Source: Verrucomicrobiota bacterium
Lineage (GTDB): Bacteria; Verrucomicrobiota; Verrucomicrobiia; Opitutales; UBA953
Assembly: GCA_015061905.1 (NCBI GenBank)
Contig: SUVQ01000004.1
Span: forward strand, 124,001-188,000
DNA: 64,000 nt
Direction of reading: 5' to 3'
Part shown: one piece after another, positions 1 through 64,000 of the stretch
Layout: each line of letters begins with the position of its first letter
Numbering within the stretch: the stretch's first letter is position 1
Position numbers and translations under genes: made by a program
The notes under the pieces: model-generated
Seen by the model: the letters and a program-made list of their open reading frames with translations, nothing else
What the model was told of the DNA's origin: nothing
Database searches by the model: none

Positions 1-1
1 A

Positions 2-487
2 ATCCGCAAAAACTTTAAGTTCACCTTCGAACGCCTTTTCCACGGCGGCGAAAGCGATTTGCAACTCGTGCAAAACGAAGACGTGCTCGACAGCGGAATC
101 GAAATCATCGCACGCCCGCCGGGAACAAAGTTGCGCAGTATTTCCCTGCTTTCGGGCGGACAGCGCACAATGACCGCCGTCGCCTTGCTCTTCGGAATTT
201 ATATGGTAAAACCGTCGCCGTTCTGCGTGCTCGACGAGCTGGACGCTCCGCTCGACGACGCAAACGTCGGTCGCTTCACCGATATCGTTCGCGAATTTAC
301 GCGCTATTCGCAATTCCTTGTCGTAACGCACAACAAGCGCACCGTCTCCGCCGCAAACACGATTTACGGCGTAACCATGCAGGAACGCGGCGTGACGCAA
401 GTGCTTTCCATGCGCTACAACTCGGATTCCGGCGACACCGAAACCGTTTCGCTTGAAGGGCGCGGCACTTTCGATATGGCGCGCTAA
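2..487 (+). CDS. smc: Chromosome segregation protein SMC, C-terminal end (5' truncated by window)
   Basis: The reading frame is open from base 2 and encodes the last 161 residues of an SMC-type ATPase head. The ABC signature LSGGQ sits near residues 50-54, and the Walker B strand with D-loop follows (FCVLDELDAPLDD, near residue 75). A switch histidine in VVTHNKRT comes next. SMC dimers organise and segregate the chromosome; the C-terminal lobe pairs with the N-terminal Walker A lobe, which lies upstream of the window. The order of motifs and the short tail after the switch fit SMC better than RecF/RecN or MukB. The fragment carries no copy of the GGGAACG word. Confidence 0.88.
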   Translation: MRKNFKFTFERLFHGGESDLQLVQNEDVLDSGIEIIARPPGTKLRSISLLSGGQRTMTAVALLFGIYMVKPSPFCVLDELDAPLDDANVGRFTDIVREFTRYSQFLVVTHNKRTVSAANTIYGVTMQERGVTQVLSMRYNSDSGDTETVSLEGRGTFDMAR

Positions 488-585
488 AATCCCGCCGTTT
501 CTTTCGAACCACGGAAAACACCGAAGCGCACGGATTTTTTAAAAGCATCTCGCAAAGCCGCCAAGCCGCGAAGTTTTTTTAAGAA

Positions 586-620
586 TTAGGAATGAGGAGA
601 AAGACTTTTCTCATTCCTAA
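586..620. repeat. Intergenic hairpin made of the word TTAGGAATGAG
   Basis: TTAGGAATGAG at 586-596 pairs perfectly with CTCATTCCTAA at 610-620 (11 bp, 13-base loop). Related AATTAGGA-type words form the hairpin after kdsD (30412-30480) and appear singly near 16590. It lies about 100 bases after smc and could also end that transcript, although no T-run follows. Confidence 0.55.
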
Positions 621-632
621 TAAATCACCAAT

Positions 633-687
633 AAAAGCTCTCCCTCTTGCTAAGAGGGAGGGGACCATGCGATAGCATGGTGAGGGC
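633..687 (+). repeat. REP-like element with two hairpins, copy 1
   Basis: First hairpin: CTCCCTCTT (640-648) with AAGAGGGAG (652-660). Second hairpin: ACCATGC (664-670) with GCATGGT (675-681). The flanks AAAAGCTCT and GGTGAGGGC are shared with a second copy in reverse orientation at 47282-47342. The second hairpin's sequence differs between copies while its ability to pair is kept. Confidence 0.65.
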
Positions 688-1067
688 GTTCTTTAGTCGC
701 GGCGGGAACGTGATTTTTTTACGCAAAGAAAAAACTTTGCGATTTCGCGGCTTTGCGCGAAAAAAATCTCCCGCAGAGAACGCGGAGATTCGCAGTGTTT
801 TTGTAAACCTGTGAGAAAAAAATAAAAAACCACGGAACACACGGATGCACACGGAAGTTTTTTTATAAATCATTCGTGAAAATTCGCGTCCGTCCGCAGT
901 TTCTTTTCTTTTTCCGAAAGCGCGCGGGAACGCAGATTCTACGCGGGAACGCAACGCTTAATGCTACCAAAGCAATAGAAAATGAAAAATTTTGTCTCAA
1001 TTAATTCTTGCGTTCTCAAAAAAAAAAAACGGTAGGATGTTCAAACTTTTTATTCAATTCAACAACT

Positions 1068-3113
1068 ATGAAAATCTCCAAATTCCTCTTTTCAACGCTC
1101 GTCGCGGCTGCCGCGATGACCTCCACCGCCTTCGCCGAAGGCACGGTCAGTATCAGCGGGACAGAATATGACTCTTTTGATGCGGCATTCAATGCTGCAA
1201 AAGAAGGCGATGTGCTTAACATTTCCGGCTCGGTTGGTGTCGGAAGTGTTGCAGGGGACATCAATAAAAGTGTTGATTTGAGTGGCTCTGGAACTATTGA
1301 TCTTGGTGAGAAAAATTTTATTATCGGATATAAAACCAATGACGCTGTTGTCACCATAACGGAAGATTCTGATATTTCATTTACCAATGGCAACGGACAA
1401 GGAGTGATTGTTTCTGGTGCTCGCGAAAACGATCGGTTCAATGGGACATTTATTATTGATAATGCTCGTGTGAGCATGGATTACTTGCTGAATCGAAATA
1501 TCACTACCATCAAGGGGGATGGTAGCGGAATAATTTCTGAAAAGGCAAATCTGTCTCTCACCAAAGGTGTGATTATTGGTAATCGCAAAGCAGAAACCGG
1601 AGGTGCAGGATTAGGGTTGTTCACTTTGACGGATAATGCCTATGTGAAAATCTCCGACAATACAGGACATGCGACTGAAATCGGCTACGAGAACGGAGAT
1701 GGTCATTTAGTCGTAGAAAAAAACTCTACATTTGACAATGGTGCAGGGAGGGCTTTCGTCGTCTATGTTGGTGATGTCTCTGTAACGACGGGAAGTGCAC
1801 TAATCGCACATAGCGTTGAGTTAAAATCCGATACAGCCTTGCTCGTCTCTGATTCTACGCTCACGGCAAAATCGGTTTTTGGTAGCGGACGCTTTGTCGG
1901 TAATGGTGCGGTTAATTTGAATGCAGATAGAATTTCGCAACAGATTTTTATTGGCGGGACGTATGACGAGGCAAATAATCGTGTATACAGCGATGTTCGT
2001 TCCACGGTTACGCTGGGGGATGTGAGCGGCAATGGAATCACAATCAGCGACAAGGAATTTCGCGTTAATAATGCGGATATAGTGCTCAACGCAAATGTAA
2101 CGGCGGAACTCGGAAACGGGACTTTCCTTTATTTGCGTAAGTCTACTTTGGATTTGAATGGGCATGACTTGGTAATTAACTCCGGAAAATTTCTTTCAAC
2201 CGGTCTTGATATTGTCGGAAAGGGGACAATCACTATCGATAACGCGAATGATCAGCCGTGCTGGCAAACGTTTGCGAGCTCTATCGGCACGGGCGTTACA
2301 CTTAAGGGAACGAAGCAATTCTGCATTTACGAAGATTTGACTGTTTACGGTAAGTTGCAGAACGAAGGCAAAGCAGGCAACGGAACAACGCACATCGGAT
2401 TCAATGATGATTTTTGGACAGACGGTGCGATTTTGAAGATTTCCGGAAAAGACGCGAGCGTTTCGCAAACCGGAGGTGCCGGTGTTATTATTCATGGCGC
2501 GGATGTGGCACACGGAATCGAATCATCCGGAGTTGTCGTTGAAGACGGCGGTACTGTTGACTGGGCAAGCGCGGGAACTGTTACCAACAACGGCTTCATC
2601 GAAGTCGGTGCAGAATCCTCGCTCACGGCGAATGTGATTACGGGAACAGGCGACGTGGTTCTCGCGGGAACGATTAATGTCGGCGAATCACTCACGACAG
2701 GGAATCTGACGATTGTCGCGGGGGCGACTTTGAATATCGGTCCGATGGTGGCTCTTTTCTCGGTGAATACGGAAGAAAACAGCCTTTCGTTCGACACGTT
2801 GACGATTGTTGACGAGGAAGGAACGCTCATCAACGACAACGGCGATTTGGACTTGTCTTCGATTCTTTCCGATGAGAGCACCGGAACGAGTGCTTTGCTC
2901 TCTGCAATCAAATCGAAAGCATCGGAAAGTGAAGGCGAATCTCCTGTCGTTAAAGTTCAGGACAAGAATGGTTCTGTGTTTGACGTAGAGTTCACGGTAG
3001 GTGAAAACGGCGAAATTTCAGCGACGGTAGTTCCCGAGCCGTCGGCGTTCGGGTTGCTGGCGGGCTTGGGCGCGATTGCGCTTGCGGTTTCGCGTCGCCG
3101 TCGTAGCCGCTAA
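1068..3113 (+). CDS. Secreted PEP-CTERM protein with beta-repeat body
   Basis: 681 residues. The ATG at 1068 is preferred over an in-frame upstream start because it opens a clear signal peptide (MKISKFLFSTLVAAAAMTSTAFA). Its leader (caattcaac...tatga) also matches that of the PEP-CTERM gene at 44182. The body is rich in Gly, Asn, Thr, Val and Asp with short repeats, as in secreted beta-helix or autotransporter-like passengers. The C-terminus VPEPSAFGLLAGLG plus a hydrophobic helix and RRRR tail is a PEP-CTERM sorting signal, which exosortase recognises and cleaves. No exosortase gene lies in the window. The first 1.2 kb is AT-richer than neighbouring genes and carries no GGGAACG word. Function beyond surface or matrix display is unknown. 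Confidence 0.85.
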   Translation: MKISKFLFSTLVAAAAMTSTAFAEGTVSISGTEYDSFDAAFNAAKEGDVLNISGSVGVGSVAGDINKSVDLSGSGTIDLGEKNFIIGYKTNDAVVTITEDSDISFTNGNGQGVIVSGARENDRFNGTFIIDNARVSMDYLLNRNITTIKGDGSGIISEKANLSLTKGVIIGNRKAETGGAGLGLFTLTDNAYVKISDNTGHATEIGYENGDGHLVVEKNSTFDNGAGRAFVVYVGDVSVTTGSALIAHSVELKSDTALLVSDSTLTAKSVFGSGRFVGNGAVNLNADRISQQIFIGGTYDEANNRVYSDVRSTVTLGDVSGNGITISDKEFRVNNADIVLNANVTAELGNGTFLYLRKSTLDLNGHDLVINSGKFLSTGLDIVGKGTITIDNANDQPCWQTFASSIGTGVTLKGTKQFCIYEDLTVYGKLQNEGKAGNGTTHIGFNDDFWTDGAILKISGKDASVSQTGGAGVIIHGADVAHGIESSGVVVEDGGTVDWASAGTVTNNGFIEVGAESSLTANVITGTGDVVLAGTINVGESLTTGNLTIVAGATLNIGPMVALFSVNTEENSLSFDTLTIVDEEGTLINDNGDLDLSSILSDESTGTSALLSAIKSKASESEGESPVVKVQDKNGSVFDVEFTVGENGEISATVVPEPSAFGLLAGLGAIALAVSRRRRSR

Positions 3114-3125
3114 AATTATTGAAAG

Positions 3126-3182
3126 AACCACGGAATTCACGGAAATTTTAAGTAAAATCCTTCCGTTATTCCGTGGTTTTTA
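3126..3182 (+). terminator. Terminator-like hairpin after first PEP-CTERM gene
   Basis: AACCACGGAAT (3126-3136) pairs with ATTCCGTGGTT (3168-3178), followed by a T-run. The same ACCACGGAA word recurs in other gaps. Confidence 0.6.
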
Positions 3183-3191
3183 TTAAAGGAG

Positions 3192-3217
3192 AACAGCCGT
3201 CCCGGCTGTTTTTTTTA
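3192..3217 (+). terminator. Rho-independent terminator
   Basis: AACAGCCG (3192-3199), loop TCC, CGGCTGTT (3203-3210), then eight or so T residues. It is a second stop signal for the PEP-CTERM transcript. Confidence 0.75.
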
Positions 3218-3330
3218 TCGGGAGAAACGGCTGGAATCCGCTTCTCCTATTTTCAAAAAATCTCTGTGTCTTTGTGTCTCCGTGAGAACTATTTAAAAAC
3301 TTTGCGTTTTCGCGTTTTGGCGCGAGATAA

Positions 3331-3367
3331 AAAAGCGTTCGCGTTCCGCTACGCTGACGGGAACGCC
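3331..3367 (-). terminator. Terminator built from the GGGAACG word, end of the minus-strand operon
   Basis: Read on the minus strand, GCGTTCCCG is followed by an imperfect complement CGGAACGC, a further GAACGC and a run of six T residues. It starts right after the CPBP protease stop codon, so it should end the coaB operon. Confidence 0.6.
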
Positions 3368-3368
3368 T

Positions 3369-4223
3369 TTACAGAAAAGCCAAGCAGAGTAGGGTGTTGG
3401 CGTTGAAAAGCCCGTGGACGATAATCGGCGCGGCGAGTCGGCCCGTTTTTTCGTAGGCGAAGCAAAAGATACAACCGAGCAAGGTCAGCGGCAGATAGGA
3501 AATCGGCGCGTCGTGCATGAGCGCAAAAACGATGCTTGAGAGCACGGCGGCGGGAACGGCACTCATTTTGCTTTTCAGAAAGCGGTAAAGCCCGGCGCGG
3601 AAAATGATTTCTTCGATAATCGGCGTAAAAATCGCAATGGCGGGAACGCACAGTAGCGGAATCAGCGGATTTTCCGCTCGGCTAAAGGCTTCGACTAAGA
3701 TTTGGTTTTCCCGAAAAATTGCCTGCACGGATTCCGGGGCGAGCGTAACGACAGCGGCAACCAGCCACGCGGCGACTGCCGACACGGAAAAGCCGACAAG
3801 GAAAAGCGCGGGAACGCAAAAACGGTTTGTCGGCAAAAGCCACGCGGCGAGCGGCGCTCTGTCGTTCGGCACGGCGTTCAGGTTTTCCGGGAACGCGTTC
3901 GGGAAAATTTTAATAAAAAAGAGCAGGGCGAGAAGGGAGAGCGTCTGTGTGGCGGGAATGAGATAAATGACATCGTTTTTTTCGGCAATAAGCCCCGGAA
4001 AAATAGCCTGCGCTGTCGCCGAGCAGAGCATTCCCACGGCGAAAACGCAAAAGACGGCGATACCGGAAAACGCAAAAAAACTTGAGGCGGGCGCATTCCA
4101 CGCGGGAAGTTTAGCGCGCGCGGGAACGCGGCGGAGCGCGCTTATTTGAAACCCGGCGGCGACAAATCCGGCAAGGATGAGAATCCCCTGCCAAACGCCG
4201 ACGATGATTTCCGCCTTGCTCAT
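3369..4223 (-). CDS. CPBP family intramembrane metalloprotease
   Basis: 284 residues with about eight hydrophobic segments. The conserved CPBP (Abi/Rce1) motifs are visible: E204-E205-x3-R209 in IIEEIIFRAG, a later His237 in ALMHDAP, and H270 with N274 in IIVHGLFNAN, the expected metal and catalytic residues. Family members are membrane proteases that process CAAX-like proteins, bacteriocins or other membrane substrates; the substrate here cannot be told. The start ATG overlaps the upstream stop by four bases (ATGA), so translation is probably coupled to the gene before it. Confidence 0.85.
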   Translation of the reverse strand: MSKAEIIVGVWQGILILAGFVAAGFQISALRRVPARAKLPAWNAPASSFFAFSGIAVFCVFAVGMLCSATAQAIFPGLIAEKNDVIYLIPATQTLSLLALLFFIKIFPNAFPENLNAVPNDRAPLAAWLLPTNRFCVPALFLVGFSVSAVAAWLVAAVVTLAPESVQAIFRENQILVEAFSRAENPLIPLLCVPAIAIFTPIIEEIIFRAGLYRFLKSKMSAVPAAVLSSIVFALMHDAPISYLPLTLLGCIFCFAYEKTGRLAAPIIVHGLFNANTLLCLAFL

Positions 4224-5776
4224 TTTTTCGGGTGGGCGACGAGTTCGAGTTTTTCGCCTTCGCCGAGTTCAAGATTCCGGAAAATCACGAAATTTTCCGT
4301 CAGAATATCGGGCGCGACGGCGGTTTCTTTTTCTCCGATGCGCAGTGCGGAGAAATTTTCGTCGGCAAAAATGCGTTCCGGGAACCACAGGCAAAAATCG
4401 CCCTTGTAGGCGTTCCCGCGGGTTGTTCTGACGGTGAACAGCCGCGCGTTCCCGTTGAGCCGGGTGCGGCAATCCCAAGGTTGCGTGCTCGGCGCGTCCG
4501 GGTTGAAACGGGTGCGGAAAAGCGGATCGCCGTAAAAGGCGACCGTGTCCCGATCGTGCAGGCGTCCGATAAGTTCGCGGCCGACGCGCACGCCTTTTTG
4601 CGCAAGATTGGAGGCGAAACCGTCCACGTAAATGCCTTCCATGCCTTCGGCGGAAAGCGGAACGGGGTATCTCGTCAACGCCGCCGGAAGATTTTTTAGC
4701 AGAATTTGGTTATTGAAAAACCACGCCTGCCCGACGCTTGTCGCCTGATGCCCGCCGAAGAATTGCCCGGAGGTTCCCCAGCCGCCTTCGCCGAACCATG
4801 TCGGTACCGTGTAGCCGACGAGCTGCTTTACGTTGGCGGCGGAAATTGCCGTAACTGCCATCGAGAACGGCGTGCGCAGGCAATCGCCGAAAAGACAGTT
4901 GCCCGCCGCGATCCAAACTTTTTCGTTCTGCGTGCGGGGAAGTTTTTTCAGTTTTTGCGTTTTGAAAAATTTTTCCGACGTTCCCGCGTTGCCCATGGCG
5001 CGGCGGAAGTCCGGCATTTTTTCTTTGGGAACGAGGTAAAAATCCGTTCCCGCCGAGGCGATGAGCCCTTCGCCGAAAGGCATTTCCAGGTTAAATTCCG
5101 TGGCGTGCGATGCGGACATAAGGAATTGCGGGCGGATTTTTTCCCATTGCTCCGCAAAAATATCGACCATTTCCTCGTCGGGCTTGGCGTTTGTTTTTTC
5201 CTTCGAAACATAGTTTTCGGTTTCGACAAATTCGCGCCGTCCCCAGTCGGTGATGAAGAAGCTTTGTTTAAAGCGTTGCCGGTCAAAATTCGTTGTGCCG
5301 AGCGCGCGGTCAAGAATCAGCGGTTCGTCTTTTGCCAAAAGTTCCGCCGCCGTTTTTCCGTCGCGCCCCGTAATGATACCCCAGATAAAATCGCCGTAAA
5401 TATCGCCGTTCATTTCGCGCGAGAGCGTGTGGAGCTTGGCGACGAAGACGCGGTCGATTTCCTGCGGGCGGGCGACAACGGCGACGTAGCGCGGCGCGGC
5501 TTTTTTCAGCGCGTTTTTGGCTTTGGCGATGTCGTTCCCGCGCCAAACGATGATTTTTGCGCGATGGTGTTTGGCAAATTTTGCCGCCGCTTTTTTCCAA
5601 TCTTTTTGTTTGAGCGTTTTTTCGGAAACGAGAACGACGTATTCGCCCTGTGCGACGGCGGGTTCTGCGTCTGTCGTCACCGCTTGCGGTTCCGGCTCGG
5701 CATCGGCAACGGCGGAAAATGCGGGAACGCAGAGTGCGGTCGCCGCCAAAAAATAATTCGGGAAAAATGCGCTCAT
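4220..5776 (-). CDS. Secreted protein, possible clan CD (caspase-fold) cysteine peptidase-like
   Basis: 518 residues from the ATG at 5776, four bases after the coaB stop. This start gives a signal peptide (hydrophobic stretch ending in AFSAVADA); an in-frame ATG at 5815 would sit inside coaB. The middle holds SASHATEFN followed about 90 residues later by WIAAGNCLFGDC. A His then a Cys, each after a hydrophobic strand, is the order of the catalytic dyad in clan CD peptidases such as gingipains. The next stretch (VGYTVPTWFGEGGWG) is also typical of such folds. I did not recognise the family with certainty; function is inferred. It sits between coaB and a membrane protease. Confidence 0.5.
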   Translation of the reverse strand: MSAFFPNYFLAATALCVPAFSAVADAEPEPQAVTTDAEPAVAQGEYVVLVSEKTLKQKDWKKAAAKFAKHHRAKIIVWRGNDIAKAKNALKKAAPRYVAVVARPQEIDRVFVAKLHTLSREMNGDIYGDFIWGIITGRDGKTAAELLAKDEPLILDRALGTTNFDRQRFKQSFFITDWGRREFVETENYVSKEKTNAKPDEEMVDIFAEQWEKIRPQFLMSASHATEFNLEMPFGEGLIASAGTDFYLVPKEKMPDFRRAMGNAGTSEKFFKTQKLKKLPRTQNEKVWIAAGNCLFGDCLRTPFSMAVTAISAANVKQLVGYTVPTWFGEGGWGTSGQFFGGHQATSVGQAWFFNNQILLKNLPAALTRYPVPLSAEGMEGIYVDGFASNLAQKGVRVGRELIGRLHDRDTVAFYGDPLFRTRFNPDAPSTQPWDCRTRLNGNARLFTVRTTRGNAYKGDFCLWFPERIFADENFSALRIGEKETAVAPDILTENFVIFRNLELGEGEKLELVAHPKK

Positions 5777-5780
5777 AGGT

Positions 5781-6434
5781 TTAATCCGTGTGTTTTTTTG
5801 AATGAAAATTTTCAACTTCGCGAATGAGGGATTTTCCGATTTCGGTTTTTGGAGCGGGACCCAAAACCTTGCGGAAACCGTCGTGTCCGAGCAGGAAAAT
5901 CGTGTTGTCGTCCGCGCCGAACGCGCCGACGTTCCCGCGTCCGACGAGGTTGGCGGCGATCAAATCCAGATTTTTTTCGACGAGTTTTTTCTGTGCGTAG
6001 GTTTCGATGTCCTGCGTCTCGGCGGCGAAGCCTACCACGGTTTGGCTCGGTGTTTTTTCTGCGGCGACGGTTTTCAAAATATCGGCAACGGGCTCAAATT
6101 CCACGACCATACCGTTTCCGTCTTTTTTGCGCTTGTGCGGCTCGTAGTTTTTGGGGCGAAAATCGCAGACGGCGGCGGTTTTTATCAAAATGTCGCATTG
6201 CGGGAAGGCGGTGCGGACGGCGCGGAGCATTTCTTCCCCCGTCGTAACGGGAACGCAATCGACACCCGCCGGAACCGGCAACGAAACATTCGCGCTGACG
6301 AGCACGACTTCCATGCCGCGTTCCCGCGCCGCTGCCGCAATCGCGTAACCCATTTTCCCGCTGGAAGGATTGGAAATAAATCGAACCGGATCAAAAAATT
6401 CTCGGGTCGCGCCCGCTGTAATAAGCACTCGCAT
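5781..6434 (-). CDS. coaB: Phosphopantothenate-cysteine ligase, stand-alone CoaB
   Basis: 217 residues. CoaB joins 4'-phosphopantothenate to cysteine using a nucleotide triphosphate, in coenzyme A synthesis. MRVLITAGATREFFDPVR opens the nucleotide-binding fold; NPSSGKMGYA and AAVCDFRP match the conserved SSGxMG and AAVxDxxP motifs. The ATG at 6434 is chosen because it begins right at the first strand. Most bacteria have CoaBC, a fusion with the CoaC decarboxylase domain at the N-terminus. Here there is no room for it: only CoaB is present, and CoaC must be elsewhere or replaced. It is first in a three-gene minus-strand cluster. Confidence 0.88.
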   Translation of the reverse strand: MRVLITAGATREFFDPVRFISNPSSGKMGYAIAAAARERGMEVVLVSANVSLPVPAGVDCVPVTTGEEMLRAVRTAFPQCDILIKTAAVCDFRPKNYEPHKRKKDGNGMVVEFEPVADILKTVAAEKTPSQTVVGFAAETQDIETYAQKKLVEKNLDLIAANLVGRGNVGAFGADDNTIFLLGHDGFRKVLGPAPKTEIGKSLIREVENFHSKKHTD

Positions 6435-6676
6435 TTGGATTTTAAGGGGGAAGCCGGAATTAAACGCGGATTTTTTTCCTAAGTCCATTTTTTTGTTTGG
6501 GGGGACGTTGCGCGGAGCGTTCCCGTCCGCCGAAATTTTGCGCCAGGTCGCGAAGTATTTACGTTAAAAAAAACTTTGCGGCTTAGCACCTTTTCGCGGG
6601 GTTTCGGAACGGTATTTCCGGTCGAAACGCCTGTGTTTTTTTTTGTGAGATTCGGCGTATTCCGCGCTTCAAAAAT

Positions 6677-8152
6677 TCAGATATTTTTTAAAAACACGAA
6701 AAGTTCCTCGGCGAATTTTTCACCGATGCCTTCAACGGTGCGGAGTTCTTCAAGCGTCGCGGCTTTGAGGCGCGGGATCGTGCGGAAACGCGCGAGTAGC
6801 GCTTCCTTGCGGCGCTCGCCTAAGCCGGGCATTTCGTCGAGCACGGACTCGCGGATTTTTTTCGAGCGCAAATCCGCATTATAGGAATTGGCGAAGCGGT
6901 GAGCCTCGTCGCGCAGGCGTTGCACGAGGCGGAGCGCGGGGCAGTCGTCCGGCATTTTGAGCGGTTCGCGTCCGTCATGAAAAATTATATACTCCTCGCG
7001 TTTTGCCATGCCGACCATCATCGGCGGCTCTATGCCGATTTCGGAAAACGCCTCAAGCGCGGAATGCACTTGCCCGATGCCACCGTCGATGACGATTAAA
7101 TCCGGGAACGCGCGATTTTCGCGGTGCAGGCGCGAGTAGCGGCGGAAAATCGTTTCGCGCATGGAGCGGAAGTCGTCGTTCCCGACGTAGCCTTTGATGC
7201 GGAAGCGGCGGTATTCGTTTTTGTCGGGAACGCCGTCGCGAAAATGCACGCAGGAGGAAACGACGAAAGTGCCCGAAATATGCGAAATATCGAAGCACTC
7301 CATCGTGCGCGGCGGTGTTTTCATGGCGAGAATTTCGCCGAGTTGTTCAACGGCGGCAAGCGGCGTGGTCGGGTCTGGCAACGGGTTCCCGCGGGCGAAA
7401 CGGCGGGATTTTTCCAGCGTCGCTTCAATCGCGGCGATTTGGTCGCGCAACATCGCCGCGCGCTCGTAATCGCGGATTTCCGCCGCATCCGCCATTGCGG
7501 CGCGGAGGCGTTCGACTTCCTCGCGGTCGCGTCCTTCGAGAAAATCGCAGGCGGCATCGACGCGGGAACGGTATTCTTCGGCGGAAACTTCGTTGGCGTG
7601 GCCGTAAATTTCGGCGCGCACGTCGTTGTAAAGCCGCCAGCGTCCGTCGGGAAGTTTTTGCGGATGCGTATCGCCGAGAATAATGCCGAATTTTTTGCGC
7701 AGTTGCGCGAGCGTGCGGCGCACGCCGGTGGAATGCGGGAACGGACCGAAGTAGCGCGCTTTGTCGGTAGTGCGCACGCGCACGAGGCGAAACGCGGGAA
7801 GCTCGGCGTTTAAATCGACGCGGATTTGAATGAACTGTTTGTCGTCGGTAAAGAGCGTGTTGTATTTCGGTTTCAGCTCTTTGATGAGGCGGCCTTCGAG
7901 CAAAAGCGCCTCCGTTTCCGAGCGCACGACGTGATATTCGAAATCGGCGATGAGCTCGACGAGCATGCGGATTTTCGGTCCGAGCATCGGGCGGCGACCG
8001 GGCTGAAAATACGTGGAAACACGGTTTTTGAGGTTTTTGGCTTTGCCGACATAAATAATCGAGCCGAGGCGGTCTTTCATCAGATAAACGCCCGGTTTGC
8101 GCGGGAGCGCGCGCACTTTCGCTTTCAGCGGTTCCTCGTATTTTTCAAGCAT
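6677..8152 (-). CDS. uvrC: UvrABC excinuclease subunit C, short form lacking the Cys cluster
   Basis: 491 residues, against about 600 in well-known UvrC. It makes the two incisions in nucleotide excision repair. Seen in order: GIY-YIG nuclease (KPGVYLMKDRLG with IIYVGKAKNLKNR, near residues 19-50), UVR motif (RDYERAAMLRDQI), RNase H-like endonuclease with ECFDISHISG and LIVIDGGIGQ, and a C-terminal helix-hairpin-helix pair (LGERRKEAL, VEGIGEKFAEEL). The region where E. coli has four cysteines of a 4Fe-4S site reads LGDTHPQKLPDGRWRLYNDV and has none. The ATG at 8152 fits the family N-terminus. Confidence 0.92.
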   Translation of the reverse strand: MLEKYEEPLKAKVRALPRKPGVYLMKDRLGSIIYVGKAKNLKNRVSTYFQPGRRPMLGPKIRMLVELIADFEYHVVRSETEALLLEGRLIKELKPKYNTLFTDDKQFIQIRVDLNAELPAFRLVRVRTTDKARYFGPFPHSTGVRRTLAQLRKKFGIILGDTHPQKLPDGRWRLYNDVRAEIYGHANEVSAEEYRSRVDAACDFLEGRDREEVERLRAAMADAAEIRDYERAAMLRDQIAAIEATLEKSRRFARGNPLPDPTTPLAAVEQLGEILAMKTPPRTMECFDISHISGTFVVSSCVHFRDGVPDKNEYRRFRIKGYVGNDDFRSMRETIFRRYSRLHRENRAFPDLIVIDGGIGQVHSALEAFSEIGIEPPMMVGMAKREEYIIFHDGREPLKMPDDCPALRLVQRLRDEAHRFANSYNADLRSKKIRESVLDEMPGLGERRKEALLARFRTIPRLKAATLEELRTVEGIGEKFAEELFVFLKNI

Positions 8153-8250
8153 GCTTCGATACCGGAAATTTAAACTGTGAAAGGAAATGCGCCAAGCCCT
8201 TAAAAAGTGTCGAAAAGGAGGACGATTCCGCTTATCATGCACGAGTGAAA

Positions 8251-10788
8251 ATGAAAAAAATAGTCCGCAGTCTTTCTTTTTTGGCAATCGGGTTTCTTCT
8301 CTCGGTAAACGTTCCCGCGTTCGGGAAGGAAAAAAAATCCCGCCGGGTCAGTATTGAAACGATTGAGGACCTCAAACTTTCCGGCTACAACCAGGACGAA
8401 GCCGGCGAGTTGCAATGGCGCTTGGAGGCGGACGCCGCCGATGCCGATCCGCAGACAAAGTCTGAAGACATCAAGCGCACGCGCTGGAATTTGCGCAAAC
8501 TGCGCCTTTTGACCTTCGGAAAAAACGGTGAAGTTTTTGCCAAAATGACCAGCCCGGACGGACGCTTTAACCCGGAAAAACGCGAGGCGGACAGCGATTC
8601 CGAGGTGGAAGTGCGCGGGGAAAGCTTCACCGTGCGCGGCAAAGGCTGGTCTTGGGAAGGGAAAGGGCACGACAATTTAATCCGCGTTCACAACGACGTT
8701 TTTGTTTCCCTGCCGCAGGAAGATTTGACCGTGCGCACAAAACGCCTGACCATCAAGGGCGAAGACGCGCAAACCGCGCTGATGTTTTCCGGAGGCGTGG
8801 AAGTGTCTTACAAAGACATTTTCATGACTTGCGAGACTTTGGAAATCGTTGTCGCCGGCAGCGGAAGCCGCGCGCGCTCGCTCGGCGAAGAAGACGGCGT
8901 TTCCGGCTGGCGCAGTGCCGTTCTGCGCATTACGGGACGCGGGAACGTGGACATTACGCGCGGTTCGACTTCGCTCGTGGGTGATTCCGCAGAATTTTTA
9001 CCGCAGAAAAAATTATTTTATGTGCGCGGGAACGCGTGCCTGAAAGATGATTCGGCGCAAATTTATGTGCGCGGGGACGAGGCGACCGGGCACATTGAGC
9101 AAAACTTTGTCGAGGTGGCGTCAAAGCGTCCGAATTCCGCGCTTCCGTCCGCTCCCGCCGCCGTATCCGTCGAGATGCCTTCGATTATGAATCGTCGCAA
9201 GGAAGAGGGCGCATTTTCGGGAACGGGTCGTTCCGTGGTTTCCGGAAAAAAAATGACGGTGAGCTTGGAAAAGGACAAAAACGTGATTTCGCTCTTTGAA
9301 TCCGTGCGCGTAACGGATAGCGACATTGCCATTGATGCGGATAAACTGGTGGTAACGACGGATCCGTCCAACCCGTCCTCGCTTCTTAATGTTGAAGAGA
9401 AAAACAACGCTACCGTGAACGTGCGCTCGGCGATTGCCGAAGGAAATGTGCGCGCCGATTATTCCGGGCGGATTCTTGATTGCGCGCGGGCGGACGTTTT
9501 TCCGATGAAAAAAAGAATCACGCTCACGGGAACGCCGACGGTAACGTCTGCGAAGGAAAATTCCGCGCTGTCCGGCGATCGCGTGGAAGTGTTTTTGGAC
9601 CGCGACGTTATCGAGGTTTATTCCGAAGCCGGCGAGGCGGCGGGGCGCAAGCGCGTCGAAGTGGTTTTGCCGGATTTTTCGGCGGCGGCATCTTCTTCGC
9701 AAAAAAATATTTCCGCAGGAAGCGGGAAAACGAAAGTTTCGGGCGACCATCTTACGCTTACGCGCGGAGACAGGCTGAGCACTTTTGATATTTCCGGGAA
9801 CGTGAAAATGTCCTCGGCGGAACTCGGCGGAACCTGCGGGCGCATTCTCGTTTTCGCGGATTCGGAAGCTCTGAATCAAAACTCCGGAAAATCTTCCGAA
9901 AAAAAATCGGGACTTTCCCAAATTCGAAAAATTATCGCCGACGGCGACGTCGCGCTTCGCCAAAACGGCTACGAATTTACCGGCGGGCGTGCGACAATTA
10001 CGCCGGCGGTGGGGCTCAAGGAATGGGTTGCGGAAGACAGCAACGGTGCCGACGGCGAAATGCCGTGCTGGGTCGTTGTCGAGCCGGACGCGGAAACGGG
10101 AACGCGCCCGCGCCTCACGTTTCCGGGCGAGGCGGCGGGAACGCAGCTCGCTTTTGCGCTTCCGTCAAAATCCGATGCCAAGAAAAAAGAAAAAACGGCT
10201 CCCAAGCCTGCACATTCGGCGGATTTGCCTTTGACGAAAAAGAAAATTGCCGAAGCGCCGAAGGCGGAAGCTTCCGCAAAAAAATCGTATTTGGAATGCG
10301 ACGCGATGGAACTGATCGCCGGCAAGGCGCGCGCGCGCTTTTTCCTGCGCGGCGACGTGATTTTGGCAACCGAAGGCGGCGCGCACGGAATGTGCGATCA
10401 CGTCGAAGGGCTCTTGATGCCGGGCGCGGAATCAAAACATTTTGAAGCTCAAAAAGTGGTTTGCCGCGGCAATGTTCGCTTGGCGCACGACGGCTCGGAA
10501 GGCAGGGGCGACGCGCTTGAAATTTTCCCGCCGCAAAATCGTGCCGTGCTCAGCGGGAACGCGCGCATTCGCGATAAAAGCGGAATCGCGCTACATCCGG
10601 GAAATGATCGCTTCGTGTTTGACCTGCAGAGCCGCCAGCTCATTACGGGAACGGATTCCGGTGAAGGCAAAGTCGTTCCGGCGCAGGTTTCCCGCCCGCG
10701 AATCATTATCCCCAAGGGCGCGGACCGTGTTTTCGTGATTCCGCGCTCCGTTCGCGGGAACGCGCCCGAAAAGCACGAAGACGAGTAG
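8251..10788 (+). CDS. Large periplasmic OstA/LptA-LptC-like LPS transport protein
   Basis: 845 residues with a signal peptide (hydrophobic run ending NVPAFG). An N-terminal part looks like LptC, and several OstA-type blocks follow, visible in phrases such as RLTIKG..FSGGVEVSY, GDSAEFLPQKKLFYVRGNACL, DKLVVTTDPSN and ALEIFPPQNRAVLSGNARI. OstA domains build the periplasmic bridge that carries LPS to the outer membrane (LptA, LptC, LptD N-terminus). Here several are in one chain with Lys/Ala-rich linkers. A strong Shine-Dalgarno-like AAGGAGGA (8214-8221) lies 29 bases upstream of the ATG at 8251; a GTG at 8245 is an alternative start. Partner or replacement role for LptA is inferred. Confidence 0.7.
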   Translation: MKKIVRSLSFLAIGFLLSVNVPAFGKEKKSRRVSIETIEDLKLSGYNQDEAGELQWRLEADAADADPQTKSEDIKRTRWNLRKLRLLTFGKNGEVFAKMTSPDGRFNPEKREADSDSEVEVRGESFTVRGKGWSWEGKGHDNLIRVHNDVFVSLPQEDLTVRTKRLTIKGEDAQTALMFSGGVEVSYKDIFMTCETLEIVVAGSGSRARSLGEEDGVSGWRSAVLRITGRGNVDITRGSTSLVGDSAEFLPQKKLFYVRGNACLKDDSAQIYVRGDEATGHIEQNFVEVASKRPNSALPSAPAAVSVEMPSIMNRRKEEGAFSGTGRSVVSGKKMTVSLEKDKNVISLFESVRVTDSDIAIDADKLVVTTDPSNPSSLLNVEEKNNATVNVRSAIAEGNVRADYSGRILDCARADVFPMKKRITLTGTPTVTSAKENSALSGDRVEVFLDRDVIEVYSEAGEAAGRKRVEVVLPDFSAAASSSQKNISAGSGKTKVSGDHLTLTRGDRLSTFDISGNVKMSSAELGGTCGRILVFADSEALNQNSGKSSEKKSGLSQIRKIIADGDVALRQNGYEFTGGRATITPAVGLKEWVAEDSNGADGEMPCWVVVEPDAETGTRPRLTFPGEAAGTQLAFALPSKSDAKKKEKTAPKPAHSADLPLTKKKIAEAPKAEASAKKSYLECDAMELIAGKARARFFLRGDVILATEGGAHGMCDHVEGLLMPGAESKHFEAQKVVCRGNVRLAHDGSEGRGDALEIFPPQNRAVLSGNARIRDKSGIALHPGNDRFVFDLQSRQLITGTDSGEGKVVPAQVSRPRIIIPKGADRVFVIPRSVRGNAPEKHEDE

Positions 10789-10830
10789 AACTTTGTAAGC
10801 ATTTGCCGCCGCTTCGTTTTTTTTTTGAAA

Positions 10831-13443
10831 ATGTTTCGAAACAAAAAAAGAATCTCGCTCGCGCTCGCGTTCTCACTCGGCGTTTTCGCGGCGGCGGGCA
10901 CCTGCGGCGCGGAAGAAAATGCGGCTCCCGCCTGGGATTTATCCGGAATCGCCGTCGCGGATCCGTTTGAAATCGAACCTCTGCGGGAGCGCTTTTTAGC
11001 ACGCAAGGGACGCGTTTTCGGAAAAATTTTTCTTTCGGCAATCGAAACGGAATCGGACGAGATTACGGCGGCGTTCGATCTTTCCGCGTGGTTGGCTCGG
11101 GTGGCGAACTCCGACGAAGAAATTTCGATTGAAACGGAGGCGGAAAACCCGCAGTCGCTCGCAGAAATTCCGACGGGAATTTACATCGGAAACACGGTTG
11201 CGGCGAAAAAACTGGGGATTTTTGCTCCGGCGGGCGAGGGCGAAACTTACGTTATCGAAACGCGCGGGAACGCCGTTTTCATCGTCGGGAAAACGCCGAC
11301 GGCAACGCGCATCGCCGTCGGAGAATTTTTGCGCGAAGTGCTCGGAATCGAATTTGTCTGGCCCGGCGTCGACGGAGCGGAGTGGGAAGTTTTGGAGGAA
11401 ATTCCGTTCCCGCGCATTCGCATTGCGCACGTTCCCGCGTTCCCGTGGCGGCTTATCGGGACGCGTGATTCCGAGTGGAACGTTCATCTCGGCTTCGGCG
11501 ATTTGCCGCGCTACTCGCACAACATCGGCAACGTGTTCACGCGCGAGGTTTACGCAGAAAATCCGGAACTCGCACCCCGGGTTTTGGACAAAAAATACAC
11601 GGATTTTACCGGCTACTACGCGCCGCAGCCGAATTTGGCAAAGCCGGCGGCGGTCGAAGTCGCTCTAAAGGCGGCGAAAGCTTTTTTTGAGAAAAATCCG
11701 GACGCGCCGATGTTTGCGCTCGGCATTAACGATTCCACAAATTGGGACGAGTCCGAGGCTTCCCTTCGCGCTTACGGCACTTTGCCGTATTTCCGGAATT
11801 TGCCGGACCGCTCGAATTATTTTTACGATTTCGTAAACAAAACGGCAGATGCGGTGCGGGCGTTCAACGGAAAAAGCGTCGGCGTTATCGCGTATATGGA
11901 CGTGCAGAATACGCCCGCGTTTCCGGTGAGAAAAAACGTCGTTCCCGTGCTTTGTGCGGACCGCTCGATGTGGATTTTCCCGAAATTTAAGGCGGAAGAC
12001 AAGGCGTTGATTCGCCGTTGGGCGCGTTCCGGGGCGGAAACTTGGGGCGTTTACGATTACTATTACGGAAATCCGTTTCTGTTCCCGCGCCTGTTTTTTA
12101 AAGAGCAGGCGGAAGCAATAAAATTTGTTTACGATAACGGCGGGAAAATTTTCTATGCGGAATGCGGAGCCGTGGTTCCCTTTGATGCGCCGAAGGTTTG
12201 GCTGGCGTCTCAGCTTTTTCGGGATCCGACCACGAATCCGGACAAGATTCTTTCGGATTATTACGAAAAGGCGTTCGGACCGGCAGCCGGCGCGATGCAG
12301 GCTTTTTATGATTTTTGTTGCCGGGTTTGGAAAAATCAGGGCGGGCAGTGCCGCTGGATTAAAGCTTGGAACAACGAAAACAGTATCGAGATTTTTTCGC
12401 AGGAAAAACTATCCGTTGCGCGCTCTTATCTGGATGCGGCATTTGCGGCTTTGTCCGGGAAAAATGCCGGGAACGCGACGCCGCGGGAACGCCGGATTCT
12501 TGCCCGTTTAAACGAAATTTCCGCGGCGTTAAACCGTGCGGAAAAGTTCGCGGAATCTTATTTTGCGCGCAAGGCTTTGGATACGGCGGAAATGAGTTCG
12601 GCTTCGGAAACCTTGGCGGCACTGAAAAATCCGGCTTGGCGTTATGAAGAAATTTATTCCGATGCGGATTACGCCGGCTTAAAGCACCGCGCGAGTATTT
12701 CCGCTTACGGAATCTCGGATCCGCGCCCGGCGGCATTGTTGCGCGTGTTGGAATTTTTGGAAACGGTTTCCGATGAAAACGAAAAAACGGTGATTAATCG
12801 GGCGTTGCGGCGTATTTTTGAAAACGTGCGACAAAAGCGCGCCGAAATTGCGGAAAATCCGGAATCCGCGCCGGAACTTTCCGATACGGATTGCCGCCTG
12901 AAAACAATTGCGGAATGCGTTCCCGCGTTTTTCGCGCATCCGGATTTTATCGAGAACTTTGAGCCGGAACGTTTTGAAGCCTACAGTCCCGGCGATTGGC
13001 GCGCGGGGAAAAATCTGGAATGCCCGAGCGACTGGAATTGCGTTCTCGCCGCCTCGGAAAAACTCGAAATGGGACCGAGCGAAGAAAATCCCTTTAACGG
13101 ACAAACGGCGTTTCGCGTCGCCGGCGAGGCAGAGCGAGCGGAATTGGCGAAAACCGTGCGCATCGTTCCCGGGAAAAAAATCGTGGCGCAGGTGCAGGCT
13201 CGCGGAGTGGTTTCGTGCGGCTCTGTTTCGTATTTGGGTATTGAGTTTTTCGACGAAAATCAAAAATCGCTCGGCAGAACACAGGCTTCTTTACCCGTCG
13301 GAGAAACAAAAAATTGGCGAAAACTCATCGCGCTCGCCGAGGCTCCGGCGCGTTCCCGCGCCGTGAGAATTTGCCTCTACGTCGGGCTTCAGGGACCGGG
13401 GGACGTTTCCTTTTTCGATGACTTGACGGCTTCGGTTTTTTAA
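10831..13443 (+). CDS. Secreted DUF4838 protein (GH67/GH20-like fold)
   Basis: 870 residues with a signal peptide (RISLALAFSLGVFAAAGTCG). After an N-terminal domain resembling those that precede alpha-glucuronidase or hexosaminidase barrels (YIGNTVAAKKLGI, AVGEFLREVLGIEFVWPG), the central domain has phrases of DUF4838: GDLPRYSHNI, MFALGINDSTNWDE, YFYDFVNKTADAV and the later WARSGAETWGVYDYYYGNPF. The family is common in Verrucomicrobiota and Bacteroidetes and is thought to act on polysaccharides; substrate unknown. The C-terminal 180 residues look like a carbohydrate-binding jelly roll (VSCGSVSYLGIEFFDENQ). The ATG at 10831 is chosen over a TTG two codons earlier. Confidence 0.75.
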   Translation: MFRNKKRISLALAFSLGVFAAAGTCGAEENAAPAWDLSGIAVADPFEIEPLRERFLARKGRVFGKIFLSAIETESDEITAAFDLSAWLARVANSDEEISIETEAENPQSLAEIPTGIYIGNTVAAKKLGIFAPAGEGETYVIETRGNAVFIVGKTPTATRIAVGEFLREVLGIEFVWPGVDGAEWEVLEEIPFPRIRIAHVPAFPWRLIGTRDSEWNVHLGFGDLPRYSHNIGNVFTREVYAENPELAPRVLDKKYTDFTGYYAPQPNLAKPAAVEVALKAAKAFFEKNPDAPMFALGINDSTNWDESEASLRAYGTLPYFRNLPDRSNYFYDFVNKTADAVRAFNGKSVGVIAYMDVQNTPAFPVRKNVVPVLCADRSMWIFPKFKAEDKALIRRWARSGAETWGVYDYYYGNPFLFPRLFFKEQAEAIKFVYDNGGKIFYAECGAVVPFDAPKVWLASQLFRDPTTNPDKILSDYYEKAFGPAAGAMQAFYDFCCRVWKNQGGQCRWIKAWNNENSIEIFSQEKLSVARSYLDAAFAALSGKNAGNATPRERRILARLNEISAALNRAEKFAESYFARKALDTAEMSSASETLAALKNPAWRYEEIYSDADYAGLKHRASISAYGISDPRPAALLRVLEFLETVSDENEKTVINRALRRIFENVRQKRAEIAENPESAPELSDTDCRLKTIAECVPAFFAHPDFIENFEPERFEAYSPGDWRAGKNLECPSDWNCVLAASEKLEMGPSEENPFNGQTAFRVAGEAERAELAKTVRIVPGKKIVAQVQARGVVSCGSVSYLGIEFFDENQKSLGRTQASLPVGETKNWRKLIALAEAPARSRAVRICLYVGLQGPGDVSFFDDLTASVF

Positions 13444-13498
13444 TGAAAAATGCCCGCGTTTTTAAATGTTTACCCTAAAACTCAAAAAATAAGAAAAA

Positions 13499-15241
13499 AT
13501 GAATACTACGCTCAAAAAACTTGCCCTTGCGGCATTCGCTTCCGTTGCGCTCGTGCCGTTTGCCGTTGCTGACCTCGAAAAATATTTGCCGTCGGGAAAA
13601 ACGCTGGCGCTTGCGAAAATCGAAAACGTCGCGGCTCTTGAAAAATACGGGAACACCAATCCGCTTGCCGTCGAAATGAAGACAAAGCTTATTGCGCCGA
13701 TTTTTGCGGCGGCGACAAAAGATGCCTCGGATCAGGAAGCGCAGGATTTCGCAAAGGCGATGAAAAAGCTCGAAACGCTCACTGCCGCGTTCCCGGGAGA
13801 AGTGGTGATTGCGTTGCTCGATGCCGGGGTTAAGGACAAAAAGCCGGTTTGCGGTGCGTTGATTGCGGACTGCGCCGAAGGCACGGATTTGGAAAAAATC
13901 ACGGAAATGTATAAAGAAGGCTATCCGGGAACGCTCAAAGACATTAAAATTAAGGTCGGCAAATCCGAAATTCCCGCCAAAAAGGCAAAAGATGAAGCCT
14001 TCGCCGTCGTCGACGGAAAATTTATCCTTGCAGAAAAAACGGCGAACCTGCGCCAAATTGCGAAGGCGATTAAGCTTGGCGGAAAGATGAAATCCGTTGC
14101 CGCGTCCGCCATCGTTTACGAAACAATGCGGAAACGCATGGGAAATGCCGACATTTGGCTTTGCGCGAACGGGGCTTTGATAGCCAAGAAAATTTACGCC
14201 GCCGCTGAAGATTACGATAAAAAACTCGCCGAAGAAATGAAGGAAGATCCTTCGATGGCGATGTTTTCCGTCATGGCGACGCCGATCGTCAAAGCGTTTG
14301 CGCCGGAGGCGATAGACACGATTTGGTGGTCGGTGAGCTATACGGAAAACGGTGCGGTTTCCGAAGGCGCGATTTCCTGGAACGAAAACAAAGGTCTCGC
14401 TTCGCTTTTGACCGCCTCAATCAAAGACGGTTTTGAAAAGCCGACGCTGTTCCCGCCGAGCGAAAACCTTGTCAGCATCGGAGCGTCGAGCTTCTCCGTC
14501 GGAGCTTTTGTTAATCGCCTGATGGGAATTGCGCGCGAAGCGTCCCCGCTCTTCGGCATTGTCGACATGCAACTGATGAATTTGAAGGCGACCGAGAACG
14601 TGGACGTTCCCGCGATTCTCACCGCGCTCGGCAACGGCTCCTTCACGTATTCTCTTTCCGCAAATGAGCCGGAATCGACGGTTTGGGTGCAAACCGTTTC
14701 CGATAAGGCTCCCGTCGCTGCTGCCCTTGAAAAACTCGCCGAAACGCTGGGCTCGAAAGTTGTTTTTACGAAAACGGAAGCAACGGCGGGAACGCCCGAA
14801 ATTTACACGTTCTCGGGAGATTTCGAGCAAGACGGCACGGTTGACGTCGCTTCCGCCGTTTTCCTCGGCGACAAACTTTGCCTCGGTCCGAAAGAAACGG
14901 TCGACCAAATTATTTCGCAATACGCGAAAGGTAAAGATGCGCCTTCGGCTTGGGATAACGCCAAGATTAAAGCCGGCGAAGCTCTGTTGCCGCCGGGCGG
15001 AAGCGGATTATCCTACCTCCATCTCGGCAAAATGATTTCCGGAATCGTCGATTACGCGCAGGAAACGGCGGCGACACTTGAAGACGGCGAACTCGCGCTC
15101 GACGATGATTCGCAAAAAGCGGTCGCCGATGTGTTTTCCGAACTCAAAATCGAAGCCGGCGATTTCGATTATTCCGTGATTTCCAAAACGTATTTGAAGG
15201 ATAAGGAACTCTCGGCGAAAACCGTGATTTATAAGAACTGA
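13499..15241 (+). CDS. Secreted protein of unknown function, 580 residues
   Basis: A signal peptide is clear (LALAAFASVALVPFAVADLEKYLP). The rest is acidic, Lys- and Ala-rich and has no motif I can name. The opening LEKYLPSGKTLALAKIENV recalls proteins annotated DUF3352, whose N-terminus reads 'LP.dt...v.v.nl', but this is weak. No catalytic cluster or membrane helix is obvious after the signal. The stop codon lies eight bases before the murI start, so it may share a transcript with murI and tsaE. Confidence 0.7.
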   Translation: MNTTLKKLALAAFASVALVPFAVADLEKYLPSGKTLALAKIENVAALEKYGNTNPLAVEMKTKLIAPIFAAATKDASDQEAQDFAKAMKKLETLTAAFPGEVVIALLDAGVKDKKPVCGALIADCAEGTDLEKITEMYKEGYPGTLKDIKIKVGKSEIPAKKAKDEAFAVVDGKFILAEKTANLRQIAKAIKLGGKMKSVAASAIVYETMRKRMGNADIWLCANGALIAKKIYAAAEDYDKKLAEEMKEDPSMAMFSVMATPIVKAFAPEAIDTIWWSVSYTENGAVSEGAISWNENKGLASLLTASIKDGFEKPTLFPPSENLVSIGASSFSVGAFVNRLMGIAREASPLFGIVDMQLMNLKATENVDVPAILTALGNGSFTYSLSANEPESTVWVQTVSDKAPVAAALEKLAETLGSKVVFTKTEATAGTPEIYTFSGDFEQDGTVDVASAVFLGDKLCLGPKETVDQIISQYAKGKDAPSAWDNAKIKAGEALLPPGGSGLSYLHLGKMISGIVDYAQETAATLEDGELALDDDSQKAVADVFSELKIEAGDFDYSVISKTYLKDKELSAKTVIYKN

Positions 15242-15249
15242 ATTTGCGA

Positions 15250-16080
15250 ATGAATGCGCCTATCGGAATTTTTGATTCCGGCTACGGGGGACTCACGATA
15301 TTTCAAAAAATCCGTGAGTCCCTTCCGGCGTATGATTTCCTTTATCTCGGCGATAACGCGCGTGCGCCTTACGGACCGCGTTCGTTTGAAGTTGTTTATG
15401 AATTTACGAAAACCGCCGTTTTCAGCCTTTTCGCACGCGGTTGCCCGCTGGTGATTCTCGCGTGCAATACGGCTTCGGCAAAAGCGCTGCGCACGCTTCA
15501 GCAGGAAGATTTGCCGAAATCGGGCGACCCGACCCGGCGCGTGCTCGGCGTGATCCGCCCGACCGTGGAAGCGGCGGATGCGCTCAGCCGCACGAAGCAC
15601 ATCGGCGTGCTCGGCACGGAAGGCACCGTCGCCTCGCGCTCTTACGAGCTTGAATTGGCGAAATTATTTCCGCAGATTCGCGTTGTTTCCGAGGCTTGCC
15701 CGATGTGGGTGCCCCTGGTTGAAAATCGCGAAACGGGAACGCCGGCGGCGGAGTTTTTCGTAAAACGGCATTTGGGCGCGTTGCTTTCCCGTGATGAAAA
15801 AATAGATACATTGATTCTCGGTTGCACGCATTACCCGACTTTACTTCCGCAGATTCGGAAATTTTTGCCGCCGGGCGTGAATGCGTTCCCGCAGGGTGAA
15901 TGCGTGGCGCGGAGTTTGAAAAATTATTTGTCGCGGCATCCGGAAATGGAGCGGCGAATTTCGCGCGGCGGGAACGCAAGTTTCCTCACGACGGAATCGG
16001 CGGCGCGGTTTTCGCTTGCGGCAAAAACGTTTCTCGGAGAGCACGAGGCGATTTTTGCGGAACACGTTGAATTGAAATGA
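15250..16080 (+). CDS. murI: Glutamate racemase
   Basis: 276 residues. MurI makes D-glutamate for peptidoglycan from L-glutamate without cofactor. Both catalytic cysteines are visible in their motifs: ACNTAS (after LVILA) and GCTHYP. The N-terminus IGIFDSGYGGL contains the conserved Asp and Ser. ATG at 15250 fits the family better than the TTG at 15244. The stop overlaps the tsaE start (ATGATG), pointing to coupled translation. Confidence 0.95.
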   Translation: MNAPIGIFDSGYGGLTIFQKIRESLPAYDFLYLGDNARAPYGPRSFEVVYEFTKTAVFSLFARGCPLVILACNTASAKALRTLQQEDLPKSGDPTRRVLGVIRPTVEAADALSRTKHIGVLGTEGTVASRSYELELAKLFPQIRVVSEACPMWVPLVENRETGTPAAEFFVKRHLGALLSRDEKIDTLILGCTHYPTLLPQIRKFLPPGVNAFPQGECVARSLKNYLSRHPEMERRISRGGNASFLTTESAARFSLAAKTFLGEHEAIFAEHVELK

Positions 16081-16559
16081 TGAAAACAGACGCAATCTTG
16101 GCGAATTTCGGAGCGTGGGTCGAATGCGATTCCGTCGAAAAAACGGCGGCGGCAGCGGCACGCCTCGCGGCACTTTTGCCGCCGGAGCAAGACTGCACGC
16201 TGGCTCTGCACGGAACGCTGGGAACCGGAAAGACGACTTTTGTCGGCGGCTTGGCGCGCGCGCTCGGAATCGTTCAGCCCGTTACGAGTCCGAGTTATAA
16301 TATTTATGCTATTTACGAGGGGCGTTCCCGCCAGCTCATTCACATGGACGCTTACCGCCTGCCTTCTCCGGATGCGGCGGAGGCGCTGATGCTTGAGGAG
16401 TTTATGCGCAGTCCGTGGATTTGGGTGGTGGAATGGCCGGAAAAAATCGGCGATGCGCTCCCGCCGGGCACTTTGCACATGGATTTTGAGATAACGGCAA
16501 CGGGAACGCACCGTTTTCGCGTCAGAAGCCCGGACGGCGGCACGTGCGGGGAAAATTGA
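16077..16559 (+). CDS. tsaE: tRNA t6A synthesis ATPase TsaE
   Basis: 160 residues. TsaE is the P-loop ATPase that cycles the TsaB-TsaD complex in making threonylcarbamoyl-adenosine at tRNA position 37. Walker A is HGTLGTGKTTF, the SPSYN switch-like motif follows, and WVVEWPEK is the conserved WxEW segment. The start overlaps the murI stop by four bases. TsaC, which supplies the threonylcarbamoyl-AMP, is also in this window at 47584. TsaB and TsaD are not. Confidence 0.94.
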   Translation: MMKTDAILANFGAWVECDSVEKTAAAAARLAALLPPEQDCTLALHGTLGTGKTTFVGGLARALGIVQPVTSPSYNIYAIYEGRSRQLIHMDAYRLPSPDAAEALMLEEFMRSPWIWVVEWPEKIGDALPPGTLHMDFEITATGTHRFRVRSPDGGTCGEN

Positions 16560-16647
16560 AAAGTTAGAGATTGTTTTTTCTCCGTTTCTAATTCCTAATT
16601 CCTTTTTCCGCGCGTTGCGTAATAACATTTAGAGGAAACATTTTAAG

Positions 16648-18330
16648 ATGAAATTTTCAAACAGCGAATTTTTAGGCTTTGCCACCTATGCCCGCAGTAA
16701 GAGCGGGAAATGGCGTCTTCATTTTAATTGGCCGCGCATTTTGGTTTTGTTCGCCGTTTTGGGCGCGCTCGGATACGCCGCAATCGGGCTGTTTTTCTTC
16801 TATTTTTTGAAAGGGGAGGCGAGTTATGCGGAGTCCTTGGCGTATCCGCTCTCGCGGGAAATCCGCAAGGAAGTGAGGACGCGCTTGGGCGACCGCTTGG
16901 TCTCCGAAGCGAAGGAAGAGTTTAACGAAGATAAAGATTTCGGAAAATATTTTCAGGGCATTCGAGCCGGGTTGATTTATTCTCCGTATAATCCGGAAGC
17001 GCGTATCGATTTCGCCTCCTTGCTTTTTTACCAAAAACGCACAAAAGAAGCTTTCGAAATGCTGAAAGAGGGCTTGCCGCATGCGATAACGCACCGGAAT
17101 TATGTGCAGTTTTTTGTAAGGCAGAGCTTGGATCTTGCGCAGGACGATGTGCTCGCCTCCGCCGCAGATGCCATTCTTCCGCAAATGCCCGTGCTTGGAA
17201 AAATGTTTCCCGAAGACGCGGAAGCACTTCGCGACAATCGGCTAATTCTTGCCGTCGGTGCGGCGCAGGCAAATCTTCTGCGCGGGCGTTTTGAGCGTGC
17301 TCAGAACGTTTTGGAAACTTACGACATAAAGGGAACGCTTTCCGGACGCGTGCTCACGGCTCAGCTCGATTGGGAGTCCGGTCGCAAGGAAGAAGCTCTC
17401 AGAAATCTCGAAGAATCCCTTCGCCTCGCGCCCGGGAACGATCAGATTTCTCTGCTTTATGCGCTTTATTTGAAAGAGGACGGAAAGCTTTCCGATGCCC
17501 GCGACGTGCTGACGCGCCTTGCGCTTTTGAAAAACGACCCGTCAATTCGCGTTAAAATTCTGACGCTGTTCCCGGGCGAAGATAATCGCACTTATCGGGA
17601 ACGCTTGGAAAAAGATTTTTTTGACCGCTACCAAAACGACTCCGCCGCGCTTTTGGTTTTTGCCCAATACGCGACAGACGGAAAAAATTACGAATTGGTT
17701 CAAAAAATCTACGATCACGCGCGAAAAAACGCGCTCGTGGATTTGCCCAAATTCGAATTGCTCTACCTTGAGGCTCTCGTTCTCAACGGAAAGGGCGAGG
17801 AAGCGGTGAAAGCACTCGACGAGCTCGATTCCGGAAACTACGGCTGGGTGAAAAATTATCAGGGCGTGTTGGATTGCCTGCGCGCTCTCGCGTATTATTC
17901 CAGCAATCAGGCGAATCTCGGAAAAATCAATCTCGAGCGCGTGATGAAGAATCAATCCGTTCCCGCCGCCCGCCTCATCGTTTTGGCGCGCCGCCTCGAC
18001 GCTTTCGGTTTTGAGGAAGAAGCCCGAAATGTTTACGAAAACGCGTTTTTGCTCGAAAACGGAAACCAAACGGTGCTTTTGGAATTGATTCGCTACGCTT
18101 TGCGCCACGAAGACGTTTCCGTTTTGGTGCGCTACCTTCCGCCGCTTTTGGAAACCCGCCGCCCGCCGCGCTCGATTTTGGAAAAAGTTCAAAACTTTCT
18201 CGGTAGCGACCGCATGCTCTTTGTCGCCAAAAGAGAAAGCCTTATCAACAGCGTGACGGAAATGCTGGACGAAACGAAGAGCGACCAGATTTTGCCGGAA
18301 GACGAAACGACGTTGAAGTCGTGGTTCTGA
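16648..18330 (+). CDS. TPR-type membrane protein, paralogue 1
   Basis: 560 residues. The N-terminus SEFLGFATYARSKSGKWRL is cytoplasmic, one transmembrane helix follows (near residues 30-55, ending GLFFFYFL), and the remainder is helical repeats of tetratricopeptide type (LLRGRFERAQNVLETY, GRKEEALRNLEESLRLAPGN, LVLNGKGEEAVKALDEL). It is clearly paralogous along its whole length to the protein at 25395: the same FxGFAxYxRxxSGKWxL start, membrane helix and repeats. TPR arrays bind other proteins; the partner is unknown. It precedes a DD-carboxypeptidase with 25 bases between, so a role in envelope assembly is possible. Confidence 0.75.
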   Translation: MKFSNSEFLGFATYARSKSGKWRLHFNWPRILVLFAVLGALGYAAIGLFFFYFLKGEASYAESLAYPLSREIRKEVRTRLGDRLVSEAKEEFNEDKDFGKYFQGIRAGLIYSPYNPEARIDFASLLFYQKRTKEAFEMLKEGLPHAITHRNYVQFFVRQSLDLAQDDVLASAADAILPQMPVLGKMFPEDAEALRDNRLILAVGAAQANLLRGRFERAQNVLETYDIKGTLSGRVLTAQLDWESGRKEEALRNLEESLRLAPGNDQISLLYALYLKEDGKLSDARDVLTRLALLKNDPSIRVKILTLFPGEDNRTYRERLEKDFFDRYQNDSAALLVFAQYATDGKNYELVQKIYDHARKNALVDLPKFELLYLEALVLNGKGEEAVKALDELDSGNYGWVKNYQGVLDCLRALAYYSSNQANLGKINLERVMKNQSVPAARLIVLARRLDAFGFEEEARNVYENAFLLENGNQTVLLELIRYALRHEDVSVLVRYLPPLLETRRPPRSILEKVQNFLGSDRMLFVAKRESLINSVTEMLDETKSDQILPEDETTLKSWF

Positions 18331-18355
18331 GTCCGCTCGGGCAACCTCTCCCGAA

Positions 18356-19552
18356 ATGCAATCCCGCATCAAAGAATACATCGTCTTCGGCATTGCCGCC
18401 GCCGCCGTTCTCGTTGCGTTTCTTTTCGCATTCAACGGCGTTTCCGCCGAAGATAAGAACGAAGAAAAACCGGCGCGTTCCGTTCCCGCCGAAGCAAGTG
18501 CCGAGATCGGAGACGAAGACCTTTCGGAAACGGAATTGATTTCTCCGGAAGAACTCGAAGCTCTTTTAGCTTCAAGTTATTTTGCCGCTAAAACGGAAGC
18601 TCCCGCCGCCAATATTCCCGCCGGAAGCGTTCCCGCCGCGAAAGCTCCCGCTCCGAAATTAGCCCGCGTTCCCGCGAAGGCTCCGCGCCCGGCAATTAAA
18701 AAATTTTCCTGCGCCGGGCAAATTTGCATCGACGCCGATTCCGGCGAAGTGCTTTCCGCACGTAATGCGGATGTGCGGCATCCGCCCGCAAGCGTAACGA
18801 AACTGATGACGCTTTTCATTACGCTCGATGCGGTGAAAGCCGGGAAAATCGAACTCTCGACGCCCGTCAAGGCAAGTTTGCGGGCTCAGCAAATGGGCGG
18901 CACGCAGGTGCATCTCGCCGCCGGAGAAGTGCACAGCGTCGACGATTTGCTTTACGCGCTGATGTTGCAATCGGCAAATGACGCCGCCGTCGCGCTCGCG
19001 GAAGCGATTTGCGGGAACGTGGAAGATTTTGTCGTTGTAATGAATGCCAAAGCTCGGGAACTGGGCTTGAAAAATACCGTGTTTTCAACGCCGCACGGCT
19101 TGCCGGTTTCCAAAAAAGACCGCGCCGCCGGAAAAAAAACGGACATGACGACGGCGGCGGACTTGGCAAAGCTTTCCCGTATTCTGATAAAAACGCATCC
19201 GGGAATTTTTCGTTACAGCGCGTCAAAGGCAAAAGTATTTCGCGAATACAGCTTGAAGACGAAGCCGCTCCCGATGGGAAACCACAATAAACTTTTGCGG
19301 ACTTTTCCGGGTTGCGACGGGCTTAAAACCGGCTGGACCAATGCCGGCGCGTCGATTGTAACAACGGCATCGCGCGGGAATCGCCGCGTTATCGCCGTCG
19401 TGCTCGGCGGAATCGTTCCCGGCGCACAAAAGGGAAGCGTGGACGCAAAAGCCTCTCAGCGGGAACGCAATCAGCGCGCCGCCGAGCTCATGTTTGCCGG
19501 TTTGAAAAAATTGGGCGTGCTCGAATACGAGCCGACTCCGCAACAACCTTAA
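18356..19552 (+). CDS. D-alanyl-D-alanine carboxypeptidase (peptidase S11, PBP5-type)
   Basis: 398 residues. It trims the terminal D-Ala of peptidoglycan stem peptides in the periplasm. The three active-site motifs are present: SxxK in PASVTKLMT, SxN in QSANDAA, and KTG in DGLKTGWTN. An N-terminal signal anchor (YIVFGIAAAAVLVAFLFAF) is followed by an unusually long acidic then Ala/Pro-rich linker (about residues 28-115) before the catalytic domain. The usual C-terminal beta domain of PBP5 is absent or very short. Confidence 0.92.
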   Translation: MQSRIKEYIVFGIAAAAVLVAFLFAFNGVSAEDKNEEKPARSVPAEASAEIGDEDLSETELISPEELEALLASSYFAAKTEAPAANIPAGSVPAAKAPAPKLARVPAKAPRPAIKKFSCAGQICIDADSGEVLSARNADVRHPPASVTKLMTLFITLDAVKAGKIELSTPVKASLRAQQMGGTQVHLAAGEVHSVDDLLYALMLQSANDAAVALAEAICGNVEDFVVVMNAKARELGLKNTVFSTPHGLPVSKKDRAAGKKTDMTTAADLAKLSRILIKTHPGIFRYSASKAKVFREYSLKTKPLPMGNHNKLLRTFPGCDGLKTGWTNAGASIVTTASRGNRRVIAVVLGGIVPGAQKGSVDAKASQRERNQRAAELMFAGLKKLGVLEYEPTPQQP

Positions 19553-19571
19553 TCGTTCTCTTTTTTTTAAG

Positions 19572-20396
19572 ATGAAATTTTTCCGATTTTTATTCGTGGC
19601 GTTTGTCCTTTTGGGGGCATCTTCTCTTGTCGCGCAGGACGATTTTCGCCGCCTTTCTCCGTCGGATGCGGAAAAGGTGCTTTCCGAGTTTCGCGCCTAC
19701 CGCATGGCGGGGGATTTTTGCATGAAATTCGAAATCACGCATTACCTGCGCAAAAGCGACGAAACGGAATCCTGCACGGGAACGCTTTACGGAACTTGGG
19801 AAAAAGACGCTCCCGTTCTTCGCATCGAATTAGAGCAGGGCGACGTGAAAAAATCCTTCCTCCTGCGCGGCGGGAACGCTCCGGAGCTTTGGACATTGGA
19901 CGCGGAAAATCGCCCCGTGCGCATGGACAAAAATTCGACGGAACCGTTTTTTGAGCGTTTGATTTTTACGCCGTTTGAATTGCAGACGCCGTTCGTTTAC
20001 TGGGAAAACGCCGCCTACGAGCGCACCAAGCGTTTCCGCGGGCGCCCCGTTCACTTTTTTAAAATGACGCCGCCGGAAACTTTCCGCGCCGAAAATCCGG
20101 AAATCGCGTATGTGCGCATCGGCTTTGACCGCGTTTACAACGCACTCGTTTCCGCTGAAATTTTCGGCACGGACGGAAAACTGAAAAAAACATTTTCGCT
20201 TTCCCGCGTCCAAAAAGTGCAGGAACAATACACAATTCGCGAGCTCGAGTTGCGCGACGACACGACGCGCGACAAGGACGAATTTGTCGTCGTGGCGGCG
20301 GCGTTAAATTTACGCTTCCCGCGCACGATTTTTTCTCCGGAAAATCTTTCCGAGCCGGCTCCTTACGTTCCCGCTTCGCTTTTTGAGCAACTTTAG
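19572..20396 (+). CDS. LolA-like outer-membrane lipoprotein-sorting domain protein
   Basis: 274 residues with a signal peptide (FRFLFVAFVLLGASSLVAQ). The body has the pattern of the LolA/LolB-like half-barrel: LSEFRAYRMAGDFCMKFEI at the start, CTGTLYGTWEKDAPVLRIEL, then GRPVHFFKMTPP and a late RVQKVQEQYTIRELEL. Members bind acyl chains in the periplasm and several are annotated as outer membrane lipoprotein-sorting proteins. Assignment is by pattern only. It follows the DD-carboxypeptidase by 19 bases. Confidence 0.6.
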   Translation: MKFFRFLFVAFVLLGASSLVAQDDFRRLSPSDAEKVLSEFRAYRMAGDFCMKFEITHYLRKSDETESCTGTLYGTWEKDAPVLRIELEQGDVKKSFLLRGGNAPELWTLDAENRPVRMDKNSTEPFFERLIFTPFELQTPFVYWENAAYERTKRFRGRPVHFFKMTPPETFRAENPEIAYVRIGFDRVYNALVSAEIFGTDGKLKKTFSLSRVQKVQEQYTIRELELRDDTTRDKDEFVVVAAALNLRFPRTIFSPENLSEPAPYVPASLFEQL

Positions 20397-20409
20397 CCGT
20401 CGCGTTTCC

Positions 20410-20444
20410 AAGCCCGCGCTTGCGTTGCGGGAACGCACGGGCTT
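20410..20444. other. Hairpin carrying the GGGAACG word ahead of the M24 peptidase
   Basis: AAGCCCG (20410-20416) pairs with CGGGCTT (20438-20444). Inside, TGCGTT (20421-20426) pairs with AACGCA (20432-20437), whose arm holds GCGGGAACGCA. It overlaps the promoter suggested at 20420-20449 and lacks a T-run, so it is either a weak terminator or a control structure. Confidence 0.45.
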
Positions 20445-20449
20445 ATACT
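20420..20449 (+). promoter_or_regulatory. Probable sigma70-type promoter for the M24 peptidase
   Basis: TTGCGT (20420-20425), 18-base spacer, TATACT (20444-20449). The ATG at 20460 is only ten bases after the -10 box and has no Shine-Dalgarno sequence, so the transcript may be nearly leaderless. Confidence 0.45.
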
Positions 20450-20459
20450 GTGGCGCAAT

Positions 20460-21629
20460 ATGGCTACAGCAAAAATTTCTTCCAAATCCAAAAAAAGCAA
20501 AGACGTTCTTCTCTACGCATCTCCGAATAATTCGGCAGACATGCGTTGGTTTACGAAATTCAGCTGCGGGGACGCATTTATCGCCTTTACGGCGAAAGGT
20601 AAAAAAATCGCGGCGATTACCTTGCTCGAAATCGTGCGCTTCCGCAAAGAATCCGGCTTTGATGTCGTTTTGGATTTGGGCGCGGAGCTTGCCAAATTGC
20701 GCGAGACGAATCCGTCCGCAAACATGCCGGAACTCATCGCGTATTTTGCAAAAAAATACAAAGTATCGTCGTGGAGCGTTCCCGCCGATTTCCCCGCCGG
20801 GCTTTTTGTAAAACTGCATCAGCTCGGCGTAAAGCTTTCCGTCGGCGCGACGCCGTTTTTCCCCCAACGCGTAATCAAAACCGAAGAAGAACTCGAAATG
20901 ATTCGCGCCGGAAATCGCGCTTCCTGTGCCGGTTTTAAGGCGGTGGAAAAAATTTTGAAGGAATCGAAAATCGACAAAAAAGGTTTTCTGAATTATCAGG
21001 GCAAAACGCTGACTTCCGAAATCCTCCGCGCCGCAATCGAGCACGCGTGTCTGGACGCGGGCGGAATCAACGTCGAAGGTCTGATCGCCGCCGCCGGCGA
21101 CCAAGGCGTGGACTGCCACTGCTCCGGCTTCGGGCCGATTCGGGCGAACGAACTCATCGTTTGCGACATTTTCCCGCGGATCGCCGCTACCGGCTATTTC
21201 GGCGACATGACGCGCACTTACCTCAAAGGCAAGGCTTCGCCGGAACAACGCGCTTTGGTCGCGGCTGTGAAAAAAGCTCACGACAAGGCGATTGCCGCCG
21301 TTCGCGCCGGCGTTCCCGGCTACGATATTTACAAAGGAACCGTCGAGTTTTTTGCCGAATCCGGCTACAAAACCGGCGTTGTCGACGGCGTGCCGACCGG
21401 ATTTTTCCACGGGCTGGGACACGGTGTCGGGCTTGATGTTCACGAAGCTCCGAATCTCGGCGGGCGTAGCGTGATGACGGAGCCTCTGCGCGAAAACATG
21501 GTCGTTACGATTGAGCCGGGGCTGTATTATCCGGGAATCGGCGGTTGCCGCATCGAGGATGTCGTTGTCGTGCGCAAGGACGGTTGCGAATTGCTTTCTA
21601 AGCATCCGTATAAATGGGAAATTGCTTAA
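20460..21629 (+). CDS. M24 family aminopeptidase (Xaa-Pro type)
   Basis: 389 residues with an N-terminal creatinase-like domain and a C-terminal pita-bread metallopeptidase. The five metal ligands are visible: Asp in VCDIFPR, Asp in FGDMTRTY, His in HGLGHGVGLDVHE, Glu in TIEPGLYY and Glu in CRIEDVVV. The overall length fits Xaa-Pro aminopeptidases or dipeptidases rather than methionine aminopeptidase. It probably works in the cytoplasm, since no signal peptide is seen. Confidence 0.9.
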   Translation: MATAKISSKSKKSKDVLLYASPNNSADMRWFTKFSCGDAFIAFTAKGKKIAAITLLEIVRFRKESGFDVVLDLGAELAKLRETNPSANMPELIAYFAKKYKVSSWSVPADFPAGLFVKLHQLGVKLSVGATPFFPQRVIKTEEELEMIRAGNRASCAGFKAVEKILKESKIDKKGFLNYQGKTLTSEILRAAIEHACLDAGGINVEGLIAAAGDQGVDCHCSGFGPIRANELIVCDIFPRIAATGYFGDMTRTYLKGKASPEQRALVAAVKKAHDKAIAAVRAGVPGYDIYKGTVEFFAESGYKTGVVDGVPTGFFHGLGHGVGLDVHEAPNLGGRSVMTEPLRENMVVTIEPGLYYPGIGGCRIEDVVVVRKDGCELLSKHPYKWEIA

Positions 21630-21685
21630 GCGAGAGTCGGAAACGAGAAATGCCGGAGGCGTTCCCGTTTCCGGTTTTATGAAAA

Positions 21686-21970
21686 ATGCGCGCGGGAACG
21701 CACAGTAGTATTATCGATGCGGCGGAATCGCTGATTGCGAAGTTGGATCGTGTCTGTCGTGTATCTTGCGGCGTGATACGTGCGAATGCGCGTTCCCGCT
21801 CCCGCACGATAAAAATTTTGGCGTTGAAGGGCGGTTGGCGTTTGACGGTCGTCGCCAAAAACGCGAAGCAGGAATTTCACCTTTTCGATGTTTCTTTGCC
21901 CGAACTCGAAAAAATTTTATCGGAACGCGAATTTGATTCTTTCGAGAAAATTCTCCCGAAAGAATCTTAG
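21686..21970 (+). CDS. Small protein of unknown function
   Basis: 94 residues if the ATG at 21686 is used. The second half (ALKGGWRLTVVAKNAKQEFH, then DVSLPELEKIL) looks like a real folded protein with strand-helix alternation, but no family is recognised. The first 30 residues overlap a GCGGGAACGC word and are less convincing; a later GTG (21772) could be the real start. The gap to the next gene is 45 bases, so it may share a transcript with the HhH protein and ymdB. Confidence 0.5.
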   Translation: MRAGTHSSIIDAAESLIAKLDRVCRVSCGVIRANARSRSRTIKILALKGGWRLTVVAKNAKQEFHLFDVSLPELEKILSEREFDSFEKILPKES

Positions 21971-22015
21971 CCGTTTTCTTTGTTTTATTTTTCAAAAATT
22001 AAAAATTTTCCTCCG

Positions 22016-22300
22016 ATGCGAGAACCCAAGAAAAAGGCGGATTTAGAAGCTCTGCGAAGCGCGTTTATGCGCGTGCCGCACATGCCGGTCGCGGTCGCGC
22101 GCTATTTGCTGGATGCCGGATACACGGATTTGTTTCAGCTTTCCGGTCGCTCGGCGGAATCTTTGCTCGCGGAGATTCGCAAACACGATTTTCTTGCCGA
22201 CGCAAAAACGGTGCTACCGGCGTTGCGCCTCGCAATTTATTTTTCCGAAAATCAAAGCGCGCCGGATAAATCGCTACTTAATCTTCACGCGTGGGAATAA
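22016..22300 (+). CDS. Small helix-hairpin-helix protein (Cdd1-like)
   Basis: 94 residues. VPHMPVAVARYLLDAGYTDL is a helix-hairpin-helix-like segment, followed by LSGRSAESLLAEIRKH and the typical tail LPALRLAIYFSENQ. This order fits the Cdd1 family (Pfam 'pathogenicity locus'), small proteins likely to bind DNA or RNA; their function is not known. ATG at 22016 is preceded by TTTTCCTCCG with no good ribosome site. ymdB follows after 22 bases. Confidence 0.7.
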   Translation: MREPKKKADLEALRSAFMRVPHMPVAVARYLLDAGYTDLFQLSGRSAESLLAEIRKHDFLADAKTVLPALRLAIYFSENQSAPDKSLLNLHAWE

Positions 22301-22322
22301 CTGAAACTTCCGCATTTTTGTT

Positions 22323-23105
22323 ATGAAAAAAATTCTTTTTTTGGGCGATGTCGTCGGTGCTCCCGGCAGAAAATTTCTGATGGAAAATCTTGCGCAAATC
22401 CGCGCGGGAACGCAGGCGGATTTCGTCATTGTCAACGGCGAGAACGCGGCGGCGGGTTCCGGGATAAACGCGTCCATCGCACGGGATTTTGTCGCATCCG
22501 GTGTCGATGCGCTGACTTTGGGCGACCATACTTGGGATCAGCGCGGCTTTGAAAACGAGCTTCCGAAATTGGAGAAAATTTGCCGCCCGGCGAATTTGCC
22601 GGAAGAAAACCCCGGCGCGACGCACTTGATTTTAACTTCGCCCGACGGCTTCCGGCTTCTTGTTTTTACCGTTCTCGGGCAAACTTTCATGGGACCGAAA
22701 ACTGCGTGCCCGTTTCGTTGCGCGGAGAAAAAACTGACGGAACTCGCGGGAACGTTCGATGCTGCCTTTGTTGAAATTCACGCCGAGGCGACTTCCGAAA
22801 AAGTTGCCTTCGGGCGTTTTCTTGACGGGCGCGCCGCGGCGGTCGTCGGCTCGCACACGCACGTTCCCACGGCGGACGAATGTATTTTGCCTGCGGGAAC
22901 GGCGTATCAAACCGATGCCGGAATGTGCGGACCGCATTCGGGCGTAATCGGGCGCGAAACGCAAGCCGTGCTCGGTCGTTTTCTCGACGGGCGTCCCCGC
23001 CGTTTCGAAATTGCGGAAGGCGAAGTGCAACTCAACGGTTGCCTGATTACTTACGACGAAACGCTGAAAAAATCCGTCGCAATCGAGCGCTTCCGCCTGT
23101 CGTAA
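22323..23105 (+). CDS. ymdB: YmdB-family metallophosphoesterase
   Basis: 260 residues. LFLGDVVG, NGENAAAGSGI and GDHTWDQ are the metal-binding motifs of the YmdB (TIGR00282) phosphoesterases. Further ligands are in VEIHAEATSEK (a conserved H-AEATSEK segment) and VGSHTHVPTAD. In Bacillus, YmdB is a cAMP phosphodiesterase that affects gene expression and biofilm. The catalytic core is complete here. In many genomes it neighbours rny (RNase Y), but not here. Confidence 0.92.
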   Translation: MKKILFLGDVVGAPGRKFLMENLAQIRAGTQADFVIVNGENAAAGSGINASIARDFVASGVDALTLGDHTWDQRGFENELPKLEKICRPANLPEENPGATHLILTSPDGFRLLVFTVLGQTFMGPKTACPFRCAEKKLTELAGTFDAAFVEIHAEATSEKVAFGRFLDGRAAAVVGSHTHVPTADECILPAGTAYQTDAGMCGPHSGVIGRETQAVLGRFLDGRPRRFEIAEGEVQLNGCLITYDETLKKSVAIERFRLS

Positions 23106-23276
23106 GCGAGGCAAGTCCGAAAACGGGAACGCTTCCTGATCGCTTAAGCGCATAATTAGTATAATTACAGGAGCGGCATTTCGTTTTTGTTCGGCGAAAA
23201 TTCGACTTTATTGCCCGATTGAAATCTATAGAATTTTGACCTTTTGCGATTTCTATGCAACTTTCGACTGACAAAA

Positions 23277-23296
23277 CCCTCTCCGCAGGGAGAGGC
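23277..23296 (+). other. Hairpin in the leader of the second PEP-CTERM gene
   Basis: CCTCTCC and its complement around GCA form a tight stem (about 23278-23295). The words resemble the first hairpin of the REP-like elements at 633 and 47282, so this may be a remnant of that family. Confidence 0.35.
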
Positions 23297-23332
23297 GGAC
23301 GTGCGTTTTTTCTGCCGAGTGCCGCCACGCTG

Positions 23333-25351
23333 ATGAAAAAGTATTTTCGTCTGTCCGGCGTGTTTGCGCTTTTTCTCTGCGTCGCGGATTCGGTTTTTGC
23401 AGAAGAATCTGTCGCATGGGACTTGTTTTCCGAAACGGGAACGTTGCCGCTGATTTCGGATGCTTCGTCTCCGGAAGACGAAATGAGAGGGATCGCCTAC
23501 GAGATGAAAAACATTCCGCGTGCCGCTGGCGGGAACGGGAAGAGTTCCGGCGGTATCAAACTTTTCTACGTCCCTACAAGCGGACTTTTAGCGGAGGAAG
23601 AACTCGAAGACCTTTGGAAGACGAGAAAACGAACATTCTCACCCGTTTCGGTTGCGCCGCTCACGGACTGGCATCGCTTCCTGCTCGGGCAGACGCGTCC
23701 GGGGCGCATAATCCGTCTTTTTTCGTCAAAAAAAGAAGAAGAGCAGAACGGAAACAAGAAGGCGGGAACGCAAAGCGGCGTTTCCAATCTCGAAACATTT
23801 AATTCGGGGGGGGCATCCCCCGGCAGTAGCCGTTCCCGCGAACTTTCGCTTCTTTCCGTCTCCTTCGGGAACGCTGCCGCTTACAGTGTAGCTCCGCTTG
23901 CAGAAGAAACGACAAATTCGGGTTTCGTTGACGAAAACGGAAAATATATTTCGCATGCCGGAGATGTTCTCGTTGCTTTCACCAGTAAAAACAACAACAG
24001 CGGAAAAAATCTGTGGGTTGAATTCACAGATAGCGGCGGAATTTTAACAGAACACAAACTCGACAATCCTCAAGGAGTATATTCCGATCCGTCAACAGCC
24101 GTTGTCGTTTTTAATCAGCATGAGGACTCAACAGGCACAGAACCCGTTTACGTTTACATCGGCGGTATCGTTACTCCCAAGGAAATTGTCATTGCGTCAG
24201 GGAATTATCAATTTATTCCGAAGCAAAACAGCGGGCAAAACACACCTCAAGACGGCTGGATCGGAGGTGAGGAGGGGAATCTTTGGGTTTGCTCCGGCGC
24301 GACGCTAACGCTTACGGATGACAATCAATACACCGGCGACACGTATATTTACGGAACCGTCAATCTTGAGGGAGAGCCTCTTGCAAAAAAAGATAATGAA
24401 ATTTATACAACGGACGAATTCGGGAACGTGTCTGTCGTAAGCGGTAAACTTGGAACCGGAGATGTTTTTGTTTATGATGGCGGCAATCTTACTATCGGGA
24501 CGTCTCACCTTAATAACAGTAGTCTCAATATTGAAGGCGGGAGCGTAGCGCTCGGAACACCTCTTCAGGATGAAAACGGAAATCTCCTCGCATATACTCT
24601 TTTGCAAACAGCTGCCGAGAATCACTCGGGAAATGCAGTTATCCGACTGGGAGCCGGCGGTAGCGGCGGCACACTCGACCTTACCGGAAGTTGGGCAAAC
24701 GGGCATTACGAGCTTTACAGCGGGACATTGATGTCTTCGGGAACGGAAGGGCATATTTCCGGAAAAATAGATATCGACATCGCCGCCGGAGATACGCTCG
24801 AAATTAAAGACATCATTTTCACACGAGACCTTTCTGCCGTAGAGCAACACACTCACACCGCGACCATCGCAAGCGGCGGTCAACTTTTACTCACCGGCTC
24901 GACGGACATTCGCCTCCACACCTTAGAGGTAACGCTGGAAAAACCGCAAGACGGCGAAGTCTGCGTCGTTCCCGTCGTTTTTGAGGCATATACATCCGGA
25001 GACGAAAAAGCTAATTTGGACGTTCAGGCATTGAATATTACGCTGGACGAGGAGACGCTTGAGGATTTGATTGCAGATTCTGCGGACGGAGACGGAGAAA
25101 GCAAGTATCAGATAATCTCCGTCAGCAACGCTCCCGATACCGATAAAATTTCCGACTACATTACAACAAACTTCACGACGGTTACAATCAACGGCGGTTC
25201 TATTTGGAATGCGAGAATTAACGATCAGGGGCAACTTATTCTTCTTTCGGAAATTCCAGAGCCGGCAACATTTGCATTGATGACGGGCTTGGTGTTCGTA
25301 GCCTTTGCGGGAACGCGCCGCCGCAGGTGCACACGTAATTTCGGTCGTTGA
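23333..25351 (+). CDS. Secreted PEP-CTERM protein 2
   Basis: 672 residues from the ATG at 23333, chosen because it starts a signal peptide (KKYFRLSGVFALFLCVADSVFA). The first 200 residues are unusual: Arg-rich, with several copies of the GGGAACG word, and not repeat-like. From about residue 215 the chain becomes a Gly/Thr/Asn-rich beta-repeat passenger. It ends in IPEPATFALMTGLVFVAFAG plus RRRR, a PEP-CTERM sorting tail. The TPR membrane protein at 25395 follows after 43 bases, so the two may be co-expressed. Confidence 0.82.
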   Translation: MKKYFRLSGVFALFLCVADSVFAEESVAWDLFSETGTLPLISDASSPEDEMRGIAYEMKNIPRAAGGNGKSSGGIKLFYVPTSGLLAEEELEDLWKTRKRTFSPVSVAPLTDWHRFLLGQTRPGRIIRLFSSKKEEEQNGNKKAGTQSGVSNLETFNSGGASPGSSRSRELSLLSVSFGNAAAYSVAPLAEETTNSGFVDENGKYISHAGDVLVAFTSKNNNSGKNLWVEFTDSGGILTEHKLDNPQGVYSDPSTAVVVFNQHEDSTGTEPVYVYIGGIVTPKEIVIASGNYQFIPKQNSGQNTPQDGWIGGEEGNLWVCSGATLTLTDDNQYTGDTYIYGTVNLEGEPLAKKDNEIYTTDEFGNVSVVSGKLGTGDVFVYDGGNLTIGTSHLNNSSLNIEGGSVALGTPLQDENGNLLAYTLLQTAAENHSGNAVIRLGAGGSGGTLDLTGSWANGHYELYSGTLMSSGTEGHISGKIDIDIAAGDTLEIKDIIFTRDLSAVEQHTHTATIASGGQLLLTGSTDIRLHTLEVTLEKPQDGEVCVVPVVFEAYTSGDEKANLDVQALNITLDEETLEDLIADSADGDGESKYQIISVSNAPDTDKISDYITTNFTTVTINGGSIWNARINDQGQLILLSEIPEPATFALMTGLVFVAFAGTRRRRCTRNFGR

Positions 25352-25394
25352 AATTACGAAAGATTGAAGTTCAAAAAAACGACAAGACGTGCGC

Positions 25395-27002
25395 ATGAAA
25401 ATTTCTGCCGAGGATTTTTTCGGTTTTGCCGAATACGGGCGCACGGCATCCGGAAAATGGACATTGCGACCGCGTTGGCGGCGTATCTTTTTTGCTTTGT
25501 CTGTGTTTTGTGCGGTAGCCTATCTGGTATTGGCTCTTTTTTTGTTTTTGCGGGAACGGAATTTACGCGAGTTGGAGGAAACGGAATTTTCCGATATGCT
25601 CGTGTATCCGTTTTCCGAAAATATTCGCCGGATGCAGCACAAACGCTACTCGAATGCGCTGATTGAATGTGCGAAGCACAGCAAAGATCCGTATAAAACG
25701 CTCAACCTTGTTCAACAAGGACTTATGCAGGATTCTACCCAGCCGGACGGGCGCATTTTTTATTCGTATGTTCTCTTTCTGCAACGGCGTTCCCGCGATG
25801 CGTTGGAATTTCTGCGCGAGGGATTGGAAAATGAGCGAGAGCTCACTCACCCGGAATACGTGCGTTTTTTTACCCGGCAATGCGCCGCTCATTTCGAAGA
25901 CAGCCTCCTGATAGAAGCAGCAAATACTTTTGCCGGGCACGAGAAAATATCTCCCCAAAATTGTTTTGTGCTTTGTGCGGGTGCCGCTCAGGCGGAAATT
26001 GCGACCAGGCGTTTTGCGGATGCAGAAAAACGGCTGAACACAGCTCCCCTCGCGGGAACGTTCAGTGCGGAATTTTTGTCCGCACGCATGGCGCGGGAAC
26101 GCGGTGATGTTCGCGCGTCTGCGGAAATTTTGCTGAAACTGCGTAAGCGCGTCGATTCTCCGGAGCCGGATATTGAGCTCGCTGAGGATTTGCACTCCCT
26201 CGGAAAAGACAAAACCGCACTTCGTTTTTTGGATTCTGCCCGAACGCGGGCAAAAGATTCTCCCGCAATGCTCGTGCGCATTATTGACGTATTGGCGAAA
26301 ATTGACCTTGCTTCCGCGCGGGAACGAAAAAGCGAAGCGGAAAAGGATTTTTTCAAACGTTACGGAAATTCCCCCGAAGCCCTCGAACAATTCGCCATGT
26401 TTGCCGCAAATCGCAGCGAAGCGGAGAACGTGGAGCGTTGTCTTCGGAAAGCAAAAAAAGAGGCATTCATCAACCTGCCGGAATTTATTTTAATTCATCT
26501 CGAAACGCTCTTGCGCTGTGGGGAGGCGGAAAAAGCCAAAGCAGAACTCGACGAGATTTTCCGCGAAAAACCGGGTTGGTTTTCCGAAAAGAAAACAATC
26601 CTTTCGGGGATTCGCGCCGTCGCACTTTATGCAAGCGGGAACGAGAAGCTCGGACAAATATTTCTCCATGCCGCCCGGACGAGCGCGGAACTGACCGTTT
26701 CTCAAACCGTGGCACTCGCACGGATGCTTGAAGACAGCGGGCACGCGGGAACGGCTTTACGTTTTTTGGAGGCGCGAAAAGAAATCGACCCGAAAAATCC
26801 GGCACTGTTGTGCGCCGTTTTGGAGCACGCTGTGCGGCAAAAAGATTCTGCGACATTTGTGCGTTATGCACCGCAACTTGCCGAATCTCGCCGAGTGTCG
26901 CGCAAACGGCTCATGGAATTTTTGAACTTTGCAGAAAGCGATCACCTTGTCTTTTATGAAGAACAAAGCGAGCTTTCCGATTTTTTCAAAAGTATGCTTT
27001 AG
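25395..27002 (+). CDS. TPR-type membrane protein, paralogue 2
   Basis: 535 residues from the ATG at 25395, selected by alignment with paralogue 1 at 16648 (MKISAEDFFGFAEYGR against MKFSNSEFLGFATYAR). A single membrane helix (about residues 30-53, ending LVLALFLFL) is followed by helical repeats: RRSRDALEFLREGLENE, GEAEKAKAELDEIF and SGHAGTALRFLEARKEIDPKN. It shares the whole layout of the paralogue, including the C-terminal TFVRYAPQLAESRRVSR matching VLVRYLPPLLETRRPPR. The stop is only eight bases from the convergent hemL stop, with no room for a terminator between. Confidence 0.75.
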   Translation: MKISAEDFFGFAEYGRTASGKWTLRPRWRRIFFALSVFCAVAYLVLALFLFLRERNLRELEETEFSDMLVYPFSENIRRMQHKRYSNALIECAKHSKDPYKTLNLVQQGLMQDSTQPDGRIFYSYVLFLQRRSRDALEFLREGLENERELTHPEYVRFFTRQCAAHFEDSLLIEAANTFAGHEKISPQNCFVLCAGAAQAEIATRRFADAEKRLNTAPLAGTFSAEFLSARMARERGDVRASAEILLKLRKRVDSPEPDIELAEDLHSLGKDKTALRFLDSARTRAKDSPAMLVRIIDVLAKIDLASARERKSEAEKDFFKRYGNSPEALEQFAMFAANRSEAENVERCLRKAKKEAFINLPEFILIHLETLLRCGEAEKAKAELDEIFREKPGWFSEKKTILSGIRAVALYASGNEKLGQIFLHAARTSAELTVSQTVALARMLEDSGHAGTALRFLEARKEIDPKNPALLCAVLEHAVRQKDSATFVRYAPQLAESRRVSRKRLMEFLNFAESDHLVFYEEQSELSDFFKSML

Positions 27003-27010
27003 ACGAATTT

Positions 27011-28303
27011 CTACAGCGTGCAAAGCCCGTCGCAGAGGACGCGAACGGTTTTTTCGAGAGCGGCTTCGTCGTGAGCGGTTGAGATAAAGCAGGATTCGTA
27101 AGGCGAGGGCGGCAGGAAAACGCCGTTTTCGATTGCGTAGCGGAAGAGTTTTTTCGCTTTTTCGGGGTCGGATTGCGTCGCCTGCTCCAGATTTCGCACC
27201 GGATTTTCGTTAAAAAAGAGCGCGAACATGCCGCCGCAATGCGGGACTTGGAGCGCGATTCCGCGTTCCCGCGCCGTGCGGGTCAGCTCGCCCGCAAGTG
27301 TTTTTCCGAAGGCGGAGAGTTTTTCGTAAACGCTTTTTTCCCGAATGAGTTTTTCCAACGCCGCAACGCCCGCCGCGAGCGAAACGGGATGCCCGCAGAA
27401 CGTTCCCGCCTGATAAACTCCGCCGAGCGGCGCAAGGCAATCCATGATTTCCGCCCGCCCGCCGAACGCGCCCACGGGAAGCCCGCCGCCGATGATTTTT
27501 CCCAAACAAACCAAGTCCGGGCGCACCTCGTGGACGCCCATCGTTCCTTGCAGGGAAATGCGGAATCCGGTCATCACTTCGTCAAAAATCAGCAACGCGC
27601 CGCAACGCGCAGTCAGCTCGCGAAGCTTGGCGAGAAAACCGGGCTCGGGCATGATGAAGCCGATGTTTCCGAGAAAGGGCTCGACGATAATTGCGGCGAT
27701 TTCGTTCCCGCGCTCCGCGAAAAGTTTTTCGGCGGCGTCAAAATCGTTATACGGAAGGACGAACGTGTCTGCCGCCGTTCCCGGAGTAACGCCGAGGCTG
27801 TCGGGCTGCCCGAACGTCATCGCGCCGGAGCCGGATTTTACGAGCAAAGAATCGACGTGTCCGTGGTAACCGCCGGCAAATTTTACGATTTTGGTGCGTT
27901 GCGTAAAGCCGCGTGCCAAGCGGATGGCAGACATCGTTGCCTCCGTGCCGGAGTTTGTCATGCGCACTTTTTCGACGGCGGGAACGGTCTGGGTAATCAG
28001 TTCCGCCATGCACACTTCGACGGGAGCGTTGGTGCCGAAGCCGAGCCCGCAGTCGACGGCGGCATGCACGGCGGAGCGAATTTCGGGATCGTTGTGCCCG
28101 AAAATTGCCGGTCCCCAAGTCAGGACGTAGTCGATAAATTCGTTCCCGTCGGGCGTCGTAAGGCGGCAACCGCTTGCGCTTTGCGTGTAAAACGGCTCCA
28201 TACCGACGTTGTGGAACGCGCGCACCGGAGAATTGACGCCGCCGGGAATGAGCCTTTGGGCGCGTTGAAAAAGTTTGGAAGATGCGGGAAAGGAAGTCGT
28301 CAT
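27011..28303 (-). CDS. hemL: Glutamate-1-semialdehyde 2,1-aminomutase
   Basis: 430 residues. HemL turns glutamate-1-semialdehyde into 5-aminolevulinate, the tetrapyrrole precursor of the C5 pathway. It is a PLP enzyme of class III aminotransferase fold: NSGTEATMSAIRLAR binds phosphate, FDEVMTGFR has the conserved Asp, and the PLP lysine is in CLGKIIGGGLPVGAFGG. The N-terminus FQRAQRLIPGGVNSPVRAF is diagnostic of HemL. Haem made here could serve the cytochrome bd encoded at 41.4-43.9 kb. Confidence 0.96.
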   Translation of the reverse strand: MTTSFPASSKLFQRAQRLIPGGVNSPVRAFHNVGMEPFYTQSASGCRLTTPDGNEFIDYVLTWGPAIFGHNDPEIRSAVHAAVDCGLGFGTNAPVEVCMAELITQTVPAVEKVRMTNSGTEATMSAIRLARGFTQRTKIVKFAGGYHGHVDSLLVKSGSGAMTFGQPDSLGVTPGTAADTFVLPYNDFDAAEKLFAERGNEIAAIIVEPFLGNIGFIMPEPGFLAKLRELTARCGALLIFDEVMTGFRISLQGTMGVHEVRPDLVCLGKIIGGGLPVGAFGGRAEIMDCLAPLGGVYQAGTFCGHPVSLAAGVAALEKLIREKSVYEKLSAFGKTLAGELTRTARERGIALQVPHCGGMFALFFNENPVRNLEQATQSDPEKAKKLFRYAIENGVFLPPSPYESCFISTAHDEAALEKTVRVLCDGLCTL

Positions 28304-28486
28304 TTTTTTTTGAAAAAATAAATATGCGGAATTGAACGTTCCCGCATCGCGAGTTTCAAGAAAAGAAAGAGGCTTTGACTCAGAAATTTGCCCGTTAGCG
28401 CAGGAATACTTTGCTTTGCGCCTTAGAGGCGTTGTGCGAAATTTTTACGCAGCTCAAAAAATGCGCGTTTCCCGGGGAAGCAATTC

Positions 28487-28515
28487 TTGAAGCGAACTCG
28501 CAATAAGTGTAAAAT
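28487..28515 (+). promoter_or_regulatory. Sigma70-type promoter for kdsB
   Basis: TTGAAG (28487-28492), a 17-base spacer and TAAAAT (28510-28515), 24 bases before the kdsB ATG. It sits in the divergent gap between hemL and kdsB. Confidence 0.6.
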
Positions 28516-28539
28516 ACACGGAAAACAAACCCAAATCTC

Positions 28540-29295
28540 ATGTCCAATACCTCTGTAAAAGCAACCGTTGCTATTCCTGCGCGTCTCGGTTCGACGCGCC
28601 TTCCGGGGAAAGTTCTCCTCGATCTCGGCGGCAAACCCGTCGTGCAGCACGTTTGGGAACGTGTTTGCAAAATGAAAAATGCGGCGCGAGTCGTGATTCT
28701 TGCCGACACGGAAGAAGTGCGTTCGGCGGCGACGGCATTCGGCGCGGAAGTGATTATGACTTCGCCGGAATGCCGCTCGGGAACGGAACGCCTTTCCTCG
28801 GTGCTTGCGCAGTTGCCCGGCGAATTTTTCCTGAATGTTCAGGGCGACGAGCCTTTTGTCGATACGGAGATGCTCGACGCACTTGTCGACCGCTATGCGG
28901 AAACGCGTTGTGAGTTGGTGACGGCGGTGGCGAAAATCACCGATCCTGCGAAGTTGCAAAATCCGAACGTTGTCAAAGTGGTTCGCGGGAGCGACGGTCG
29001 CGCGATTTATTTTTCGCGGTCGGCGGTGCCGTATCTGCGCGGCGTTCCCGCGGAAGACTGGATTACGAGCGGGAAAAACACGTGGTGGTCGCATATCGGC
29101 GTTTACGGCTATGCGCGCTCGACGCTGGAAGCGCACCCGACGATGCCGGTTACCGTGCTCGAAACGGTCGAATCGCTCGAACAGCTTCGCTTCATCGATC
29201 GCGGAATGAGTTTCCAAACGATTGAAACGGATTATCACCCCGTTGCCATCGATACGGCGGAGGACCTCGAAAACGCACGCAAACTTTTTGCCTAA
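28540..29295 (+). CDS. kdsB: 3-deoxy-manno-octulosonate cytidylyltransferase
   Basis: 251 residues. KdsB activates Kdo to CMP-Kdo for the LPS inner core. IPARLGSTRLPGKVL is the nucleotide-binding loop, SGTERLSSVL and NVQGDEPF are the signature segments, and the C-terminal ETVESLEQLRFIDRG is diagnostic of the family. kdsD follows 127 bases downstream, so two Kdo-pathway steps sit together. Confidence 0.96.
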   Translation: MSNTSVKATVAIPARLGSTRLPGKVLLDLGGKPVVQHVWERVCKMKNAARVVILADTEEVRSAATAFGAEVIMTSPECRSGTERLSSVLAQLPGEFFLNVQGDEPFVDTEMLDALVDRYAETRCELVTAVAKITDPAKLQNPNVVKVVRGSDGRAIYFSRSAVPYLRGVPAEDWITSGKNTWWSHIGVYGYARSTLEAHPTMPVTVLETVESLEQLRFIDRGMSFQTIETDYHPVAIDTAEDLENARKLFA

Positions 29296-29342
29296 GGGTT
29301 TTCGGTTACGGATTCGCACAGGCAAGCACGGCTAATATCACG

Positions 29343-29360
29343 TTCCCGTCCAAGCGGGAA
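29343..29360 (+). other. Small hairpin with the GGGAACG word between kdsB and kdsD
   Basis: TTCCCG (29343-29348), loop of six, CGGGAA (29355-29360), framed by CACGG and CCGTG. It uses one full motif and one partial inverted copy. It has no T-run and is unlikely to be a full terminator. Confidence 0.45.
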
Positions 29361-29422
29361 TCATCCGTGAAAATCTGTGCTTAAAATTAAAACAAACGAA
29401 CAAACGACGAATTTTTATCAAA

Positions 29423-30403
29423 ATGACGAACGAACAGATTATTGAGGCGGGAAAACACGTGCTCGGTGCGGAAGCGGATGCGCTTCGCGTGATGCAGGGC
29501 GGATTGGACGAAAATTTTGCCCGCGCCGTGGAAATTCTTTTCGCGGCGGAGCGCAAAGTGGTGATTTCCGGCGTGGGAAAATCCGGGCTTATCGGACAAA
29601 AAATCGCGGCGACGATGTGTTCGACGGGAACGCCCGCAATTTTCCTGCACAGCGCGGACGCTGTTCACGGCGACCTCGGAATCTGCCAGCCGGGCGATCC
29701 CGTCGTGCTTATTTCCAAAAGCGGAACGACTTCGGAAGTGGTGCGTTTGCTTCCGAGCCTGAAAAAAATGGGTTCGAAAATCATCGCCATCGTCGCGAAT
29801 AAAAATTCTCCCTTGGCGGAAAAAGCGGATGTTGTTCTCGATATCGGCGTGAAAACCGAAGCGGACCCGATCGGGATCGTTCCCACGACGAGCACGACGC
29901 TCCAACTCGCGATGGGCGACGCGCTTGCCGCCGCGCTGATGCACAAACGCCATTTCGGGGAAAAAGATTTTGCGCAATTCCACCCGGCGGGACAACTCGG
30001 GCGCAATTTGCTTTTGACCGTGAAGGACGTGATGCACCCGCTCGGGAAAATCGCGGTCGTTCCCGCCGAGGCTTCATTGCGCGATACTGTCGTGGCGATG
30101 ACGGCGTTCCCGCACGGCGCGGCACTCGTGGCGGAAGAAGACGGAACTTTGCTCGGAATTATAACGGACGGCGATTTGCGCCGCGCGCTTCATAAATACG
30201 AAAATCTTTCCGGCGTTCCCGCCAGGGAATTAATGACGGCGAAACCGGTTTGCGCTTTCGTCGCGATGTCGCTCGGCGATGCGGCGCGCGTGATGGAAGA
30301 TCGCCCGTCGCAGATCTCCGTTTTGCCGGTGCTTGATGAGCCGGGCGGAAAAATCGCGGGGCTGATTCGTATTCACGATATTTACCAGGCGGGCTTGGTT
30401 TAG
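29423..30403 (+). CDS. kdsD: Arabinose-5-phosphate isomerase (KdsD/KpsF)
   Basis: 326 residues. It interconverts ribulose-5-phosphate and arabinose-5-phosphate, the first Kdo precursor. The SIS domain (residues 30-165) shows GVGKSGLIGQKIA, ISKSGTTSEVV and FGEKDFAQFHPAGQLGR, typical of KdsD. Two CBS domains follow (VKDVMHPLGK onward and ARELMTAKPV onward), which usually sense nucleotides. The full architecture is intact. Confidence 0.95.
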   Translation: MTNEQIIEAGKHVLGAEADALRVMQGGLDENFARAVEILFAAERKVVISGVGKSGLIGQKIAATMCSTGTPAIFLHSADAVHGDLGICQPGDPVVLISKSGTTSEVVRLLPSLKKMGSKIIAIVANKNSPLAEKADVVLDIGVKTEADPIGIVPTTSTTLQLAMGDALAAALMHKRHFGEKDFAQFHPAGQLGRNLLLTVKDVMHPLGKIAVVPAEASLRDTVVAMTAFPHGAALVAEEDGTLLGIITDGDLRRALHKYENLSGVPARELMTAKPVCAFVAMSLGDAARVMEDRPSQISVLPVLDEPGGKIAGLIRIHDIYQAGLV

Positions 30404-30411
30404 TTGGAAAG

Positions 30412-30487
30412 AATCAGGAATTAAAAGTTCGGAATTAGGAGTTAGGAAGGATGCTAATTTCTAATTTCTAATTCCTGATTTTTTTGT
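30412..30487 (+). terminator. Terminator-like hairpin after kdsD
   Basis: AATCAGGAATTA (30412-30423) pairs with TAATTCCTGATT (30469-30480), and seven T residues follow. The loop itself is filled with AATTAGG words of the same kind as the hairpin at 586. Confidence 0.6.
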
Positions 30488-30501
30488 TCTAATCGCCGGA
30501 T

Positions 30502-32013
30502 ATGAAATTTCCGGCTCCAGGATGCCTCGCCGAGTGGCGGGCGAATTTGCCGCCGATGCGGGAACGCATTGTCGGTGCGCTTGCGGCGTTGACCGTAATT
30601 TCGACGCTTTGGTATGTGTCCGGAATGGGCGCGGTTCCGGTGATTGTCGCCGTTGCGATGTCGGCACTTACGTTTTTGACGGCGTTTGTGCCGCTTCCGT
30701 TTCGCGACGGTTCGCGCGAAATCGGGCGGGATAATTTGCGGCGGCTTCTGCGTTTCCCGGGATTTTGGCTGGGTGGTGCACTTTTGGCGTGGATGCTTTG
30801 CCAGCATTTGAATCCGAGCGTGGAGGTTTTCCTGCCGGAGCGCGGCTGGTGGATGTTCGGGTATTTCGACGAATACGTTGCATGGCTTCCGAACGGAGTT
30901 TTGGCTCCCTTCGGAATGGACGGCGATCCGATCGGCATGAATGCCTTACGGCAAATGTGTGTGTTCGGAAGCGGCTGGTTTCTGTTGTGTGCGCTCTGGT
31001 GCGGGTTGCGTTCCCGCCGGGTGCGGCATTGGTTTGCTTGGGCATTGGTGCTGAACGCGGTTTTGCTCGCCGTATTTTGCCTGCTGTCATGGAGCAATGA
31101 TTTTACTTCGGGTTATCTCGGCTACAAAACGGGCGCGAAGAGCTTTTTCGGAGTTTTTTCCTATAAAAACCATGCAGGTGAATTTTTTGTTTTGAGTTTG
31201 GCGTTGACGGTCGCTCTCTCTCTGACTGTTTGGCGGCGCAACACGGAACGATTCAAAAAAAGCGGCTCGCATGTTTTACTTGCTGTTTTTGCTTTGTTTT
31301 TGTGGATTGCGGCTTTGTGCACGGCGAGCTTCGCGGGAATCGCGCTTGCGGCGGCGTGGGTCGTGGTCGTTCCCGCGTTGATTTTGTGCTCGAAGCTGAT
31401 GAGCCGGGCGGCGTGGATTGCTTCGGCGTTTGTCGGAACGATGATTTTGGGTTTGGCGGCGGTTTGGTTCGCGACGGCAGACATGGAGTCCACATGGAAA
31501 AAAGTGGAAACGAAATTTGATTTAATGAAAAAAGAGGAAATTGACGATCGCGCACCGCTTCGCGAGCTTTCTTGGAAAATGATTCGTCAGGACAAAACGC
31601 GGGAATGGTTCGGCTGGGGCGCGGGAGCGTATCGCTGGGTGGCACCGCCGTATCAGTCTCGCATGCCGGAATTTTTGAACAAAAAAGGGCAGCTGAAAAC
31701 GCGCACGGAATACGCGCATTGCGATCCGTTGCAAATGATTGCGGAATGGGGCTATGCCGGCGCGGGAATTTTCTTCGCGGGAACGCTGTGGTTTTTTGCT
31801 TTTGCCGTAAAAAATATTCGGCGTTGGCGTGTGCCGACTGTCGCGCTGCTGTGCGGGATCGCGTTTTTTATCGCGCATTCGACGATGGATTTCGTGTCTT
31901 ACAATCCGGCTTTGCTGCAAATGCTTGCCGTGCTTGTTGCCGGATTTCGCTGGAGTTTAAAATCCGCCGAAAGCGCATCGCCTAAAGGCGTGCCGCACGC
32001 GAAGAGCGTTTAA
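30502..32013 (+). CDS. O-antigen ligase-like membrane protein (Wzy_C family)
   Basis: 503 residues with about ten membrane segments. A large periplasmic loop lies between residues 335 and 415 and contains RAPLRELSWKMI, WFGWGAGAYRWVAPPY and YAHCDPLQMIAEWGYAG. The pattern 'G.G.g.y' then 'H.d.lq...E.G..G' in that loop is what O-antigen ligases and polymerases share. Such proteins attach or polymerise O-antigen at the periplasmic face. Position next to the Kdo genes supports an LPS role, but exact chemistry cannot be told. Confidence 0.75.
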   Translation: MKFPAPGCLAEWRANLPPMRERIVGALAALTVISTLWYVSGMGAVPVIVAVAMSALTFLTAFVPLPFRDGSREIGRDNLRRLLRFPGFWLGGALLAWMLCQHLNPSVEVFLPERGWWMFGYFDEYVAWLPNGVLAPFGMDGDPIGMNALRQMCVFGSGWFLLCALWCGLRSRRVRHWFAWALVLNAVLLAVFCLLSWSNDFTSGYLGYKTGAKSFFGVFSYKNHAGEFFVLSLALTVALSLTVWRRNTERFKKSGSHVLLAVFALFLWIAALCTASFAGIALAAAWVVVVPALILCSKLMSRAAWIASAFVGTMILGLAAVWFATADMESTWKKVETKFDLMKKEEIDDRAPLRELSWKMIRQDKTREWFGWGAGAYRWVAPPYQSRMPEFLNKKGQLKTRTEYAHCDPLQMIAEWGYAGAGIFFAGTLWFFAFAVKNIRRWRVPTVALLCGIAFFIAHSTMDFVSYNPALLQMLAVLVAGFRWSLKSAESASPKGVPHAKSV

Positions 32014-32058
32014 TCTCCCTTTCAATTTGCGGTAAATACGAGTAAGCTTCTTCCCCGT

Positions 32059-32499
32059 ATGACAGAAGAAGTATTGCAAGCCATTCCGCATCGCCCGCCG
32101 TTTTTGTTTATCGACAAAGTTCTCGAAACGCGAGACGACGGCATCGTGTGTTCCCGCACGTTTCGTTCCGACGAAAAATTCTACGAAGGGCATTATCCGA
32201 ACGCGCCGCTCACGCCGGGCGTTTTGCTCTGCGAAAGCGTTTTTCAGTCCGCCGCGATTTACCTGGTGAAAAAAGCGCAGTCAAGCGGGAACGCGGATTT
32301 CGCGAACCGCACGCCGGTGCTTTGCCGTATCGAAAACGCCAAGTTCAAAGGCATGGTTTTCCCCGGCGACGAAATCATCATCGACGTGAAAGACGGCGAA
32401 ACGCTCGCCGGGTTTTATTACCTCTCCGGGAATGTAAAATCCAAAGGCAAAACCGTTCTCCAAATTAAATTCGCCCTCGCCATGCTCGAAAAAAAATAA
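32059..32499 (+). CDS. fabZ: FabZ-like 3-hydroxyacyl-ACP dehydratase
   Basis: 146 residues of hot-dog fold. The catalytic His is in EGHYPNAPLTPGVL and the Glu in CESVFQSA; IPHRPPFLFIDKV is the usual start. It dehydrates 3-hydroxyacyl-ACP in fatty acid elongation. A second FabZ domain is fused to LpxC at 50749. fabI follows, but a 438-bp cassette with a GxxExxY gene lies between. Confidence 0.85.
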   Translation: MTEEVLQAIPHRPPFLFIDKVLETRDDGIVCSRTFRSDEKFYEGHYPNAPLTPGVLLCESVFQSAAIYLVKKAQSSGNADFANRTPVLCRIENAKFKGMVFPGDEIIIDVKDGETLAGFYYLSGNVKSKGKTVLQIKFALAMLEKK

Positions 32500-32510
32500 A
32501 AAAAGTGTCT

Positions 32511-32948
32511 CCACAAATTTTCACTAATTTCACAAATGGGATCTGACGAAAATTTTCTTTTAAAAAAGGAATGTTACGATATCGTCGGCGTTGCAATGAA
32601 GGTTCATTCGGCACTCGGTTTCGGATTTCTTGAAGCTGTTTACCAAGAAGCGTTGGCACTCGGCTTTGATTTGGCAAAAATCCCGTTTAGTGAGCAACAC
32701 GAACTGAAAATTCGTTTGTGGGGACGGGAATTGAAGAAAACCTATTACGCAGATTTTCTCGTTTTTGACCAAATTATTGTGGAAATCAAAGCACAAAAAG
32801 CTCTTAGCTCCGCCGATGAATCACAATTACTTAATTATATGAAAGCATCTGGGAAACAGATTGGACTGCTGATAAATTTCGGAGCTCCGAGTCTTGAATT
32901 TAAACGTTTCGTCAGATAAAAATTTGCGAAATTTGTGAAAATTTGTGG
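32511..32948. mobile_element. Small cassette: GxxExxY gene bounded by 27-bp inverted repeats
   Basis: The left end 32511-32537 (CCACAAATTTTCACTAATTT and on) and the right end 32922-32948 are inverted copies with two internal mismatches. The unit contains one gene, whose ATG lies within the left repeat and whose stop is three bases before the right one. It interrupts fabZ-fabI, is AT-richer than its flanks and lacks the GGGAACG word. There is no transposase. Movement is inferred from structure only; no target duplication was looked for beyond the sequence shown. Confidence 0.55.
32536..32919 (+). CDS. GxxExxY protein, PD-(D/E)XK nuclease-like
   Basis: 127 residues. The name-giving motif is GFLEAVY (GxxExxY), in ALGFGFLEAVYQEAL. 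A PD-(D/E)XK-like core follows: Asp in YYADFLVF and E-x-K in VEIKAQKAL, with a Gln in ESQLLNYM. The family is abundant and of unknown role; some members are annotated as PD-(D/E)XK nuclease superfamily. It sits in an inverted-repeat-bounded cassette between fabZ and fabI, and its codon use is AT-richer than theirs. Confidence 0.88.
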   Translation: MGSDENFLLKKECYDIVGVAMKVHSALGFGFLEAVYQEALALGFDLAKIPFSEQHELKIRLWGRELKKTYYADFLVFDQIIVEIKAQKALSSADESQLLNYMKASGKQIGLLINFGAPSLEFKRFVR

Positions 32949-32961
32949 AAAGAGAAATATT

Positions 32962-33756
32962 ATGAATTTTTTGAAACTCGAAGGTAAAAAAATTGTCGTT
33001 ACGGGTGTGGCAAACCGCAAATCCGTAGCGTGGTTCACGGCAAAAACGCTCGAAGAAGCGGGCGCGCAGGTCATTTATTCCGTGCGCTCGCGGGAACGCG
33101 CGGATTCGCTCGCAAAATTGCTCGAAGGCAAACCCGTTTACATTTGCGATGTCGAACGCGAAGACGAAATTCCTGCGCTCGCCGAAGCCGTCGCGCGCGA
33201 CCACGGGAACGTCGACGGGCTCGTGCACAGCATCGCGTTCGCGAATTACGCGGACGGTTTTAAACCGTTTCACGAAACCAAGCGCGCGGATTTTCTGCAG
33301 GCAACGGCGATTTCTGCCTTCTCGCTCGTCGAGCTTTCCCGCGCGTTTGCGCCGCACATGAACGCGGGCTCGGCGGTCGTTTCCGTCGGGATTTCCTCGC
33401 AGGTTACGGCGGCGAATTACGGTTATATGTCGCCGATTAAGGCGGCTCTCGAATCGGCTTCGCGCTTTTTGGCAAAATCGTTTGCCGGGCAAAATATCCG
33501 TTTCAATTCCGTGAACGCGGGACCGCTCAAAACCTCGGCTTCGGCTGGCATTCCGGGCTATTTGAAAAATTATCTTTTCGCGGAAAAACTTACGATGCGC
33601 AAAGCGAACATCACAACGCAGGAAGTTGCCGACGCGATTGTGTGGCTCCTGTCGCCGCGCTCGTCCGGCGTGAACGCGCAATCGCTCGTCGTCGATGCCG
33701 GCATGGGCTGGAATTTCTTCGAGGAAAGCGTTGTCGAAAAGGCAACGGAGCTTTGA
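32962..33756 (+). CDS. fabI: Enoyl-ACP reductase (NADH), FabI
   Basis: 264 residues. FabI does the last reduction of fatty acid elongation. The short-chain dehydrogenase core is present: VVTGVANRKSVAW replaces the usual GxxxGxG as in other FabI, catalytic Y-x6-K is seen in ANYGYMSPIKAALES, and NAGPLKTSASAGI is the substrate-binding loop. ATG at 32962 is chosen because it opens LKLEGKKIVVTG. The right end of the GxxExxY cassette is 13 bases upstream and may supply or disturb the leader. Confidence 0.93.
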   Translation: MNFLKLEGKKIVVTGVANRKSVAWFTAKTLEEAGAQVIYSVRSRERADSLAKLLEGKPVYICDVEREDEIPALAEAVARDHGNVDGLVHSIAFANYADGFKPFHETKRADFLQATAISAFSLVELSRAFAPHMNAGSAVVSVGISSQVTAANYGYMSPIKAALESASRFLAKSFAGQNIRFNSVNAGPLKTSASAGIPGYLKNYLFAEKLTMRKANITTQEVADAIVWLLSPRSSGVNAQSLVVDAGMGWNFFEESVVEKATEL

Positions 33757-33893
33757 GGATATCGGGAGCTCGTGACTGGGAGCTGGTAACTGGGAGCTGG
33801 GTGCTCAACTCATTTTCTTTAATCTTTAATCTCTAATCTTTAACCTTTTTTTTAGCGTGCGTTCCCGGTGCGGGCTTGTAAAATCTTCGGGCA
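33757..33893. other. Gap with short direct repeats and a possible -10 box
   Basis: GACTGGGAGCTGG-type words repeat in tandem near 33775-33802, followed by TTTAATCTTTAATCTCTAATC. TAAAAT at 33879-33884 is a plausible -10 box for nadE, whose ATG is nine bases further. The preceding GGGCTTGTA resembles GGGCTTATA before the M24 peptidase. No clear -35 box. Confidence 0.4.
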
Positions 33894-35852
33894 ATGTTCA
33901 AATCCTCTATTGATTTCGGTTTGGTAAAAGTTGCGGCGGCTTCGCCGAAAGTGCATTTGGCAAACGTTCCCGCGAACGTGCGTGCGATCGGCGATGCCAT
34001 GCACCGCGCGGCGGCGCAGGGAGCGGCGATTGTCGCGTTTCCGGAACTTTCTCTTACGGGCGCGTCCTGCGGAGATTTGTTTTTCCAAACGAAAATTTCG
34101 GAGGACGTGGAGCGCGGTTTGAAAAGTCTTGCAGCACTAACGTCTACGCTTGACGTTACGGCAATTGTCGGTGCGCCCATTTTAATTCGGCATCGCCTTT
34201 ACGATTGCGCGGTTGTTCTTTCCGGCGGCATGATTTGCGGGATTGTTCCGAAAACGTTTTTGCAAAACACGCGTGAGTTTTCCGAAAAACGCTGGTTTGC
34301 TTCGGCGGGCGAATTGCCTGTTGCGGAAGTCGAAATCGGAGGCGTGCTCGTTCCCGTCGGCACGGATTTGATTTTTGAAAATAAATTTTTCAAAAAATGC
34401 GCGTTCGGAGCGGAAATCGGTGCGGATTTGCGGGCAACGGAACCGCCGAGCGGGAAACTCGCCCGCGCGGGAGCGTCGATGATTTTTAATCTTGCCGCGA
34501 TTCCCGAAATCGCCGGAAAATCCCGATTTTTCCGGGACGCGCTTAAAATGCAGTCGGCGCGGAGTTTTTCCGCTTATGTTTGTGCGAATGCGGGAGCGGG
34601 CGAATCGACGACGGATTCCGTTTTTTCGGGAACGTGTTGTGTCGCGCAAAACGGCGAAATGCTCGCCGAATCGGAAAAATTCCCGCGCGAAGAAAATTTG
34701 ATTTTTGCTCAAATCGACCTCGATTTGCTTGCCGCAAAACGCCTTCAGGACGCGTCTCTGCAAGATGATTTTTCGGCGGGAACGCAGAAAAACTTTCGCC
34801 GCGTGCATTTCGCGCTTTCTTCAACGCATACGGATTTCGCGGCGGAGCTTTTCGGAAAAGTATCCGCTTCCCCGTTTGTTCCGGCGGCGGAAGCTCTGCG
34901 CGACGAGTTTTGCCGCGAGGCTTTCGAAATCCAAGTTGCGGGCTTGGTGCGCCGCTTGGAACATACGCGCGCTAAAAACGTGGTGCTCGGCATCTCCGGC
35001 GGGCTGGATTCAACGCTCGCCATTTTGGTCGTGAAAGAAGCTTTTGCCCGGCTTGGGCTTGCGCCGTCCGGCATTCACGGCTACTCGCTTCCGGGACCGG
35101 GAACGTCTGCGAGAACGCGCAAAAATGCGTTGGATTTGATGAGGCGTCTCGGTATCGAAGCCAAGGAAATTTCCATCGCGGCGGCGGTGGCTCAGCATTT
35201 GCGCGATATCGCTCATCCGGAAGATTGTTTTGACGCAACTTACGAAAATGCGCAGGCACGGGAACGCACGCAGATTCTGATGGATTTGGCGAATCGCCTC
35301 GGCGGCTTTGTCGTGGGCACCGGAGATTTGTCCGAAGCGGCTCTTGGTTGGTGCACGTTTAACGGCGATCAAATGTCGATGTATCACGTCAATATCGGCG
35401 TGCCGAAAACTTTGATTCGCCACATAATTGCTTGGGCGGCGAGAGAAAAGGGCGATGCGGCGATTGCGCAAACTCTGCGGGATATTCTCGATACGCCGAT
35501 TTCTCCCGAGTTGAAACCGCCGGGAGAGAACGGCGAAATCGCTCAAAAAACCGAAGATCTTGTAGGTCCTTACGAATTGCACGATTTCTTCATTTACCAC
35601 TTTTGCGGGAACGGTTTTTCTCCCGAAAAAATTCTCTTTCTGGCGAAAAATGCTTTCGCGGGAACGTATGATGCGGAAACGATTGCAAAGTGGCTGAAGG
35701 TTTTTCTGCGGCGATTTTTCTCTCAGCAATTCAAGCGTTCCACTTGTCCGGACGGACCGAAGGTCGTCGAAATCGGTCTTTCCCCGCGCGGCGATTGGAA
35801 AATGCCGAGCGACGCAGATGCTTCGTCGTGGTTGGCGGACGTAAAATGTTAA
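33894..35852 (+). CDS. nadE: NAD+ synthetase with N-terminal nitrilase domain lacking the catalytic Cys
   Basis: 652 residues, as in two-domain NadE. It amidates deamido-NAD. The N-terminal glutaminase (nitrilase fold, residues 1-280) keeps Glu51 (FPELSLTG) and Lys120 (VPKTFLQ), but the nucleophile site reads FGAEIGADLR: Gly176 (codon GGT at 34419-34421) where the family has Cys in EICED. The C-terminal synthetase keeps the SGGLDS pyrophosphatase loop and GTGDLSEAALGWCT. It therefore probably uses free ammonia, unless the Cys is supplied elsewhere. This is inference from one residue and its neighbours. Confidence 0.9.
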   Translation: MFKSSIDFGLVKVAAASPKVHLANVPANVRAIGDAMHRAAAQGAAIVAFPELSLTGASCGDLFFQTKISEDVERGLKSLAALTSTLDVTAIVGAPILIRHRLYDCAVVLSGGMICGIVPKTFLQNTREFSEKRWFASAGELPVAEVEIGGVLVPVGTDLIFENKFFKKCAFGAEIGADLRATEPPSGKLARAGASMIFNLAAIPEIAGKSRFFRDALKMQSARSFSAYVCANAGAGESTTDSVFSGTCCVAQNGEMLAESEKFPREENLIFAQIDLDLLAAKRLQDASLQDDFSAGTQKNFRRVHFALSSTHTDFAAELFGKVSASPFVPAAEALRDEFCREAFEIQVAGLVRRLEHTRAKNVVLGISGGLDSTLAILVVKEAFARLGLAPSGIHGYSLPGPGTSARTRKNALDLMRRLGIEAKEISIAAAVAQHLRDIAHPEDCFDATYENAQARERTQILMDLANRLGGFVVGTGDLSEAALGWCTFNGDQMSMYHVNIGVPKTLIRHIIAWAAREKGDAAIAQTLRDILDTPISPELKPPGENGEIAQKTEDLVGPYELHDFFIYHFCGNGFSPEKILFLAKNAFAGTYDAETIAKWLKVFLRRFFSQQFKRSTCPDGPKVVEIGLSPRGDWKMPSDADASSWLADVKC

Positions 35853-35874
35853 ACAGAAGCTTTTTTTATTTTTT

Positions 35875-37077
35875 ATGAATCTTGCGGTTTTAAAATTTCG
35901 GGCGGCATGTGCGTGCATCGCGTTTTTTTGCGCGGGAACGCTTTTTGCCGGAGAAATTCGCGTAGAGCAGGGCGAAGTTTCCCGCGTAAACGTCGGTTTT
36001 GATCCGCTCGCGAATATCGGCGAAACGGCTTCGGAAACGGCGGGAACGGTTGCGCCCGAAGAAGCGGCGAGCACCGCCGGAGAGCCGGACGTTCCCGCAC
36101 AGCCGTCTGTTTCCTCGCCGGAGGCTCACCGCGCGTATCTTTTCGATTATCGCCTTGCCGGATTTTCTCAAAAAAATTACGAATCCGCCGTTGCGGAACT
36201 TTTTTCCGCGTATGAAAATGCGACCGGACGCAAGCTCGTTCCCGGGGAAAAGAAAAAAGTTGCGTTAAAAATTTATACGGCGTCCGGCAAGGGGCTTGCG
36301 ACACCGCAAACGCTCACGCGGGCAGTGCGGAACGAGTTGACGTGCCGAGGCTTTAAAAAAGAAAATATTTTGCTGGTCGATTTGAGCGAAAAATCTTTGC
36401 GCCGCGCCGGTTATTTGCCGCCGTTTCGTCGCGGGGCGGACAAATGGGAAGGTTCCCCGGTCGTCGCTTTGGATACGGGAAAATTCTACAACGCCAAATG
36501 GTTTCTCGAAAACCCGCTCCCGTCGCGCGACACGTATTTGCCGAATGCGACCGCTTGGGACGCGCCGGAAAACGACCGAAAAAGCTTTTTGCCGATTCCG
36601 CTGTTGTTTGAGGTGGATTTTTGGATAAATTTGCCTGTCGTTGCGGACAGCCCGGCGTTGGGCGTTTCCGGTGCGCTTGCAAATGCCACGCTCTGGAACA
36701 TGAGCAATCAGCGGCGTTTTCTCGACAATCCGGCAAATGCCGCAGTCGCCGCAGTCGGAATGGCGACGATTCCGGAATTTAAAGCAAAATTTGAGCTGAC
36801 GTTGCTTACGCTTGAAAAATTTCAATTTATCGGCGGACCGAATTTCTATGCCGAATACACGGCAAGTGAGAAGCATCTTTGGCTGAGTGCGAATCCGGTG
36901 ATTCTCGATTATCTGATGTGGTTGCGCATGAATGCGTGTCGCGTGAAGCGCGGGTTTGAACCGATTTTGCCGGAGCCGCCGCTGTTTGCGATGGCAAGCC
37001 GCGGGAACGCGTCGCTCGGATCTTGTATCAGTTCCGAAATTACGTTGGTAAATCTTCCGGAAGGGGAAAAGGAATGA
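35875..37077 (+). CDS. Secreted DUF362-like protein
   Basis: 400 residues with a signal peptide (FRAACACIAFFCAGTLFAG). The order VALKIYTASGKGLATPQTLT, LTRAVRNELTCRGFKKENIL, FWINLPVVADSPALGVSGAL and a late FIGGPNF / NPVILDYLMWLRM is that of DUF362 proteins (substrate-lysine loop, gene-end 'DaG' region), although several usual residues differ. Function of the family is unknown; some members carry ferredoxin domains, absent here. The stop overlaps the menA start (ATGA), so the two are translationally coupled. Confidence 0.5.
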   Translation: MNLAVLKFRAACACIAFFCAGTLFAGEIRVEQGEVSRVNVGFDPLANIGETASETAGTVAPEEAASTAGEPDVPAQPSVSSPEAHRAYLFDYRLAGFSQKNYESAVAELFSAYENATGRKLVPGEKKKVALKIYTASGKGLATPQTLTRAVRNELTCRGFKKENILLVDLSEKSLRRAGYLPPFRRGADKWEGSPVVALDTGKFYNAKWFLENPLPSRDTYLPNATAWDAPENDRKSFLPIPLLFEVDFWINLPVVADSPALGVSGALANATLWNMSNQRRFLDNPANAAVAAVGMATIPEFKAKFELTLLTLEKFQFIGGPNFYAEYTASEKHLWLSANPVILDYLMWLRMNACRVKRGFEPILPEPPLFAMASRGNASLGSCISSEITLVNLPEGEKE

Positions 37078-37982
37078 GTGCCGGAAATCTCGGAATTTCC
37101 AAAACGCAGGCGTTTTTTTTAGCGGCGCGTCCTAAAACCTTGCCGGCGGCGTTGGCGCCGGTTTTGCTCGGAACCGCGTGCGCCTTTGCCGCAGGAAGCT
37201 TGAAAATCGTTCCCGCGTTGCTCGCCGGGCTTTTCGCGCTTTTTTCGCAGATTGCGTGTAATTTAGCAAACGACAGAGGCGATTTTATACGCGGTGCAGA
37301 TAAAAGCGACCGAGCCGGTTTCGCCCGCGCAACGGCAAGCGGGTGGCTCAGTCCGCGAGAAGTGGCTGCGGGAACGGCGGTCGCGCTCGCGCTTGCCGGG
37401 GTTTGCGGAAGCGGGCTGATTTTTTACGGCGGTTGGGAAATGATAATCGTCGGCGTGCTGAGCGCGCTTGCTTGCCTCGCGTATACGGCGGGACCGTTCC
37501 CGTTGGCGTATCACGGCTTGGGCGATGTGTTTGTCGTTATTTTCTTCGGTTTTGTCGCCGTCGCGTTTGCCTGCTATGTGCAGGCGGGAACGTTTCCGGC
37601 GTTTATGTGGGTTGTCGCGCTCGCGTGCGGGCTGGGCGCGGATAATATTTTGCTGATAAACAATATTCGGGATTGCGGGACGGACACGCGTGCGGGAAAG
37701 CGGACGACCGTTGTCCGATTCGGCGAAGCTTGGGCAAAAAAGCTTTTTAAATTCAATTTTGCCGTGATGTTTCTTTCCCCGCTGGTGTTGCGCTTCGGCT
37801 TCGGCATGGAGGCACTGACCGTGCTTTTGCCGATGATTCTGCTGCCGATTCCTCTGGGCGAAATTTTGAAAAAGTTGCGCGAGATTAAAAATCCGCAGGA
37901 CTACAATCCGCTTTTGGCGAAAGTGGCGGGAACGCTTTTGCTCTACGCCGTAGCGCAAAGCATCGGGCTTGCATTCAGCTAA
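37074..37982 (+). CDS. menA: 1,4-dihydroxy-2-naphthoate polyprenyltransferase
   Basis: 302 residues with about eight membrane helices. MenA prenylates dihydroxynaphthoate in menaquinone synthesis. The two Asp-rich motifs are visible: NLANDRGDFIRGADKSDR and NNIRDCGTDTRAGKRT. RPKTLPAALAPVLLG at the start is typical of MenA rather than UbiA. ATG 37074 overlaps the upstream stop by four bases. A menaquinone pool would feed the cytochrome bd oxidase at 41.4-43.9 kb. Confidence 0.93.
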   Translation: MSAGNLGISKTQAFFLAARPKTLPAALAPVLLGTACAFAAGSLKIVPALLAGLFALFSQIACNLANDRGDFIRGADKSDRAGFARATASGWLSPREVAAGTAVALALAGVCGSGLIFYGGWEMIIVGVLSALACLAYTAGPFPLAYHGLGDVFVVIFFGFVAVAFACYVQAGTFPAFMWVVALACGLGADNILLINNIRDCGTDTRAGKRTTVVRFGEAWAKKLFKFNFAVMFLSPLVLRFGFGMEALTVLLPMILLPIPLGEILKKLREIKNPQDYNPLLAKVAGTLLLYAVAQSIGLAFS

Positions 37983-38017
37983 AAAGCTTCATTTATCGCC
38001 TTTCAAAGACATTTTAA

Positions 38018-38045
38018 AATTGCGTTCCCGCGTGGGAAGGCGTTG
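38018..38045 (+). other. Leader hairpin with the GGGAACG word before fba
   Basis: GCGTTCCCGCG near 38022 is followed by GGGAAGGCG, so that TTCCC and GGGAA form a short stem around GCGT. It is the only structure seen in the fba leader; a promoter is not clear. Confidence 0.35.
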
Positions 38046-38079
38046 AATCTCCGAACATTTTTCAACGAAAGACAAAACT

Positions 38080-39075
38080 ATGGTATCCTATAAAGAACTC
38101 GGTTTGGTGAACACGAAGGAATTGTTCAAAAAGGCTCACGAAGGCCACTACGCGATTCCGGCGTTTAACTTCAACAACATGGAACAGATGCAGGCGATTA
38201 TTCAGGCTTGCGTCGAGACCAAATCCCCGGTGATCCTTCAGGTCTCCAGCGGCGCGCGTAAATACGCGAACCAGACGCTTCTCCGCTACATGGCGCAGGG
38301 TGCTTGCGAATACGCGAAGGAACTCGGCTTTGACGTTCCCGTCGTTCTCCACCTCGACCACGGCGACTCTTTCGAACTTTGCAAATCCTGCATCGAATAC
38401 GGTTTCTCCTCCGTCATGATTGACGGTTCTTCGCTCCCGTTCGAAAAGAACGTGGAGCTCGCCGCCAAGGTCGTTGAATACGCGCACAAATATGACGTTA
38501 CCGTCGAAGGCGAACTCGGCGTTCTCGCGGGTATCGAAGACGAAGTTCAGCACGAACACTCCAACTACACGCAACCGGAAGAAGTCGAAGCCTTCGTGAA
38601 ACAAACGGGCGTTGACTCCCTCGCGATTTCCATCGGCACCTCGCACGGCGCTTACAAATTCACGCCGGAACAATGCACGGTTGACCCGGCAACGGGCCTT
38701 CTCGTTCCGCCGCCGCTGCGCTTTGACATTCTCGAAGAAGTCGAAAAACGCATTCCGGGCTTCCCGATCGTTCTCCACGGTTCTTCCTCCGTTCCGCAGG
38801 AATACGTCAAGATCATCAACGAAAACGGCGGCGCGCTCAAGGCGGCTGTCGGTATTCCGGAAGAACAGCTCCGCAAGGCGGCTTCTCTCGGCGTTGACAA
38901 GATCAACATTGACTCCGACGGACGTCTCGCGATGACGGCGGCTGTCCGCCAAGTCTTCACGAGCAAGCCGGCTGAATTTGACCCGCGCAAATACCTCGGA
39001 CCGGCTCGCGACGAGCTCAAGAAGCTCTACATGCACAAGATTAACAACGTTCTCGGCTCCGCCGGAAAAGCGTAA
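38080..39075 (+). CDS. fba: Fructose-bisphosphate aldolase, class II
   Basis: 331 residues. It splits fructose-1,6-bisphosphate in glycolysis and needs zinc. AIPAFNFNNMEQMQAI, VLHLDHGDS (zinc His and catalytic Asp), VEGELGVLAG, ISIGTSHGAYK and VLHGSSSVPQEYV are the expected motifs. Codons are strongly biased (CTC, CGC, AAG), more than in neighbours, which fits high expression. It carries just one copy of the GGGAACG word (near 38334). A motif-pair terminator follows at 39108. Confidence 0.95.
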   Translation: MVSYKELGLVNTKELFKKAHEGHYAIPAFNFNNMEQMQAIIQACVETKSPVILQVSSGARKYANQTLLRYMAQGACEYAKELGFDVPVVLHLDHGDSFELCKSCIEYGFSSVMIDGSSLPFEKNVELAAKVVEYAHKYDVTVEGELGVLAGIEDEVQHEHSNYTQPEEVEAFVKQTGVDSLAISIGTSHGAYKFTPEQCTVDPATGLLVPPPLRFDILEEVEKRIPGFPIVLHGSSSVPQEYVKIINENGGALKAAVGIPEEQLRKAASLGVDKINIDSDGRLAMTAAVRQVFTSKPAEFDPRKYLGPARDELKKLYMHKINNVLGSAGKA

Positions 39076-39107
39076 TCTTGAAAGCTTAGAGATTAAGGCT
39101 AAAGCCT

Positions 39108-39150
39108 AAAAAAGCGTTCCCGTGAGAAATCGCGAGAACGCTTTTTTTTT
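39108..39150 (+). terminator. Terminator made of inverted GGGAACG words, after fba
   Basis: AAAAAAGCGTTC (39108-39119) pairs with GAACGCTTTTTT (39136-39147), with more T residues after. The left arm is a full GCGTTCCCG word, the right a degenerate one. Confidence 0.8.
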
Positions 39151-39256
39151 GCGGATTTTGTTCCGGAATGAACTTTTTGTGTGATTTGACGCGCTATATG
39201 AAATAAGCGTTTTCCCGGCGAAAGCCGTGTTGTGTTTGGCGCGGAACGGGTAATTT

Positions 39257-39284
39257 TTGAAAAACACTACCAAATTGGTATTGT
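39257..39284 (+). promoter_or_regulatory. Probable promoter of the sulfatase gene with an operator-like palindrome
   Basis: TTGAAA (39257-39262), 16-base spacer, TATTGT (39279-39284). Inside the spacer lies the perfect palindrome TACCAA-A-TTGGTA (39268-39280). A near copy, TACCA-TTT-TGGTA, stands before the ABC transporter operon at 56539-56551. The two may be sites for the same repressor; that is inference. Confidence 0.45.
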
Positions 39285-39316
39285 ATGTTGCCCGTTTATT
39301 TGACACAAAAATTTTC

Positions 39317-41308
39317 ATGAAACCTTTCATTTTAAAGATTAAAAATATTTGCGGACCGCTGTTCCCGTTTTTTGTTTTTGCGGTGTTGAATTTGATTGTT
39401 TTCGGCGTTTTCCGCCTTTGCTTTGCGATTTGGCAATTTCCGCGCATCAGTGCCGTTGACGGATTCGGAACGCTGATGATTCAAGGAGCCCGCGTCGATG
39501 CCGCGACAATCGGCTGGTGGCTCCTCGTTCCCGCCGTATTTTTTGCTCTTTTTGTGTTTTCGCCGTTTTCTTCGGGAACGCGGAAACTCTACAAAAGCGA
39601 GATTTTCGCGTTGCGAATTTGGCTAACGCTCGGCTCCGTATTTTTTCTGTTTATGGAGTTGGCGACGCCGTCGTTCATCGCAACTTACGATTTTCGCCCG
39701 AACCGTTTGTTCTTTGAATATCTTTCCTCGCCGCGCGAGGTTTTTTCGATGCTTTTGAAAAGCCATGCGATAGAGCTTTCACTTACGATTTTGCTGACGG
39801 TTTTCGCGGTGTGGGGATTTTGGAAAATTTCCGTAAGCGTAACTCGTGATTTGTGTTTCCCGCGTTGGTTCTTTCGTCCGCTTTATGCGTTTATTGCCTT
39901 TGCGGTGCTGTTCATTGCCGCACGATCGACTTTCGGGCATCGCCCGCTGAATCCGGCGATGGTCGCGTTTTCGGCGGATCCGCTTGTAAATTCGCTCGTC
40001 GTCAATTCCGCATATTCGGTGGCGTTTGCGGCAAAACAAATGGGCGCGGAGACGAAATCTGCAGAAATTTACGGAAAAATGCCTGCCGATGAAATTATTT
40101 CCCGCATTAAGCGTTCCCGCGGGCGTCCGGAAAGCGATTATATTTCTGCGGAAATTCCGACGCTCACGCGCAATCAGCCCGTATGGCGCGGCAAAGCGAA
40201 GAACCTCGTAATCATTCTTATGGAAAGCCAGGGCGCGAGGTATATCGGCACGCTTGGCGGGCTTCCGCTTTCCCCGGAATTTGACAAACTGGCACGGGAA
40301 GGTTGGCTTTTCGAGAATCTCTATGCGACGGGAACGCGCTCCGTGCGCGGCATCGAGGCTGTCGTTTCCGGATTTACGCCGACTCCGGCACGCTCAACCG
40401 TGAAGCTGGGAAAAAGTCAGAGCGGCTTTTTTACCATTGCAGAACTGCTTCGTCGCCGCGGCTATCACACCGCGTTTATTTACGGCGGAGAAAAACATTT
40501 CGACAATATGGCATCGTTCTTTTACGGGAACGGGTTTAAGGAAATTGTGGACGAAAAAGATTACGAAAATCCCCGCCATGTTTTGACATGGGGTGTTTCC
40601 GATGAAGATTTGTTTGATAAAGCGGATGAGAAATTTTCCGGGTGGAGCAGGGCGGGAAAACCGTTTTTCTCGCTTGTATTTACGTCCTCCAATCACGATC
40701 CGTTTGATTTCCCGGAAGGTAAAATTGAGCTTTATGACCGGAAAAATAAGGCAACGCGCGAGAACGCGGCAAAGTATGCGGATTTTGCCTTGGGTAAATT
40801 TTTCGAAAAAGCGAAAAAGTCAAATTACTGGAACGATACCGTTTTCCTCGTTGTCGCCGATCACGATTCCCGGGTTTCCGGGGCGGAACTCGTTCCCGTC
40901 GCGCGCTTCCGTATTCCCGGGCTGATTCTCGGAAATGACGTTCCCGTAAAACGGGATTCACAGCTTTGCTCGCAAATTGATATGCCGACAACGCTACTAT
41001 CGCTTATCGGAATTGATGGAATGTATCCGATGCTCGGATACGATTTGACGCGGGAACGCGCCAATCGGGCGATGATGCAATTTGACAATAATTTCGCAAT
41101 GATGCGCGGAAACGAGGTTGTTATTCTTTGTCCCGGAAAGCCCGCGTGCGCTTTTCGCTACGATTTAAAAAATGAACAGCTCGTGCCCGCCGAAATTTCC
41201 GAAGAAGCCGCCCGAGACGCGCTCGCCTGGGTGCATTGGGGAAGCCTCGCGTATCGCGAATCTTTGCACAAACTTCCGAAGGTGGCTATTGATACCGTGA
41301 ATGAGTAG
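39317..41308 (+). CDS. LtaS/MdoB-like membrane sulfatase (phosphoglycerol or phosphoethanolamine transferase family)
   Basis: 663 residues from the ATG at 39317; a TTG at 39257 is part of the promoter. Five membrane helices occupy residues 1-215. The extracellular alkaline-phosphatase-fold domain has NLVIILMESQGARYIG (metal Glu), ATGTRSVRGIEAV (nucleophile region), GEKHFDNM and VVADHDSRVSG (metal Asp-His). These enzymes move phosphoglycerol or related groups onto envelope glycans or lipids. Gram-negative members act on glucans or LPS; the acceptor here is not known. Confidence 0.85.
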   Translation: MKPFILKIKNICGPLFPFFVFAVLNLIVFGVFRLCFAIWQFPRISAVDGFGTLMIQGARVDAATIGWWLLVPAVFFALFVFSPFSSGTRKLYKSEIFALRIWLTLGSVFFLFMELATPSFIATYDFRPNRLFFEYLSSPREVFSMLLKSHAIELSLTILLTVFAVWGFWKISVSVTRDLCFPRWFFRPLYAFIAFAVLFIAARSTFGHRPLNPAMVAFSADPLVNSLVVNSAYSVAFAAKQMGAETKSAEIYGKMPADEIISRIKRSRGRPESDYISAEIPTLTRNQPVWRGKAKNLVIILMESQGARYIGTLGGLPLSPEFDKLAREGWLFENLYATGTRSVRGIEAVVSGFTPTPARSTVKLGKSQSGFFTIAELLRRRGYHTAFIYGGEKHFDNMASFFYGNGFKEIVDEKDYENPRHVLTWGVSDEDLFDKADEKFSGWSRAGKPFFSLVFTSSNHDPFDFPEGKIELYDRKNKATRENAAKYADFALGKFFEKAKKSNYWNDTVFLVVADHDSRVSGAELVPVARFRIPGLILGNDVPVKRDSQLCSQIDMPTTLLSLIGIDGMYPMLGYDLTRERANRAMMQFDNNFAMMRGNEVVILCPGKPACAFRYDLKNEQLVPAEISEEAARDALAWVHWGSLAYRESLHKLPKVAIDTVNE

Positions 41309-41329
41309 GGTGTTGCCATACTTCACAAA

Positions 41330-41379
41330 AAAAAAGCGTTCCCGCGAAAACGGCTTTTGCTGCGCGGGAACGCTTTTTT
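41330..41379. terminator. Bidirectional terminator: perfect inverted pair of the GGGAACG word
   Basis: AAAAAAGCGTTCCCGCG (41330-41346) pairs perfectly over 17 bp with CGCGGGAACGCTTTTTT (41363-41379); the loop is 16 bases. A and T tails let it work both ways, between the convergent sulfatase and cydB genes. Confidence 0.9.
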
Positions 41380-41395
41380 GGGCGGAAACTTAGTT

Positions 41396-42451
41396 TTAGT
41401 AGCTGTTTTCGTCGAGCTCGGTCTTTTTGCTAAACGCGTTGTAGACGAGGACGTGGTAAAGCGCGACGAGCGGTATTCCCAAGCAAACGATGATGAGCAT
41501 CGTCAGCAACGTTTTCTTTGAGGCGGAATCGTAAATCGTGAGCGAATTTCCGTTTTCGACGAGGGTTTTTCCGGCTTCGGTGAAATCACCGATTGCGGGA
41601 ACGAGGTTCGGGAACATGCCGAATCCGACGGTCAGAATCAGAAGCGCAATCGTCGCCGTCGTCCCGCAAAACGCGAGCTTGAAAGTGCGGCAACGCAGGA
41701 AAATTCCCGTCGCCACCAGCGCGAGGGCGGCGAGCACGGGAACGATGCCGAGTGCTTCGTATTTTTCAAAATTCCACGTTCCCGGGAGCGGACCGGAAAG
41801 CACGACCCACGCCGTGAGCGCGATATAAAAAATCACCGTCGCCGCAAAAATCGCGGGAAGAATCATGTCCGTGCGGAACTGCATCAATCCTTGCGTTTTC
41901 ATGCGCAGGAAAAGGGCTCCGTGAAGCGAAAGCAGGCAGACGGCGAGCACGCCGGAAAACAACGGGATCGGCTCGAGCAAATTGAACAAGCCGAGGAAGC
42001 CCGCATCAATGTCGCCCGCCGCGTTCACGTGCATTCCCGTGACGAGATTTCCGCATGCCACGCCGAGCAAGAGCGCAATGAGAAAACTGCAAACGGAAAA
42101 CACGAGATCCCAAATTTTTCTCCACGCCGCGCCCTCGCACTTACTGCGCACCTCGAGCGAAACCGCGCGGAAAATCAACGCACCGAGCAAGAGAATCAGC
42201 GCGGAATAAAGTCCGCTGAAGACGCCGGCGTAAACGTGCGGGAACGCCGCAAAAAGCGCGCCGCCCGCCGTGAGCAGCCAAACTTCATTCCCGTCCCAAA
42301 CCGGACCGATGGAATTGAGCGCGAGGCGGCGTTCTTCGTCGCTTTTGAAAAAGGGGAGAATAATTCCGACGCCGAGGTCAAAACCGTCGAGCACCGCATA
42401 CGCGATGAAAAGCACGCCGAGCAAACCGAACCAAACTGTATTTAAGTCCAT
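41396..42451 (-). CDS. cydB: Cytochrome bd oxidase subunit II
   Basis: 351 residues, about nine membrane helices. It is the structural partner of CydA in the quinol oxidase that works at low oxygen. WFGLLGVLFIAYAVLDGFDLGVG and NSIGPVWDGNEVWLLTAGGALFAAFP are hallmark segments. cydA lies 136 bases upstream, separated by an AT-rich palindromic element. No CydX-like small gene is seen after it; a motif-pair terminator follows at once. Confidence 0.95.
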   Translation of the reverse strand: MDLNTVWFGLLGVLFIAYAVLDGFDLGVGIILPFFKSDEERRLALNSIGPVWDGNEVWLLTAGGALFAAFPHVYAGVFSGLYSALILLLGALIFRAVSLEVRSKCEGAAWRKIWDLVFSVCSFLIALLLGVACGNLVTGMHVNAAGDIDAGFLGLFNLLEPIPLFSGVLAVCLLSLHGALFLRMKTQGLMQFRTDMILPAIFAATVIFYIALTAWVVLSGPLPGTWNFEKYEALGIVPVLAALALVATGIFLRCRTFKLAFCGTTATIALLILTVGFGMFPNLVPAIGDFTEAGKTLVENGNSLTIYDSASKKTLLTMLIIVCLGIPLVALYHVLVYNAFSKKTELDENSY

Positions 42452-42504
42452 AGGGAAAATTGATAATAAACGGTTAATAATTGATAGCTGATGATGAGCT
42501 TTTT

Positions 42505-42610
42505 AATGAATAACGAACAGTGAATAGTGAATAACGCAGAGCTAAGGTTTTTGCCTTCAGCAAAAACTTTGAACAATGAATTATTCTCTATTCATTATTC
42601 ACTGTCAGTT
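42505..42610. repeat. AT-rich nested palindrome, copy 1, between cydA and cydB
   Basis: Outer arms: ACAGTGAATAGTGAATAA near 42517-42534 against TTATTC...TTCACTGT near 42581-42604 with a few mismatches. Inner hairpin: GTTTTTGC, loop CTTCA, GCAAAAAC (42547-42567). It shares words and layout with copies at 52082 and 63734. The last six codons and stop of cydA lie inside the right arm. Confidence 0.75.
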
Positions 42611-43940
42611 GTTCTGTTTTCGGTCCTGCGGAGATTTTTTTGGTCAGCAGGAAAATGAAGAGGGCAAACATTACGGCGTAAATGAAGCTGAAGAAAATCA
42701 GCGAAAACCAAAGCTGGTCGGCGGTAACGTTGGTAGAAAACGCATCTTTGGTTTTGAGAAGTCCTTGGACAATCCACGGCTGGCGACCGACTTCCGTGGC
42801 GATCCAGCCCATTTGGTTGGCGAATTGCGGCAAGAGCACGGCGGGAACGCAAATCCACAGCCACCAGCGCGCTTCAAAAAGTTTTCCGCGAAACCAAAGC
42901 AGCATTCCGATTGCGGAAATCGCGCTCATTACGATGCCGCAGTAAACCATCCAGTGAAAACCTTGGAACGTGAGTTGAAGCGGCGGATGAAGCTCTTCGG
43001 GAACGTCGTTTAGTCCGAGCACCTTCGTTTCCGGCGTTACTTCCAAGCCCTTTCCGAGCATGATGCTAACGGCACCGGGAACGGTCAGTCCGCGCACGGT
43101 TTTGGCTTCTTCGTCAATATAGCCGATAATGTGGAATCCGGCGGGTTTGTTTGAATCAAAAATTCCTTCCATCGCCGCGAATTTCACCGGTTGCATTTTT
43201 TCAACCAGCATCGCGCTGGCGTGCCCGGACGCAAATTGCAGGACAATCGCCACCGCAGTAATCGAAAGCGCAACCTTCAGCCCGCGTTGCGCCACGGGAA
43301 CGAAGCGGTTTTTTAGCAAATGCCACGCGCTGACGGAAAGCACGAGAAACGCTCCCGTGAGCCATGCCGCGACAAGCACGTGCCAAAGACGGTCGATCGT
43401 GGACGGATTGAAAACCATCGCCCAAAAATCCGTGATTTCCGCGCGCGTGCCGTTTTCCGTTTCGACAATGTGAAAACCCGCCGGCGTTTGCATCCACGAA
43501 TTGGCAACCAAAATCCACAGCGAGCTTAAATGCGCACCGAGGCAAACCATAATGACGGAAAAATAGTGAAAACCTTCCGAAACTTTATTTTTCCCGAAAA
43601 GCACAATCCCGAGGAAGCACGATTCCATGAAGAATGCGAAAATCGCTTCCGCCGCGAGCGGACTTCCGAAAATATCGCCGACGTAGCGCGAGTAGCGCGC
43701 CCAGTTCGTGCCGAACTCAAATTCAAGCACGATACCCGTGGCGACGCCGAAGGCGAAAATCAGCGCAAAAATTTTTGTCCAGTAATCGGCGAGCGCACGC
43801 CATTCCGGAGTTTTAAGTTTGTAGGCGAAGCCTTGAACAACGACCAGAAACACGCCCAAGCCGATAGAAAGCGGCGGGAACAGGAAGTGAAATCCGGCGG
43901 TGAAGGCGAATTGAATTCGAGCAAGCAGTTCGGGTTCCAT
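42588..43940 (-). CDS. cydA: Cytochrome bd oxidase subunit I
   Basis: 450 residues. CydA carries haem b558, b595 and d and oxidises quinol. Visible: the haem His in FTAGFHFLFPPLSIGL, GTNWARYSRYVGDIFGSPLA, ESCFLGIVLFG (conserved Glu) and GWIATEVGRQPWIVQG with the Q-loop region before it. The quinol loop is of the short type. The C-terminal residues LTVNNE are encoded by an intergenic repeat, suggesting the repeat moved the stop codon. Confidence 0.96.
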   Translation of the reverse strand: MEPELLARIQFAFTAGFHFLFPPLSIGLGVFLVVVQGFAYKLKTPEWRALADYWTKIFALIFAFGVATGIVLEFEFGTNWARYSRYVGDIFGSPLAAEAIFAFFMESCFLGIVLFGKNKVSEGFHYFSVIMVCLGAHLSSLWILVANSWMQTPAGFHIVETENGTRAEITDFWAMVFNPSTIDRLWHVLVAAWLTGAFLVLSVSAWHLLKNRFVPVAQRGLKVALSITAVAIVLQFASGHASAMLVEKMQPVKFAAMEGIFDSNKPAGFHIIGYIDEEAKTVRGLTVPGAVSIMLGKGLEVTPETKVLGLNDVPEELHPPLQLTFQGFHWMVYCGIVMSAISAIGMLLWFRGKLFEARWWLWICVPAVLLPQFANQMGWIATEVGRQPWIVQGLLKTKDAFSTNVTADQLWFSLIFFSFIYAVMFALFIFLLTKKISAGPKTEQLTVNNE

Positions 43941-44181
43941 AACGGATTTATTATTGAAATGGTTTCATTTCCCTCGGCAAGAGAATTTTTTCAAGGCACA
44001 GGGAGCAAAACAGGCTCAAATGATTTTTTTTCGCGTTCCCGCTTATCAAAAAAAACGTTCCCGCCGCAAAATTCCCTTGCTCACGTTTTTTTTTTCGTAA
44101 AATCACGTTTTCTAAAAGGGACATTTTTTGCCGCCCCTTTACCTCACTTTAACAATAACCAAACCCCGCCCCAATTCAACT
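43941..44181. other. Divergent gap between cydA and third PEP-CTERM gene
   Basis: It holds two direct copies of CGTTCCCGC (near 44032 and 44049), a 10-T run and AAAAGGG/CCCCTTT words (44117-44141) that could pair. No promoter stands out. The segment ends in CAATTCAACTATGA, the leader shared with the PEP-CTERM gene at 1068. Confidence 0.5.
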
Positions 44182-47076
44182 ATGAAGACCTCATCATTCT
44201 TTCTCTCTACCCTCGTTGCCGCCGCCGCAATGTCCGCAAGTGCTTATGGCGCCGATTTCGGAACGGATTTAACCAATAGCACGGCAGACATTTCTCTGAG
44301 TGAGAATATGGCGTATGATGTTAATGGACAAAACCAGACTCTTTTCGCAGAAAACGCTACGGTCTCGTTTGTAAACGATGTCGTGTTAAACATTGCGCAA
44401 AATGCAAATGGGAGTGTAACCAAGACTTTTCAAAGCGGAACTTCAATTACGGGAAAGGGTCAAATTTGGCTTTGGTCTGCAAATGCCAACAGTGGCTACC
44501 GAACGACGTGGAATTTGAGCGGTGTGAATGCGGAAGGTTTTTCCGGAGTTTTAGGTGTCGGTCAAATAGCAGACAAGTCGATTGCGTCAGGCACGAACCA
44601 AAACGGCGGGGCTGAACTGAAAATTTCCGGCGAGCAATGGACGAATACGGAAATTCGTCTTGTAAAAAATTCTACGAATAATCCCAGTATTTTAACTTTG
44701 GTCGAAGCTACGACAATCGCGGGCATCAGTGATAGCTCGGCACAATTTACAAGTTCCGGATTTTCTGAAGACGGAAATACTAAGACCCAGTTTGGGCAGA
44801 TTTCTGCTTCGGCGGGAACGATTTTAACCTTTTCCGGTAGCGGAAATTATACTTTTTCCGGAAACATTGGTTTTGCCGGCGAAGCAATCGAAATTAACAT
44901 GACGGGAACGGGAACTCAAGTTCTCCGCGGAACGAATTATCTTACGTCTGTCTCCGTAGGAGAAAACGCAACGCTTGATCTCTCCGGTTCGACTACAACT
45001 ATCACCGAAGCCATCTCCAATGCAGGAACGATTGATCTTTCCGGTTCGACGGTGTATCTTGATTTTACACCCACGTCGTATAATACCACGCTTAACGAGT
45101 CTCTAAACGGCTTGCAAGAGGGTGTTAAGGAGTCATACGTTATCGGCGGCTCCATTCGCGCAGAATCGGACTTTACACTAAATGGTTTCGGTGCCGTGGT
45201 ATCTGGTAACAATGTAATTGCTTCGGGTGCCGTTTACAATGTTGCACAAGGGTACGAATCGGATTATGCGAGTATCGTCCGTGATTACAATACTGCTGAA
45301 AAGATTAATGTTTCAGGAACGCTGTCGCTTGGAGACATTACAGGTAATAAAAGCGTCAATGATTATTCTTACACGATTTCTGGCAAAGGTGTTGTCTCGT
45401 TCAATGCAACGCCTACAGACCACAGCGCAGGGATTAAGTTGGGAAACGCTTTTACTGGAACGCTTTTGGTTTCCGGAAATGTGAATCTCCCTCGGGACAC
45501 AGAACTTGGGGGAACAGAAAAGGTCATACTCAAAGATGCGTATTTGTGGACGAGCGAAAATAAGGAGCTTTTTCAAAATTTTGAAATTCAAGGAACATAT
45601 ACTGTCGGGCAGGACGTCGCTAAATTCGGCGGGAACCAGTGGAGAGGAAAAGCAGATACGTGTAAAATTACGTTTAATGGAGCCGTTGTGTTGGCACCCG
45701 GCGCGTCTCTGGGAATTGAGCAGGGGACATGGAAGTTTAATGGCGGCATAACCGGGGAAGCAAACTCTACACTTTATATTGGGCGGGATGGAGCTACGGT
45801 TGTTTTTACGAATCCTGCACTTAGTTCCTCCAGCTTTTTCGAGGGAAGCGAAATTGTTATTTCCGGAGAAGAAGGCAAATTCGGAAGGCTTGAGTTTGGA
45901 GCAAACCGCTCTGTAATGTCTGCAGACTCCTTTGGTGAAAATCTTTCGGTGACCGTTGGTAGAAACGGAACTGTATGGTTTGGTCTTTCAAATGTCGAGG
46001 CGGTAAAAAAATACGAGGGAAACCTCTCTTTGAATAATGGAGCTGTTTTTAACAAATTTGATGGTTCGTTGAAACTGACGGGTGCCGTTAGCCTTGGCGA
46101 CAGTGAAGAGAGTGAGACAACAATATTGTCGACTTATCAAAAAGGGACTGGAATAGAAATCGCCGGTATGCTTTCCGGGCAAGGCACAACATTTATCTAC
46201 AACAATGAAGGCGGGAAAACAGAGACGATTACAATTTCCGGTTCAGATAATTTGTATTCGGGCACATTAGTTCTTGGCAAGTCGAATGCGGATACTGTCG
46301 CAAACGGTGAGAGTAAACTCGTGATTAGCAATGATTCGGCTCTCCAAAATGCGAAGGTAAATCTTGCCGGTGGTGAAAAATCTCACTTGGAATTAGGAGC
46401 GACAAACGTAACGCTTGCGGGAATTAGTGGTGTTGACGGTTCGAAGATTACAACAACTGTTTCAGACTCGGCAAACCCGACTCTTACCGTTGACGGAGGC
46501 GGGGCGTTCGCGGGGGATATTGCCCCGGGAGGTGCGAAACTCTTGTTGGTAAAAACCGGAGCGGAAACGCTAACTCTTTCCGGAGACAATAAATATGCTG
46601 GCGGGACGACGATTTCTGCGGGAACGTTAGTCGCGGGTAGCGATTCTGCGCTTGGCAAGAATTCCGTTAAAATCTCCGGCGGGAAGCTGGAAGTTTCTTC
46701 CGATGTTACGGTTTCGAATGCAATAGAGATTGTCCTCAATAGCGCGTACACGACAGAAGCGGCAGTTCAGGGTGCGGGAACGTTGACTTCCGCGATAACT
46801 GTGAGCGGGGATTTGGACGCGTTGATTACGCTTCAGCGCACGGTTGCACAGCAATATGAGTATAAACTCTTAAGCAACTCGTTGACGACAGACGGCGTGA
46901 CGGTAACGTTGAGCGAGGAGTTGGAAAAAGCGATCCTCGAGGAAGGTTGGACGTATACGTTGACTGCTGATAACGGTTCCACCCTCACACTTACGATTCC
47001 GGAGCCGTCGGCGTTCGGATTGTTGGCGGGAGTCGGTGCGCTTGCGCTTGTTGCATCGCGTCGTCGCCGCAAATAA
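44182..47076 (+). CDS. Large secreted PEP-CTERM protein with autotransporter-like repeats
   Basis: 964 residues from the ATG at 44182, where a signal peptide starts (SSFFLSTLVAAAAMSASAYG) closely matching that of the gene at 1068. The body is a Gly/Thr/Ser/Asn-rich beta-solenoid with autotransporter-type repeats late in the chain (TLTLSGDNKYAGGTTISAGT, VKISGGKLEVSSDVTV). The C-terminus IPEPSAFGLLAGVGALAL plus SRRRRK is a PEP-CTERM sorting tail. From 44920 to 46610 there is no GGGAACG word, a rare long gap. Confidence 0.85.
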   Translation: MKTSSFFLSTLVAAAAMSASAYGADFGTDLTNSTADISLSENMAYDVNGQNQTLFAENATVSFVNDVVLNIAQNANGSVTKTFQSGTSITGKGQIWLWSANANSGYRTTWNLSGVNAEGFSGVLGVGQIADKSIASGTNQNGGAELKISGEQWTNTEIRLVKNSTNNPSILTLVEATTIAGISDSSAQFTSSGFSEDGNTKTQFGQISASAGTILTFSGSGNYTFSGNIGFAGEAIEINMTGTGTQVLRGTNYLTSVSVGENATLDLSGSTTTITEAISNAGTIDLSGSTVYLDFTPTSYNTTLNESLNGLQEGVKESYVIGGSIRAESDFTLNGFGAVVSGNNVIASGAVYNVAQGYESDYASIVRDYNTAEKINVSGTLSLGDITGNKSVNDYSYTISGKGVVSFNATPTDHSAGIKLGNAFTGTLLVSGNVNLPRDTELGGTEKVILKDAYLWTSENKELFQNFEIQGTYTVGQDVAKFGGNQWRGKADTCKITFNGAVVLAPGASLGIEQGTWKFNGGITGEANSTLYIGRDGATVVFTNPALSSSSFFEGSEIVISGEEGKFGRLEFGANRSVMSADSFGENLSVTVGRNGTVWFGLSNVEAVKKYEGNLSLNNGAVFNKFDGSLKLTGAVSLGDSEESETTILSTYQKGTGIEIAGMLSGQGTTFIYNNEGGKTETITISGSDNLYSGTLVLGKSNADTVANGESKLVISNDSALQNAKVNLAGGEKSHLELGATNVTLAGISGVDGSKITTTVSDSANPTLTVDGGGAFAGDIAPGGAKLLLVKTGAETLTLSGDNKYAGGTTISAGTLVAGSDSALGKNSVKISGGKLEVSSDVTVSNAIEIVLNSAYTTEAAVQGAGTLTSAITVSGDLDALITLQRTVAQQYEYKLLSNSLTTDGVTVTLSEELEKAILEEGWTYTLTADNGSTLTLTIPEPSAFGLLAGVGALALVASRRRRK

Positions 47077-47111
47077 TTTCTGATGTATTAATTTATAAAT
47101 TAGTTATGATT

Positions 47112-47151
47112 AGCGTTCCCGCGGCTTCGGTCGCGGGAATGTTTTTTTCAC
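47112..47151 (+). terminator. Terminator of inverted GGGAACG words after third PEP-CTERM gene
   Basis: CGTTCCCGCG pairs with CGCGGGAATG (one G-T pair) around GCTTCGGT, and a seven-T run follows. Confidence 0.85.
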
Positions 47152-47583
47152 GCCGGCATAGATGGGGGAGAGATGCCCCGGGCTGATTTCTTGCACACCG
47201 TTGAGGCTTGTTTTTACCTCAAAAAAAAATCTGCGTTCCTCTGCGTGTTCTGCAAGAGATTTTTTTGTTTTTCTTTCGAATGCCCTCACCGCAGTGCTTT
47301 GCTTGCGGTCCCCTCTCTCTTAGAAAGAGGGAGAGCTTTTATTATCCTAAAAAGAAATATAAAAAAGCTCCTTCGGAGCGTTGAATTTTCCTCAAATTAA
47401 AAACTCCGCGTCTTTGTAGCTCGGTGAGAGAATTTCTACACGGGCATAATGCAACGTAGGTCTTCTTTTTCGCATAATTTATTCGGTGCACTTTATGATG
47501 AGGCAACGCGGGGGAGCGTTTTTTACTCAGAAAAGGTTTCCGTTTGCGGGAAAATCGAATTATGATTTCCCGCAATTTTTTTT
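47152..47583. other. Gap with REP-like element and intergenic words
   Basis: No credible gene. It holds the second REP-like element (47282-47342) and words of the CTGCGTTCCTCTGCGTG and CCGCGTCTTTGTAGC type that recur in gaps at 3250 and 720-780. The last 100 bases probably carry the tsaC promoter, but no strong box is seen. Confidence 0.55.
47282..47342 (-). repeat. REP-like element with two hairpins, copy 2
   Basis: Reverse orientation to the copy at 633. CTCTCTCTT (47313-47321) pairs with AAGAGGGAG (47325-47333); ACCGCA (47288-47293) pairs with TGCGGT (47304-47309). The second hairpin has a different sequence from copy 1. Confidence 0.65.
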
Positions 47584-48594
47584 ATGGCTGAGATTTTAAC
47601 GGCAAGCGAAGCGGATATCGTCCGCGCGGGAACGCTCCTGCGCGAGGGCGAACTCGTTGCCGTGCCGACGGAGACGGTTTACGGTCTCGCCGCCAATGCG
47701 TTTTGCGAAGCTTCCGTGCGGCGTATTTTTTCTGCCAAGGGGCGTCCGTTTATTGACCCGCTCATCGTTCACGTGCATTCGCTTGCGCAGGCGGAAACGC
47801 TTGCCGATATTTCTCATCCGTTTGTAAAAAAACTTGCCGACGCGTTTTTACCGGGACCGCTCACGCTTGTTTTGCCGAAAAAAGAATGCGTTCCCGCGAT
47901 TGTTACGGCGGGTGAGCCGACCGTTGCCGTGCGCATGCCGGCGCACCCGCTGATGAGGCGCGTTTTGCTCTCCGCCGGCGTTCCGCTTGCCGCTCCGAGC
48001 GCGAATCCGTTCGGCTACGTGAGTCCGACAACGGCGCAACACGTTCAGGATTCTCTCGGCGAGCGCATTTCGTGGATTTTGGACGGCGGCGCGTGCGCGT
48101 GCGGCGTGGAATCCGCCATCGTGCTGGTGGCGGACAAGCCGCGCCTGCTCCGCCCGGGTGTCATCACGCGCGAGGATTTGGAGCGCGTTCTCGGCGTTCC
48201 CGTCGAAACGGAAAAAGGGCATTTGGAAAAAATTGCCGACGGCGAAAAAGCTTCCGACTCTGCACAACTCGCTCCGGGAATGCTGAAAAAGCACTACAGC
48301 CCGCGCGTTCCCGTTTGCCTTTTTGAAAACGGAGCTTTGCCGGAGATTCCGGAAAAAGCCGCCGTCGTTTTTCAAATGCGCCCGCGCGGGGAACTGCACC
48401 GCCGCTACGCCGGGCACGCGCAGGTTTTTTGGCTTTCAGAAAACGGTGCGCAGGAAGAGGTTGCCCGCTCCGTATTCGCCTTGCTTCGGCGTTTGGACGA
48501 TGCGGCGTTTTCCTCGGTTTTTATCGAAAAATCTCCGGAAAGCGGAATCGGCGTCGCCGTCAACGACCGGCTTTCCCGCGCCGCCGCCAAGTAG
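47584..48594 (+). CDS. tsaC: Threonylcarbamoyl-AMP synthase, two-domain Sua5 type
   Basis: 336 residues. It makes threonylcarbamoyl-AMP from Thr, bicarbonate and ATP for t6A. The YrdC domain (residues 1-200) has VAVPTETVYGLAANAF, KGRPFIDPLIVHV and APSANPFGYVSPT. A C-terminal Sua5 domain follows a linker with APGMLKKHYSPRVP, the conserved SPGMkykHYaP motif. Full length argues for Sua5 rather than short TsaC. Confidence 0.94.
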   Translation: MAEILTASEADIVRAGTLLREGELVAVPTETVYGLAANAFCEASVRRIFSAKGRPFIDPLIVHVHSLAQAETLADISHPFVKKLADAFLPGPLTLVLPKKECVPAIVTAGEPTVAVRMPAHPLMRRVLLSAGVPLAAPSANPFGYVSPTTAQHVQDSLGERISWILDGGACACGVESAIVLVADKPRLLRPGVITREDLERVLGVPVETEKGHLEKIADGEKASDSAQLAPGMLKKHYSPRVPVCLFENGALPEIPEKAAVVFQMRPRGELHRRYAGHAQVFWLSENGAQEEVARSVFALLRRLDDAAFSSVFIEKSPESGIGVAVNDRLSRAAAK

Positions 48595-48661
48595 TAGCCA
48601 AGCGCGGGTTCGCGTTCCCGTGCAGGCGAATTTTCTGCGCCAGAAACTTTTTTTGCCGCGT

Positions 48662-50512
48662 TTACAGTGCCGGGCAATTCAGGGCGACGGCGAAAGATTT
48701 GAGTAAATCGTCTTCGTTGCCGGTGGTTTTGCCGTCGGCGAGAACGACGGATTTCGCGGCGGAAAGCAAATTGCGTCTTACGAGAATTTGCGATTTTCTC
48801 AGTTTTTCAAAAGCCGCTTCGAGTGCGGGAACGTTCAGCGCCGCATCGTCGAGGACGCGCAAATTTTGCGGGAACGCATTCTGAGCGGCGAGGGCGGAGG
48901 CAAGAATTTTTTGCGCTTCCGTTTTCTCACAACCGCTTTCGCGTAGCATGAGGTTTAAAACGAGTTCCGCTTCGGCGGAAACGTCGCGCGCACTCAGATT
49001 TTGTTCGCCGCTGAAAATCAAAACGCCTTTAACCGCGTTGAGAATACAAAATTCGTAGAGCGAAATTTTATTGTCTGCTTGCGCTACGGCATCGAGCGTC
49101 TCGCAGAAAAGGCGGCGTTCCCGCGCCGACATTTTCCGCAGGGCGGGCGCGGCGAGCAGAACTTCGGAAATGCGTTTTTCCTTCGGAAAATCTCTCATGC
49201 GGGACCAGAGCAACTCCATTTTTTTGAAGACGGCGGAGCGTTCCCGCGCGAGCAGGATTTTTGCCTGTTCTACATTGTGTTCCGGGGAATCCGTCATCAA
49301 AAGCAGGTAAACAAGCGCTTTGGCGTCGTCGGCATTTTGTGAAAGTTCGTCGATAAAAACGGGAACGGAAACCTGTTCGAATGCTCGCGAGAGGCGGGAA
49401 AGATTCGAAGCCTCTTGTGCGGAATTTTTTTTCGCTTCGCGAAAATCCTGCGATTTTAGCGGCGGAAGAAATTTCCCGTCCCAGTTCGGATTCAGCGCAC
49501 GAATACGTTCTTCCAAGGGCGGATGGGTTGAAAAAATCGCATTTACACCGTCGGCAAAAAACAGGTGCGCAAATTCGCCCGCGCGCGGCGAATCGAGGCG
49601 GCTTCCGGCGAGATCTCCGCCGATGCGGGAAAGAGCGTTGGCAAGCGCGACCGGATTGCGCGTAAACTGCGTGGCGGACGCGTCGGCGAGGCGTTCCCGA
49701 TGGCGCGAAATCGCCGCTTGAATAATTTGGGCAAAAATTTGGCTGACAAATCCGACTACCAACAGGGCAAGCCCGACAAAGATAAAAACGGGAAGCGTCG
49801 AGTTTTTCGAATTGTGGGAACGCGAGCGCGACGAGAGCGCGGCGATGCGGAAAAGGGTTTGCCCGATCATGGAAACCATTACCAAGCCGAAAATCCAGCC
49901 GGCGAGGCGGATGTTCAGTTTCATATCGCCGTTGAGAATATGCGAAAATTCGTGTCCGATAACGGCTTGAAGCTCGTCGCGGGAAAGTTTGTCCAAAGCT
50001 CCTCGCGAAACGGCGACGGCGGCGCGGGAAGTTTGCGTTCCCGCCGCGAAAGCGTTGATTCCGGTTTCTCTTTCGAGGATAAAAATTCTCGGCACGGGAA
50101 CGCCGGACGCGAGCGACATTTCCTGCACGATATTGAGGAGGCGGCGTTCGTCCGTTTTTAACGTTGCCGGAGAAACCTCGCTACCGCCGAGCTGTTGCGC
50201 GATGTCCGCGCCGGACGAGGACGAAAATTCTATCGCTTTAAGAAGGCTTGCTCCGCCGACAACGACAAGGATTACGGCGGAGACTGCAAGAATTAAAGCC
50301 GGATCCCAAAATAGGGAACCGTCGGGAACGCTCCATTCCGGAAAATATTTCACCGTAAAATTTCCGTAGCCGAGCAGGCTTAGCGCGTAGCGTATGATGA
50401 AATAAATGGCGGCGGACGTTCCCGCGAGCGCGAGCGAAAACCAGAAAACGAGGAGCTTGGTGGAGCGTCGCGCGTTTTCTTGCCGTTCAAAAAAATCCGT
50501 GGAAAGTTTCAT
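48662..50512 (-). CDS. HtpX-like M48 membrane metalloprotease with extra C-terminal domain
   Basis: 616 residues. The zinc motif HEFSH is near residue 186 (AVIGHEFSHILNGDM), and the third ligand lies in HRERLADASA (Glu). Two membrane helices precede and two follow the motif. GDLAGSRLDSPRAGEFAHLFF and STHPPLEERI are typical of M48 family members. About 270 residues after the protease domain are helical and end in a TerB-like region (AKSVVLADGKTTGNEDDLL). HtpX degrades damaged membrane proteins. Start ATG 50512 is set by the charged N-terminus before the first helix. Confidence 0.88.
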   Translation of the reverse strand: MKLSTDFFERQENARRSTKLLVFWFSLALAGTSAAIYFIIRYALSLLGYGNFTVKYFPEWSVPDGSLFWDPALILAVSAVILVVVGGASLLKAIEFSSSSGADIAQQLGGSEVSPATLKTDERRLLNIVQEMSLASGVPVPRIFILERETGINAFAAGTQTSRAAVAVSRGALDKLSRDELQAVIGHEFSHILNGDMKLNIRLAGWIFGLVMVSMIGQTLFRIAALSSRSRSHNSKNSTLPVFIFVGLALLVVGFVSQIFAQIIQAAISRHRERLADASATQFTRNPVALANALSRIGGDLAGSRLDSPRAGEFAHLFFADGVNAIFSTHPPLEERIRALNPNWDGKFLPPLKSQDFREAKKNSAQEASNLSRLSRAFEQVSVPVFIDELSQNADDAKALVYLLLMTDSPEHNVEQAKILLARERSAVFKKMELLWSRMRDFPKEKRISEVLLAAPALRKMSARERRLFCETLDAVAQADNKISLYEFCILNAVKGVLIFSGEQNLSARDVSAEAELVLNLMLRESGCEKTEAQKILASALAAQNAFPQNLRVLDDAALNVPALEAAFEKLRKSQILVRRNLLSAAKSVVLADGKTTGNEDDLLKSFAVALNCPAL

Positions 50513-50748
50513 TTTTTTACGAGAAGATAACAGTGCGTTCCCGATTTGTCGGCGCAAATTTATTTCGAACAGAAAGAAGTTTGCGCTGAAAGCTGAATAA
50601 AAATGCGCTTGTCGGCGTTTATTTTGCGTTCCCGCATGCTAATTTTCAATTTACAGTCAACATTGACTCTGTTTAAATTCTGCAACGCACGAAGCTGATT
50701 TTTTCGAAAATTTATTTCACACAAACAACCCCCTGTTTTCAGAACTCC

Positions 50749-52077
50749 ATGAAACAACGCACAATTCAGAAAGAAGTTTCTATTCGCGGTAAAGCACTCC
50801 ACACCGGAAAGGACGTAACCTTGGTGCTCAAGCCCGCTCCCGTCGATACGGGCATCGTTTTCCGCCGCGTCGATCTTTACGGGAAACCCGAATTGCGCCC
50901 GCTCGTGGATTTGGTGCTCGGCTCTGAAATGCAACGCCAAACAACCGTCGAGCAAAACCACATCAAGCTTCACACGATCGAGCACATCAATTCCGCGCTC
51001 AACGGAATGGGCGTCGATAATTGCTACGTCGAAATGAACGAATCCGAGCCGCCGATTCTCGACGGTTCCGCGCGCCCCTACGTGCTTCTCATTCAGGAAG
51101 CCGGCATCGTCGAGCAGGACAAGGACCGCAAATATTTCGAACTCAAAGAACCCGTTTCCATCGTCGACGGGAACCGCTCCATCATCGCGCTCCCGCACGA
51201 CGGCTTGCGCATCACTTGCACCTCCGCCGACGATCGCGGCGTGCACACGCAGCACTTGACCATCGACGTTTCGCCGGAAATCTACGAAGCGATGCTCTCG
51301 CCGGCGCGCACGTTCACGATTTACGAAGATATTGAGCCGCTTCTCAAAGCCGGTTTGATTCAAGGCGGCTCGCTCGATTCCGCCGTCATCATTCGCGGCG
51401 ACAAAATTATTTCCAAGGAACCGCTTCGCTTCAAAGACGAATTTGTCCGCCACAAAATTATGGACTTGATCGGCGACATCGTCCTTATCGGCGCGCCGAT
51501 TAAAGCGCACATCATCGCCGTGCGCACCGGGCACGCGCTCAACGCCAAGCTCTCCGCGAAAATTCGTGAGCAAATGCTGACGCCGAAGAAAAAAGTTGAG
51601 CCGGCGAAAGTCGTTGTCGCACCGGACGCCGAGCAACTCGACATTCGTCAAATTTTGAATCTTGTTCCGCACCGCTATCCCTTCGCGCTTGTCGATCGCG
51701 TTTTGAATATCGACCACGAAGCACAGGAAATTACGGCAGTGAAAAACGTAACGATCAACGAACCGTTTTTCCAAGGACACTTCCCGGGCAATCCCGTCAT
51801 GCCGGGCGTGCTTCAGCTCGAAGCCATGGCGCAGGTTTCCGGCTTGCTTCTCCTTTCCAAAGCAAGCATCGAAGGCAATGTCTGCTTCTTTATGAGCGCG
51901 GATAAAGTGAAGTTCCGCAAACCGGTGATGCCGGGCGATCAGGTCGTGATTTCCGCCAAAATCACGAAAAACCGCGGGAACAAAATCGTCGCCGCATCCG
52001 CCGAATGCCGCGTCGGAGAGGAAGTCGTTTCCTCCGCCGACGTGATGTTCACGCTCACACCCGCGCCGAAATACTAG
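50749..52077 (+). CDS. lpxC: Bifunctional LpxC-FabZ (lipid A deacetylase fused to hydroxyacyl-ACP dehydratase)
   Basis: 442 residues. Residues 1-285 are LpxC, which deacetylates UDP-3-O-acyl-GlcNAc and commits to lipid [16 protein letters not shown], zinc His in [14 protein letters not shown] (His75 and 79), [12 protein letters not shown] and [12 protein letters not shown]. Residues 296-442 are Fab[13 protein letters not shown], catalytic His in [15 protein letters not shown] and Glu in QLEAMAQ. The fusion is known in Bacteroidetes and some other phyla. No GGGAACG word lies within it. Confidence 0.96.
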
Positions 52078-52081
52078 TTTA

Positions 52082-52187
52082 GCGAATAGTGAATAATGAA
52101 CATTGAATAACGATTACTTCAAGATTTTTGCCGAAGGCAAAAATCTTAGCACAGAATTATTCACTATTCCCTATTCATTATTCACTA
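52082..52187. repeat. AT-rich nested palindrome, copy 2, between lpxC-fabZ and lpxA
   Basis: Inner hairpin AAGATTTTTGCC (52121-52132), loop GAA, GGCAAAAATCTT (52136-52147), perfect over 12 bp. Outer arms are GAATAGTGAATAATGAA (52084-52100) and TTCACTATTCCCTATTC words (52160-52185). It starts five bases after the lpxC-fabZ stop. Confidence 0.8.
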
Positions 52188-52238
52188 ACAACCACCCTTT
52201 CTCTAAGCATTAAGCTATAACCTTTAATCTTTCAAAAA

Positions 52239-53012
52239 ATGATTCACCCCACAGCAATCGTTGAGCCGGGCGCACAACTCGGAGAAAATGTCGAAATCGG
52301 TGCTTACGCTTACGTCGGCGGCGAAGTTACGCTCGGCGCGGGAACGATAATTCACCACCACGCCTGCGTCGAAGGCTACACCGTAATGGGCGAAAACAAC
52401 GAAGTTTTCCCCTTCGCCGTCATCGGCGGAAAAACGCAGGATTTGAAACACGACGGCGGGCGCGTCGGCACCAAAATCGGAGACCGCAACGTTTTCCGCG
52501 AATACGTTACCGTTCACAGCGGCACGAAAGAAGGCGAATGGACGACTCTCGGGAACGACAACAACATTCTCGCCTACTCGCACGTCGCGCACGATTGCAT
52601 CATCGGCAACCATCTCGTGATGAGCTCGCAGGCAGCGTTCGCCGGACACGTTGTCTGCGGCGACCACGTCAACTTCGGTTGGGGCACGGGCATTCACCAA
52701 TTCTGCCGCATCGGCGATTACGCCATGCTCGCAGCGTGTTCCCGCATCGTGCAGGACGTGCCGCCTTACATGATCGTTGAAGGCACGGAAAACGTCAGCG
52801 CAAAAATGGTCAACATGGTTGCGCTTCAGCGAAAAGGCTTCGCGGCGGACGATATCAAGGCACTCCGCCTCGCGCACCGCATCATTTACCACCAGAATTT
52901 GAACCGCACGCAGGCGATGGAAGCCATTTTGGAAAATCCGGAACTCGCCGCAAATCCGCACATTCAAAAACTCGTCGAGTTTTACCGCACCACCAAGCGC
53001 GGGTGCCACTAA
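52239..53012 (+). CDS. lpxA: UDP-N-acetylglucosamine acyltransferase
   Basis: 257 residues. LpxA performs the first acylation of lipid A. Left-handed beta-helix hexapeptides run through residues 1-185 (IHPTAIVEPGAQLGENVEIG, GHVVCGDHVNFGWGTGIHQF), with the catalytic His in SHVAHDCIIG. The C-terminal helices (ALQRKGFAADDIKALR onward) are typical. It follows lpxC-fabZ, from which it is parted by a palindromic repeat. Confidence 0.96.
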   Translation: MIHPTAIVEPGAQLGENVEIGAYAYVGGEVTLGAGTIIHHHACVEGYTVMGENNEVFPFAVIGGKTQDLKHDGGRVGTKIGDRNVFREYVTVHSGTKEGEWTTLGNDNNILAYSHVAHDCIIGNHLVMSSQAAFAGHVVCGDHVNFGWGTGIHQFCRIGDYAMLAACSRIVQDVPPYMIVEGTENVSAKMVNMVALQRKGFAADDIKALRLAHRIIYHQNLNRTQAMEAILENPELAANPHIQKLVEFYRTTKRGCH

Positions 53013-53021
53013 TTTAAAGGA

Positions 53022-53073
53022 ATAGCTGATAACGGATAGTTGATACGTAAAATACTTTTCCGTTATCAGCTAT
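53022..53073. repeat. Intergenic hairpin between lpxA and rsmG
   Basis: ATAGCTGATAACGGA (53022-53036) pairs perfectly over 15 bp with TCCGTTATCAGCTAT (53059-53073). Nearby TGATACG/TATCAGA words add pairing. It resembles the TGATAGCTGATGATGAG words at 42483. Confidence 0.6.
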
Positions 53074-53089
53074 CAGATATAACTTTTTA

Positions 53090-53764
53090 ATGTTCGAATC
53101 TTTAGAAAAACTCCGCGCCGCGTTCCCGCAATTTTCTGCGGAAACTTGGGAAAAAATCAATGCCATGGCGGCGCTTCACCGCGAGTGGAACGCCAAAATC
53201 AACCTCGTTTCCCGCAAAGATATCGACAACTTGGAATGGCACCACTACGCGCCTTGTCTCGCCGCGGGAACGTTCCTGACGCTGATGAACGGCGCGCGCG
53301 TCATCGACGTCGGCACCGGCGGCGGTTTTCCCGGACTTCTCCTCGCCGTGCTTTATCCGCACGCGCATTTCACGCTGATGGATTCGATTGCGAAAAAAAT
53401 TCTCGTCGTTTCCGATATCGCCGAAAAACTCGCACTCAAAAACGTGGAAACCCGCGTCGGGCGCGTCGAAAAACTCGGCAAACATTTTGACTTCGTGACG
53501 GGACGCGCGGTAACGAATCTGCCTGCGTTCTTCGGTTTGGTAAAAAAACTCATTTCGCCCGGCAAAAAACATTCGCTCACCAACGGCATCCTTTACTGGA
53601 AAGGCGGCGAGCTCGCGCCGGAATCCGACGCACTCGGCGTCGTTCCCGCAAAGACCGTGGAGCTTGAATCGCTTCTTGCCGATTCGTATTTTTCCGGTAA
53701 ATACATTTTGCACTATCCGTATCCGGACGTTTTCCGCGCTCGCGTTGTGCTTCCGCCGCAATAA
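53090..53764 (+). CDS. rsmG: 16S rRNA (guanine-527-N7) methyltransferase
   Basis: 224 residues, Rossmann methyltransferase. RVIDVGTGGGFPGLLLAVLYP binds S-adenosylmethionine; INLVSRKDIDNLEWHH is the N-terminal signature and VTGRAVTNLPAF the later conserved segment. It modifies the decoding region of 16S rRNA. The usual C-terminal signature is less conserved here. Confidence 0.93.
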   Translation: MFESLEKLRAAFPQFSAETWEKINAMAALHREWNAKINLVSRKDIDNLEWHHYAPCLAAGTFLTLMNGARVIDVGTGGGFPGLLLAVLYPHAHFTLMDSIAKKILVVSDIAEKLALKNVETRVGRVEKLGKHFDFVTGRAVTNLPAFFGLVKKLISPGKKHSLTNGILYWKGGELAPESDALGVVPAKTVELESLLADSYFSGKYILHYPYPDVFRARVVLPPQ

Positions 53765-54100
53765 GAAATCTGAAAAGGGGACAGGAAAAAATTGATGTCC
53801 CGATTGCGTCGTGACGTTCCCGCCCGCCAGAAATTCGTGCGAAGCTGCAAAGCCGCGAAAAAATAAAATAACTTTGCAACTTCGCGTTTTTGCGCGAAAA
53901 AAATGCCCGCAGATTTCTGCAAATAAAAATCTGAGGCTTTGTGCTTCGTGAGAGATTCCCGCGCCTCTTTTACAGGCGTTCTGCCCGTAAATTCCGTGTG
54001 CTTCGGTGTGTTCCGTGGTTAAAAAAAACGAATATTACGCGAGAAAAAAGTAAGCGAAGTATTTATTTCCCTCGGAGAAAAATTCTGACTAAATAAACGC
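53765..54100. other. Gap filled with recurrent intergenic words
   Basis: No credible gene. One CGTTCCCG word (53817). Words AAGCTGCAAAGCCGCGAA, CTTTGCAACTTCGCG and TTCCGTGTGCTTCGGTGTG match those in 509-560, 721-865 and 3126-3300. Pairing of CAAAGCCGCGAAAAAAT with the following CTTTGCAACTTCGCG is possible. The end may hold the promoter for the fucosidase gene, but none is clear. Confidence 0.55.
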
Positions 54101-56464
54101 ATGAAAATACTCCGGGCGATTTTGTGGGCTTTGTGTGCGGCGTTTTGCGGAATTTCCGTGCAGGCGGGAACGTCTTTCATCCTTTCCGACAGCGTTCCCG
54201 CGCCGAAGTGGGACGAAGGCTACGGCGTCGGCAACGGAAGGCTCGGCGCGCTCACGCTCGGCGGCTTTCCGAAAGATTTGCTCGTTCTAAACGAAGCCTC
54301 GATTTTCGAACGCAAGGCAATCCACATTCCAGCAGACGTTCCCGCCGCGCTCGAAGAAGCCCGCCGCGCCTGTGAAACCGGCGACTTTGCCCGAGCCGAT
54401 GCCATTTTTCGCGAAAAAATTCTGACAAACGGCTCCATCGCCGGAAATTACCAGCAAGGCGGCTTGGTTGACATCGAATTTTTAAACGTTCCCGCTCAGA
54501 AAAATTACCGTCGCGAATTGGATTTGGAACACGGCGTCGCGAGCACGGAAATCGTTTTTGAAAACGGGAAAAAATTACGTGCGGAACTGTTCGCGTGTCC
54601 GGAGCCGGATCTCGTCGCGTATTTCGCGGAAAGCGACGTTCCCGCCGGCATCGATGCGGATTTTACGCTTCGCCATCCCGACAAAAACACGAAAATCAAA
54701 TCCTTGGGTGAAACCGTTTTTTGTATTTACGGACAGGGCGGAAACGGCGGAACGCGTTTTGAAAACTACCTGCGTTTTTTTGCCGAAGGCGGAAAAATTT
54801 CCGTCACGGGAACGAAGCTTTCCGTGCGCGGCGCAAAGAAAATTTTGCTGGTTTCCTCGACGGCGACCGATTACGACTACGTCGCCATTCCCGCGCAACG
54901 CAAGTGGCTTTGGACTCCGGCAACGAGTGCACTCGAATCCGTTTCCGGAATTTCGGATCGGGAAAAACTGCGCGATGCGACGCGCAAATATTTTTCCGAG
55001 CGCATGAATCGTTGCGTCGTCGATTTGGGCGATTCCGAGCCGGAAGTTCAAAAAATGACTACGCGGGAACGCGTCGCGCGTATGAAGCAAAATCCCGACG
55101 CGCGCGATCCCGATTTGCTCGAACAGCTTTTCCAGTTCGGGCGATTTTGCCTGATTTCGAATTCGCGCCCGGGCGCGCTCCCGTGCGGCTTGCAGGGCTT
55201 GTGGAATCCGCATTTGAACGCGGCGTGGATGGGCTGTTATTTTTTCAACATCAATTGCGAAATGAATTATTGGTGCGCGGCACCGACCGGCTTGGGCGAG
55301 TTTCACCGCGCGTTCACGGATTTTATTTTGAAACTCAAACCGAGCGGCGAAGCTTTTGCGGAGAAAATCGGACACGAGGGATTTTGCTTCGGGCACTACG
55401 CGGATTGCTTCGGCGAAACGTATTTCGCGGGAAATCACCCCGAATGGGCGGCAAGCCTGATGAACGGCGCGTGGATTTGCGCACACCTCGTTGACGCGTA
55501 TCGATTTGATAATGACAAAACACGCCTCGCCGCCGCGCTCCCGCTTCTGGAATCGAACGCGAAGTTTATTTTATCGTGGTTTAAGCCGGATCCGAAAAAT
55601 CCGGGTGAACTCGTCGCCGGCCCCGCCGTTTCGCCGGAGACGGGATTTTTCTACACGGACGCGGCGGGAACGCGCCACGCGGCTTACATTTCCACGGGAA
55701 CGGCGCACGACCAATTGCTCGGGCGCGAAGCGTTGCGCAATTATATTTTCGCCTGCGACGAACTCGGGAACCGCAACGGAAAAACTTATGCCGCCGCAAA
55801 AAAAGCGCTCCCGCAAATTCCCGCGCCGAAACTCAGCACCGACGGACGCGTGCTCGAATGGCGAGAAGATTTCGAAGAACGCCAGCCCGGACATCGCCAC
55901 GTAAGCCACCTTTACGGGCTTTTTCCCGGAAACGAATGGGACGTGCTCAACACGCCGGATTATGCCGCCGCCGTGAAAAAATCGCTCGACAAACGTCGCG
56001 CCGATCAGGAAAAGCACAAAACTCTGCACCCCGGCTGGAGCGAGGCGTGGTGGATTAATCTTTACGCGACGCTCGGCGACGGGAACGCCGCGCATGCGCT
56101 AATGAACCGCATGCTCGCTCGCTACATCAATCCGAATTTGTTCGACATTCACCCGCCGTTTCAAATCGACGGAAATTTCGGCTTCACTTCCGGCGTGGCG
56201 CAATGCCTGATTCAAAGCGGCATCGAGCGCAACGGGCGGCGTGTCGTGCAACTGCTTCCCGCGCGTGCGGACGCGTGGAAAAAAGGCTCGGCGAAAGGTT
56301 TGGTCGCACGCGGCGGCTTGAAAGTTGACATAAGCTGGGACGGAGACGAAGTCGCCGCCACGCTGACATCGACGCGCCCGGGACGCTTCACGATTCTCTG
56401 CAACGGGCGTTCCCGCGACATCGCGTTTTCCGCCGCAGGAGAAAGTGTTCGGATGCGCTTTTGA
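54101..56464 (+). CDS. GH95 family alpha-L-fucosidase, secreted
   Basis: 787 residues with a signal peptide (ILRAILWALCAAFCGISVQA). GH95 enzymes invert and release 1,2-linked fucose from milk oligosaccharides, mucins or plant glycans; some are galactosidases. N-terminal sandwich begins WDEGYGVGNGRLGALTLGG. The (alpha/alpha)6 barrel shows LQGLWNPHLNAAWMG, the Asn pair in FNINCEMNYW, the general acid region EWREDFEERQPGHRHVSHLYGLFPG (near 585) and the late QIDGNFG Asp (near 690). All catalytic regions seem present. Confidence 0.93.
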   Translation: MKILRAILWALCAAFCGISVQAGTSFILSDSVPAPKWDEGYGVGNGRLGALTLGGFPKDLLVLNEASIFERKAIHIPADVPAALEEARRACETGDFARADAIFREKILTNGSIAGNYQQGGLVDIEFLNVPAQKNYRRELDLEHGVASTEIVFENGKKLRAELFACPEPDLVAYFAESDVPAGIDADFTLRHPDKNTKIKSLGETVFCIYGQGGNGGTRFENYLRFFAEGGKISVTGTKLSVRGAKKILLVSSTATDYDYVAIPAQRKWLWTPATSALESVSGISDREKLRDATRKYFSERMNRCVVDLGDSEPEVQKMTTRERVARMKQNPDARDPDLLEQLFQFGRFCLISNSRPGALPCGLQGLWNPHLNAAWMGCYFFNINCEMNYWCAAPTGLGEFHRAFTDFILKLKPSGEAFAEKIGHEGFCFGHYADCFGETYFAGNHPEWAASLMNGAWICAHLVDAYRFDNDKTRLAAALPLLESNAKFILSWFKPDPKNPGELVAGPAVSPETGFFYTDAAGTRHAAYISTGTAHDQLLGREALRNYIFACDELGNRNGKTYAAAKKALPQIPAPKLSTDGRVLEWREDFEERQPGHRHVSHLYGLFPGNEWDVLNTPDYAAAVKKSLDKRRADQEKHKTLHPGWSEAWWINLYATLGDGNAAHALMNRMLARYINPNLFDIHPPFQIDGNFGFTSGVAQCLIQSGIERNGRRVVQLLPARADAWKKGSAKGLVARGGLKVDISWDGDEVAATLTSTRPGRFTILCNGRSRDIAFSAAGESVRMRF

Positions 56465-56538
56465 TTGCTGCGCCAAAGTGCATTCCGCCGCGCTTTTTTT
56501 TTCGACAAAAAAAATCTGTTGACTCGAAATTAAAACAT

Positions 56539-56551
56539 TACCATTTTGGTA
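56539..56551 (+). promoter_or_regulatory. Operator-like palindrome before the ABC transporter operon
   Basis: TACCA-TTT-TGGTA (extended TTACCATTTTGGTAA, 56538-56552). TTGACT at 56519-56524 is a good -35 box, but no -10 box is at standard spacing; TAAAAT at 56550 is 25 bases on. The similar site at 39268 lies within another promoter. Confidence 0.4.
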
Positions 56552-56552
56552 A

Positions 56553-56778
56553 AATATTTTTGATTTTTTATTAGAAATGACGAAACGAACTTTCAAATTT
56601 CTCGCAAATGCGAAAATGATGATGTCGATGTGTGAAATTAAAATTCGCGCCTCGGCAACGTTTTGTTGTGCATAAACCAACGATTCCGGTTTCTAAGGAG
56701 GTGCGAAAAACGTGCCTCCTTTTTTTGTATCCGAAAAATTCTTTTTTACAAAAAAACCAACGATTCAATCAAAAACAC
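56553..56778 (+). promoter_or_regulatory. Long structured leader with intrinsic terminator (possible attenuator or riboswitch)
   Basis: Within a leader of over 200 bases, AAGGAGGTGCG (56695-56705) pairs with CGTGCCTCCTT (56711-56721) using two G-T pairs around AAAAA, then seven T. It stands 52 bases before the start codon. Just before it, AAACC (56674-56678) can pair with GGTTT (56688-56692). The 12-mer AACCAACGATTC occurs on both sides of the terminator (56675-56686 and 56755-56766). No named riboswitch class was recognised. Confidence 0.55.
56695..56726 (+). terminator. Intrinsic terminator in the ABC operon leader
   Basis: Eleven-bp stem with two G-T pairs, five-A loop and a T7 run, located before rather than after a gene on this strand. 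It could serve the fucosidase transcript too, since that gene ends 230 bases upstream. Confidence 0.75.
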
Positions 56779-57828
56779 ATGAGCATAAAAAAATCCCTTA
56801 ATTCCGTTTTACTCGCTTTGCTCGCCGTTTGCGTTCCCGCAAATGCGAGCGAAGAGCTCGTTCCCGTGCGTGCCGGTTATTTACCGATAACCGGGCATGC
56901 CAAGTTTTTCATCGCCCGGGAGGAAGGCTTTTTCAGAGACGAAGGCTTGGCGGTAACGCTTGTTGAATTTTCCAACTCGGCGGACGGGCTTGCCGCCTTG
57001 CGTGCGAAAAAACTGGATGTTGCCGCCTTCGGAACCTCGGCACCGCTTCTGCATGCTTCGCGCGGTGCGGATTTGCGGATTATCGGCGGCGTGATGGGGG
57101 AAGATGCCGCGATTTTTACAACGAAGAAAAACGCGGAAACGCTAAAAAGCATTGCCGATTTAAAAGGAAAAAAAATCGCGACGGTGCGCCTTTCCAGCGG
57201 GGACGCGATTTTGCGCGGCGCGCTTTCCGAGGCAGGTTTGGATTGGAAAAAAGATGTGCGCCTTTTCGAACTGAAAAATCCGCCGGCGGTTCAGGAAGCT
57301 GTGCGCACGGGGCAGGTCGATGCCGGAATTACTTGGGGCCCTTACGATATCCGTGCGGAGCAGGCGGGGCTTTTCGTTGCCGTGCGCAGCCGGGAACTTT
57401 ATCCGGGGCATCCGTGCTGCAGGCTTACGGTTAATACTTCTTCCGTAAAAAATAATCCGCAGGTTTGGATAAAGTTTCTTCGCGCTTTTTTGAAGGCGGA
57501 AAAATTTGCACGGACACACCGTGAAAAAACCGTCGAGCATATTCAAAAATATTTTGAAATAGACGCAGAGACGATTTATCGCGGGTTTTACGAAGGTTTT
57601 CTCGACCAAACGACGGATCCGAATCTGCACGGACTTGAAGCTTTTTGGAAAGCGATTCGCAGTAGCGGTTTTGCCACCAAAGATATAAATGTTGCCGAGA
57701 TCGTTGATGTCGAACTTTACGGGCAGGCTCTCAAAAGCCTGATTGAGGAAGACCCGAGTGAGCCGTTTTGGAAAGAACTTCAAAGCGTTTTCAAACAGCG
57801 AAATTTTCCCCGACCGAACGCAAATTAA
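56779..57828 (+). CDS. ABC transporter substrate-binding protein (SsuA/TauA/NMT1-like)
   Basis: 349 residues with a signal peptide (SVLLALLAVCVPANA). The fold is that of SsuA/TauA/ThiY-type binding proteins: RAGYLPITGHAKFFIAREEG, VEFSNSADGLAALRAKKLDV, then ADLKGKKIATVRLSSGDAIL and GITWGPYDIRAEQ. Ligands in the family are sulfonates, nitrate or bicarbonate, aromatic acids or pyrimidines; sequence alone does not decide. ATG 56779 starts the signal peptide. ATPase, permease and CoA-transferase genes follow directly. Confidence 0.85.
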   Translation: MSIKKSLNSVLLALLAVCVPANASEELVPVRAGYLPITGHAKFFIAREEGFFRDEGLAVTLVEFSNSADGLAALRAKKLDVAAFGTSAPLLHASRGADLRIIGGVMGEDAAIFTTKKNAETLKSIADLKGKKIATVRLSSGDAILRGALSEAGLDWKKDVRLFELKNPPAVQEAVRTGQVDAGITWGPYDIRAEQAGLFVAVRSRELYPGHPCCRLTVNTSSVKNNPQVWIKFLRAFLKAEKFARTHREKTVEHIQKYFEIDAETIYRGFYEGFLDQTTDPNLHGLEAFWKAIRSSGFATKDINVAEIVDVELYGQALKSLIEEDPSEPFWKELQSVFKQRNFPRPNAN

Positions 57829-57840
57829 TTCGTTAAAAAA

Positions 57841-58686
57841 ATGAACGAAAAAACATCATCTCGCGAAACGCGGGAACGCGATGCAATCCGCATCGAAAAC
57901 CTCCGTTTCTCCTACGGCGAAAAAACAGTGTTGCGAGACATTAATTTGCGCGTCCGCAGCGGCGAATTTGTTTCTTTGCTTGGTGCGAGCGGGAGCGGGA
58001 AAACAACGCTTTTGCGCCTGATTGCCGGCTTGGAAAAACCGACTGCGGGGCGCGTTTTTGACCACGAAAATCCGGTCGGGAAACCGTCCCTGCAACGCAG
58101 TTTCGTTTTTCAAAATTATTCGCTGTTCCCATGGTTTTCCTTGCGTGAAAACATCGCCCTGGCGATAAAAAAGGCGCATCCGGCACTTAGCGGGGCGGAG
58201 CGGCGCAGCTTGGCGGAAACGTATTTGGAGCAGGTCGGCTTAGCGGATGCGGCAAAAAAATATCCCTTCGAGCTCTCCGGCGGGATGCAGCAGCGCGGAG
58301 CAATCGCGCGGGCGTTGGCAATCGGCGCTCCCGTGTTGCTGATGGACGAGCCGTTCGGCGCGCTGGATCCCGTGAACCGTTCGCGCCTGCAGGACTTGTT
58401 GCTTTCGGTTTGGCGAAATGCTTCGGCGGATGCCAAAACCGTCATTTTCGTCACTCACGATGTCGACGAAGCAATATTGTTGAGCGACCGCATCGTCATG
58501 CTCGGCTCTTCGCCGGCGGGAATTATCGACGAAATTTGCGTCGATATTCCGCGTCCGCGTTCCCGCCTGTCGGTTGAAAATACCGAAGTTTTTTCGCGAT
58601 TGCGTGAGCGGATTCAAAAGCGTTTCCGGGACGAAATAAACCGCGCGCTCGGCGGAATCGTCAGCGGCGGCGGGGACGGAATTTAA
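57841..58686 (+). CDS. ABC transporter ATPase (SsuB/TauB-like)
   Basis: 281 residues. Walker A GASGSGKTTLL, Q-loop VFQNYSLFPW, signature ELSGGMQQRGAIARAL, Walker B VLLMDEPFGALD and switch FVTHDVDEAI are all intact. The FPW after the Q-loop and the long C-terminal tail fit the SsuB/TauB group. It is 12 bases after the binding protein gene and 33 before the permease. Confidence 0.93.
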   Translation: MNEKTSSRETRERDAIRIENLRFSYGEKTVLRDINLRVRSGEFVSLLGASGSGKTTLLRLIAGLEKPTAGRVFDHENPVGKPSLQRSFVFQNYSLFPWFSLRENIALAIKKAHPALSGAERRSLAETYLEQVGLADAAKKYPFELSGGMQQRGAIARALAIGAPVLLMDEPFGALDPVNRSRLQDLLLSVWRNASADAKTVIFVTHDVDEAILLSDRIVMLGSSPAGIIDEICVDIPRPRSRLSVENTEVFSRLRERIQKRFRDEINRALGGIVSGGGDGI

Positions 58687-58719
58687 GAAAATTTCATAAA
58701 AGAAAACATTTTTAGAAAA

Positions 58720-59490
58720 ATGAAAAAGAGTATTGTATCTGTTTTTTCAATACGCAAAAAAGAGGGCTGGTTGTTTTTGCTCGGGCTTTTTTGCTTGTGG
58801 AGCATTGCTTCGACACAATTCTCGTTTGACGCGGATTACCTGTTCCCGACACCGAAAGAGGTCTGGCTCGCTCTTCGAGACTCTCTTCCCGAGCTTTGGG
58901 CGGGAACGCTCTCGTCGTTTTGCATCTTGCTTCCGGCGTTTTTGGCGGCGATTTTTTCCGGAACGGTGCTCGGAATTCTCGCGGGAACGACGCCGTGGGT
59001 AGGGCGGCTTTTGAGTCCGTTTTCGCGCTTTGCGGCTCCGATTCCGACGACGATTTACATTCCGTATGCGATTGCGCTTCTTCCGGGCTTTGATACGGCG
59101 GCGGGCTTCGTCATTTTCATCGGTGCGTTTTGGCCGATATTTTTAAACGCGATGGCGGGCGCAAATCATTTGCCTGCGCATTTTCGCGAAAACGCGCAAA
59201 CACTTGAGCTCGGCGCGTTAGAGTATCGGCTGAAAATTGTTCTTCCGGGAGCGTTACCGCATATCTTTTCGGGAATCGGAATCGGGCTTGTATTTTCTTT
59301 CATTTTGCTGACGGTTGCGGAGCTTTTCGGCGCGTCTTCGGGGCTTGGTCGCTTTGTTCAACTTTCTGCCGATTATGCGGAATACACGCGCATGGTGGCG
59401 GGAATTTTTTACGTGGGCGGCGTCGTGTTTCTTTGCAGTGCGTTTCTCGATTTTCTTAAACATCGCATTATTTTTTGGAAAAAATCATGA
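58720..59490 (+). CDS. ABC transporter permease (SsuC/TauC-like)
   Basis: 256 residues with six membrane helices. The EAA loop is present as LELGALEYRLKIVLPGALPHIFSG. LFPTPKEVWLALRDSLPELW is the usual start of the BPD_transp_1 domain in this family. Its stop overlaps the next gene's start by four bases (ATGA). Confidence 0.92.
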   Translation: MKKSIVSVFSIRKKEGWLFLLGLFCLWSIASTQFSFDADYLFPTPKEVWLALRDSLPELWAGTLSSFCILLPAFLAAIFSGTVLGILAGTTPWVGRLLSPFSRFAAPIPTTIYIPYAIALLPGFDTAAGFVIFIGAFWPIFLNAMAGANHLPAHFRENAQTLELGALEYRLKIVLPGALPHIFSGIGIGLVFSFILLTVAELFGASSGLGRFVQLSADYAEYTRMVAGIFYVGGVVFLCSAFLDFLKHRIIFWKKS

Positions 59491-60632
59491 GTTCTGAAAT
59501 TTTTAATAAATTGATTCGCCTTGAAGAGGCGGTGCGGCGGTTCACGCATGACGGACAGCAAATTGCGACGAACGGGCTTCCGGTCGGCGCGGAGCCGGTG
59601 GCGTTCGCGCGGGAGTTGATTCGCCAAAACCGCAAAAATCTGCATGTCGTCAGCACTTGCGCTTCTTCGGCACTGAATTTGCTTTGCGCTGCGGGAGCCG
59701 TTTCCAAAATGGAAGGCGGCTTTTCGGGGCTTGAAGTTTTCGGGTTTTCGAACGGAATCCGTCGAGCGGTGGAAAGCGGGAATGCGGTTTGGGAGGATTA
59801 TTCCAACCTTGCAATGCCCTTGCGCTTTCTTGCCGGCGCATTGAATTTGCCGTTTTTCCCGGCGAGGATTTGCATCGGCTCGGACATTGAGCGGAGTGCT
59901 TTGGGCGAAAACACGGGAACGCCGAAAATTCCGCGCGTGCGCGATCCGTTTTCCGGAAATGAACTCGGCGCGCTTTCGCCGCTTTCTCCGGAGCTGGCGG
60001 TCATTTACGTGCCTTTTGCGGATGCTGCCGGGAACGCAATTATTCTCGGCTCGGAGTGGTGCAGCGTGGAGCTTTCGCGTGCCGCGAAAAAACTGATAAT
60101 CGTCGCCGAGCATATTGTGAGCGCGGACTGCATTCGCCAATATCCGAACTTGGTTCGCATTCCCGCAGAAATCGTTGACGCCGTTACGTGGACGCCGCTC
60201 GGCGCTTGGCCGAACGGCTCCGCAGGCTTATATGACGCGGATGACGCGCATATTTTTGAAATGAATGCGGCGTTAAAAACGGAGGCGGGAACGCAGGCGT
60301 ATCTCGAAAAATACGTTTATCCGTCGGAAACGGCGGGCGCGCTTCGGGAACGCATCGGGCGTATCGCTCGCCGGCATTATTTTTCAACGCTTCGCATTAA
60401 AGATATTCTGTTTGAGCTGCGCGCCGGGCACACACACGCCAAGTGGGAAATCCCGGGCAACGCTCCCGCGCATTATCTGAAAATGCTTTCCAGCGAACGC
60501 CGCAACAACGAGAAGCAAGTTTGGGAGCAAATCGGCAAAACACCCAATCACTTTTTCGACTGCGAAGTGATGAACGTTTGCGCCGCACTCATGCTCGGAC
60601 TCGTCGGCGCGCAGGAAGGCGAAAGCGGGTAG
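59487..60632 (+). CDS. CoA-transferase, A-subunit type (GctA-like), without a B subunit
   Basis: 381 residues from the ATG at 59487, which overlaps the permease stop. GctA-like features: EEAVRRFTHDGQQIATNGLP, PVAFARELIRQNRKNLHVVS, and AVIYVPFADAAGNAIILGSEW with LIIVAEHIVSADCIRQ. In this family the catalytic Glu sits in the B subunit, and none is encoded nearby. The gene is translationally coupled to an ABC importer, suggesting the imported acid is made into a CoA ester. Substrate unknown. Confidence 0.75.
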   Translation: MSSEIFNKLIRLEEAVRRFTHDGQQIATNGLPVGAEPVAFARELIRQNRKNLHVVSTCASSALNLLCAAGAVSKMEGGFSGLEVFGFSNGIRRAVESGNAVWEDYSNLAMPLRFLAGALNLPFFPARICIGSDIERSALGENTGTPKIPRVRDPFSGNELGALSPLSPELAVIYVPFADAAGNAIILGSEWCSVELSRAAKKLIIVAEHIVSADCIRQYPNLVRIPAEIVDAVTWTPLGAWPNGSAGLYDADDAHIFEMNAALKTEAGTQAYLEKYVYPSETAGALRERIGRIARRHYFSTLRIKDILFELRAGHTHAKWEIPGNAPAHYLKMLSSERRNNEKQVWEQIGKTPNHFFDCEVMNVCAALMLGLVGAQEGESG

Positions 60633-60694
60633 TTAAAAAAAGTGTTTTTTTATAAAAAACGCTTGCGGATTATTCCGATTTTTGCATAATAAGA

Positions 60695-60727
60695 AACCAC
60701 GATGAGGGTCGCTTCCCCATCGTGGTT
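60695..60727. other. Strong stem-loop at the edge of the phage-like region
   Basis: AACCACGATG (60695-60704) pairs with CATCGTGGTT (60718-60727), continued inside by GGG/CCC. The run after it is TCTTTCC, not a T-run, so it may be a weak terminator of the CoA-transferase transcript. Confidence 0.55.
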
Positions 60728-60751
60728 CTTTCCGAGTCCGAATAAAGATTT

Positions 60752-60850
60752 ATGCTAAAAATCCAAAAGGTCGCCAGAATCTTGGTTTGGTGGCTGGGTT
60801 TAATCGCAAGCCTAATTACGATTGCCCAGTTCATCGCCTCGAAGCTCTGA
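60752..60850 (+). CDS. Very small membrane protein (32 residues), tentative
   Basis: The frame reads MLKIQKVARILVWWLGLIAS then LITIAQFIASKL and ends in TGA. It is one hydrophobic helix with a basic start, as in small phage or toxin peptides. No ribosome site is clear (AATAAAG upstream). Composition is not proof of coding. Confidence 0.35.
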   Translation: MLKIQKVARILVWWLGLIASLITIAQFIASKL

Positions 60851-60854
60851 GACC

Positions 60855-60870
60855 GCCCGCCGCAAGGCGG
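60855..60870. other. Tight GC hairpin between the 32-residue frame and the next gene
   Basis: CCCGCC (near 60855-60860), loop GCAA, GGCGGG. A GNRA-type tetraloop on a six-bp GC stem; no T-run. Confidence 0.4.
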
Positions 60871-60913
60871 GTTCGGACGAGGAAAGAATCTGCCCTTTTT
60901 AGGAGAAATGTCA

Positions 60914-61099
60914 ATGCACAAAGAAAAAACAGTTCGCGGGCGACCGTTCGGGAACAAAAACGCAGCGAAACCGCAAGAGCAACACCGCATACTTTTCGCG
61001 GCATCCGTAGCTCCGGAAACGCTTGCGAAAATCAAAGCCTATGCGCAAGCCCACGGCGTAAGTATCGGCAAAGCCATTGACGCGTTAATTTTACGCTAA
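60914..61099 (+). CDS. Small basic phage-region protein, ribbon-helix-helix-like
   Basis: 61 residues from the ATG at 60914. AGGAG at 60901-60905 is eight bases before this ATG, while it is too close to the ATG at 60908. The N-terminus is basic with GRPFGNKNAAK, common in small phage DNA-binding proteins; the C-terminus SVAPETLAKIKAYAQAHGVS looks like a ribbon-helix-helix or related helix pair. Stops of this and the next, convergent, gene overlap. Confidence 0.6.
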   Translation: MHKEKTVRGRPFGNKNAAKPQEQHRILFAASVAPETLAKIKAYAQAHGVSIGKAIDALILR

Positions 61100-61617
61100 G
61101 CCCGTTCCCGCTCCCCTTCGTGGATGCGGGCAAGGAGTTTGTGGAATTTTTTTTGAGCGTCCTCGAACTCATCGACGGAGTTTGTATCTTCCACAAAAAT
61201 TTTGAAAACCTGTTGGCGTATTCTTGAGTAAAACGCCTGCCATTCGGCTTTAACGGTTTCAGCCGGAATTACCGTTTTTTCCAGGATTTCGAGTTCGAGT
61301 TGCTCTTTTTGGAGGCGAACGCGTTCCCGTTCCAATCGCACTTTTGAGAGTTCACCCTTGGTTTCTTCGGGGATATCGTCCTCTTTTATTTCTTCGTAAA
61401 AAGCTCTCCACGCTTCGAGCGGATAGGAACCGTTTGCGGTTTTCCCGGGATTACCGGGCAGTTTCAACAATCGGGCGACGGTTCGGCGTGAAATTCCGCC
61501 AAGTTCCTGAGCGAGCTCTTCCTGAGAGCGTGCGAATTTCCGCACGCTCGCGTTCCCGTAATCGAGCGTAAGAGGCGGCACATCCGTTGCCGCCGGTATG
61601 GAATGATAAAAAGACAT
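61096..61617 (-). CDS. Phage terminase small subunit-like protein (Nu1/DUF1441-like)
   Basis: 173 residues from the ATG at 61617. A helix-turn-helix near residues 33-55 (SQEELAQELGGISRRTVARL) is followed by NGSYPLEAWRAFYEE and a long charged helix (KVRLERERVRLQKEQLELEI), the layout of Nu1-type DNA packaging proteins. It lies on the strand opposite to the other phage genes and no large terminase subunit follows in either direction. An upstream ATG at 61719 adds 34 basic residues and is less likely. Confidence 0.6.
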   Translation of the reverse strand: MSFYHSIPAATDVPPLTLDYGNASVRKFARSQEELAQELGGISRRTVARLLKLPGNPGKTANGSYPLEAWRAFYEEIKEDDIPEETKGELSKVRLERERVRLQKEQLELEILEKTVIPAETVKAEWQAFYSRIRQQVFKIFVEDTNSVDEFEDAQKKFHKLLARIHEGERERA

Positions 61618-61752
61618 CTCTCTAAAAAGAGCGAAAAAGCAATCTTTTATTTTTTTTGAAAATTTGTTTTCCCTGATAAATAAAGGCTTCCGCGCCCGAA
61701 ACGCACGATAACCGCGCAATCATACATTGCTTTTTCGCACAGAGTTAAAGCG

Positions 61753-62052
61753 ATGAGTGCAGAAATTCCCATAGATTGTTATGTCGGACAAAGCCGCGAG
61801 TGGCTCAAAAATTTAGAAACGAAACTACTCGCTCAAATAGCCGGCGGCGGGCGTGTTATCACGTCGGAAAACGACGGCGGCTTATCCGTCTCTTACAAGG
61901 TGGCGGGAACGCCGCAGCAGAATTTACGAGCCGTGCGCTATGCCTTGAACGGTCGCACGGCGGAAGATTTTTCCGCAAACTCATCCTCGTCATCAACCGG
62001 CGCGGGATGCGGATTCCGCGTCCCCGCCGGATTCGCCGCAGAAAGAGCTTAA
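61753..62052 (+). CDS. Phage gpW-like head-tail joining protein
   Basis: 99 residues. The first 60 (SREWLKNLETKLLAQIAGGG and VSYKVAGTPQQNLRAVRYAL) fit gpW, a small lambda head-completion protein found just before the portal gene. The Ser-rich tail and FRVPAGF ending are also gpW-like. It lies 38 bases before the portal gene, as in lambda. Confidence 0.5.
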   Translation: MSAEIPIDCYVGQSREWLKNLETKLLAQIAGGGRVITSENDGGLSVSYKVAGTPQQNLRAVRYALNGRTAEDFSANSSSSSTGAGCGFRVPAGFAAERA

Positions 62053-62090
62053 CGAGGCTTAGAGACGAGAGCTGACAGGAAACAAAAGCG

Positions 62091-63464
62091 ATGATTTTCT
62101 CTAATCTCAAACAATTTTTCGGCGGACGTTCCCGCTACGAAAGCGCGGTCAACAGCTCCGCACGCGAAGCCGTTACGGGAACGCCCGGCGATGCCGAACA
62201 GGAACTTTCCGACAGCGCGCGTCTCGCCATTCTTCACAAAGCGCGACAAGCCGCCGTCAACGAAGGACTCATCCGCGAAATCGTCGAAACCTTCGACATT
62301 TACAGCGTAGGCGACGGCATCACGCCGCAAAGCGCGAGCGCGGACTCCGCGTCAAACGAAGCCTACGACGAATATTTTTCCCGCTGGGCGCGCCGTCCGG
62401 TGGACGCCACCGGGCGATTCAACCTCACCAAATGCCTCTCAATCGCACTCCGCGCACTCCTCATCGACGGAGAAATTTTCATCATTAAAACGCTTAACGA
62501 AGCGACGCTCCGTCCGGAGCTTTTTTTCATCGAAGCTCACCGTTGCGCGGATACTTCCAAGGAAGCGGATCTCGGCTGGCATCAGGGCATACTTTTCAAA
62601 AACGGGAAACCGGCAAAATATCGATTCAAGCTCAACAACGACAACACCCGAGACTACGACGCGCAACACGTCATTCACGTGTTCGACGCGAAGCGCGCGA
62701 CGGACGTTCACGGTGTTTCTCCGTTTCAGCACGCCCTGCGCGACGTGCAGGACGCCAAAGAGCTTCTCGCGCTCGTTAAACAAAAAGGCAAATTGCAGGA
62801 ATCGATTGCAATTTCGCTACAGAGCGATCGCGCCGTCTCGCAAGGAAACACGGCGGGGCTTCTCGACATCGGCACCGGAAGCAAGCCTGCGGACCGCACG
62901 GATCCCGCGCTGCTTCACCGTATCACGGGTGCCAAAGCGTTTGTTTTACAGCAAGGAGAAGCGGCGGAATCTTTTGCCGGGAACAGCCCGTCTCCGGAAT
63001 TTTTTGAAGCCTACAAAAATTTACACAAAGCAGGCATAGCCGGCTTGTTGCCTTACGAGTTTGTCATCGACCCGTCGGCAGTCGGCGGCGCAGGCGTGCG
63101 CCTCGTCGTCGGCAAAGCCGCACGGTGTTTTGACCGCATGCAAAGCGTGCTCATCGACACATTTCTCGTTCCCGTGCGCAATTTCGTCATCGGGCAAGCC
63201 ATCACCGCCGGCAAACTCCCCCCGGCGGAAGACTGGACGGAATGTGAGTGGGCAACCCCCAAAAGCGTAACGGTCGACGCCGGCAGAGACCACGCGGCAG
63301 ACCTTGCCGACGTTCAAAACGGGCTCATTACGGCAACGGATTTCTGCGCCGTTCGCGGACGTTCGCTTGCCCGCGACATGGCAATTTGGAAACGCGAACA
63401 GGCGATGTTCCGGGAAGCGGGGCACCCGCTCGCCGTCAACTCGGAACCGGGAACGAGAAATTAA
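62091..63464 (+). CDS. Lambda-family phage portal protein
   Basis: 457 residues. Portals form the ring through which DNA enters the capsid. The family is indicated by ILHKARQAAVNEGLIREIVE, LTKCLSIALRALLIDGEIF, VIHVFDAKRATDVHGVSPF and LPYEFVIDPSAVGGAGVRLV. Length is near normal, with no frameshift. It contains three GGGAACG words, so the phage DNA shares the host's peculiar word. Confidence 0.88.
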   Translation: MIFSNLKQFFGGRSRYESAVNSSAREAVTGTPGDAEQELSDSARLAILHKARQAAVNEGLIREIVETFDIYSVGDGITPQSASADSASNEAYDEYFSRWARRPVDATGRFNLTKCLSIALRALLIDGEIFIIKTLNEATLRPELFFIEAHRCADTSKEADLGWHQGILFKNGKPAKYRFKLNNDNTRDYDAQHVIHVFDAKRATDVHGVSPFQHALRDVQDAKELLALVKQKGKLQESIAISLQSDRAVSQGNTAGLLDIGTGSKPADRTDPALLHRITGAKAFVLQQGEAAESFAGNSPSPEFFEAYKNLHKAGIAGLLPYEFVIDPSAVGGAGVRLVVGKAARCFDRMQSVLIDTFLVPVRNFVIGQAITAGKLPPAEDWTECEWATPKSVTVDAGRDHAADLADVQNGLITATDFCAVRGRSLARDMAIWKREQAMFREAGHPLAVNSEPGTRN

Positions 63465-63475
63465 CAACCGATTTT

Positions 63476-63733
63476 ATGGAAAAGCGCAAATTGACGACGA
63501 CGCTCTCCACGCTTCACGGCGATCTTTCGGAGATGAAAACCGACCTCCGGGAAATGCGAGCCGAAGGCAAGCAACGCGGCGAAGACATCGCCGAAATCAA
63601 AAAAACCGTTGCCGTGCACGAAGAGCAAATTTCCACGAACAAGCGCGACATCCGCGACCTGAAACTCCTCATTTGGAAAATCCTCGGGCTCATCGGCGGC
63701 GGCTCCGTCATCGCCGAAAAACTCTTTAACTAA
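63476..63733 (+). CDS. XhlA-like phage coiled-coil membrane protein
   Basis: 85 residues: a coiled coil (SEMKTDLREMRAEGKQRGED, then AVHEEQISTNKRDIRDLK) and a C-terminal hydrophobic helix (LLIWKILGLIGGGSVI). XhlA-type proteins sit beside holins and endolysins in phage lysis. ATG at 63476, nine bases after the portal stop. Confidence 0.7.
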   Translation: MEKRKLTTTLSTLHGDLSEMKTDLREMRAEGKQRGEDIAEIKKTVAVHEEQISTNKRDIRDLKLLIWKILGLIGGGSVIAEKLFN

Positions 63734-63836
63734 TGAATAGTGAATAAGGAATAACGAATAACGCACACCTTAAGTTTTTGCCGGAGGCAAAAACCATAGC
63801 ACGGAACTATTCACTATTCATTATTCCCTATTCACT
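63734..63836. repeat. AT-rich nested palindrome, copy 3, in the prophage
   Basis: Inner hairpin GTTTTTGCC (63774-63782), loop GGA, GGCAAAAAC (63786-63794). Outer arms GAATAGTGAATAAGGAATAA (63735-63754) and TATTCACTATTCATTATTCC (63809-63828). Same layout as copies at 42505 and 52082. Confidence 0.8.
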
Positions 63837-63857
63837 GAAAAACGAAGTTTTTTAACT

Positions 63858-64000
63858 ATGAAAACAAAAACGCTCATCATCGGAATCACAGCCGGGCTTC
63901 TTTCCGCCGGCATTCTCGCGGCGGGAACGCAAGCCGCACAAACCGTCGTTGAAAACGAAAGCGCGTTCACGGACACGCTTCAGGCAATCGTGAACTTTTT
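63858..64000 (+). CDS. Small secreted or membrane protein, truncated by the window end
   Basis: The first 47 codons are visible: MKTKTLIIGITAGLLSAGIL followed by AAGTQAAQTV, a signal peptide or membrane helix. It contains one GCGGGAACGC word. Family not recognised; position suggests the phage region. Confidence 0.5.
   Translation, partial: MKTKTLIIGITAGLLSAGILAAGTQAAQTVVENESAFTDTLQAIVNF

Follow-up and report, generated by a model that had tools for sequence, protein, structure and literature searches.

Ribosome-mediated attenuators such as those of the enterobacterial trp, his and leu operons combine a short ORF, whose control codons lie in RNA segment 1, with the successive pairings 1:2, 2:3 and 3:4 ahead of the operon. 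Leaders associated with sulfur include metL of Streptomyces lividans TK24, which precedes metNIQ and contains Met and Cys codons (MSTTSDRTPATEATTTPGARCMCRRMCAF; PMC8079986), and, in Rhodobacterales, the uORFC-8-2 motif upstream of cysS, which has tandem Cys codons, two stems and a U run and for which ribosome-mediated attenuation was proposed (PMC8632094). Also described are the polycysteine short ORFs before mycobacterial sulfur genes (Canestrari 2020, as cited in PMC13236596) and the Cys-rich ORFs before sulfur genes in actinobacterial cys-operon leaders (PMC1262725), as well as an attenuator family of Firmicutes, the ABC-leader, which in bacilli precedes an alkanesulfonate transporter operon (PMC2965389). 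Attenuators with Met codons appear to be rare, the one example described in the papers examined being that of PMC8079986. A search of the open-access literature, covering titles and the openings of abstracts, gave no report of leader-peptide attenuation for Verrucomicrobiota.

The leader considered here lies in a 64,000-nucleotide stretch of verrucomicrobial DNA, which we call the window. It occupies the interval 56553-56778, between a GH95 fucosidase gene (54101-56464), which is upstream and on the same strand, and an ABC importer operon that starts at 56779. The fold of this 226-nt stretch beats 200 of 200 shuffles (z -4.5). With considerable confidence, and on the strength of comparative and folding models, we interpret it as a ribosome-mediated, trp-type transcription attenuator upstream of an organosulfur importer operon, which would sense charged Met-tRNA and probably Cys-tRNA; of the two amino acids we lean towards Met as the principal signal. 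Three of the four leader-bearing genomes match MAGs labelled "Opitutales bacterium" from the rectum of sheep, water deer and goat, and the organism is thus a ruminant-gut member of the Verrucomicrobiota.

Homologues of the leader were sought by DNA, by a peptide profile and by an RNA model. The window's own assembly (G000), searched with 401 leader bases, contains a second copy (G000:C10:41938-42079, minus strand) that is 77% identical over window positions 56609-56747, comes after rbfA and precedes a Porin_O_P/Porin_4 gene. In total there are seven leaders in four of the eight genus genomes examined: two each in G000, G007 and G004, and one in G005. Four of them are importer-type (window, G007, G005 and G004) and three porin-type (G000, G004 and G007), and the importer binding protein is present in exactly the four leader-bearing genomes. 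The G005 orthologue of the porin gene (L046, G005:C40:11556-12725; 82% identical), which lies behind an rbfA-like ORF, is without a leader, so the attenuator was apparently gained or lost at the porin locus within the genus.

The distribution of the leader appears to be narrow. The first DNA search gave matches in 8 of 95 genomes, four of which (E 0.0026-0.0094) were judged to be due to chance. Among 183 relatives the peptide profile found seven strong places in four genomes, with E up to 3.5e-16, as well as 13 weak places (E 0.0125-0.097), and among 387 genomes of the phylum four strong places in two genomes and eight weak ones (E 0.0017-0.028). None of the 18 weak places inspected, out of 21 (all except L020, L024 and L027), is leader-like, with the reservation that the frame may be misplaced at the short loci L019 and L029. 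The RNA model returned the seven known places, and no others, over the 183 relatives; no convincing leader outside the four genus genomes was found among these relatives or the 387 phylum genomes. Moreover, none was seen before the other sulfhydrylase-type gene of G000, G004 and G005, and inspection by eye noticed no Met-run ORF upstream of the gene for a binding-protein homologue from Desulfovibrio (L038, 49%).

The leader ORF (MTKRTFKFLANAKMMMSMCEIKIRASATFCCA; 56577..56675, plus strand), which the sequence-only reading of this region had overlooked, has 32 codons followed by TAA. Its start and stop are the same, and the frame is open, in all seven homologues (31-32 codons), the sole indel being one in-frame 3-nt deletion; the region behind the stop codon, unlike the frame, is full of indels in the seven leaders. 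The stop codon itself invariably ends 19-24 nt 5' of the terminator stem. The other leader groups differ from the window leader at 27-32 of 99 bases and the frame is still intact in all seven leaders. In neutral simulations the start, stop and frame survived in 4-7% of cases per lineage, or in 27-31% when the 50 invariant columns were frozen; taken alone, frame conservation would count as moderate evidence. There is no Shine-Dalgarno motif at the leader ORF, nor at eight other gene starts read in the window.

The putative control codons are codons 14-19 (56616..56633, plus strand), which read Met Met Met Ser Met Cys. Met14, Met16 and Met18 are invariant in the seven leaders and Met15 is found in six of them, while Cys19 occurs in four, namely the importer-type ones; the peptide of the porin copy in the window's genome is MNKNKAILFAAAKMMMPMRDVKILASATLCCV. 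Such a cluster of four Met within five codons is unique among the 310 short ATG ORFs of the window, and the chance of finding one anywhere in 31 codons is about 5e-6, an estimate that uses the Met frequency of seven window genes (1.4%). One could imagine that such an ORF encodes a working small protein, or that it senses any translational slow-down, with no specificity for Met or Cys. Termination in the absence of translation is indeed a general property of leaders with a 1:2 pairing, and successive AUG codons might have an effect on ribosome initiation sites as well, both of which count in favor of these possibilities. However, the control codons agree with the sulfur-related function of the operon, and pN/pS is near 1 over the leader, codons 14-32 included, so selection does not preserve the amino acid sequence itself as it would in a protein. 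We consider this pair of possibilities extremely unlikely, and retain the attenuator that responds to sulfur amino acids.

The pairings expected of such an attenuator can all be drawn on the plus strand of the window. Segment 1 (56623..56636), the 5' arm of the 1:2 protector, overlaps codons 16-20. Segment 2 (56644..56657) is the 3' arm of the protector, and its first 10 nt (56644-56653) are also the 5' arm of the antiterminator; the stop codon of the leader ORF begins 16 nt past its last base. The 1:2 hairpin (56623-56636/56644-56657) has 13 bp and a predicted energy of -14.6 kcal/mol. Segment 3 (56698..56707), the 3' arm of the 2:3 antiterminator, overlaps the 5' arm of the terminator, and in the window leader its duplex with segment 2 has 10 bp (-18.6 kcal/mol). 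Finally, the intrinsic 3:4 terminator with its U run spans 56695..56726: the stem (56695-56721) has 11 bp and a 5-nt loop (-16.6 kcal/mol), and the T run is at 56720-56726. A sequence-only reading of this region had already noticed the 11-bp stem with its seven Ts, and it stands as described. In full folds the start of the ORF (56577-56587) also pairs with its end (56659-56669), enclosing the 1:2 hairpin; the register of this pairing differs among the leaders, and the A-rich and U-rich ends may produce it by chance, or it may account for the invariance of Cys30.

A terminator with at least seven U lies between the leader ORF and the first structural gene in all seven leaders, and the mutually exclusive 1:2, 2:3 and 3:4 pairings are kept in every one of the aligned leaders, although their terminators differ. 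Structure upstream of the orthologues, which the sequence-only reading had made the test of its proposal, is thus present. The three leader groups correspond to three terminator types, in each of which the 5' arm fits segment 2; in the porin-type leaders a change of CGC to CUC in segment 2 is matched by GAG in segment 3. Shuffled versions of segment 3 equalled the 2:3 duplex in 0, 0, 0, 3, 5, 5 and 0 cases per 2000 for the seven leaders (0 for the window). Standard pairs occupy 85 of the 91 cells of the 1:2 hairpin over the seven leaders, a proportion that drops to 32-48% if the partner is shifted by 1-3 columns, and one of its pairs (col49-col79) is found as U-G, C-G and U-A. In the covariation test that the sequence-only reading had proposed as a check, the score for 1:2 is not above that of column shuffles (289 of 500 as high). 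With only three distinct sequence groups covariation is thin, and by itself this result proves little. A leader that keeps its frame, control codons and RNA pairing but not its peptide sequence fits an attenuator better than a small protein or an arrest peptide.

To fold the seven leaders in a translated state, we masked a ribosome-sized stretch and ended the RNA just past the 5' arm of the terminator. Without a ribosome, 1:2 forms at 0.81-0.97 in all seven, and in none of them does 2:3 exceed 0.16. With Met18 in the A site, 2:3 forms at 0.80-0.97, again in all seven, and with codon 19 in the A site at 0.84-0.97, except in G005 (0.27). The folds thus predict that a ribosome waiting on the Met codons frees segment 2 for the antiterminator. 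When the ribosome is at codons 30/31 (the mask for the Cys30 position having codon 30 in the P site), neither 1:2 nor 2:3 forms. A ribosome stalled at these codons (Cys/Cys or Cys/Arg) would hide segment 2, a state that favors termination, and the late Cys codons are consequently a misfit for a switch turned on by Cys starvation. Two further results bear on the model. Once the full terminator is out, 3:4 wins at equilibrium even in the stalled state in six of the seven leaders, the exception being G004b with 2:3 at 0.70; the attenuator model therefore depends on kinetics. In addition, when the ribosome is placed on the stop codon 2:3 reaches 0.85-0.97, which taken alone would wrongly predict read-through; presumably either 1:2 closes behind the moving ribosome or release is fast, and each of these would reconcile the fold with the model.

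A nascent-peptide arrest mechanism, in which the leader peptide would sense a sulfur metabolite in the exit tunnel and stall the ribosome so as to work the same RNA switch, could account for the invariance of four residues besides Met (A12, A25, S26 and C30). Yet a pN/pS near 1 is unlike what a sequence-specific arrest peptide would give, and A25 and S26 fall in segment 2, where synonymous changes are lacking too, so that RNA pairing explains both residues. Moreover, arrest near the C-terminus would place the ribosome over segment 2, and transcription would stop. We regard this mechanism as unlikely.

In the trp-type attenuator that we favor, leader RNA would start at a promoter just upstream and its 32 codons, whose frame is conserved, would be translated by a ribosome. 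When Met and Cys are plentiful, or when there is no translation, the in silico pairings predict that 1:2 forms, that segment 3 stays free and that the 3:4 terminator stops transcription. When charged Met-tRNA is scarce, the ribosome would be held up within codons 14-18, or on Cys19 where the leader is of the importer type, and would cover segment 1, whereupon, as the same folds suggest, 2:3 would form before segment 4 is made and the polymerase would read into the importer genes. Translation, termination and the starvation response of the leader are all things that we infer from these models.

Quite another possibility is that the terminator belongs to a small-molecule riboswitch, turned on by its ligand, whose aptamer would be a three-way junction made of the 2:3 stem and two small hairpins. 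Positions 56645-56712 do fold as a three-way junction (-21.4 kcal/mol). One of its elements is an AAACC/GGTTT hairpin just before the terminator (56674..56692, plus strand, with AAACC at 56674-56678), which the sequence-only reading had proposed and which does form in predicted folds. Nevertheless, it is found only in the importer leaders of the window and G007; since the inner hairpins are not conserved, the junction was rejected as an aptamer. The spacer between segments 2 and 3 varies in length and sequence among the three groups, the homologues have no conserved aptamer core, which led us to reject a riboswitch of any kind, including a new class, and the ORF with its Met run would be left unexplained. 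The earlier failure to fit the common riboswitch classes is borne out by Rfam, none of whose 4227 families, riboswitches and T-boxes among them, reaches its gathering score anywhere in the window; at E up to 10 the best sub-threshold match has E = 0.08 (22.3 bits against a cut-off of 100), and those to SQ2397, RmaA and sno/sRNA families, far below their cut-offs, were rejected. A riboswitch is therefore a very improbable explanation, and the attenuator is again preferred.

The small hairpin contains the first copy of a repeat, reported in the sequence-only reading as a 12-mer on either side of the terminator, 80 bases apart. The repeat is present and is in fact a 13-mer (AAACCAACGATTC; 56674-56686 and 56754-56766), whose second copy (56754..56766, plus strand) is not conserved. 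At one mismatch or fewer it occurs at these two places only in the 64-kb window, against 0.29 expected, and two or more occurrences turned up in 5 of 100 shuffles. The pair is confined to the window locus and the importer locus of G007, where the binding protein is 98% identical, and the 13-mer matches in 9 of 76 loci all belong to one or the other of these. It had been suggested that the two copies compete for one partner. With five of the seven leaders lacking the pair, the mechanism cannot center on it, and we have rejected it as the switch. What survives of that proposal, a structured switch before an ABC importer, is a conditional terminator with two competing conformations; the real competitors are segment 2 and the 3' arm of the terminator, both for the terminator's 5' arm, and in all likelihood it is a translating ribosome that works the switch. 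The small hairpin and the repeat are real but incidental to the conserved mechanism.

Considering the position of the fucosidase gene, upstream and on the same strand, the hairpin could be thought simply to end the fucosidase transcript, with all the rest a coincidence. There are two terminator-like sites in 56400-56850, where shuffles lead one to expect 0.7, and the weaker of them (56475-56496), just 3' of the fucosidase gene, would serve that gene as a terminator of its own. The leader unit, moreover, stands behind three different upstream genes, GH95 in G000 and G007, DUF1015 in G005 and G004, and rbfA at the porin gene, which disfavors the condition under which the sequence-only reading would have given up its switch. 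Leader and importer occur together in four of four genomes, and a TTGAC lies 46-59 nt 5' of the leader ATG in all seven homologues. In the window this is TTGACT (56519..56524, plus strand), the likely -35 element of a promoter belonging to the leader, although a strict sigma-70 scan finds no full promoter there. Of all the readings weighed here, a plain fucosidase terminator is the least probable. A long frame (56632-57828) that crosses the terminator and enters the binding-protein gene was likewise dismissed as a chance one, being broken in G007 and G005.

The genes that the attenuator would control begin with a substrate-binding protein of the NMT1_2/SsuA-like type (56779..57828; Pfam PF13379, E 1e-32), followed by an ABC ATPase of the nitrate/taurine/sulfonate type (57841..58686) and an ABC permease (58720..59490), all on the plus strand. 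The binding protein scores 144 bits against TIGR01728 (SsuA_fam), below the cut-off of 163.5, and is thus related to that family but not equivalent to it. The nearest solved sequences are those of nitrate transport proteins and of 2x26, a binding protein for aliphatic sulfonates, and a sulfonate is a plausible substrate. The next gene (59487..60632, plus strand) encodes a CoA-transferase alpha subunit (PF01144, residues 10-232) whose C-terminus is replaced, by fusion in frame, with the C-terminal portion of the large subunit of a phage terminase (PF20454, residues 313-371; phrog_15); the intact protein of G007 has 338 aa. Beyond 60632 there are terminase small-subunit (61096-61719, minus strand) and portal genes, and a strong-looking hairpin (60695-60727; AACCACGATGAGGG...CCCCATCGTGGTT) lies between the operon remnant and these phage genes. 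The fusion is either a prophage or recombination scar or a join made in the assembly of the MAG. The CoA-transferase beta subunit, part of the operon in G007, was not found in G000 at E 1e-10, and the phage may have cut the importer operon of G000 short, or part of it may have gone missing during assembly.

In G005 and G004 the distal genes of the operon encode CoA-transferase alpha and beta, enoyl-CoA hydratase, O-acetylhomoserine sulfhydrylase and a CoA-binding protein (L070, L071), by family scans run on the G005 proteins; the G005 sulfhydrylase scores 577 bits against TIGR01326 (cut-off 495). The gene string of G007 has all of these except the sulfhydrylase (MetY), and no full-length PF01053 protein was found in that genome. 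Thus, the SsuA-like importer is present in all four genomes with an importer-type leader, and MetY is in the operon of two of them. From its gene content the G005/G004 operon could import an organosulfur acid, activate it with CoA, release its sulfur and capture this in homocysteine or methionine, a reading that makes Met and Cys control codons sensible. Our literature search did not find such a gene string described. PF01507 exceeds its cut-off only marginally, and in one of the eight genus genomes, so that there is no clear PAPS reductase.

The copy at the porin locus would allow outer- and inner-membrane uptake to be co-regulated without a regulatory protein. Carried further, this suggests a regulator-free sulfur regulon, in which one Met/Cys attenuator was copied to the unlinked porin and importer loci, only the stalling of ribosomes on Met codons sets uptake across both membranes, and the module moves between genomic sites together with the importer operon; we see the arguments for and against this wider picture as evenly balanced. 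With the leader as an attenuator, trp-type control would be extended to sulfur amino acids in a further phylum, the importer would gain a functional hint and the attenuator would have been duplicated into a two-locus regulon.

With respect to the classical systems, the window leader has the same architecture as the enterobacterial trp, his and leu attenuators. It differs from them in using Met and Cys codons and in matching no Rfam family, and its stop codon lies past segment 2, whereas that of trpL lies between segments 1 and 2. It resembles metL in having Met and Cys codons before a sulfur-type importer; according to its description, however, metL is leaderless, has no typical intrinsic terminator and belongs to another phylum, with another peptide and another importer family (PMC8079986). 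The uORFC-8-2 motif is unlike the window leader in relying on Cys only, controlling a cysteinyl-tRNA synthetase and occurring in Alphaproteobacteria (PMC8632094). The polycysteine ORFs and cys-operon leaders are described as translational or as lacking a terminator hairpin and have their Cys runs near the stop codon, again unlike the window leader (PMC13236596, PMC1262725). The ABC-leader of bacilli shares with it a premature terminator before a sulfonate-type ABC importer (PMC2965389). What is uncommon in the present leader is its Met run and its existence in two copies, one at the importer and the other at the porin.
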